Shown here: positions 1-36,929 of the stretch, one piece after another | How the letters are laid out: every line of letters starts with the position of its first letter | How positions within the stretch are numbered: the stretch's first letter is position 1 | The notes under the pieces: model-generated | The model's input: only the letters and a program-made list of their open reading frames with translations | Database searches by the model: none | What the model was told of the DNA's origin: nothing | Position numbers and translations under genes: made by a program | Assembly: GCA_905233455.1 (NCBI GenBank) | Contig: CAJOES010000004.1 | Span: forward strand, 1 to 36,929 | Reading direction: 5' to 3' | Length of the DNA stretch: 36,929 nt | Source: an uncultured Synergistales bacterium | Lineage (GTDB): Bacteria; Synergistota; Synergistia; Synergistales; Aminobacteriaceae

Positions 1-121
1 CGTCGTAGTACATATCATCAATATCCATATCTATATTGTCATTTACTACGGCAAATGCGGACGACACAGCAAATATCACCGCCAGCACAGAAAGAAAAAC
101 TACATAAATTTTTCTGTTCAA
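1..121 (-). CDS. Partial secreted protein (N-terminus only, runs off left edge); TTG start, signal peptide, acidic mature start
   Basis: Reverse complement reads AGGAGG-AAAAGATT-TTG, then MNRKIYVVFLSVLAVIFAVSSAFAVVNDNIDMDIDDMYYD (hydrophobic core plus AFA cleavage-like site). Confidence 0.6.
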   Translation of the reverse strand, partial: MNRKIYVVFLSVLAVIFAVSSAFAVVNDNIDMDIDDMYYD

Positions 122-451
122 AATCTTTTCCTCCTTTATCAAAACAAAAACAGTTTCATTAAACTTTATTCTAAATACCTTTATCCTTCCCTGTTAAAGT
201 CCGTCCTTCCCCTATAAGGACAGACCATTAACGCAAATATTTTCTGAACTGTATATTCACCTCCTGCTATATTCCTTCAACTGTCCTTATGATGTGCTGT
301 CGGAATATAATTTTTCATTTTCATTTTCGGGCGGAAGACCTGAAGTTTAAGGACAGTATTTAATGTTTATGTACGCCGTAATGACGAAAATTATACACGC
401 AGAAACCAGCAAAACGCAATCATAAGCCCTTTTATGCGGTATATTATCCGA

Positions 452-1594
452 ATGAAAAACGTTACTGGAATTATCGCAGAACTGAATCCCCTGCACAACG
501 GACATGAAGCACTAATATCTTCAGCCGTCTCAAAGTCAGAAGCATGTATAGTGATACTCTCCTCAAACTTCACGCAGAGAGGCAGCCCGGCAATCACAGG
601 CAAATTCACGCGGGCAGCAATGGCCGTGAATGCAGGCGCGGATCTCGTGATTGAACTTCCGTTCCTGTTCGCATGTTCCGCAGGTCAGGACTTCGCACGG
701 GGAGCAGTGGGACTTCTAGCACGCACGCACATAGCCGACCGCATCACATTCGGCATGGAGAACCCCGAATATCCCTTCAGCACTCTTCTTGACGCTCTTG
801 ACTCTCCGGAATATTCGCGGGCACTAAGGCAGGAATTAGGCCGGGGGGCATCATACCCGAAAGCTAGTGCTCTGGCTCTGGAATGTATTTTGCCGGGCAG
901 CAGTGAGTTCATCTCGAAGCCCAACAACATGCTTGCAGTGTCGTACATGCGGGAAATACGGAAGAATCATTACGGGCTTGAAGTTATGCCGGTAAAGCGT
1001 GATGGGGCAGTATCCAGCAGAATTATACGTGAAGATATGCGCGCCAATCTCGGAATGATTCCGCAATATTCGCGTGAACTGCTGTTATGCGCGGAATGTG
1101 AAGGAAGGCTGTGTGATGATGGCAGGTTGTGGCCGTTATTGCAGGGAGTATTCATCAGGAACAGTGCTGAAGACTTGCGGAAGGTTTACGGCATTGATGA
1201 GGGGATTGAAGGGCTTATGCTCAGACACTGGAGAGACGCTAAAGGGCTTGATGACTTCATCGGGCGGTGCGTATGCGCAAGATATACACGTGCGCATATT
1301 CGCAGGAGGCTGATATATATTCTTCTTGGCCTTGACCGCTGGGAAGTTTCCGGAGCTTTAAGGGCCGGCGTTCCGTATGCCAGGGTTCTGGCGTTCAATG
1401 CAAAAGGCAGAAAGTTATTGCGGGAATGTGCGGACAGATCCGAAGTGAAGGTCATTACGCGTCTTGCTGATGCTGAAGGAAGGACAGGAAAATATTTTGC
1501 TGGTGTAGAGTTCAGAGCCTCGCAGGTGTATGAACTGCTGATGAACAATCCCGACATGAACAGAGAAACTCACAGAGTGCTACAATTCCCCTAA
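452..1594 (+). CDS. tmcAL: tRNA(Met) cytidine acetate ligase / nucleotidyltransferase family (TmcAL, YlbM-like)
   Basis: MKNVTGIIAELNPLHNGHEALI with HxGH-like nucleotidyltransferase motif, SNFTQRGSPAI, SRIIRE; start moved from 434 to 452 by family N-terminus. Confidence 0.85.
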   Translation: MKNVTGIIAELNPLHNGHEALISSAVSKSEACIVILSSNFTQRGSPAITGKFTRAAMAVNAGADLVIELPFLFACSAGQDFARGAVGLLARTHIADRITFGMENPEYPFSTLLDALDSPEYSRALRQELGRGASYPKASALALECILPGSSEFISKPNNMLAVSYMREIRKNHYGLEVMPVKRDGAVSSRIIREDMRANLGMIPQYSRELLLCAECEGRLCDDGRLWPLLQGVFIRNSAEDLRKVYGIDEGIEGLMLRHWRDAKGLDDFIGRCVCARYTRAHIRRRLIYILLGLDRWEVSGALRAGVPYARVLAFNAKGRKLLRECADRSEVKVITRLADAEGRTGKYFAGVEFRASQVYELLMNNPDMNRETHRVLQFP

Positions 1595-1620
1595 AAATTT
1601 ACAGGAGATGCGTTATTTAT

Positions 1621-3480
1621 ATGTCAAGAAAAATTTTTGCATGTGTATTCTTTCTGGCTGTAACTGCATGTGCGTTTTACGGCCTTTGCCCCCGCGTTAA
1701 ACTTGAAGCAGAAAATAACAACGTCGCAATCATGGCAGATTACCGAGAAATATCAACGCTGGCGAAAAATTCCGGGCTTTCCGTCGATGACGCTATAGCC
1801 GTACTCATACGGAACGGCGTAACAGGAATGATGGTCAGCGAGCTTACCGGCGACAACATAGAGCACGGAGTCGGCCAGGCAGAGATCAAGACGATACGAG
1901 ACCCCGAAAGAGGCACGGAAGGCACAGCAATATCAATTTCCCAGGCAAGCCCGCACAACGAACTCCTCAATAAATGGTTACGGATAAGATTTGCGCTGTC
2001 AGATGACAGCACCGGCCCGGTAATACTTCCCATGCCGACAAACATGCTCAGGAACTCCGGAATCATTCCCGACATTGACGGGCTTGAAGCCGCAAAACGT
2101 TCCGGACTGCACATATTCTACCGGCCAGCACCGTCTCCCGGCCATCTCTCCGAACGCGCTTCCGTCATGCTCCGTGAGGTGAATGCGAAATACCCCGTGA
2201 GTCTGTTCTCTCCTTCAGGCGAATACGTTTCAGGTTATCCCGATGTCAGCAAAATGTCCCGTGCGGCACATGAACTTCATATCCCCGTTGCCGCAATAGA
2301 GTTTTCCCGGCAGGTTGGCGAGGCACAGCTCAACGCACAGTCATCACCGTTATTGATGCCCCTGCACAGCGTAACGAATGAGGAAATGACTGCAAGGCGC
2401 ATATCCCGCAGTGCATTACGGGACAGGCTGATACGTGCGGCGGTTGAACGTTCCGTGAGGTTACTGCTGTTACGGACCGCCCCCCCTAACACGTCAAACT
2501 TTCTGTTTCAGGATTTCGCGGAGGAAGTCAGGCTTCTCGGCGAGGGCTTGAAGTCCCGCGGCTATAATCTCGTGTGGCCTGAACCAGTGTTCTACGGTGC
2601 GGATCTTCACGCGAGCATATTCACGGCATGGGCATTATCGGCAGTTCTTATGTTCTGTTTATGGCGGTATCTTGTGCGTATGGGCATGAACGGCAACAGG
2701 ACATGCGGAATAATATTTGCGTGTGCGGATATAGTTCTTGCGCTTGGGATATTCTTTGTGCCGTCAGCTGCGAGATTGGCCGGTGCGCTTACAGCCCCGT
2801 TGATCGCGGTTGAAGCCTCACTGCTGGCAATGGACAGCAACAGGAGCAGAAATATTCTTGTATCGTTCGTGTTCGCGGTGGTGTGCGGCCTGGCTCTTGC
2901 GTCATATTTCAGCACAACAAGGTACATGCTAAGGCTTGCGACGTTCTCAGGCGTGAAACTGACTCTGATACTTCCTCCGGTTCTGGTTCTTCTGCATGAT
3001 CTCAAGAGACGCATACACCCCGAAGGACTGACAGAGATTCTTTCGCGTCCGCCGTTATGGGGTGAACTTGTGCTGATAGGGACTCTTCTTGTTGGTGTAG
3101 GGTTAATCATATTCAGGAGCGGCAATGTGGCATTCATACCGGGCTTTGAGGCAGTGATACGCAATACCCTTGAGCGTGTATTGATACTCCGGCCAAGAAC
3201 CCGTGAAGTATTCATCGGTTATCCGTCAGTATTGTTATTGTGCTATCTGGTGAGGAACAAACTTTTTGCCCATTACCGTGAAATCTTCAGGATAGGCGTT
3301 GCGCTGGGTTTCTCGTCGGTGGTAAACAGCTTCTGCCACTTTCACACGCCGTTAATGTTAATCCTTCTGCGTGAGTTTAATGGGTTATGGACGGGCTTAA
3401 TCGTCGGGCTTATTGCTGTATGTCTGGTGAAGTTCGTCGTAATCCCGTTATTGCGTCTGATACGTCCCGTAATATCATGA
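1621..3480 (+). CDS. DUF5693-family multi-pass membrane protein
   Basis: 619 aa ORF, N-terminal signal/TM, extracytoplasmic domain then many TM helices; position directly before csaB with ATGA overlap. Confidence 0.6.
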   Translation: MSRKIFACVFFLAVTACAFYGLCPRVKLEAENNNVAIMADYREISTLAKNSGLSVDDAIAVLIRNGVTGMMVSELTGDNIEHGVGQAEIKTIRDPERGTEGTAISISQASPHNELLNKWLRIRFALSDDSTGPVILPMPTNMLRNSGIIPDIDGLEAAKRSGLHIFYRPAPSPGHLSERASVMLREVNAKYPVSLFSPSGEYVSGYPDVSKMSRAAHELHIPVAAIEFSRQVGEAQLNAQSSPLLMPLHSVTNEEMTARRISRSALRDRLIRAAVERSVRLLLLRTAPPNTSNFLFQDFAEEVRLLGEGLKSRGYNLVWPEPVFYGADLHASIFTAWALSAVLMFCLWRYLVRMGMNGNRTCGIIFACADIVLALGIFFVPSAARLAGALTAPLIAVEASLLAMDSNRSRNILVSFVFAVVCGLALASYFSTTRYMLRLATFSGVKLTLILPPVLVLLHDLKRRIHPEGLTEILSRPPLWGELVLIGTLLVGVGLIIFRSGNVAFIPGFEAVIRNTLERVLILRPRTREVFIGYPSVLLLCYLVRNKLFAHYREIFRIGVALGFSSVVNSFCHFHTPLMLILLREFNGLWTGLIVGLIAVCLVKFVVIPLLRLIRPVIS

Positions 3481-4484
3481 GGCGTTACCGTGCAGCATTG
3501 CTGGGGTATTACGGCTTCGGCAATCTAGGTGATGAGCTGCTTCTTCGTGCATGTCTTGAGCTGTTCGGCAGGTACGGTCTTGAACGCGAAAATATTATAG
3601 TGCTGTCGAATGCTCCGGAAGATACATCAGGAACTTTCGGTGTTGCGTCGGTCAGCAGGTGGCGTTACCGTGATGTTGCGAGGGTACTGCGTCAAAGTGA
3701 TTCTCTTGTGCTTGGAGGCGGAGGACTCTTTCAGGACACTACAAGCGTGATGTCTTGCGTATGGTATTGGGGCATTGTGCGTCTGGCGAAATTTCTCGGC
3801 TGTAAGGTTTTTGCGCTGGGTCAGTCGATCGGGCCGCTGAAGTCCGGACTCTCCCGAATGCTTGCAGGTGATGCGCTGAGGGTCTGCAGGAAAGTTCATG
3901 TGCGTGATGATGCCTCATTAAGGATTGCGGAGTCTCTGAAGTGCCGTGATGTGATTCCCGGCGGGGACTTGGTGATGACGCTGAAACCCCGCACAGGTGA
4001 TACCCCTCTTCATTTCCCCCCTAACTTAGGGGGGACGATAGGGGGTAACGACACATGCAGAATCAAAAAGGGAATAATGCTCCTCAATCTAAGGCCGTGC
4101 GCAGAACTGCAACATTACACGGATATTATTGCACCCCATATCGGCGCAGACACAATCGGCGCGGCACTGTCAGATGAGGACATGAAGGCTCTTGCGTCAT
4201 TGAAGCTCTCACGTGTGGTACGCATTAAGACTCTCGGCGAAGCTCAAGAATTATGGGCTGATGCGTGTTCGGCTGTCGGTATGCGTCTGCATTTCGGCGT
4301 ATTGTCCCGGATATTCCGGACTCCTCTGGCACTCATGCCCTATGACGTTAAGGTCAGAGAATTCGCGGGACAGTCCGGAGTCCCCTGCATTGACGGTGAA
4401 TGGCTTGAACCTGTAATGCCACGTGAAATCCCTGAAGATGACTGCAATGCTGAAGGGATTTGCCGTGAAATCATTTCGCTATGA
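3477..4484 (+). CDS. csaB: Polysaccharide pyruvyl transferase CsaB
   Basis: LLGYYGFGNLGDELLLRA, LVLGGGGLFQDTTS, LGQSIGPL, MRLHFGVLS motifs; ATGA overlap with upstream stop. Confidence 0.85.
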   Translation: MRRYRAALLGYYGFGNLGDELLLRACLELFGRYGLERENIIVLSNAPEDTSGTFGVASVSRWRYRDVARVLRQSDSLVLGGGGLFQDTTSVMSCVWYWGIVRLAKFLGCKVFALGQSIGPLKSGLSRMLAGDALRVCRKVHVRDDASLRIAESLKCRDVIPGGDLVMTLKPRTGDTPLHFPPNLGGTIGGNDTCRIKKGIMLLNLRPCAELQHYTDIIAPHIGADTIGAALSDEDMKALASLKLSRVVRIKTLGEAQELWADACSAVGMRLHFGVLSRIFRTPLALMPYDVKVREFAGQSGVPCIDGEWLEPVMPREIPEDDCNAEGICREIISL

Positions 4485-4496
4485 TAAAATTTGCAC

Positions 4497-5573
4497 ATGG
4501 ACAAGCGCAGGATTAACGAAATAGGATTAAGGTATGTAGAGAGCCTGAAACTTTACGAGGAATACGCCTCAAGAATACGCAATCTCATTCAGGATTTGGT
4601 TGAAATTGAGGGAGTTGAATTTTACGCTATTGAAGGCTGGGCAGAACCTCCCGCAGAACTTTTGCGCATACTCTCATCGCTTGAAGAAAAAGATCTGTCC
4701 GGTGTTGATCTTGTTACTATAAGGGTATTATTGCGTTTCCCTGAAGATGTCCTCAGAATTGAGGAGCTTGTGAAATCAGAATTCCAGATTGATGATACTC
4801 GTTCAGTTCCCTCAAGCGGACTGGAAGATCCTTACCGTTTCGGTTATCCCGCTGTAGTGTATATCCTTGCGCTGTCGGAATCCCGGTCATCTCTGCGGGA
4901 ATGGGCAAAGTATAAGGATTTGAGCTTCAGGCTTGAGTTGCGTACAATGCTTCAGGAGGCATGGGCTACGATATTCCCGAAAGTCAATCAGACGGTAGGC
5001 ACGCTGTCAGAGAAGAAATTAACCCGTGAGCTTGTGCTTCTTGCAGCACTGCTTGAGAAAGCAGATCAGGGGTTCTTGACTTTGCGCAACGAGATCAAGG
5101 ACGAGGCACTTTTAGTCCCGCCGTCAAACCAGCTCGGCAACAAAAAACAGGAAGCTGTTAATGCCGAAAAACTATTTACCGATGAAGAGCTGTATAACCT
5201 TTTCCGTGATGATCCTTCACTTCTTGGCCGCTGGAATGCCGTAACGATTGAGGCGGGATTCCCGGAATTCACGCCGAGTGCCGATTATCTTCGCGAGAGT
5301 TTTTCGCACCTGTGCAATATTCTCAGGGTTTCGGGAATTGATACGCTTTCGGATGTCAAGAAATTTCTTGCCGACATGGAGAATGACAGCAAAGGACTTC
5401 AGCAGCTCAAGACCATTCATGATACTTTCAGGCAAAATGCAAACTGGCGTATGGATCCTTTCTCCGCATTGTTCCTTCTTGTACTGAATTTCAGGTGGGA
5501 AGAATTACGGTATAAGGATTTAGTGAAACTGAACATAAAGAAAGGTTCAGACAGAATCAGCGGCATAGATTAA
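4497..5573 (+). CDS. Divergent RelA/SpoT-like (nucleotidyltransferase-fold) protein with degenerate catalytic motifs and an uncharacterised C-terminal extension
   Basis: By-eye alignment to small alarmone synthetases: DLVTIRVLLRFPEDV ~ D-[IL]-x-G-x-R, FGYPAVVYIL ~ GYRSxH, LELRTMLQEAWATIF ~ EIQIRT..(N)FWATIEH. Confidence 0.6.
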   Translation: MDKRRINEIGLRYVESLKLYEEYASRIRNLIQDLVEIEGVEFYAIEGWAEPPAELLRILSSLEEKDLSGVDLVTIRVLLRFPEDVLRIEELVKSEFQIDDTRSVPSSGLEDPYRFGYPAVVYILALSESRSSLREWAKYKDLSFRLELRTMLQEAWATIFPKVNQTVGTLSEKKLTRELVLLAALLEKADQGFLTLRNEIKDEALLVPPSNQLGNKKQEAVNAEKLFTDEELYNLFRDDPSLLGRWNAVTIEAGFPEFTPSADYLRESFSHLCNILRVSGIDTLSDVKKFLADMENDSKGLQQLKTIHDTFRQNANWRMDPFSALFLLVLNFRWEELRYKDLVKLNIKKGSDRISGID

Positions 5574-5589
5574 CAGGAGGAAAAGAAAA

Positions 5590-6222
5590 ATGATGCGCAG
5601 TATGATTTTATGGGGGATAGTCTCATACATTATAGGCTCGTTCCCTACAGGCTATGTAGTAACGAAACTCTTTCACCGCGATGAATCCGGAAAGCTCGAC
5701 CGTCTCGACATAAGGACTATAGGCTCTCATGCAACCGGCGCAACAAACGTCCGGCGCGCTATGGGTTCTGCATGGTCATGGTTCACGGCAGTAGTTGATA
5801 TGCTGAAGGGTGCGTTTGCGCTGCTTCTTGCGGCTCATCTCGTCCCTGCAGAATCTCAGGAGGCAGTAATGGCTCTGTCTGCATTCATGGTCGTTATCGG
5901 GCACAATTACCCGGTGTGGCTTGGGTTTCACGGCGGAAAGGGAGTTGCTACTACTTACGGTACGCTGTTCTTCATATGGCCGTATGAATCTTTTGCTGTT
6001 GTACTTATGTGCGCGGCTGTAATGTTCGCGGTAAGGCATATCACGCACTATGCTTCCCTTGCGTCAATGCTATCACTTATAGCCATGCCTATATTCTTTG
6101 CTATGCTGGGTGCTCCGGGCGTGTTTATCCTGATCTCTGCAATACTGGCAGTATTATGCGTCTTCAGGCACAGAACCAACATAGTACGGCTGATGCACGG
6201 AACGGAAAACAAACTGAAGTAG
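5590..6222 (+). CDS. plsY: Acyl-phosphate:glycerol-3-phosphate acyltransferase
   Basis: SYIIGSFPTGYVV, GSHATGATNVRRAMG, GHNYPVWLGFHGGKGVATTYG motifs; GGAGG RBS. Confidence 0.93.
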   Translation: MMRSMILWGIVSYIIGSFPTGYVVTKLFHRDESGKLDRLDIRTIGSHATGATNVRRAMGSAWSWFTAVVDMLKGAFALLLAAHLVPAESQEAVMALSAFMVVIGHNYPVWLGFHGGKGVATTYGTLFFIWPYESFAVVLMCAAVMFAVRHITHYASLASMLSLIAMPIFFAMLGAPGVFILISAILAVLCVFRHRTNIVRLMHGTENKLK

Positions 6223-6232
6223 AATTGAATGC

Positions 6233-6266
6233 AGGCTCCCGTAAATAATGCGGGGGCTATATTTTT
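6233..6266 (+). terminator. Rho-independent terminator after plsY
   Basis: GCTCCCG (6235-6241) / CGGGGGC (6251-6257) hairpin followed by TATATTTTT. Confidence 0.65.
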
Positions 6267-7306
6267 ATCCTCCCGGAACCCGGAACAAACTCACCGACAA
6301 TTTCAGCTCTCTCAAAACCTTTAAGCCTCGCATGATTCAGTATCTCTTCCGCGCTGTCAGGACTCACGGCAAGCAGTAATCCTCCCGAAGTCTGCGGATC
6401 AAATATCACGTCCATGATTGTGCGTTCGCATGTGCCGTCGATGAATCCCTCATAGGCATCACGATTCCTGTAGCTCCCTTCAGGTATCAGCCCCATGTCT
6501 GCAAGCTCCTGAACTCCCGCGATAACCGGAAGACTCTGCGCGAATATCCTGCAGTCCAGATTGTCCCCAAGCATGTCCAGCAGATGACCGGCAAGCCCGA
6601 AGCCGGTAACGTCCGTAGCCGCATGAACCTTAGCGTGAAGACCGTCCGGAAGGGATAACATGTTCAGTGCTGTCATGCTGTGCATTGCTTCAGTTATCGT
6701 TGACTCGTCCTCTGTCATGTCAGCCTTGATTGCTGTAACAGCTATTCCTGTACCAAGCGGTTTGGTCAGTATCAATTTATCCCCCGGCAATGCCCCGGTA
6801 GTCCGCCACAATCTGCCCTTCTCCGTCTCTCCGTACACAACGAGGCCGTATTTAGGTTCGGAGTCCTGTACGCTGTGCCCCCCGGCAAGAAACGCCCCGG
6901 CACTCCTTACGCGCTCAAATCCTCCCTCAAGCACACGGCTCAATACGTCAAGCCCCAGAGTGTCCGCAGGGAAACATACGACATTAAGCGCAACAACCGG
7001 CCTTCCTCCCATAGCGAATACGTCGCTGATAGAATTTGCCGCCGCAATCTGCCCCCACGTGAACGGGTCATCTGATACGGGCGTGATGAAATCTACGGTG
7101 AGAATACCCAGCCGACCGCCGTCGAACTCAAACACTGCCGCATCTTCTCCGCTGTTCCATGTTGCCGAGATTCTTTCGCCGTAAACTTGAGGAATGTTCG
7201 CAAGTACTTTATTGAGATCCGCCGGACCTATCTTAGCCGCTCACCCGCTGGAGTGTGATAGCTCGGTTAATCTCTTCTTCTCGTTCTGTGAATCACCGCA
7301 TGACAC
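6257..7306 (-). CDS. selD: Selenide, water dikinase (selenophosphate synthetase), selenoprotein form with in-frame UGA (Sec) at 7241-7243
   Basis: Extending the 292 aa ORF upstream gives GTG start at 7306 with GGAGG 9 nt away and [64 protein letters not shown]...; U lies at the catalytic Cys/Sec position; starts inside 3' end of selB. Confidence 0.93.
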
Positions 7307-8780
7307 GCCCGTTTTCCTCCCTTCTTGTTATGCCTTTGCGGTCAAGATACTCAAGCACAGGGACAATATATTTTCTTGAAGTGTTCAGAATATCTCTTAT
7401 TGATGCAGGAGTTATTATACCGTCAATGCCGCGCAGAATAGTCATCAGCTCCTCTTCAAGCTCATTCACCAGCACCAACCCTTCAGGCAGCAATGCAAGT
7501 TCACCGGAATTTTCCATTGCACGAAATATAGAATCAAATATTTTTGCCGGTAATGTACTCTCCTGCTGAAGTTCATTTCGCGTAACAAGCCTCCATTTAT
7601 GAGACAGGCATATTTTGCGCAGAGTATTTTTGTGTGCGCTGAAAGAATCTTCGGGAATTGCATAAAAATTTTTGTTCTGTGCCGGTGCAGATTCTTCTTC
7701 AGGTTTCGGCGTTTCAGGGAAAATTACCTGTCCTCCTCCTATCGTGATTAACGGGCTGTAGAAACGCAGTATGAACCTCTGCCCGTCCATGCAGACCGCA
7801 GGAGCTTCAAGAATCAGCCTTGCATTACCCTCATTGCCCGGCTCAATCTGTTTCATGCCGCGAAGTGATACCCGCGCAAGAATCTCCGACGTTCCTATAT
7901 GAACATGTACCCTCTGCATGTGCTTCAGCGGTGTCCGGACTCCCGGAAGAATCTTCACGGAGACATTAAGGCGTTTCACCGGCCTGAACTCCCCGGAGCA
8001 TATGACCTCACCGCGAGAAATCTCCCCTGCCGGAACGCCAGCTATATTCAGTGCAGCTCTCTGTCCTGCCCGTGCTGTATGAACCGTCCGTGAATGTATC
8101 TGTATTCCGCGTATCCTCCCGGTATGTCCAGACGGCAGAATTTCAGCAGTATCATTCGTGCTTATGCTTCCGTGATATACCGTTCCGGTTGCGACAGTCC
8201 CGAAACCTGCAATGCTGAATACACGGTCTAAAGGCATGAAGAAATCTCCGGAAGGATCGCGGGGTTTTGCCCTGTCTGCAAGATTCTGAATCTCCATGCG
8301 CAGCAAATCAAGATTTTTGCCCGTAACTGCTGACACTGATATTACCGGCCTTCCTTCAAGAAACGTATTGCGGGTAAATTCCTTCACGTCCTCAAGAAGT
8401 GCAGGTGTCGTTTCTGTTCTGTCCGTCTTAGTGATTACCGTTATGCCGTCATGAATCCCCAGAAGCTGCATTATCGCGAGATGTTCGCGTGTCTGTGGCA
8501 TGATCCCTTCATCCGCCGCAATCACCAGCAATGCCGCATCAACACCTGCCGCCCCTGCAGCCATGTGGCGTATGAATTTCTCGTGTCCCGGAACGTCAAC
8601 TATGCTCACAGTTCTGCCGTCGTCAAGGGACATATGCGCAAACCCAAGCTCTATAGTCATTCCGCGTTTCTTCTCTTCCGGAAGCCGGTCGCAGTTTATG
8701 CCAGTAAGTGCTTCTATTAGTGCCGTCTTGCCGTGATCTATATGGCCTGATGTTGCGATGATTATTGCTGTCTCATTCAC
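7293..8780 (-). CDS. selB: Selenocysteine-specific elongation factor
   Basis: [56 protein letters not shown]-terminal winged-helix-like region; GTG start at 8780 overlapping selA stop. Confidence 0.95.
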
Positions 8781-10110
8781 TGAAGATTTTTGCGACAGAT
8801 TCCGCAATGATTTTCGCCTCGCCTTCCTGAAGCGTGCGGACATGGAATATCACTCCGCCGTCTTTTGCCGTGCATATCACCGGTATATCCATTGAGCGCA
8901 ATTCAGCCTGAATGTTGCCGCGAACGAACACTCCCCAGCCCTTGAGCATTTCGCCGGGACATGAGCCGCCCCCCGATGCGTCATCAGTCTCAATCACATG
9001 AACTTCTGCCCGTATCAGCCGCGATATTTCCCGCGCAAGTTCCTCTGCATTATGCCTTAATGTATCCGTGTCAGTGCTGAGCATTCTTATTGTCGGGATT
9101 CTGCCGTATTCGCCGTTCAGGTAAAGCCTTAATGTAGCTTCAAGTGCCGCTATGGTCATCTTGCCGGGTCTTAATGCGCGGTTCATCGGGTGATGCTTCA
9201 GCCTGTCTATGAGGTCTCTGCGTCCTGCAATGATTCCCGACTGAGGCCCGCCGAAAATCTTATCGCCGGAAAAAGTTACGATGTCCGCACCGTCATGTAT
9301 GCACTGCCTGATTTCGGGTTCTCCGGGAAAATTCCCTGCAGCATACCCGCTCCCTGCATCGTCCATGAAGATTATGTTGTGTGAATGCGCAAGTTCTGCC
9401 AGCTCTTTGCGTTCAGGTTCATGCGTGAAGCCCGTAATCCTGAAGTTAGAGCGGTGTACTTTCATGATCATTGACGTATCAGGGGTAATTGCGGCCTCAT
9501 AGTCCTTCAGGTACGTGCGGTTTGTCGTCCCCACTTCGGACAGTTTTGCTCCCGACAGACTCATGATGTCCGGAAGCCTGAAAGCCCCGCCGATCTCTAC
9601 CAGTTCACCGCGTGATACGATTACTTCCCGGCCATGCGCAAAAGCATACAGGCACAGCATTACAGCTCCTGCATTGTTGTTGACGGCTAATGCGGACTCC
9701 GCACCGGTGAGCGAGCATATCAGTCCTTCGACGTGAATATTTCTGCCGGCTCTCGTCCCGTTCTCCGTGTCGTATTCTATTGCGGTGTAATATTTCGCCG
9801 AAGTTTCAGCAGCATTGATGGCTTCTTCCGGCAGCAATGACCGTCCCAGATTCGTATGTATCACTACGCCTGTTGCATTGATGACGCGTTTTAAGCCCGA
9901 ATGCGTGAATGACTTTATGCAGGTGCGTCTGAACTCCTCCCACGAAAAAATTTCGCTGTCATTATCCTTCAGCCTTGAGCGTAATATCTGCAGGTTTCTG
10001 CTGATTATATCCTTCACATAAGCCCGGCCAAGCCTCGCAATCCATGAGCATACCCAGTCCTGAGACAAAATCATATCCATAGCCGGAATGGTCTTCATGT
10101 TCTCTTTCAT
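8773..10110 (-). CDS. selA: L-seryl-tRNA(Sec) selenium transferase
   Basis: INATGVVIHTNLGRSLL, EVGTTNRTYLKDYE, FSGDKIFGGPQSGIIAGR; start could alternatively be ATG at 10098. Confidence 0.95.
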   Translation of the reverse strand: MKENMKTIPAMDMILSQDWVCSWIARLGRAYVKDIISRNLQILRSRLKDNDSEIFSWEEFRRTCIKSFTHSGLKRVINATGVVIHTNLGRSLLPEEAINAAETSAKYYTAIEYDTENGTRAGRNIHVEGLICSLTGAESALAVNNNAGAVMLCLYAFAHGREVIVSRGELVEIGGAFRLPDIMSLSGAKLSEVGTTNRTYLKDYEAAITPDTSMIMKVHRSNFRITGFTHEPERKELAELAHSHNIIFMDDAGSGYAAGNFPGEPEIRQCIHDGADIVTFSGDKIFGGPQSGIIAGRRDLIDRLKHHPMNRALRPGKMTIAALEATLRLYLNGEYGRIPTIRMLSTDTDTLRHNAEELAREISRLIRAEVHVIETDDASGGGSCPGEMLKGWGVFVRGNIQAELRSMDIPVICTAKDGGVIFHVRTLQEGEAKIIAESVAKIFSE

Positions 10111-10117
10111 GAAGAAT

Positions 10118-10125
10118 ATTATAAT
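10118..10125. promoter_or_regulatory. Candidate symmetric bidirectional -10 element (ATTATAAT) between selA and the DUF3343 gene
   Basis: Self-complementary ATTATAAT contains TATAAT on both strands; ATGs lie 7 nt (minus, 10110) and 6 nt (plus, 10132) downstream. Confidence 0.45.
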
Positions 10126-10131
10126 TGCGTC

Positions 10132-10350
10132 ATGAATTGTATTGCGACATTCAGGACAACAAGCGCGGCATTAATATTTGAGCGGACATGCAAAAGCTGC
10201 GGCATACCTGCAAAACTGATTCCAGTTCCCAGAAGATTATCATCAAGCTGCGGAATGGCCTGCAGGTTTCCGTGTGAAGAGAAAGGTAAAGTTGAAGCTG
10301 TAGTGTCAGGAAAAAATATTATTGTCGCCGGTTATTATGAGGAGGTTTAG
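10132..10350 (+). CDS. DUF3343 family small protein, putative Se/S carrier
   Basis: 72 aa, TFRTTSAALIFERTCKSCGIPAKLIPVPRRLSSSCGMACRF; sits next to yedE and selA. Confidence 0.8.
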   Translation: MNCIATFRTTSAALIFERTCKSCGIPAKLIPVPRRLSSSCGMACRFPCEEKGKVEAVVSGKNIIVAGYYEEV

Positions 10351-10354
10351 TTTT

Positions 10355-11428
10355 ATGGACAAAGTATTAACGTCCCGTAACGGCCCTTGGATTGCGGGAG
10401 GGATCTTAGGGCTTATAGCTGTAGCACTTGCTCATCTCGGCAATCCCGGCAATATGGGCTTCTGTGTTGCATGTTTCACCCGCGATATAGCCGGGGCATT
10501 AGGTTTTCATCGTGCCGGAATAGTGCAGTATCTTCGTCCGGAGATTCCCGGCTTCATTCTGGGTTCATTCATATCGTCCCTGGTATTCCGCGAATATTCA
10601 CCCAGGGGCGGTTCATCTCCTGCAGTGCGTTTTGTGCTGGGAATATGCGCTATGTTCGGTGCGCTGGTGTTCCTGGGCTGTCCGTGGCGTGCGTATCTTC
10701 GTGTTGCCGGAGGGGACTGGAACGCGTTATACGGTGTGGGAGGTCTGGCTGTCGGTGTGCTTATCGGGATAATGTTTCTCTGGAACGGCTTCAGCTTGGG
10801 GGCTTCAGGAGAGAACCCTAAAGCCGCAGGGCTGGTTATGCCGGTAATATCTCTCTCGCTTCTTGCGCTTCTGTTCATTGCACCGAAATTCAGCGAGAAC
10901 GGCCCGGTATTCTTCTCGCCGACAGGGCCGGGATCACAACATGCACCCGTAATCATTGCGCTTGCCGGAGGTCTGATAGTCGGCTGGCTTGCACAAAGAA
11001 GCCGTTTCTGCACTGTAGGAGCATTGAGAGACCTAATGATGATGGGAGACTCTCACCTGTTCAAGGGGATTGCGGCATTCACGCTAGTTGCATTCATCGC
11101 AAACTACTTTCTGGGGAACTTTAAGCCGGGGTTTGAGGGTCAGCCGGTAGCGCACACAAATGAACTCTGGAACTTTCTCGGAATGGTATTATCCGGGCTT
11201 GCCTTCACGCTTGCAGGAGGCTGTCCGGGCAGACAGCTCATCATGGCGGGCGAGGGGGATTCTGACGCGGGAATATTCGTCGTCGGTATGCTTGTCGGTG
11301 CAGGCATGGCGCATAACTTCTCTGCGGCCTCAAGCGGCGCAGGTATCGGGGCTTATGGCGTGCACGTTACGGTTATCGGGCTGGTGTTCTGCGTGTGCGT
11401 GGGCTTAATGTTCAGGGAAAGGGGGTAA
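10355..11428 (+). CDS. yedE: YedE/YeeE-family selenium metabolism membrane protein (putative Se transporter)
   Basis: Multi-TM, NMGFCVACFTRDIAGALG, GCPWRAYLR, SRFCTVGALRDLMM, GGCPGRQLIMAGEGDSDA; start 10355 with GAGGAGG RBS. Confidence 0.88.
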   Translation: MDKVLTSRNGPWIAGGILGLIAVALAHLGNPGNMGFCVACFTRDIAGALGFHRAGIVQYLRPEIPGFILGSFISSLVFREYSPRGGSSPAVRFVLGICAMFGALVFLGCPWRAYLRVAGGDWNALYGVGGLAVGVLIGIMFLWNGFSLGASGENPKAAGLVMPVISLSLLALLFIAPKFSENGPVFFSPTGPGSQHAPVIIALAGGLIVGWLAQRSRFCTVGALRDLMMMGDSHLFKGIAAFTLVAFIANYFLGNFKPGFEGQPVAHTNELWNFLGMVLSGLAFTLAGGCPGRQLIMAGEGDSDAGIFVVGMLVGAGMAHNFSAASSGAGIGAYGVHVTVIGLVFCVCVGLMFRERG

Positions 11429-11435
11429 ACGTTCC

Positions 11436-11654
11436 ATGAGCGACATTATCACGGTAAATGCTTCTGGGCTGTCATGTCCTCAGCCGGTAATGATGACGAA
11501 AAAAGCTCTTTCGGGGCTTTCGTCTGGGCGCGTTGAGATTCTCGTGGACACTGCAACTTCGCGCAGCAATGTATCGCGTTTCGGTGAAAATAAGGGATGG
11601 AAGGTCAGCACGGAAGAACTTGAGCGCGGCTATAAGGTAATTCTGGAGAAATAG
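11436..11654 (+). CDS. TusA/YedF-like small sulfur/selenium transfer protein (TusA domain only)
   Basis: VNASGLSCPQPVMMTKKAL contains the CPxP motif; 72 aa. Confidence 0.85.
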   Translation: MSDIITVNASGLSCPQPVMMTKKALSGLSSGRVEILVDTATSRSNVSRFGENKGWKVSTEELERGYKVILEK

Positions 11655-11665
11655 CACGCAGAAGG

Positions 11666-11762
11666 CGGAAGTGCATGGGAATCGAACCCATCAGAGGCAG
11701 CCGTTAATCTGTCTCTCACCGGGTTTGAAGCCCGGGTTCATCACCAGACAAACATCACTTCC
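11666..11762 (-). tRNA. selC: tRNA-Sec (anticodon UCA at 11726-11728)
   Basis: Reverse complement GGAAGTGATGTTTGTCTGGTGATGAACCCGGGCTTCAAACCCGGTGAGAGACAGATTAACGGCTGCCTCTGATGGGTTCGATTCCCATGCACTTCCG: long acceptor arm, CTTCAAA anticodon loop, long variable arm, GGTTCGATTCC T-arm, discriminator G; CCA not encoded. Confidence 0.93.
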
Positions 11763-11776
11763 ACTTACAGCAGGAA

Positions 11777-11804
11777 ATTATACTATGAGCATATATCTCA
11801 ACAA
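11777..11804 (-). promoter_or_regulatory. Candidate selC promoter TTGTTG-N16-TATAAT
   Basis: Minus strand -35 TTGTTG (11804-11799), 16 bp spacer, -10 TATAAT (11782-11777), 14 nt upstream of tRNA-Sec 5' end. Confidence 0.6.
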
Positions 11805-12954
11805 CGCGGCTACAACTTGGCCTAAGCCCACGGAAGTATCGCGGGCAATGTCGGAATTTCTTACATTCGGCGGTGCAAACGCTTCACGGGGGACATCATC
11901 ACAGCGCGACATGAACACAATGAACATGATTCTTGACTGCCGTATAAGACTCGCTGAACTTTTCAGCGGCTATGATGATTCTAACCCCATGCTCGTTACT
12001 TTCTGCCTGAACATAACCCACGCCATAAATATTATCCTTCAAGGCTTCTGCAAGCCCGGCATGAACATAATCACAACCTCAATGGAACATAACGCCGTAA
12101 TGCGTCCTTTGAGGTCTCTTGAGTCTGAAGGCGTGAACGTGAAGGTTTTGCGGTGCGATTCTTACGGCAGGCTGAATCCTCATGTGCTGCGTGAGGAATT
12201 ACCGCAATCACGTTATGACCTGATGATCATGTCTCATGCAAGCAACGTATGCGGAACGATCCAGCCGCTTGAAGACATTGCGGAGATATGCGGAAAGTTC
12301 AGCGTTCCTCTCGTTCTGGACACTGCACAGACGGCGGGAATTATTGGCATCAATGCGTCCGGGCTTGGCCTGTCTGCATTGTGTTTCACCGGGCACAAAG
12401 GCTTGATGGGTCCTCAGGGTATCGGCGGTATAGTCTGGAATCCCGAATTTGCGCAAAGAGTCAGGCCGCTCATCACCGGCGGCACGGGAAGTTTCTCGCA
12501 TCTGGAGTATCAGCCCGAAGACATGCCGGACAAGTTCGAGGCAGGCACGCAGAATCTGCCTGGAATTGCGGGACTGAATGAGGCTCTGCAGTGGATCAGC
12601 GATACGGGAATGAAGGAGATTGCATCACGCGGGCAGGAGACGGGAATATATCTGCTGGAACACTTGAAAGGCATGAAGAATATCACGCTTTACGGGCTTG
12701 ACGGCATGACCGGAAGACTCCCGGTGTTCTCACTGAATGCACACAGCACCGATAACGGCACTCTTGCGCTTGAACTTTCTGATACGGGGTTCGAGACGAG
12801 GCCAGGACTGCACTGCGCCCCGTCTGCCCACAAAACTTTATGCACATTTCCCGAAGGAACTCTCAGAGTTTCGCCGGGATACTTCAATACGCGTTCAGAG
12901 ATTGATGAATTTGTGCTGTCATTGCGCAGGATTACGGAAGGGGGCACGGCGTAA
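11785..12954 (+). CDS. Cysteine desulfurase / selenocysteine lyase-like class V aminotransferase
   Basis: IYLNNAATTWPKPTEVSRAM, SMEHNAVMRPL, LDTAQTAGI, FTGHKGLMGPQGIGG, RPGLHCAPSAHKTL; ORF-track start 11671 runs through the tRNA so 11785 is preferred. Confidence 0.88.
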   Translation: MSIYLNNAATTWPKPTEVSRAMSEFLTFGGANASRGTSSQRDMNTMNMILDCRIRLAELFSGYDDSNPMLVTFCLNITHAINIILQGFCKPGMNIITTSMEHNAVMRPLRSLESEGVNVKVLRCDSYGRLNPHVLREELPQSRYDLMIMSHASNVCGTIQPLEDIAEICGKFSVPLVLDTAQTAGIIGINASGLGLSALCFTGHKGLMGPQGIGGIVWNPEFAQRVRPLITGGTGSFSHLEYQPEDMPDKFEAGTQNLPGIAGLNEALQWISDTGMKEIASRGQETGIYLLEHLKGMKNITLYGLDGMTGRLPVFSLNAHSTDNGTLALELSDTGFETRPGLHCAPSAHKTLCTFPEGTLRVSPGYFNTRSEIDEFVLSLRRITEGGTA

Positions 12955-14289
12955 GAATTTTCCCCTGCCAGTCTCTATGACCTTTCCGCCGTCAACAACA
13001 AGACTTCCCCGCAAATATACCTGTTCGATCACGCCTTTGACCTTCAGGCCCTCAAACGGAGCGTAATCACACCTGCTGACCTGTCCGGCTGAAGTTATAG
13101 TTTTGGTTCTGCCGGGATTGAGTATCACTATATCAGCATCAGCACCTTCCGTTATGACTCCTTTGCGCGGGTAAAGGCCGTAAATTTTCGCAGGATTCTC
13201 GCAAAGAACTTCGCACATCTTTTCGGAAGTGATTCTGCCTTTTGTTACACCCTCAGAATATATCAGTTCCCCGCGTGTCTCAACTCCCGGCATTCCTCCC
13301 GGTATTCTCCGGAAATCATGAAGACCAAGCTCCTTTTGCTTTAACGTGAATGCACAGTGATCCGTTGCGATCGTCTGTATCTCGCCGTCAGCCACAGCAC
13401 GCCATAAAACCTCATTGTCGCGCTTCTCCCGTAACGGCGGTGAAATCACGTACCTTGCCCCCTCAAAGCCCGGCAGATCATACACTTCACGGGACATCAG
13501 AAGATACTGCGGACACGTCTCGGCAAATACCGTCTGGCCTCTCCTCCTTGCCGTACGAATCTCATTCAGCCCCTCTTCACACGTCAGATGCACGTCAATC
13601 ACCGGAGCTTCTGCCACTTCCGCAAAATGCAGCAGCCTTCCTATAGCTTCAGCCTCAGCCGCCGCAGGACGTGTCTTATAGTGGCACGACACATCACCGC
13701 CGTAACATGAATATTCCTGCTGTAATGCCGCGATAAGCCCGTCATTCTCGCAATGCACTCCGGTAATTCCGCCGACTTCCTTCAAGCGTCTCAATATCCC
13801 GTATATGTCCTTGTCGCATAGTTTGGTATCGTAGGTCATGTAGAGCTTGAATGTCGTAACCCCCTCGTCCATCATTGCCTGGCATTCACGGGAAATTTCT
13901 TCATTCCAGTCCGTGACAGACATGTGAACGCCGAAATCGCATGACACTCCGCCTTCTGCCTTTTTGAGCCAGTTGCGCAAACCCTCAGTCAGAGTCTCGC
14001 CCTTGTACTGCGTCCCAAAGTCTATTATTGTTGTTGTTCCTCCCGACACTGCCGCCATAGTTCCGGAGCTGAAATCATCGCAAGTTACCGTACCTGCAAC
14101 ATGAAGGTCAAAATGCGTGTGTGCGTCAATGAAGCCGGGAAATATCAGCCTGCCTTCAGCGTCAATAATCTCTGCGTCTGCACCGTCAGGAATATTGCCG
14201 ACAGCTTTTATCTTCTCTCCGTCTATCAGAATACTGCCGGTGAAACTTTTTGACGGCGTTATTATTGTTCCGTTCCTGATTAGCTTCAT
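12919..14289 (-). CDS. Dihydropyrimidinase/hydantoinase-family cyclic amidohydrolase
   Basis: IIDAEGRLIFPGFIDAHTHFDLHVAGT, TFKLYMTY, VHCENDG, IATDHCAFTLKQKELG, GMPGVETR. Confidence 0.88.
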   Translation of the reverse strand: MKLIRNGTIITPSKSFTGSILIDGEKIKAVGNIPDGADAEIIDAEGRLIFPGFIDAHTHFDLHVAGTVTCDDFSSGTMAAVSGGTTTIIDFGTQYKGETLTEGLRNWLKKAEGGVSCDFGVHMSVTDWNEEISRECQAMMDEGVTTFKLYMTYDTKLCDKDIYGILRRLKEVGGITGVHCENDGLIAALQQEYSCYGGDVSCHYKTRPAAAEAEAIGRLLHFAEVAEAPVIDVHLTCEEGLNEIRTARRRGQTVFAETCPQYLLMSREVYDLPGFEGARYVISPPLREKRDNEVLWRAVADGEIQTIATDHCAFTLKQKELGLHDFRRIPGGMPGVETRGELIYSEGVTKGRITSEKMCEVLCENPAKIYGLYPRKGVITEGADADIVILNPGRTKTITSAGQVSRCDYAPFEGLKVKGVIEQVYLRGSLVVDGGKVIETGRGKFLRRAPFRNPAQ

Positions 14290-17255
14290 GGTATAAGATA
14301 GCCATAGCTGCCGCGAACTGTATCTATGATTTCTGCAAGCCTTAAATCTATGGCGTTGTCCTCCTCTCCTGCGCGGTATTTTATCTCTTTGCCTGAAAGA
14401 CGCACGATAACTTCATCACCGGCAACAACAAATCCGTCATTGTTGGATTCCCTCATGTCATCAGCCGAAGCAAAGAGCGTGAATTTATCCTTGTACGGGC
14501 TTGAAGCATACGGACAGAACACGGTGCAGTTTCCGCATTCGTTGCACATGTAATCGACGTGAATTATCTGGTGCATTCTGCCGGGAACATCAATAGAGAC
14601 ATTCGCCCTGTTGGGACATACTTCAGCACAGCTCTCACACACCAAATCACATGTCAGGCATCTGCTGTCCGGTGCAAAATCCTTCGTGAACTCCTCAAGC
14701 AGTCCGCGTTTTGCGTAAATTTCATCCTCCGTAACTTCCGGTTTCAGCCTGTCCGGTGAGCCAGTGCCGAGAATCGCCGAACATGCTTTTTGCGCGTCAG
14801 ATATTGCCCGCACAACAACGGAAGCCCCGAATGCGCCATCACCTGCAGCGTAAACATTTCTGCGCGAGGTCTCGCAGGTGTCTGGATTCACTGCAGGCAA
14901 GCCGTTTGCATCAGTGTCAATGCCGTTAGCCGTGTATATTGATGCGTCAGCCTTCTCACCGATTGAGGCTATCACGGTATCACACGGAATCTCTGCGGCT
15001 TCTTCAGTCTCTTTCACCGAACGCCTGCCGGAAGCATCAGGTTCGGACAGGATCATTTTGCGGCAAATCAGCTTTCCGTCCTCATGGCTTACGGGCGCAA
15101 GAAGCTCACGGAATATCACGCCGTCATTGAGTGCGTCATCAAGTTCTTCTTCATCGGCTGGCATATAGCGGCGAGTCCTCCTGTAGACGAGATATACATT
15201 TTTCACGCCGTCAGTGCGTTTAGCGGCTCTTGCTGTGTCCATTGCGGTATTTCCCCCGCCTATAACTGCAACGTTCTCACCGATATTCATATGCCCGTCA
15301 TGACTCTTGAAGTCCGCAAGAAATTCCAGCGCATTAACGGCCTTTCCGTGCTCAAGTTTCATCGGAGTATCCTTGTGCGCACCCACAGCGATAATCACAA
15401 CATCAGCCTTCAGATCATCTATACTGCTGACCTTATGACCTAGAACGAATTTTGCACCGACAGATTCAGCCAGCTTTATGTCCTTCTGTATCTCGTCTTC
15501 CGGAATCCTGAATGACGGAATGATATTGCGTATGACTCCTCCTGCATTTTTGTTCTCGTCATACACCGTAACATCTGCACCTGCACGGCCAAGAAAGAAG
15601 GCTGATGCAATGCCTGCCGGGCCTGCTCCTATTATCGCGGCTTTGAGTCCGTTGGGCTTCCCGGGCTTCAGTTCTGCAATAATCTCATCATAACCCTTCC
15701 TTGCAGCTATGAGCTTGCTGCGCCGTATCTGGACGGAAGATTCATACTGGTTGCGAGTACATGCACTCTGGCAGGTGTGGGTACATATATTGCCGGTGAT
15801 GAACGGAAGCGGATTCCTGCGCAGAATGACTCTCAGTGCCTCAGCGTATTTACCTTCAGATACAAGCCTGCCGTACAGCGTAATATCCTGGTGTATCGGG
15901 CATCTGTCGGAACACGGAGCAGTGAAACAGTCGGTGAGGGGCACTTTGCGTTCTGATTTGCGCTTGGGCAGAGGCTTTACGGGCTTTACGTGGTGCGGGT
16001 CAGTCCTTGAGTCCTCGACGAGTGCGTCAAGTTCTGCAACATTGATTCCGTGCCATTCTTCCGGAGCGTCTTTGCTGAGTTCGTCCGCAATCTGTATGAA
16101 CCTCAAATAACCGCCGGGCTTCAGCAGTGTTGTAGCCATCGTAACCGGCCATATTCCTGCATGAATGACTTTTGCCGCATTGAAGTAATCGCATCCTCCG
16201 GAGAATGATATGCGCAGAGTTCCGCCGAAGTCCCGCGATAAGTTTCGTGCAACTGTCAGCGACAATGGATACAGCGGCTTTCCGGACATATACATTTCAG
16301 CTGAAGGCAGCTCATTTCTCGTTACGTCAACCGGGAATGTGTTTGTGATTTTTACGCCGAACTCAAGCCCGAGAGACGTGCACAGCTCCTTCAAGCGTTT
16401 CAGCATGGGCACAGCGTCGGAATATTGCAGGTCTCCCCTGAAGTGTATATCCGTGAACCTGACATAATCATATCCCATAGAGTCCAAAATCTTTCTGGCC
16501 TCATCATAGCCTAGAAGCGTAGGGTTGCACTTGATGAATGTATGCAGGTGTTTTTCCGTGATCAGGTATCTTGCAATCGCTTCAATCTCCTGCGGCGGGC
16601 ATCCGTGAAGTGTTGAGATTGTTGCGGAGTTCACTATTGCCGGTGATACCGCATCAATATCTGACAGCGTGAAGTGCTTGAACCTGCTGATATTTTCCTT
16701 CAGCCACTCTTTGCACTCAGCGAAAATTTTTGTGCCTTCAGCGTTAATCATTCCGTCTATGAATGTGTTGACCTTAGGAGACTTTATGCCTTCAAGGTCA
16801 TAACCTACGGAAATATTGAACTGGAAGCCGTCCGGAGAGCCTAAGCCGTATTCAGTTGCAATGACTTTCAGGGCGAACCATGCTTTTACGTACTCATCAA
16901 ATGCCTGCTGAACCGTAAGTTCCGTAGACCATTCGCAGTTGTAGCACTCATCTTCAGCCAGTATGCACGGTTTATGCACAGCCGCAGCAAGTTCCCGCCC
17001 GTCAATCTTCTGCACAGTCTTAAGCTCGAAGAATCTTGCGCCGCTGTAATATGACGCGATGATATTCTGTGCAAGCTGTGTATTAGGTCCTGCCGCCGAG
17101 CCGATCTGTGTCTCAAGTTTGCGTCCGAAAATCCTGAAAGATTCCGTTCCTGCCTTCCAGCATTTACGGAGTCCGAAGCATAATCCTTTTTCGTGTTCAT
17201 CGAGAATCCTTCGCATAAGTTTGGCAAAAGGTATCGGTGTCATTATGTCGCTCAT
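14286..17255 (-). CDS. ygfK: YgfK-type putative selenate reductase / Fe-S NAD(P)-binding oxidoreductase
   Basis: 989 aa; IPFAKLMRRILDEHEKG, AAIIGAGPAGIASAFFLGRAGADVTVYDEN, GGGNTAMDTARAAKR, C-terminal CNECGNCTVFCPY cluster; context with ssnA. Confidence 0.9.
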   Translation of the reverse strand: MSDIMTPIPFAKLMRRILDEHEKGLCFGLRKCWKAGTESFRIFGRKLETQIGSAAGPNTQLAQNIIASYYSGARFFELKTVQKIDGRELAAAVHKPCILAEDECYNCEWSTELTVQQAFDEYVKAWFALKVIATEYGLGSPDGFQFNISVGYDLEGIKSPKVNTFIDGMINAEGTKIFAECKEWLKENISRFKHFTLSDIDAVSPAIVNSATISTLHGCPPQEIEAIARYLITEKHLHTFIKCNPTLLGYDEARKILDSMGYDYVRFTDIHFRGDLQYSDAVPMLKRLKELCTSLGLEFGVKITNTFPVDVTRNELPSAEMYMSGKPLYPLSLTVARNLSRDFGGTLRISFSGGCDYFNAAKVIHAGIWPVTMATTLLKPGGYLRFIQIADELSKDAPEEWHGINVAELDALVEDSRTDPHHVKPVKPLPKRKSERKVPLTDCFTAPCSDRCPIHQDITLYGRLVSEGKYAEALRVILRRNPLPFITGNICTHTCQSACTRNQYESSVQIRRSKLIAARKGYDEIIAELKPGKPNGLKAAIIGAGPAGIASAFFLGRAGADVTVYDENKNAGGVIRNIIPSFRIPEDEIQKDIKLAESVGAKFVLGHKVSSIDDLKADVVIIAVGAHKDTPMKLEHGKAVNALEFLADFKSHDGHMNIGENVAVIGGGNTAMDTARAAKRTDGVKNVYLVYRRTRRYMPADEEELDDALNDGVIFRELLAPVSHEDGKLICRKMILSEPDASGRRSVKETEEAAEIPCDTVIASIGEKADASIYTANGIDTDANGLPAVNPDTCETSRRNVYAAGDGAFGASVVVRAISDAQKACSAILGTGSPDRLKPEVTEDEIYAKRGLLEEFTKDFAPDSRCLTCDLVCESCAEVCPNRANVSIDVPGRMHQIIHVDYMCNECGNCTVFCPYASSPYKDKFTLFASADDMRESNNDGFVVAGDEVIVRLSGKEIKYRAGEEDNAIDLRLAEIIDTVRGSYGYLIP

Positions 17256-17279
17256 TGTTTTTGCCCCCTTTGTATCCTT

Positions 17280-18611
17280 TTAGCCGTTAATGCTCTTCCA
17301 GAGTTCTTCAGCACCCTCCCTGATATGAGCGGTAACAGCTTCCTCATCTATTCCCTGCAATACTCTGTCCTTCATGAGTACTTTTCCGTTTGCTATTGTG
17401 GTGATTACGCTGCGCCCGTTCATGCCGAACAGAATATGCCCGTTAATGTTACCGGCATCAAGCGGTGTCGGGGGAATGTACTCCATCACGACGACATCAG
17501 CACTTGCACCGGCCTCAATCACTCCTAGTTTTGCCTCAAAGCAGCGTCCGGCAATCTCCGCATTGTGCGCAAACAGCATTTCGGGGACTTCAGACCATGC
17601 CGCATTAGGATCGCACAGGTGATGTTTGTGCAGTATGTTCGCGACCTTCCAGCTTTCTATCATGTCATGCGTATAGCCGTCAGTGCCGAGTCCCGTAACT
17701 ATTCCCCTGTGAACCAGTTCCATTGTGGGAGGACAGCCGCAGGCATTGCCCATATTGGATTCAGGGTTATGGACTGTCATTGTGTCTGTGTAATGGATTA
17801 GTTCAATTTCGTGGGGATTGACGTATATGCAGTGGGCTAACAGAGTCTTTCTGCCCAAAATATCCCAGTCATAGAGACGGTCAGCTATGCGCTTTGAGTG
17901 TTTTGCGAGGCATTCATGCAGGTCTGATATTCCCTCTGCAACATGAATGTGATAACCGACTCCTTCTGGCTTGCTCTCCCTGCACAGCTCCATAGTCTTA
18001 TCGGATATAGTGAAGCTGGCGTGCATTCCCATCATACCTGCCAGCATTCCGGACTTATCGGAGGAAGCATAATTGATGAAGTCAACATTCTCTTTCACTG
18101 CAGCTTTCATCTTCTCTTCGCCGTCCCTGTCAGAGATCTCATAGCATAAACAGCTTCTTATTCCTGTTTCTTTTGCGGCCTCTGCAATGCTGAACAGTGA
18201 GCCGGAAATCTCTCCATAGCTTGCGTGATGATCAAAGATTGTAGTTACACCGTTCTTTATGCACTCAATATACGTAGCCAGCGCAGAAAGTTTTGTGAGT
18301 CTGTTATTGAGATGCCGGTCAATATTCCACCATTGCCCTTCAAGAATGTCCAAGAATCCTTTAGGGTTATAGCCCTTTATGGACAGTCCCCGCGCAAGTG
18401 CCGAATATATATGCTCGTGTGCGTTGATGAATGACGGCATGATGATTCCGCCCTTTGCGTCAATGAACTCTGCGCCGCTGTATTTTGCCTTTATGGTGCT
18501 GAAGTCTCCCTCCTCGATGATTTTGCTTCCGTCAACAGCAACAGCACCATTCTCAATAAAGGGCTTTGAAGTTGTGCGGGTTATTACTTTTCCGTTGCCT
18601 ATAACTAACAT
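17280..18611 (-). CDS. ssnA: SsnA-type amidohydrolase
   Basis: LVIGNGKVITRTTSKPFIENGAV, IIMPSFINAHEHIYSALARG, HIHVAEG, HNPESNMGNACGCPP; start 18611 preceded by AAGGAGG. Confidence 0.88.
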   Translation of the reverse strand: MLVIGNGKVITRTTSKPFIENGAVAVDGSKIIEEGDFSTIKAKYSGAEFIDAKGGIIMPSFINAHEHIYSALARGLSIKGYNPKGFLDILEGQWWNIDRHLNNRLTKLSALATYIECIKNGVTTIFDHHASYGEISGSLFSIAEAAKETGIRSCLCYEISDRDGEEKMKAAVKENVDFINYASSDKSGMLAGMMGMHASFTISDKTMELCRESKPEGVGYHIHVAEGISDLHECLAKHSKRIADRLYDWDILGRKTLLAHCIYVNPHEIELIHYTDTMTVHNPESNMGNACGCPPTMELVHRGIVTGLGTDGYTHDMIESWKVANILHKHHLCDPNAAWSEVPEMLFAHNAEIAGRCFEAKLGVIEAGASADVVVMEYIPPTPLDAGNINGHILFGMNGRSVITTIANGKVLMKDRVLQGIDEEAVTAHIREGAEELWKSING

Positions 18612-18776
18612 GATACAAATCTGCCTCCTTAAACAATAACTGACCATGCAATAAATTTTCCGTGAGAATTTTTCTTATAGGGGTAATAATGGATTATTAG
18701 TTTTTATGTACAGTGGCATTATATAATCACCTCATCAAAAACAAAATAAAAATCTGCAAAGAAGGGAATAATCAAT

Positions 18777-19973
18777 ATGTCTCACGAATTGAAATGGGCA
18801 TTTAACCACATGCCTGAAACCGAAGATAAGTATCTTTCTCTCATGTCGGCAGAAGAAGTAAAGAAAGCAAGAAACTTTCACGCAACATTTCCCCAATATT
18901 CAATCACACCGCTTGCAGACCTCCGGAAGATGGCAGAATTTCTCGGACTCGGTGCCGTGAAGGTCAAGGATGAATCATACCGTTTCGGCCTCAATGCCTT
19001 TAAGGTTCTTGGAGGCTCATACGCAATAGCAAGGTACATAGCAGGGCAGACCGGGCATGACGTGTCAGAACTGCCGTACAGCGTCCTCAAGAGCAGGGAA
19101 CTCAAGGAAAAATTCGGTTCTGCTACGTTCTTTTCTGCAACGGACGGCAATCACGGAAGGGGTGTTGCATGGTCGGCTAACCAGTTAGGGCAGAAAGCAG
19201 TAATCATTATGCCTAAAGGGACAACACAGACGAGGCTGAACAACATTCTTGCGGAGAACGCTAAAGCATGGATCAGCGACGTGAATTACGATGAGTGCGT
19301 CAGGCAGGCGGCAAAGTTGGCGGCAGAGACGGAACACGGCGTAGTTGTTCAGGACACTGCATGGGAAGGTTACGAGGAAATACCGTCATGGATCATGCAG
19401 GGGTACGGAACTATGGCGAGTGAGGCATCTGAACAGTTCGGTGAAAGACCTACGCATATATTCATTCAGGCAGGGGTAGGCTCGCTTGCAGGTGCAGTCG
19501 TCGGATACTTCGCCAATCTCTACAGGGACAACCCGCCCGTAATGATTGTGGTTGAGGCAGATGCGGCGGCGTGTCATTACAAGGGTGCAGTTGCAGGGGA
19601 CGGAAAACCCAGAAGCGTTGACGGCGATATGAATACGATCATGGCGGGGCTTGCCTGCGGAGAACCTAATATCACCTCATGGGACATACTCAAGAACCAC
19701 GCAAAATGTTTCCTTGCCGTTGAAGACATTGTTGCTGCACGGGGAATGAGAATGCTCAATGCTCCGCTGAAAGGTGATGTGCAGGTTACTTCAGGCGAGA
19801 GCGGTGCTGCTACGTTCGGTGCTCTGGCTACTATCATGAGATTTGATGAGTATGCTGAATTGAGGGGTGAGCTTGGCCTCAATGGAGATTCTAAGGTGCT
19901 GTTGTTCTCTACTGAAGGAGACACTGACCCGGAACGCTGGAAAAATATAATCTGGGAAGCTAAATCAAGGTAA
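18777..19973 (+). CDS. ygeX: Diaminopropionate ammonia-lyase
   Basis: [77 protein letters not shown]. Confidence 0.93.
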
Positions 19974-19990
19974 AAGGGGACGTAAATATT

Positions 19991-21319
19991 ATGGGCAGGT
20001 TAACGCAGGAAGAATTGAAGAAGATTAAGGACGCGGCAGAAAGCTACCGTGCAGACATGACCGCATTTTTGCGCGCAATCGTAAGACACCCCGGCGAAAG
20101 TGCAGACGAGAAAGCACACGCTGAGATCATAAAGGCTGAAATGCAGAAAGTTGGCTTTGATGAAGTCCGCATAGATCCTCAGGGCAACGTTATGGGTTTC
20201 ATCGGCAATGGCTCGACACTTATCGCATTTGACGGGCACATTGACACCGTAGGCATAGGCAACCGGGACAACTGGAACTTTGACCCGTATGAAGGATTCG
20301 AGGATGAGCACCAGATAGGCGGGCGCGGAGTATCTGACCAGCTCGGCGGGACTGTCAGTGCTGTATATGCCGCAAAGATCATGAAGGATCTCGGATTGCT
20401 CAACAGCAAATACCGCGTTATGGTTGCAGGTACAGTTCAGGAAGAGGACTGCGACGGCTTATGCTGGGAATATATCTGCAAGGAGGACGGAATACGCCCG
20501 GAATTTGTCGTGTCCAGCGAACCCACTGACGGCGGGATATACAGAGGACAGCGCGGAAGAATGGAAATACGCATTGACGTTAAAGGCGTGTCGTGTCATG
20601 GATCAGCACCTGAACGCGGGGACAACGCAATATACAAGATGGCTGACATACTGCAGGACGTTAGAGCACTCAACAACAACGGAGACACGGAGAGCACAGA
20701 AATTCGCGGACTCGTGAAAATGCTCAACCCGAAATACAATACTGAATGGAAGGAAGCCAGATTCTTGGGACGCGGAACAGTTACGGCATCAGAGATATTC
20801 TTCACGTCCCCTTCAAGGTGTGCTGTTGCTGACTCCTGCGCAGTATCTCTTGACCGCAGAATGACTGCCGGGGAAACTTGGGAGTCCTGCCTTCAGGAGA
20901 TCCGCGAACTTCCCGCCGTCAGGAAGTACGGTGATGATGTTACCGTTTCCATGTATCATTATGACCGCGCTTCATATACCGGGCTGGTGTACCCGATTGA
21001 ATGCTACTTCCCGACATGGGTTCTGCCGGAGAATCACAGGGTATGCACCGCCGCAGTGAGCGCGTATCATGACCTTTTCGGCGACAAGAGGATTGGTGAT
21101 GAACAGACAGTGAAAGAGCGTGAGGTCAGGCCATTGCTCGACAAGTGGACGTTCTCAACTAACGGCGTATCAATCATGGGACGCAACGGAATCCCCGTAA
21201 TAGGTTTCGGGCCGGGAGCTGAAGCCCAAGCACATGCACCGAATGAAATTACGTGGAAGAAAGATTTAGTTACGTGCGCGGCGTTCTATGCTGCATTGCC
21301 CCAGTATTATTGCGAGTAA
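19991..21319 (+). CDS. ygeY: YgeY family selenium metabolism-linked M20 hydrolase
   Basis: [70 protein letters not shown]. Confidence 0.92.
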
Positions 21320-21346
21320 AAATTTATTGCAGGAGGAATATTAATC

Positions 21347-22543
21347 ATGTCAATAAAATTCAAGGACTATATACGCAAATTACACAAGCTGCGTTCAGGG
21401 AGAATGTACGGCAATGATTTTTTCCTGACGTGGGAAAAAACTTATGACGAGATCCAAGCCGTATGGACTGTAGCCGACGCACTCCGGGACTTACGGGAGC
21501 GTAACATTTCAGCGAAAGTGTTTGATTCTGGACTGGGAATATCAATCTTCCGCGACAACTCAACACGCACAAGATTTTCATTTGCTTCTGCCTGTAACAT
21601 GCTGGGGCTTGAAGTTCAGGATCTCGACGAGAAAAAATCACAGATAGCTCACGGCGAGACTGTAAGAGAAACGGCAAATATGATTTCCTTCATGGCTGAC
21701 GTTATCGGGATTCGTGATGATATGTACATCGGCAAGGGTAATGCGTACATGCACGAGGTTGCTGACGCTGTAGAGTCCGGTTACCGTGATGGCATTCTTG
21801 AACAGCGTCCGACACTGGTGAACCTTCAATGCGACATAGATCACCCTACACAGTGCATGGCTGATGCTCTGCATGTGATTCACGAGTTCGGCGGGATCAA
21901 GAACCTTAAAGGGAAGAAACTAGCTATGAGCTGGGCATATTCGCCGTCATACGGAAAGCCCCTTTCCGTGCCGCAGGGAGTTATCGGACTGTTCACGCGC
22001 TTAGGGGTTGATGTCTCTCTGGCTTATCCTGAAGGTTACGAGGTCATGCCGGAAGTAGTTGAAGTGGCGAGGAAGAATGCAGATGCCGCAGGAAGCAGAT
22101 TCACGATCACCAACAGCATGGACGAAGCATTCACTGGAGCGGACATAGTATACCCAAAGTCATGGGCACCCTTCAAGGCAATGGAGAAACGCACGGTGCT
22201 TTACGGCAATGGAGACACTGAAGGCATTAACGCGCTGGAGAAAGAACTTTTGACGCAGAACGCAGCACATAAGGACTGGGCCTGCACTGAAGAGAAAATG
22301 AAACTCACTAAGGACGGAAGAGCATTATACCTTCACTGCCTGCCCGCTGATATTTCCGGAGTGTCTTGCAATGAAGGCGAGGTTGACGGGAGCGTTTTTG
22401 ACCGTTACAGGACTCCGTTATACAAACAGGCCAGCTATAAGCCTTACGTTATCGCGGCTATGATTATGCTTGCGAAGTTCCCTAACCCTGCGGAGATTCT
22501 CACGAGGCTTAATGAACGCGGCACTCAAAGGGTATTCGGATGA
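21347..22543 (+). CDS. ygeW: Knotted carbamoyltransferase YgeW
   Basis: GLGISIFRDNSTRTRFSFASACNMLGLEVQDLDEKKSQIAHGETVRETANMISFMADVIGIRDD, HPTQCMADALH, LHCLPADISG. Confidence 0.93.
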   Translation: MSIKFKDYIRKLHKLRSGRMYGNDFFLTWEKTYDEIQAVWTVADALRDLRERNISAKVFDSGLGISIFRDNSTRTRFSFASACNMLGLEVQDLDEKKSQIAHGETVRETANMISFMADVIGIRDDMYIGKGNAYMHEVADAVESGYRDGILEQRPTLVNLQCDIDHPTQCMADALHVIHEFGGIKNLKGKKLAMSWAYSPSYGKPLSVPQGVIGLFTRLGVDVSLAYPEGYEVMPEVVEVARKNADAAGSRFTITNSMDEAFTGADIVYPKSWAPFKAMEKRTVLYGNGDTEGINALEKELLTQNAAHKDWACTEEKMKLTKDGRALYLHCLPADISGVSCNEGEVDGSVFDRYRTPLYKQASYKPYVIAAMIMLAKFPNPAEILTRLNERGTQRVFG

Positions 22544-22590
22544 ACTATATCTATAGATGGATGCAGAAGATTCCTTGCGGGATTTTGGGG

Positions 22591-22660
22591 GGGTAATTTT
22601 GAAATCTAGTACTTATTATTACTTAGTTACTATTACTTAGTAGATTTCAAATACTTACCC
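22591..22660. repeat. Imperfect inverted repeat/hairpin upstream of xdh with internal direct repeats
   Basis: GGGTAA(22591-22596)..TTGAAATCTA(22599-22608)...TAGATTTCAA(22641-22650)..TTACCC(22655-22660); loop contains TTACTTAG twice (22619-22626, 22633-22640). Confidence 0.8.
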
Positions 22661-22694
22661 TATATTACCCGCATAATTATACAGGAGGCGGCTA

Positions 22695-25283
22695 ATGAAC
22701 GGGAACGATGAAATTTTCACGATAAAGATAAACGGCAAAACCATAACTACACCCGAGAACAAAAAATTAATCCGGCTTCTGCGTGATGACCTGCATTATA
22801 CGTCGGTAAAGGACGGGTGCAGCGAGGGGGCCTGCGGTACATGCACAATCCTAATGGACGGCAGACCCGTAAGAGCCTGCATCATGACTACGCAACAGGC
22901 AGACGGCAAAGAGATTCTGACGGCTGAAGGCTTATCGGATACCGAGAAGGAAGCATACGTGTACGCTTTCGGGAAAGTCGGTGCGGTTCAGTGCGGGTTC
23001 TGCACTCCCGGAATGGTCATGGCCTCTAAGGCACTGCTCAGCACTAACCTTAACCCTGCAGAAGATGACGTGAAGAAGGCCATACGCGCAAATATATGCA
23101 GGTGCACGGGCTACAAGAAGATACTTGAAGGGATAATGCTTGCCGCTAAAATTCTGCGGGGCGAAGAAACGATTGATTACACGCTTGAACGTTCGGATAA
23201 TTTTGCTGTGGGCGAGCGGGCTTTCAGGAATGACGTTCGCGAAAAGGTGTTGGGGACGGGCAAATATCCTGATGATATATATCTTGACGGGATGGTTCAT
23301 GCGTCTGCTGTACGGTCAAAATATCCACGCGCTAAGATTCTCCGTATCGACTCATCAGAGGCCGAAAAACTTCCGGGCGTTCTTGCTGTGCTCAAGGCTG
23401 AAGACGTGCCGGTCAACAAAGTCGGGCACATTCAGCAGGATTGGGACGTGTTCATCGCTGAAGGAAATATTACCCGCTGTGTAGGTGATGCCTTATGCCT
23501 TGTTGTAGCTGAAACACGGGAGATATTAGAGGAGGCCAAGAAGCTGATTCATGTTGAGTATGAACCGTTAGAGCCTGTGAGGAATATAGACGAGGCTAAA
23601 GCTCCGTGCGCACCGCTGGTTCACAGCATGGGGAATCTGTGTCAGAGCCGTCATGTAGTCAGAGGGGACGCAAAAACCGCGCTTGCGAACTCAAAATACA
23701 CCATCACAAGAACATTCACTACGCCATTCACTGAACACGCATTCCTTGAGCCTGAATGTGCAGTAGCTTTCCCGTATAAGGACGGGGTAAAAATCATCTC
23801 GTCGGATCAGGGAGCATATGATACCCGCCATGAAGTTGCGCATATGCTCGGCTGGGATCAGGAACGCGTAATTGTCGAGAACGCATTAATCGGCGGGGGC
23901 TTCGGGGGCAAAGAGGACGTTTCGGTTCAGCACCTAGCCGCACTTGCCGCATTGAAGGTCAGCCGTCCCGTGAAGGTCAAGATGTCCCGGCAGGAATCAA
24001 TCAACTTCCACCCGAAACGGCACGCAATGACAGGAACATTTACGCTTGGCTGTGATGAGAACGGAATATTTACCGGGCTTGACTGCGAGATATATTTTGA
24101 CACCGGAGCTTATGCCTCATTATGCGGGCCTGTGCTTGAGCGGGCATGTACGCATTCAGTAGGGCCGTACTGCTATCAGAACACGGACATACGCGGCTAC
24201 GGATACTACACCAACAATCCCCCTGCAGGAGCATTCCGGGGCTTCGGAGTGTGCCAGAGCGAATTTGCGCTTGAGCAGATCATCAACCTTTTAGCCGAGA
24301 AAGCCGGAATATCCCCGTGGGAGATACGCTACAGGAACGCAATAGAGCCGGGAAAAGTTTTGCCTAACGGACAGGTAGCAGACCCATCAACAGCACTGAA
24401 AGAGACTCTGTTAGCCGTAAAGGACGTATACGAGTCCAACCGGGGCAGGGCAGGGATTGCATGTGCCATGAAGAATGCCGGCGTTGGTGTCGGCCTTCCG
24501 GACAAAGGACGCGCAAAGATACGCATAGAAGACGGCATTGCATGTCTCTATACTGCGGCGAGCGACATCGGGCAGGGCTGTGCAACGATATTCACGCAGA
24601 TTCTTGAGTCTGCAACGGGACTTCCGCGCAGCAGGATACGACTCATGCCGGGCAGCACGGAGACATCACCGGATTCCGGGACAACTTCAGGATCACGGCA
24701 GACTCTCATCACCGGCGAGGCTGTCCGCATGGCAGGGCTGAAGCTGAAAGAGGCAATGAATGATTCATCACTTGAAGGGCTTGAAGACCGGGAATTTTTC
24801 GCGGAGTTCTTTGACCCAACAGACAAGCTCGGAGCGGACAAACCTAACCCTAAGAGCCATGTAGCTTACGGTTTTGCGACTCATGTTGTGATTCTCGGTG
24901 ATGACGGCAGGGTATCGGAAGTTTACGCGGCACATGATTCCGGGAAGGTCGTAAACCCAACATCAATTCAGGGGCAGATTGAGGGCGGAGTCCTTATGGG
25001 ACTGGGATATGCACTCACGGAAGATTTCCCGCTGAAAGACTGCGTACCGGCGGCGAAATACGGCACATTAGGACTTATGCGCGCAACGGACATTCCCAAC
25101 ATTCACGCGATATACGTTGAACGGGACGACAAGATTCCGTTTGCATACGGGGCTAAGGGCATCGGGGAAATTGCGACTATACCTACAGCACCGGCAGTTG
25201 CAGGAGCATATTACGCGAAATATCATGAGTTCCACACGAAACTGCCTATGGACGGGACTAAGTACAGGCCGAGCAAGAAATGA
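22695..25283 (+). CDS. Selenium-dependent xanthine dehydrogenase-type molybdenum hydroxylase (2Fe-2S plus Mo domains fused)
   Basis: CSEGACGTCTILMDGRPVRAC, GAVQCGFCTPGMVMASKALL, ANICRCTGYKKI, IGGGFGGKEDVSVQHLAALAA, PPAGAFRGFGVCQSEFALEQ, GAKGIGEIATIPTAPAVAGAY. Confidence 0.92.
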   Translation: MNGNDEIFTIKINGKTITTPENKKLIRLLRDDLHYTSVKDGCSEGACGTCTILMDGRPVRACIMTTQQADGKEILTAEGLSDTEKEAYVYAFGKVGAVQCGFCTPGMVMASKALLSTNLNPAEDDVKKAIRANICRCTGYKKILEGIMLAAKILRGEETIDYTLERSDNFAVGERAFRNDVREKVLGTGKYPDDIYLDGMVHASAVRSKYPRAKILRIDSSEAEKLPGVLAVLKAEDVPVNKVGHIQQDWDVFIAEGNITRCVGDALCLVVAETREILEEAKKLIHVEYEPLEPVRNIDEAKAPCAPLVHSMGNLCQSRHVVRGDAKTALANSKYTITRTFTTPFTEHAFLEPECAVAFPYKDGVKIISSDQGAYDTRHEVAHMLGWDQERVIVENALIGGGFGGKEDVSVQHLAALAALKVSRPVKVKMSRQESINFHPKRHAMTGTFTLGCDENGIFTGLDCEIYFDTGAYASLCGPVLERACTHSVGPYCYQNTDIRGYGYYTNNPPAGAFRGFGVCQSEFALEQIINLLAEKAGISPWEIRYRNAIEPGKVLPNGQVADPSTALKETLLAVKDVYESNRGRAGIACAMKNAGVGVGLPDKGRAKIRIEDGIACLYTAASDIGQGCATIFTQILESATGLPRSRIRLMPGSTETSPDSGTTSGSRQTLITGEAVRMAGLKLKEAMNDSSLEGLEDREFFAEFFDPTDKLGADKPNPKSHVAYGFATHVVILGDDGRVSEVYAAHDSGKVVNPTSIQGQIEGGVLMGLGYALTEDFPLKDCVPAAKYGTLGLMRATDIPNIHAIYVERDDKIPFAYGAKGIGEIATIPTAPAVAGAYYAKYHEFHTKLPMDGTKYRPSKK

Positions 25284-26077
25284 TGAGAATATGTATACGC
25301 GGTGCAGGAGACATAGCAACAGGCATTGCGGTAAGGCTCATGCGTTCGGGAATGAAGGTAATCATGCTCGACATTGCACAGCCAACAGCAGTGCGCAGAA
25401 CCGTTAGCTTTTCGGAAGCTGTAAGGCTGGGGAAATTCACTGTTGAGGATCTCACTGCATACAGGGCTGAAAGCGTCTATGAAGCAATACGCATAACGGA
25501 CGGGAATAATGCCGCAGTCATGGTGTGTCCTGACGGAAGCCTCATAGAGTCCCTGCGGCCTGATGCCATCGTTGATGCAGTTATCGCGAAAAAGAATATA
25601 GGCACAAAAATATCTGATGCCCCAATAGTTATAGGTGTCGGGCCGGGCTTTACCGTCGGGATTGATTGTCATGCAGTGGTAGAGACTAAGCGCGGTCATC
25701 ATCTCGGCAGGGCAATATATGAACGCGGGAAATCTGCTGCTCCCAACACGGGAATTCCCGGCAATATTTGCGGCTATACGTCTGAACGCGTGCTCCGTGC
25801 TCCGTGTGACGGCGTGTTCGCGGGGCATAAGAATATAGGCGATATAGTTCGTGCGGGAGATATTGCGGCATATGCCGGGGGACTTCCTGTGTACTGCACG
25901 ATTGACGGAATGCTGAGAGGGCTTCTAGCTGACGGCGTTAGAGCTGTGCAGGGCATGAAGTGCGGAGATATTGACCCAAGAGGACTGGAGGCGGACTGCA
26001 TGACAGTATCAGATAAGGCTCTTGCTGTTGCCGGGGGAGTGCTTGAAGCGTTGTTGCATTTCCGGAGTCTTGCGTGA
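25280..26077 (+). CDS. yqeB: YqeB-type selenium-dependent hydroxylase maturation protein
   Basis: IRGAGDIATGIAVRLMRSGMKVIMLDIAQPTAVRRTVSFSEAV, GVGPGFTVGIDCHAVVETKRGHHLG. Confidence 0.9.
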   Translation: MMRICIRGAGDIATGIAVRLMRSGMKVIMLDIAQPTAVRRTVSFSEAVRLGKFTVEDLTAYRAESVYEAIRITDGNNAAVMVCPDGSLIESLRPDAIVDAVIAKKNIGTKISDAPIVIGVGPGFTVGIDCHAVVETKRGHHLGRAIYERGKSAAPNTGIPGNICGYTSERVLRAPCDGVFAGHKNIGDIVRAGDIAAYAGGLPVYCTIDGMLRGLLADGVRAVQGMKCGDIDPRGLEADCMTVSDKALAVAGGVLEALLHFRSLA

Positions 26078-27249
26078 TGGCGTATGTTATTGCTGTTGCC
26101 GGTGCAGGGGGCAAAAGCTGGTACATAGACAGGGTTGCGGACATTTACGCTGTGCACGGCCTGAATGTCTGCATCACTACTACAACGCACATATTCAGGC
26201 TTCCGAACCGCAGAAACGTCATTTACGCGGGAAAGCCTGAAGGAGTCAAGCTGTCATATCTAGGCGATTACGGGTATGAATATATCTGCAGGAATTTTGA
26301 TGCTGTTCTTGTTGAGTCGGATGGGTCTCATCACTGCCCCGTCAAGATACCCGCTGAATATGAACCCGTCATACCCTCAAACGCAAATGAAATCGTTATA
26401 GTTATGGGTCATCATTCGTGCGGAAGAATTACCGGCGAAGTGTGCCAGAGATTCAATGATGACGCAGCAAGACGGCTCATAATTGGTGAAGGCACACCTA
26501 TAACCGGCAGGATAATTGACGCAATCGCATATGAATACTACATAAACCCCCTGCAGAAAAAATTTCCCAGCACAAAAATAAAATACTTCAGAAACAACCT
26601 GACCGCCTCAATCAAAGATTATTACGGAATGAATATTGCTTTAGTCCTCATGTGTTCGGGAAAGTCTGAAAGATTCGGAAGCAATAAGCTCATGTATCAG
26701 CTTGACGGCAGGAAAATATTCAGCTATGGGCTTGAGGCTCTGATCTCGGCAAAATTCCTTCTGGACACTGACGGCATAAATTCGCAGGTGTTCGTTACGG
26801 GCGGCAATGAAGAGTTAGAACGGTGCGTAAAAGACCGCTGGCCCGGCACAGTCATAATACCAAACGCTTTGAGGCATGAAGGCATTTCCGGTTCTGTCCG
26901 GTGCGGGGCTGAAACTGCAATGAATTACGGCTTTGATGCTGTCCTGTTCCTTGCAGGTGATATGCCGTTCTTCCCTGCTGATGACATTTCAAGACTGGTG
27001 AAAGAGTTTCTGTGTTCCGGGAAATTATACGGCTGTGCTTATTCGTCTTATCCCTCAAACCCTGCAATATTCAGGCCGGAATGCTATTCGGCGTTGCTTG
27101 GCCTGACGGGGGACAAGGGAGCGTTGAAACTTATACGGGACAATCCGGAGAAAACATATTATTACGTCGTCAGCAAAAACAAACTGCAAGACATTGACAC
27201 TATAGAAGACATTAATGCACGTTCAAATCTTCAACAAGAATCTTCATAG
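26077..27249 (+). CDS. YqeC-type Se-cofactor protein fused to MocA/YgfJ-type nucleotidyltransferase
   Basis: N-terminal VIAVAGAGGKSWYIDRVA...VCITTTTHIF...ESDGSHHCPVKIPAEYEPVIP; C-terminal ALVLMCSGKSERFGSNKLMYQLDGRKIFSYGLEAL...LFLAGDMPFF. Confidence 0.88.
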   Translation: MAYVIAVAGAGGKSWYIDRVADIYAVHGLNVCITTTTHIFRLPNRRNVIYAGKPEGVKLSYLGDYGYEYICRNFDAVLVESDGSHHCPVKIPAEYEPVIPSNANEIVIVMGHHSCGRITGEVCQRFNDDAARRLIIGEGTPITGRIIDAIAYEYYINPLQKKFPSTKIKYFRNNLTASIKDYYGMNIALVLMCSGKSERFGSNKLMYQLDGRKIFSYGLEALISAKFLLDTDGINSQVFVTGGNEELERCVKDRWPGTVIIPNALRHEGISGSVRCGAETAMNYGFDAVLFLAGDMPFFPADDISRLVKEFLCSGKLYGCAYSSYPSNPAIFRPECYSALLGLTGDKGALKLIRDNPEKTYYYVVSKNKLQDIDTIEDINARSNLQQESS

Positions 27250-28108
27250 CTCCTCCGCAGACATTTTCACGATTCAGATCAATAGAAATAACTTCAGATT
27301 TTCCAGTGCCGAGAATATTTTTTGCCGCGCTCATGGCCTCCCATTCCATGCACCCGCCGCCGACAGTGCCGAAAACATGACCGTCCTTCGCCATAACCAT
27401 TAATGCCCCAGCACCGGCAGGAGCAGACCCGCTCGTCTCAAGCACCATCATTATTGCGCACGGGCAGTCCAGACCGGCCAGAAATTCCAGCATGGCATAA
27501 TCTGTTTCTGCCGTCTGCATGACTCCGGGATCAGCTTTACGGCTTCTGCGTTCCTGAATCATCTCTGCAAGAACCGATACGGCTATTTCATGCGGGCCCC
27601 GTGCACCTATCTTCAAGCCTATGGGTGAGTGTATGCCGTCAAGAATCTCCTGCGCAAACCCTTCTTCCCTCAGTACAGCCATAAGCCCGGCAGCCCTCCT
27701 GCGAGAACCTATCATGCCCAAATATCCCGGCAGTTCACAGCCGGACAGCACAGCACGCAAGCATTCAGCGTCCCATTCGTGCCCGCGAGTGAGTATGCAC
27801 ACGTAATCTTCACGGGAGATATTCAGCGAACCGACAGCATCAACGAAACCGGAGCATATTACCTTTTCGGCTTTCGGGAATCTTTCAGCACATGCAAATT
27901 CCGGACGGTCATCTACTGCCGTAACGTTCCAGTCAAGAGACGGGGCAAATTCAGCGAGTGCCTGCGCAACATGGCCGCAGCCTAAAAGTATCAAACGTTC
28001 TCTGGGCTTGAAGAGGCGTATGTATGTTTTTCCTTCTGCTGTTCGTGTGAGTAATGATTTTCTGTGCCGGGAAAGTTCGTTCAATATGTCCTGAAACTCT
28101 CTATTCAT
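27212..28108 (-). CDS. XdhC/CoxI-family molybdoenzyme maturation factor, Rossmann-like domain first
   Basis: LILLGCGHVAQALAEFAPSLDWNVTAVDDRPEF, YLGMIGSRRRAAGL, then VLETSGSAPAGAGALMVM..GTVGGGCMEWEA. Confidence 0.88.
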   Translation of the reverse strand: MNREFQDILNELSRHRKSLLTRTAEGKTYIRLFKPRERLILLGCGHVAQALAEFAPSLDWNVTAVDDRPEFACAERFPKAEKVICSGFVDAVGSLNISREDYVCILTRGHEWDAECLRAVLSGCELPGYLGMIGSRRRAAGLMAVLREEGFAQEILDGIHSPIGLKIGARGPHEIAVSVLAEMIQERRSRKADPGVMQTAETDYAMLEFLAGLDCPCAIMMVLETSGSAPAGAGALMVMAKDGHVFGTVGGGCMEWEAMSAAKNILGTGKSEVISIDLNRENVCGGAMKILVEDLNVH

Positions 28109-28538
28109 TTACTGTAAGCATATCTCCTTTCTTCACCTGCCCGCCTCTGATGACACGCGCAAATATACCTTCTTTCGGCATTATGCAGACACCTGCACGC
28201 TGCTTTATCTCACAGTCATTATGACACTCCTTGCCGATCTGCGTAACTTCAAGCACAGCACTTCCGGCAGTAATTTTTGTTCCGAGCGGCAAATCATGCA
28301 GACATATTCCTTCAGTCAAAATATTCTCCGCGAAATCCCCCGGCATGAACTCAGCATTAACCTGTTCCTGAAGTTTTCTGACGCTCTCAACAGCCAGCAA
28401 ACTTACCTGACGATGCCATTTACCCGCATGAACATCACCTTTAAGGCCGAAATTCTCTATCAGCTCCGCAGAGTCAACCGGCTTCTTTCGCGTCCCTTTG
28501 AGTGCAGACACATTCACCGACAGAACTACACCGCGCAA
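28101..28538 (-). CDS. MOSC domain protein
   Basis: VLSVNVSALKGTRKKPV, GLKGDVHAGKWHRQVSLLA, GDFAENILTEG, HNDCEIKQRAGVCIMPKEGIFARVI. Confidence 0.88.
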   Translation of the reverse strand: MRGVVLSVNVSALKGTRKKPVDSAELIENFGLKGDVHAGKWHRQVSLLAVESVRKLQEQVNAEFMPGDFAENILTEGICLHDLPLGTKITAGSAVLEVTQIGKECHNDCEIKQRAGVCIMPKEGIFARVIRGGQVKKGDMLTVNE

Positions 28539-29020
28539 TCCCTTTCACCTTCCCTGCGCAATATCTCGACTCCGTGCTCTAATGCCTCAATCACAGCAGA
28601 AAGGTTTTCGGTTGATGCCTTCATGCTGCCGGGCAAATTGACGATAAGGCTTCTCCCCCTGATGCCGGCCTCCTCACGCGAGAGACATGCACGGGGCGTT
28701 ATGGTCATGCTGTATGCCCTCATTGCCTCCGGTATTCCGCCAGTCCTGCGCTCAATCACGGACAGCGTTGCTTCGGGCGTAACGTCTCTGGGTGAGAATC
28801 CAGTCCCGCCCGTCGTGAGTATCAGCGCAATATCACTTTCCGCACATTTCAGCAGTTCAGCACGTATGATTTCGTATTCGTCCGGAATGATTGAAGTATA
28901 GGCTGTCTTCCACCCGTAACGCTCAAGCATTCCGCACAATGCCGGGCCGCTGGTATCCTCCCGTTCTCCCCTGAATCCCTTATCGCTGACAGTAATTACT
29001 GCCGCACTAAACCCGCTCAT
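28526..29020 (-). CDS. mog: Molybdopterin adenylyltransferase-like (MogA/MoaB family)
   Basis: AAVITVSDKGFRGEREDTSGP, LILTTGGTGFSPRDVTPEAT, LIVNLPGSMKAS. Confidence 0.9.
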   Translation of the reverse strand: MSGFSAAVITVSDKGFRGEREDTSGPALCGMLERYGWKTAYTSIIPDEYEIIRAELLKCAESDIALILTTGGTGFSPRDVTPEATLSVIERRTGGIPEAMRAYSMTITPRACLSREEAGIRGRSLIVNLPGSMKASTENLSAVIEALEHGVEILRREGERDCAV

Positions 29021-29483
29021 AGTCCCCGTGTGCCCCTCCTGTCTTGCGCACCAGCCTCAAGCCGGTAATCTCTATGTCCCTCTGCACGGCCTTGCACATG
29101 TCATACACCGTCAATGCCGCAACAGCCGCCGCAGTAAGTGCTTCCATCTCCGCTCCCGTCCTTCCTGTGCACCTGGCTTCAGCGAGGACATGAACACTGC
29201 AGGTTTCAGGCTCAAGAGTCAGCTCCAAGTCAACGCCGTCAAGATTCAGAGTGTGGCACATGGGAATGATCTCCGGCGTGCGCTTTGCACCCATGATCCC
29301 GGCAACCTGCGCAACCGCCAGAACGTCCCCCTTCTTCATGCCTCCCGACTGTATCAGCGCAAATGTCTCACTGTTCACCATCACATGAGCTTCCGCGCAG
29401 GCTGTACGTTCCGTGATGTCCTTGTTGCTGACATAAACCATTCTGGCTTTTCCGTCGCCGTTGAAATGCGTAAAATCTTTCAT
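29007..29483 (-). CDS. moaC: Cyclic pyranopterin monophosphate synthase
   Basis: FTHFNGDGKARMVYVSNKDITERTACAEA, IMGAKRTPEIIPMCHTLNLDGVDLEL, GRTGAEMEALTAAAVAALTVYDMCKAVQRDI. Confidence 0.95.
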   Translation of the reverse strand: MKDFTHFNGDGKARMVYVSNKDITERTACAEAHVMVNSETFALIQSGGMKKGDVLAVAQVAGIMGAKRTPEIIPMCHTLNLDGVDLELTLEPETCSVHVLAEARCTGRTGAEMEALTAAAVAALTVYDMCKAVQRDIEITGLRLVRKTGGAHGDYERV

Positions 29484-29487
29484 TCCT

Positions 29488-30444
29488 TCAGCCCCCGATC
29501 ATATTCATAGTTCTGCGCCCCAAAAAGAATCCCGGCCTCACCGGAGGTTTCATCATGACTGCACGGGCAAAAGCATTTTTCATCCCTTCCTCCGACATGC
29601 CTTTTATGTCTATCTCTTCAGATGAATGAAGGCAGGGTTTTATCTTTCCGTCATATGTGAGTCTGATTCTTCTGCAGTTGGGGCAAAATATCCTGCTCAC
29701 AGTCCGTATCAGTCCGATATTACCCAAAGCTCCGGGCAAATGATACAGTTCTGCCGTACCTTCTCCGGGTAATGCTGCAGTATGCACACGCCCGCCCCCG
29801 GCATTTGAACTCACTGCACCGGGTAATCTCTTCAGCACCTCATCACACGACACAAAATCATTCTGTCCGCAGAATCCTGACGGCATAAGCTCAATGAACC
29901 TCACGTCAACAGGAAATTCATACGAAAGCCCTGCAAGCCGTTCAATCTCATCATCATTGAAACCGCCGATAAGCACAGCATTAACCTTCACCTTCTCGAA
30001 ACCTGCACTGACTGCCGCCTCAATCCCGGCCAAGACATGAGCAATACTGCCGCCCCGTGTGAGGTATTCATATCTTTGCGGGTCTAAAGTGTCAAGGCTG
30101 ATATTAACATTCTGCACTCCCGAACGCCTTAACGCCTCCGCCATGCCTGCAAGAAATGTTCCGTTGGTTGTGATGCACAGTTCGCGGACTCCGGGAATTC
30201 CCGCAATACCCTCACATACAGACAGAATATCCGCACGCATCAAAGGCTCTCCCCCGGTAATGCGCACCTTCATGATTCCCACAGATACAGCCGAACGGAC
30301 TGCACATAGTATTTCGCTCTCGGTCATGATGTCATTGCAGGGCAAAAAGTTTTCGGGCACACAGTAACGGCATCGCAGGTTACAGGATTCAGTTACCGAC
30401 AAACGGAGATAATCTATGTTCCTGCCGTAAGAGTCCAGCATCAA
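29488..30444 (-). CDS. moaA: GTP 3',8-cyclase
   Basis: DYLRLSVTESCNLRCRYCVPENF radical SAM CxxxCxxC, RITGGEPLMR, VNISLDTLDPQRYEYLTRGG, FCPNCRRIRLTYDGKIKPCL, C-terminal GG. Confidence 0.95.
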   Translation of the reverse strand: MMLDSYGRNIDYLRLSVTESCNLRCRYCVPENFLPCNDIMTESEILCAVRSAVSVGIMKVRITGGEPLMRADILSVCEGIAGIPGVRELCITTNGTFLAGMAEALRRSGVQNVNISLDTLDPQRYEYLTRGGSIAHVLAGIEAAVSAGFEKVKVNAVLIGGFNDDEIERLAGLSYEFPVDVRFIELMPSGFCGQNDFVSCDEVLKRLPGAVSSNAGGGRVHTAALPGEGTAELYHLPGALGNIGLIRTVSRIFCPNCRRIRLTYDGKIKPCLHSSEEIDIKGMSEEGMKNAFARAVMMKPPVRPGFFLGRRTMNMIGG

Positions 30445-31457
30445 TACTTCCCGAATGTGCAGTTAGGGAAATGGCACGGCCTGCACTGCTGGCACAATCC
30501 CCCGTCGCCCAGCCGCAAAAGGTCTTCACGCGTCAGCTTCTTGCCGGTGTATATCTGCGGGAGCAAGGCATCAAACACCGTAACGGGCATAGTGATAGCC
30601 GCTCCGGGAACGCCTATAACGGGAATACTGCCTGAATACGCCATAAGAGTCATGTTGCCGGGCTGTGAGGGAACACCATAACTCACGACATCACAGCCTA
30701 ATTCACGTATTGCTGTCGGTGTCAGGTCATCAGGATCTACGGACATTCCGCCGGAAAATATCAGGAAGTCCGCACCGTCATTGAGCATTTTCCGCGCCGA
30801 AGCAACAATCATTGAGAGGTCATCATCACACACTGCTACACCGGTGATTTCTCCGGGATATTCAGCAAGTTTCTTCCTGCATACAGGTTCAAACATGTCC
30901 TTTATGCGCCCTGAATATATCTCTGCACCGGTTATGATTATTCCTGCCTTCAGCGGCCTGTAGGGAAGGAGGGTGATAATGTTTTTGCCATTCGCGAGTC
31001 TTTCTGCCTCTGTGATGTTCTGCTCCTGAGTAACTAACGGTACAATTCTCATCGACGCAACACGCATTCCGGGCTTGACGGGGTAATGATCCGGAAGCGT
31101 TGATATGGTTATGTCGGGTATGTGATTTATATGCAGCAACAACGGAACATTCACGCGCAACATTCCGGAAATGTCCGCAAAGATCTGCATCTTCCCTTCA
31201 GACGGCCCGTCAGTGTGAGTCCCTTCCGTACGCATAAATGCCGCAAGCCTTTTCGCCGCGTCTTCTTCGTGAATCTCTCCTGCGTTTTCTTCCCATATGT
31301 ATACGTGCTGTTTGCCTATGTCCAGCATGTGCGAAATATCATCATGCGTTATGACATGCCCCCGCCTGAATGCCGCCCCCTTGAAGCCGTCCCGCATTTC
31401 CGTAATGTCATGGCACAGCGTCAAGCCTTCAGCGTCTTCTACACGTACTTTCTTCAC
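30441..31457 (-). CDS. Molybdopterin-binding (MoeA/MogA-fold) protein with Cys-rich C-terminus
   Basis: VRVEDAEGLTLCHDITEM, ADFLIFSGGMSVDPDDLTPTAIRELG, IPVIGVPGAAI, C-terminal GGLCQQCRPCHFPNCTFGKY. Confidence 0.82.
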   Translation of the reverse strand: MKKVRVEDAEGLTLCHDITEMRDGFKGAAFRRGHVITHDDISHMLDIGKQHVYIWEENAGEIHEEDAAKRLAAFMRTEGTHTDGPSEGKMQIFADISGMLRVNVPLLLHINHIPDITISTLPDHYPVKPGMRVASMRIVPLVTQEQNITEAERLANGKNIITLLPYRPLKAGIIITGAEIYSGRIKDMFEPVCRKKLAEYPGEITGVAVCDDDLSMIVASARKMLNDGADFLIFSGGMSVDPDDLTPTAIRELGCDVVSYGVPSQPGNMTLMAYSGSIPVIGVPGAAITMPVTVFDALLPQIYTGKKLTREDLLRLGDGGLCQQCRPCHFPNCTFGKY

Positions 31458-31472
31458 GTTATCTCCTCCTCA

Positions 31473-32522
31473 TCATGAAAGCTGCAAGATTTTATGTGCC
31501 GGTAATTGTACTCTAAGCATACCAGACCCTGAATGTATTTTCCGCCACTCGTCCTTTGCCATCTCCCAGCCTATCAGCATATTTCCTTCAGGAGCATCAA
31601 GAGGAGTAAGCATCACCACGAACGAAAAAGCATTTTCGACAACTTCAGCTATATTACAGGCAAAAATATTTTCCCCGTCAGAATCACCGGCAAATTCAAT
31701 GTCGTGCATACGTATTCCCGCGAACCTCGCATAATCCTTCATGTGAAGGGATAATCTTATTCCCCAGTCTGCCGCATATATCTCGCCGTCCGAAATCCTT
31801 TCAGCACGTGATATGTTCTTGCACCCCGTGAGCACTGCCGCAGTTCGTGTCTTTGGGTCAGCAAAAATTTCATGCTTAGTCCCGGCAGCCTCAATCCTGC
31901 CTTCAGACATTACCGCGATCCTGTCCGCAAACCTGAACACTTCATCGCGGTCATGACTCACAACAATAACTGTCCCGGCAAAATCACGTATGACCTTCCT
32001 GACTTCCTGCTCCGTCCTGAATCGCAAGTGCGTATCCAGTGCCGAAAACGGTTCGTCCAGCATTATGACTTCAGGCCGTGATACAAGCATACGTGCCAAT
32101 GCAACACGCTGCTGCTGCCCTCCCGACAACTGATGGGGATAATGTCCGCGCAAGTCCATGAGTCCGAATGCCTCTAACATGCTTTCTGCCTCTTTGCGTC
32201 TTTCTGATTCCGGAAGGCGTGAAGTTCCGGCGTAAATGTTCTGCTCGGCTGTCATCTGCGGGAACAGTGCGTAATTCTGGAACATCAGCCCGCATCTGCG
32301 TTTCTGCGGCGGAAGGCTTATGCGTCGGGACGAGTCGAACAACACCCGGCCGTTCAGCACGATTCTTCCGGTGTCGGGGGTGATTATCCCTGCAACAGCC
32401 TTCAGTGTCATGCTTTTTCCGCACCCGGAAGCACCAAGAAGCGCAAGTGTCTCGTTTCCTGCCTCAAAATTTACGTTGAGCCTGAATGTGCCGAATAGGG
32501 CATCAACGCTTACTGACAGCAT
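31473..32522 (-). CDS. modC: Molybdate ABC transporter ATP-binding protein
   Basis: LLGASGCGKSMTLKAVAG, QLSGGQQQRVALARMLVSRPEVIMLDEPFSALD; preferred start ATG 32522. Confidence 0.88.
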   Translation of the reverse strand: MLSVSVDALFGTFRLNVNFEAGNETLALLGASGCGKSMTLKAVAGIITPDTGRIVLNGRVLFDSSRRISLPPQKRRCGLMFQNYALFPQMTAEQNIYAGTSRLPESERRKEAESMLEAFGLMDLRGHYPHQLSGGQQQRVALARMLVSRPEVIMLDEPFSALDTHLRFRTEQEVRKVIRDFAGTVIVVSHDRDEVFRFADRIAVMSEGRIEAAGTKHEIFADPKTRTAAVLTGCKNISRAERISDGEIYAADWGIRLSLHMKDYARFAGIRMHDIEFAGDSDGENIFACNIAEVVENAFSFVVMLTPLDAPEGNMLIGWEMAKDEWRKIHSGSGMLRVQLPAHKILQLS

Positions 32523-33177
32523 TTTTGTTTTTCGTCTCAAGCATATTCAGCGCAAGCAGTACGGCAAAAGATATACTCATATTCACCATAACCCATTTGA
32601 ACGCAAGAACATCATCATTAGTCCTCCATAGCTGATATACGGTTGTAGAGATTGTTGCTGTCCTTCCGGGCGTGTATCCTGAAATCATGCTTGTAGCTCC
32701 GTACTCGCCTAATGCCCGTGCAAACGCAAGAACTGTCCCCGCCATGATACCGGGGCGGCAGAAGGGCATACGTATACGCCAGAATATATACGTGTCGCTT
32801 AGTCCCAATGTCTTTGCGCAATGTGCCAGCGTCTCATCGAACGACTCAAATGCCCCCCTTGCTGTCCGGTACATTAACGGGAATATCACTACGGAAGTTG
32901 CGAATATTGCAGACCACCACGTCATGGTGAGGCGGATTCCGAACGATGCGAGAAACCACCTGCCTATAATGCGTTTCGGGCCAAGTATGCGCAGCAACAG
33001 ATACCCTGCAACTGTCGGCGGAAGGACTAACGGCAGGGTCAGGACGACATCAAGCACGGCTTTCACGGGTCTGGGTGCTTTGGCGGTGCAGTATGCGGAG
33101 GATATTCCGGCGAAAAATACTATTGCTGTGCTTATGCCCGCGATTCTAACGGAGTTCCAGAGCGGATAGAGATCCAT
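32503..33177 (-). CDS. modB: Molybdate ABC transporter permease
   Basis: LTLPLVLPPTVAGYLLL, ALGEYGATSMISGYTPGRTATISTTVY; adjacent to modA/modC. Confidence 0.9.
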   Translation of the reverse strand: MDLYPLWNSVRIAGISTAIVFFAGISSAYCTAKAPRPVKAVLDVVLTLPLVLPPTVAGYLLLRILGPKRIIGRWFLASFGIRLTMTWWSAIFATSVVIFPLMYRTARGAFESFDETLAHCAKTLGLSDTYIFWRIRMPFCRPGIMAGTVLAFARALGEYGATSMISGYTPGRTATISTTVYQLWRTNDDVLAFKWVMVNMSISFAVLLALNMLETKNKNAVSKR

Positions 33178-33179
33178 AG

Positions 33180-33971
33180 CTATTCGTGCAGTGGCGTGAA
33201 CCCTGCGGACCTGAAGACTTCACCGGCCTCACTGCCAGCAAGATACTTCATGAAGTCCCGTGCTGAAGTTTCGTAGTGCGTATCCTTCAGGACAGCCGCA
33301 GGATATATCACCTGTCCGCACATTTCCTGTGTTGCAGTGCCTGTAACCTGAAGTTTTGCGGAATATGCGTCGGTTGCGTAGATTATCCCGCAGTCTGCGG
33401 CAGACTCCGATACCTGCACCGTAACTTCCTTGACATTTGAGCAGTAAGTCAGGACTCCGGACTTGGCCAGCTCTCCCTCATCGAGTCCGTAGAAAGCAAA
33501 TATCTTCTGCGTGTACTGCCCCACCGGGACATCAGAATTGCCCATTGCGAGAAGGATATTACCGGCCTTGAGTCTTTCGGCGAGGTCATCAAATGACGCG
33601 ATATTTTTCGGGTTGCCGTCGGGAACGGCTAAAACTGTTTTGTTCTCCAGCAAATTTATTCTCGTCTCCGGGATTATTGCTCCTGATTCCTGAAGCTGAT
33701 TCATCTGTTTCTGTGCGGCAGATATGAACACATCGCACGGTGCGCCCTCCTCGATCTGCGTCTTGAGAGTCCCGGAAGAATCAAAATTGCAGATTATTGC
33801 AGTGTCAGGGTGCTGTGATTCGTACAGAGTCTTTATCCGGGTCAGTGTCTCGGTCATTGATGCGGCGGCAAAAACTATCAGCTCATTACTTGCAGAAGAC
33901 GTTACTGCACCGCATGAAATTACTGCGCATACAGCGAGAACACATAAAGCAGTTCTGCAAAGATTACGCAT
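33180..33971 (-). CDS. modA: Molybdate ABC transporter substrate-binding protein
   Basis: Signal peptide MRNLCRTALCVLAVCAVISCG, ELIVFAAASMTETLTRIKTLYE, FDSSGTLKTQIEEGAPCDVFISA; start 33971 with GAAGGGCGG upstream. Confidence 0.92.
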   Translation of the reverse strand: MRNLCRTALCVLAVCAVISCGAVTSSASNELIVFAAASMTETLTRIKTLYESQHPDTAIICNFDSSGTLKTQIEEGAPCDVFISAAQKQMNQLQESGAIIPETRINLLENKTVLAVPDGNPKNIASFDDLAERLKAGNILLAMGNSDVPVGQYTQKIFAFYGLDEGELAKSGVLTYCSNVKEVTVQVSESAADCGIIYATDAYSAKLQVTGTATQEMCGQVIYPAAVLKDTHYETSARDFMKYLAGSEAGEVFRSAGFTPLHE

Positions 33972-33979
33972 GAAAGAAT

Positions 33980-35527
33980 CTAACCGCCCTTCCTGCAGGA
34001 CATTAACGCGAACACTGCAGCAAGAGCCATGCCGCATAAACTCAGGCTGCACCCGCCGGATGAAGAATTGCCTACGTCGTCCCTGTTGCCTGTTCCTGTT
34101 TGCCCCGTTTGGAGTGTCAGAATGTCCATTGCTTCTTTAATGTTGAGCAGGCCTGAAGATGAAACTTTGCCTTTGCCGTTAAGTGCTTGATACGGTTCTA
34201 ATGCTTCAATTAACATTGCGTCAAATTCATCATCTTCATCAAGCCCGCTTGTCTGGTTTGAATACGGGTAAACAGTCGGGTTAATCTTTTTGTCCGCTCC
34301 GGAGATTATTGCATTTCGTATATCTGATACCGACACCTGCGGAAATTTTGCCTTGAGCAGTGCAACAGCCCCGGTAACATGCGGTGCGGCCATTGATGTC
34401 CCGTCAAGAGCAGTATACATATCTCCTTCATAGTCTTCTGCAAGAGGTGTATATGTGCTTAATATCCCTGCTCCGGGCGCGGCAATATCCACACTGCTTC
34501 CCCAACTGGTGAATCCCGGTGCGTCGTTGTCTGAGTCCGTAGCTCCTACAACAATCATATTATTGATGCCGGTAAAACTTGCAGGATAGTAGTAATCCCC
34601 CCTGCTGAACATAGGTTCAGACATGCCCTGCAAGCGCATCAGCCTTTCAGGATATGTGAAAGGTGCAGGGACTCCGACTTCAAGCCCTTCATTGCCTGCT
34701 GCTACAACAAGAAGTGCTTTGTTGAGATCGTCAAAAACCTTGTATGCCATATAATATGGATCATCTTTTTCTTGTTCCGGAGTCGTGCTGTGATACCCGC
34801 CAAAAGACATATTTACTGCAGCTATATTCGTGCCGTTTTGAATGAGCTGTACAATATAATTCAGTGCGCTTACTACTCTGTTATCATCAACATCTCCCTG
34901 TGTATCAGCTACATTGATGGGAATGATTTTGACTTTCCAGTTTATGCCCGCAATTCCCTCACCGTTATTGCCTATTGCCCCGATAGTCCCTGCAACATGC
35001 GTTCCGTGCCCTACTGTATCCTGAGACCATGCGAACATACCGAGATCCTCCGCGATATTTGCTCTGAGGTCAGGGTGAGGATATACGCCGGAATCTATCA
35101 CTGCAACATAGACTGAATCACTGCCGGTGCTCTCAGTCCATGCTTCCGGAGCTTTGATGCGCTTCATTCCCCACAGATTACCGTAATATTTATCATTGGG
35201 CGTTACTTTGCCTGCAGTGAAAGGCATACGGTGAATCCTGTTGGGAGATGCCGCAATAACACCGGGCATCTGCTTTAGCTCCGCAATAAGTTCTTCTGTC
35301 GTCTTAGTGCTGGACTTCACGCGCATGAAAACATTTCCGCCAGCCTGTGATAACGCCTCGTATGTATCTGACACTGAAGCCCCGATAACCTCAACTGAAG
35401 CCCTTATGCCCTCCGAAGGCCTGAAGACTGCAAGAGCTTCACCTTCAGCGTAATCCTCAGCATAAGCCGCGCATGAACAAGCAACACACAGTAAAAACGC
35501 CGCAAAAATTTTTGTTCTCATAATCAT
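33980..35527 (-). CDS. Secreted subtilisin-like (S8) protease with inhibitor-type prodomain and Synergist-CTERM-like anchor
   Basis: Signal peptide; VAVIDSGVYPHPDL (Asp), GHGTHVAGTIG (His), GTSMAAPHVTGAVALLK (Ser); C-terminus GNSSSGGCSLSLCGMALAAVFALMSCRKGG. Confidence 0.92.
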   Translation of the reverse strand: MIMRTKIFAAFLLCVACSCAAYAEDYAEGEALAVFRPSEGIRASVEVIGASVSDTYEALSQAGGNVFMRVKSSTKTTEELIAELKQMPGVIAASPNRIHRMPFTAGKVTPNDKYYGNLWGMKRIKAPEAWTESTGSDSVYVAVIDSGVYPHPDLRANIAEDLGMFAWSQDTVGHGTHVAGTIGAIGNNGEGIAGINWKVKIIPINVADTQGDVDDNRVVSALNYIVQLIQNGTNIAAVNMSFGGYHSTTPEQEKDDPYYMAYKVFDDLNKALLVVAAGNEGLEVGVPAPFTYPERLMRLQGMSEPMFSRGDYYYPASFTGINNMIVVGATDSDNDAPGFTSWGSSVDIAAPGAGILSTYTPLAEDYEGDMYTALDGTSMAAPHVTGAVALLKAKFPQVSVSDIRNAIISGADKKINPTVYPYSNQTSGLDEDDEFDAMLIEALEPYQALNGKGKVSSSGLLNIKEAMDILTLQTGQTGTGNRDDVGNSSSGGCSLSLCGMALAAVFALMSCRKGG

Positions 35528-36234
35528 TTCACCTCAATAGGAAAATCAAAATATGTTTTGGGATAAGGCTCATTCTTCAATGTGAAGTGCCACCATTCCG
35601 TAGTTATAGGCTTGAACCCGTGCTTAATCATAACATTGCGCAGAAGCATTCTATTAGCGTACTGTTCTTCAGTGATTCCCTTATAGCCCGAATGAGATTT
35701 TTCGCCGAAGTAATCGAACGTTCCGCCCATGTCTGCATCTTTCTCCGTCTTCATGTCGAAAAGCGTCAAATCTACCGTGCTTCCTCTGCTGTGCCCGGAC
35801 TTGCGTGCTATATATCCCCGTTTGAACAGTTCAGACTTGGCCACGTCAGGATAAAAATATTTCTTCATTTTCGTATCATTGGTATCTTTCGCCCACTTCA
35901 CGAAATGGTTTACTGCCCTTTGAGGCCGGTATGCGTCATATATCTTCAGCCTGTAACCTTTCTGCACGAGTTCATCGCTTGCTGCCCGTAATGCTTTTGC
36001 GGCCTGTTTCGTGATCATCGCAACAGGAGCTTCATACCCGTCTATCCTGTCGCCCACAAAGTTATATGTAGAATAATAGCGTATCTCCAGTATTGCATCA
36101 GGCACTGCTTCAGACAGCAAAACGAAACCTGAAGAATCATTTACCCTTACGGCCTGTGCATCCCCTGCCATGAAGACAAATGCAAGCACGGCCAAATAAA
36201 ACAGATATTGTCTTTTTCTGTACAATAACAACAC
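35524..36234 (-). CDS. VanX/DdpX-family D-Ala-D-Ala dipeptidase, secreted
   Basis: Signal peptide; KIYDAYRPQRAVNHF, KSGHSRGSTVDLTLFD, GFKPITTEWWHFTLKNEPYP; ATGA overlap with the protease ORF; alternative starts possible. Confidence 0.9.
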   Translation of the reverse strand: MLLLYRKRQYLFYLAVLAFVFMAGDAQAVRVNDSSGFVLLSEAVPDAILEIRYYSTYNFVGDRIDGYEAPVAMITKQAAKALRAASDELVQKGYRLKIYDAYRPQRAVNHFVKWAKDTNDTKMKKYFYPDVAKSELFKRGYIARKSGHSRGSTVDLTLFDMKTEKDADMGGTFDYFGEKSHSGYKGITEEQYANRMLLRNVMIKHGFKPITTEWWHFTLKNEPYPKTYFDFPIEVK

Positions 36235-36458
36235 CTCTTTAACTAATTTTTATTGTGCGTAATTTTAACAAAATGCGTAAAAAGTCTGCTACTTTCATGA
36301 ATGACTTAGATATGACACTGACCAATTTTGAAAGTTTTATTTGATATTCGTATTGAAGGAATAGCATATCAGGTGTGAATGTTTTTGCATGAAAATGACA
36401 TTGCCCGCAAAAAGTTATAATGCTATTCTAATGCCATCAAAAATTTCACGAGGACAAA

Positions 36459-36929
36459 ATGAAGAAGAATAATGCAGTAATAGCTGGACATATCTGCGTA
36501 GACTTCACTCCGCCGATTGAGTGTAATGCTTGCATGAGGATAGATGATATTCTTGCGCCCGGGAAGCTGATACACACCGGCCCGGCAGAACTGCACCCCG
36601 GCGGTGTCGTAGCTAACACTGGGCTTGCGATGAAGATTCTCGGTGCAGATGTCTCGCTTATAGGGAAGGTCGGTGATGACAGCTTCGGCAAAATGATTCT
36701 CAGAATCCTTCAGGATTACGGTAAGGACGACGGAATTATAGTAGACGCTTCAAGCAGTACATCATATACTGTTGTTATTGCTGTCCCCGGCATAGATAGA
36801 ATCTTCCTGAACAATCATGGAGCGAATGATACTTTTTCGGCAGATGATATTGACTACGAAAAGTGCCGCAATTCACTTCTCTTTCATTTTGGTTACCCAA
36901 CGCTAATGAAAAAAATGTACGAATCTGAC
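36459..36929 (+). CDS. PfkB-family carbohydrate/nucleoside kinase, partial (runs off right edge)
   Basis: MKKNNAVIAGHICVDFTP...LHPGGVVANTGLAMKILGADVSLIGKVGDDSFGKMIL; GAGGA RBS. Confidence 0.88.
   Translation, partial: MKKNNAVIAGHICVDFTPPIECNACMRIDDILAPGKLIHTGPAELHPGGVVANTGLAMKILGADVSLIGKVGDDSFGKMILRILQDYGKDDGIIVDASSSTSYTVVIAVPGIDRIFLNNHGANDTFSADDIDYEKCRNSLLFHFGYPTLMKKMYESD

Follow-up and report, generated by a model that had tools for sequence, protein, structure and literature searches.

A conserved RelA/SpoT-fold protein of Synergistota is probably a non-catalytic relative of small alarmone synthetases

The gene at positions 4497 to 5573 of the window (the whole 36,929-nucleotide stretch of contig CAJOES010000004.1 that was analysed) encodes a protein with the RelA/SpoT fold which, judged from its sequence, is probably a non-catalytic pseudoenzyme relative of the small alarmone synthetases (SAS). 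Few bacterial signalling proteins have been studied as thoroughly as RSH enzymes, and here successive stages of such a conversion are still found together within one phylum and one orthologous gene. The genome is that of an uncultured member of the Synergistota (2.49 Mb in 166 contigs, 96% complete), whose closest relatives are rumen metagenome-assembled genomes and uncultured Fretibacterium. The gene and the main parts of its product are as follows:

4497..5573, plus strand: RelA/SpoT-like pseudo-synthetase gene, 358 aa; ATG start, stop-free frame in orthologues
4614..4991, plus strand: synthetase-fold domain, residues 40-165; hmmsearch match to RelQ/RelP at E 3.5e-9, AlphaFold and Foldseek
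4992..5108, plus strand: long helix, residues 166-204; AlphaFold model
5166..5570, plus strand: C-terminal all-helical domain, residues 224-358 (~135 aa); AlphaFold pLDDT 94.0, pTM 0.89

The ATG at 4497 is the start conserved among homologues, with a TTG at 4491 as a possible alternative. Orthologues throughout the genus are free of internal stops and share 75-85% identity with the query protein. The dN/dS ratio was 0.051 and 0.078 for the whole gene in the only two pairs for which dS came out finite, and 0.025-0.05 for the synthetase domain; these figures are rough, dS being near saturation and, for more distant pairs, saturated so that the ratio is undefined. The gene is thus a conserved pseudo-synthetase under strong purifying selection and not a decaying one. 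A mobile or phage origin was rejected, as viral contigs held no relative and plasmid matches were either distant and SAS-type or weak. The protein had no match in NCBIfam.

Taken alone, the query is recognised poorly as a member of the superfamily: the Pfam RelA_SpoT model (PF04607) gave 16.5 bits (E=0.01; cut-off 27), and phmmer against the PDB ranked RelQ first at only E=0.003. Orthologues at loci L070, L073 and L089 exceed the same Pfam cut-off, with 59, 56 and 32 bits, and a profile of 41 family sequences found RelQ/RelP in the PDB at E=3.5e-9, followed by other small synthetases. It is this family profile and these intermediate homologues that make the assignment certain for a protein that by itself falls below the Pfam threshold, and we regard the RelA/SpoT fold as established beyond reasonable doubt. 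The AlphaFold model (mean pLDDT 82.7) likewise retrieved RelQ/RelP as the top folds in a Foldseek search of the PDB (E=1.2e-7, probability 1.00), with TM scores by target length of up to 0.73 for RelQ and up to 0.76 for B. subtilis RelP. The preliminary description, made from the letters alone, had proposed a RelA/SpoT synthetase fold from motif alignments with small alarmone synthetases drawn by eye, and had named structure prediction as a check; the alignments were correct, and profile searches, intermediate homologues and the predicted structure all uphold the fold. Matches to adenylate kinase and SecA in the PDB searches were weak (no better than E 0.04), fell outside the synthetase part and were set aside as chance.

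To describe the active site, 18 substrate-binding and catalytic positions were mapped in the numbering of B. subtilis RelQ, with roles assigned from PMC5794853 and from what is generally known of the family. The segments concerned, together with a loop specific to this family, are:

4635..4658, plus strand: former ATP site GWAEPPAE, residues 47-54; RelQ G45-R46-V-K48...S52; R46W, K48E, S52E
4707..4709, plus strand: Asp71, equivalent to RelQ Asp72 (Mg ligand), retained; present in 18/19 f1 representatives
4842..4862, plus strand: G-loop remnant GYPAVVY, residues 116-122; guanosine-stacking Tyr117 retained; R117P, H120V
4884..4904, plus strand: R130-x-x-LREW loop, family-specific, between strands 4 and 5; R130, E135 and W136 invariant in the A1 family
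4929..4946, plus strand: RLELRT, residues 145-150; RelQ E139-I-Q141-I-R-T; catalytic Glu lost (E139R)
4974..4979, plus strand: Phe160-Pro161 where the canonical Glu-His (E154-H155) stands

Thirteen of the 18 positions are changed in the query (R46W, K48E, S52E, K56I, R59S, R117P, S118A, H120V, E139R, Q141E, N148E, E154F and H155P), including Asn148 of the RelQ pppGpp site, which is Glu here; D72, R77, Y116, R143 and T144 are retained. The loss of catalytic features reported in the preliminary description is therefore confirmed at 13/18 positions, E139R among them. Asp72 is a Mg ligand in RelQ, and RelQ/RelP depend critically on Tyr116/151 to bind guanosine (PMC5794853). Across 19 representatives of f1, the family to which the query belongs, Y116, R143 and the substituted Pro117 never vary and 18 keep D72, whereas the catalytic Glu position varies among R, T, S, I and K; conservation is 93% at the retained active-site positions versus 64% at the lost ones. 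The retained D72 and Y116 could be structural. With 13/18 canonical positions lost and the catalytic Glu position drifting, (p)ppGpp synthesis by the query is very unlikely, and on its residues the protein is, with high probability, not a (p)ppGpp synthetase.

The A1 profile of this protein family matched 89 of the 188 sampled Synergistota genomes, a few of these matches (for example in G070, G098 and G112) being to a canonical SAS or a short fragment only. The members form a graded series, in which f4 is nearly canonical (10-13 of the 18 positions retained at L072, L073 and L070), f6 intermediate (8-10), f1 with the query dead (5-7), and f5, together with one f1 genome carrying an f5-like copy, fully eroded (1-2), as are the versions in f2, f7 and f10; Pfam scores drop in the same order. 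The last of these, 290-330 aa long, were found in four genomes, and a profile built from them recovers the A-type family reciprocally, with the query at E=1.7e-13. Each genome that has the gene carries either the A-type or the eroded type, never both, and nearly always as a single copy (G064 has two A-type copies). In the tree the query lies deep within a supported f1 clade, while f5 and the chemotaxis-linked set described below are joined on long branches, whose placement is unsure. Orthology across f4, f5, f6 and deep f1 is supported by gene order, because the gene directly follows a tetratricopeptide-repeat (TPR) protein there.

Two f4 orthologues, L070 and L073, retain the catalytic Glu and the Mg-binding Asp along with 12-13 of the 18 positions, so that inactivation is a derived state, reached inside a single orthologous gene; the f4 members nearest to the canonical state may, by their residues, still be active enzymes. 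The preliminary description had asked whether the substitutions are shared among homologues, and had counted homologues with canonical catalytic residues against its reading. The substitutions are not family-wide, and such homologues do exist in f4, yet what they reveal is the direction of change. A further f4 orthologue, L071 (G018:C100:72314-73265), is split into two frames by an assembly error or a young frameshift.

At the other end of the series, the eroded orthologue lies in a chemotaxis-flagellar cluster and adjoins CheB in all four f2/f7/f10 genomes (loci L098, L099, L100 and L101, in G182, G010, G121 and G183, respectively) and directly adjoins an MCP gene in three of them (f7, f10); CheC/CheD, FlgI and a sigma factor gene lie near it in f10, f7 and f2. 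Even these members partly retain the R130-x-x-LREW loop.

The retained residues bear most directly on the possibility that the protein is a guanine-nucleotide sensor, in which the dead site would still hold (p)ppGpp or GTP by way of Tyr117 and Asp71, switching the C-terminal domain on binding. Conservation of the equivalents of Tyr116 (19/19) and Asp72 (18/19) in f1 favours such a sensor, as does the critical part that this Tyr plays in guanosine binding by RelQ/RelP (PMC5794853), but the phosphate-binding K48, K56, R59, R117 and H120 are lost, and the gene persists in f5 and in the chemotaxis clusters although Tyr and Asp are both gone there. We consider this explanation tenable though doubtful.

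Synthesis of (p)ppGpp is supplied elsewhere, since nearly every genome has a separate canonical Rel: RelA_SpoT matches, mostly in Rel-sized ORFs, were found in 182 of the 188 Synergistota genomes (61 of 63 genera). The query genome encodes one long Rel (an 817-aa frame, G000:C18) with an intact synthetase active site, and no extra canonical SAS was found in it. A few members of the query genus also carry a canonical SAS of ~350 aa (L061, L062, L067, L068 and L069), which is homologous to the query over residues ~25-250 (hhalign probability 98.6%). Counted over the 18 positions, the genome's own Rel retains 15, the SAS of the sister genomes 14 and the query 5. That the query regulates the true Rel or an accessory SAS by hetero-oligomerisation would fit their common fold family, the presence of Rel in nearly every genome, and a principle familiar from other enzymes, by which inactive paralogues control active ones (for example PMC5201418). 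This is nevertheless unlikely: the closest canonical SAS is confined to those few genomes, the RSH-like gene shows no genomic link to rel, and many Synergistota genomes have Rel without any RSH-like protein.

The immediate neighbours of the gene in the window are:

3477..4484, plus strand: polysaccharide pyruvyl transferase (CsaB-like), upstream neighbour; Pfam PF04230; longest frame from 3387
5590..6222, plus strand: plsY (glycerol-3-phosphate acyltransferase), downstream neighbour; Pfam PF02660; synteny

The order RSH-like gene then plsY is kept in most of the query's clade, and is preceded in part of the genus by a DUF5693 gene and the adjoining CsaB-type pyruvyl transferase gene. Deep f1 genomes encode, in succession, the TPR protein, the RSH-like protein, an ATP-grasp/acyl-CoA-synthetase-like protein (a name read from the sequence by eye) and PlsY. 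These two arrangements favour a protein of an envelope or lipid operon, acting with PlsY, or with PlsY and the formerly adjacent acyl-CoA-synthetase-like protein, in the control of membrane lipids; yet f5, f6 and several f1 genera lack the PlsY adjacency and no PlsY lies near the chemotaxis-linked orthologues, which leaves this explanation rather improbable.

A selenium gene group lies farther downstream in the window:

~6257-7270, minus strand: selD, with an in-frame TGA at 7241-7243 in SGUAAK context, at the SelD active-site position
7293-8843, minus strand: selB, near selD
11664-11762, minus strand: tRNA-Sec, near selD

SelD is itself probably a selenoprotein, as read from this codon, and the mechanically called selD ORF (start 7135) is accordingly taken to be too short.

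A more widely shared neighbour is the TPR protein, which the RSH-like gene directly follows in deep f1, f4, f5 and f6 genomes. It has the look of a bitopic membrane protein, with an acidic, low-complexity N-terminal tail, one hydrophobic segment and then TPR repeats; the tail is probably cytosolic. The tail motifs LExWLR(G) and (G)LPV(V/I) are near-invariant and among the best conserved stretches of the protein (f1, f6), and G034 and G100 retain the tail despite a strong reduction of the TPR part. Proteins with the tail motifs (LExWLRG...PV(V/I)) were recorded at L029, L086, L128, L129, L136, L137, L158 and L162-L170. In other f1 genera the TPR gene is unlinked from the RSH-like gene. The tail protein was found in 13 genera, counted by hand from the match list over long ORFs with the tail only, and all 13 have the RSH-like gene, against an A1 tally of 25 genera among 63 in all (hypergeometric 5e-7, ignoring phylogeny). 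Two genomes of low completeness (G033, G099) have the tail without an RSH-like match, and G030 is missing precisely the TPR and RSH-like genes, its flanking genes being directly joined, while its congeners have both. Adjacency and co-occurrence together suggest that the TPR/tail protein is a candidate membrane partner of the RSH-like protein.

Searches with three different profiles found no tail-bearing partner in the query genus, and no tail protein was detected in g8, g11 or g20, although g8 and g11, the genera nearest to that of the query, have the RSH-like protein; partnership with the tail is therefore not the whole function in the query genus, g8 and g11. An ORF of ~290 aa located 6-10 kb from the RSH-like gene matched the second half of the tail profile weakly (E 0.002-0.014; G025:C10:8341, G026:C35:5456, G029:C51:58714, G041:C198:11353 and G043:C58:88461), which may be chance.

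Of the three options raised in the preliminary description (a nucleotide sensor, a regulator of Rel or an enzyme of changed chemistry), the last is the least likely, because the catalytic Glu position drifts freely. The retained Mg-ligand Asp and guanosine Tyr, and the strong selection on the synthetase domain, might be expected of a protein still performing another nucleotidyl or pyrophosphoryl transfer, but the position of the second metal/catalytic Glu accepts R, T, S, I or K and the residues of the ATP site are lost, so that we give altered catalysis very little credence.

The C-terminal domain had no match in Pfam, and comparison of its fold with the PDB and with BFVD (viral models) gave nothing with E below 1. 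The preliminary description had likewise left this part unassigned, although the ~150 aa that it allowed come to ~135 (residues 224-358). Homology to the C-terminus of the canonical ~350-aa SAS, plausible by eye, was rejected at an hhalign probability of 0.3%. A fused toxin-antitoxin or anti-phage protein of the CapRel kind is scarcely credible: the two-domain layout of the query (SYNTH plus C-terminal domain) and the weak match of its synthetase part to PDC-S33 in PADLOC are outweighed by a fixed place in the chromosome, conservation over long times, a dead active site and a helical C-terminal domain that differs from the CapRel pseudo-zinc-finger.

On balance we favour a pseudo-alarmone-synthetase that has given up (p)ppGpp synthesis and acts as a regulatory adaptor or sensor; the computed basis comprises the fold, the loss of residues, selection, the graded orthologues, the helical C-terminus and the linkage to the membrane protein or the chemotaxis cluster. 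A role mainly as a protein-binding adaptor appears somewhat more probable than not, and binding of (p)ppGpp, GTP or another guanine nucleotide is possible without being the expected outcome. The ancestor would have been an active SAS that carried an additional helical domain and worked beside a membrane signalling protein. Catalysis would then have been abandoned and the protein-binding surfaces (the LREW loop, the long helix and the C-terminal domain) kept, perhaps with a guanine-nucleotide pocket formed by Tyr117, Asp71 and Arg76; where the membrane partner is present, the protein may dock on it and relay a nucleotide or envelope signal. Tentatively, a single orthologous gene may have begun as a probable (p)ppGpp synthetase and become a module without catalysis, one that senses guanine nucleotide, attaches to the cytosolic tail of a bitopic protein or does both, and it may separately have been recruited to a chemotaxis cluster. 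The use to which a synthetase fold is put after synthesis ends is directly testable here, and the tail protein, with its short conserved motif, is a candidate partner at the membrane.

Compared with known systems, the query shares with RelQ/RelP (YjbM, YwaC) the synthetase fold, a similar length of that part, and Asp72 and Tyr116, and differs in its 13/18 changed positions, the lost catalytic Glu and the extra helical C-terminal domain. The SAS fold is thus present, but the ATP-binding R/K/S residues and the catalytic pair of Asp and Glu are not, Asp72 alone remaining; the protein should therefore not be classified among the small alarmone synthetases. Within its genus, the canonical ~350-aa SAS has the key catalytic residues and a C-terminus not detectably related. 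Rel of the same genome shares the synthetase domain but is 817 aa long, has an intact site and is encoded elsewhere; the long-RSH layout of HD hydrolase, synthetase and C-terminal regulatory domains is absent from the query, whose 358 aa contain a weak PF04607-like region only. CapRel (fused toxSAS, PDB 7ztb/9erv) has a SYNTH domain followed by a regulatory C-terminal part of ~130 aa and gives weak sequence and fold matches, whereas the C-terminus of the query is all-helical with no pseudo-zinc-finger match, and its conserved chromosomal locus shows no sign of defence genes. Arg79 and Arg116, which coordinate adenine in CapRel (PMC9712102), correspond to Trp48 and Arg76, so that this pair is not preserved. 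A survey of RSH proteins (PMC3153485) distinguished 12 SAS groups, and its group table names Synergistetes under Rel only. Our literature search found no described pseudoenzyme branch of small alarmone synthetases and no paper pairing 'alarmone synthetase' with 'pseudoenzyme'. The features by which pseudoenzymes are recognised, namely an enzyme fold, a lost catalytic motif and a gene under selection, are all found in the query.
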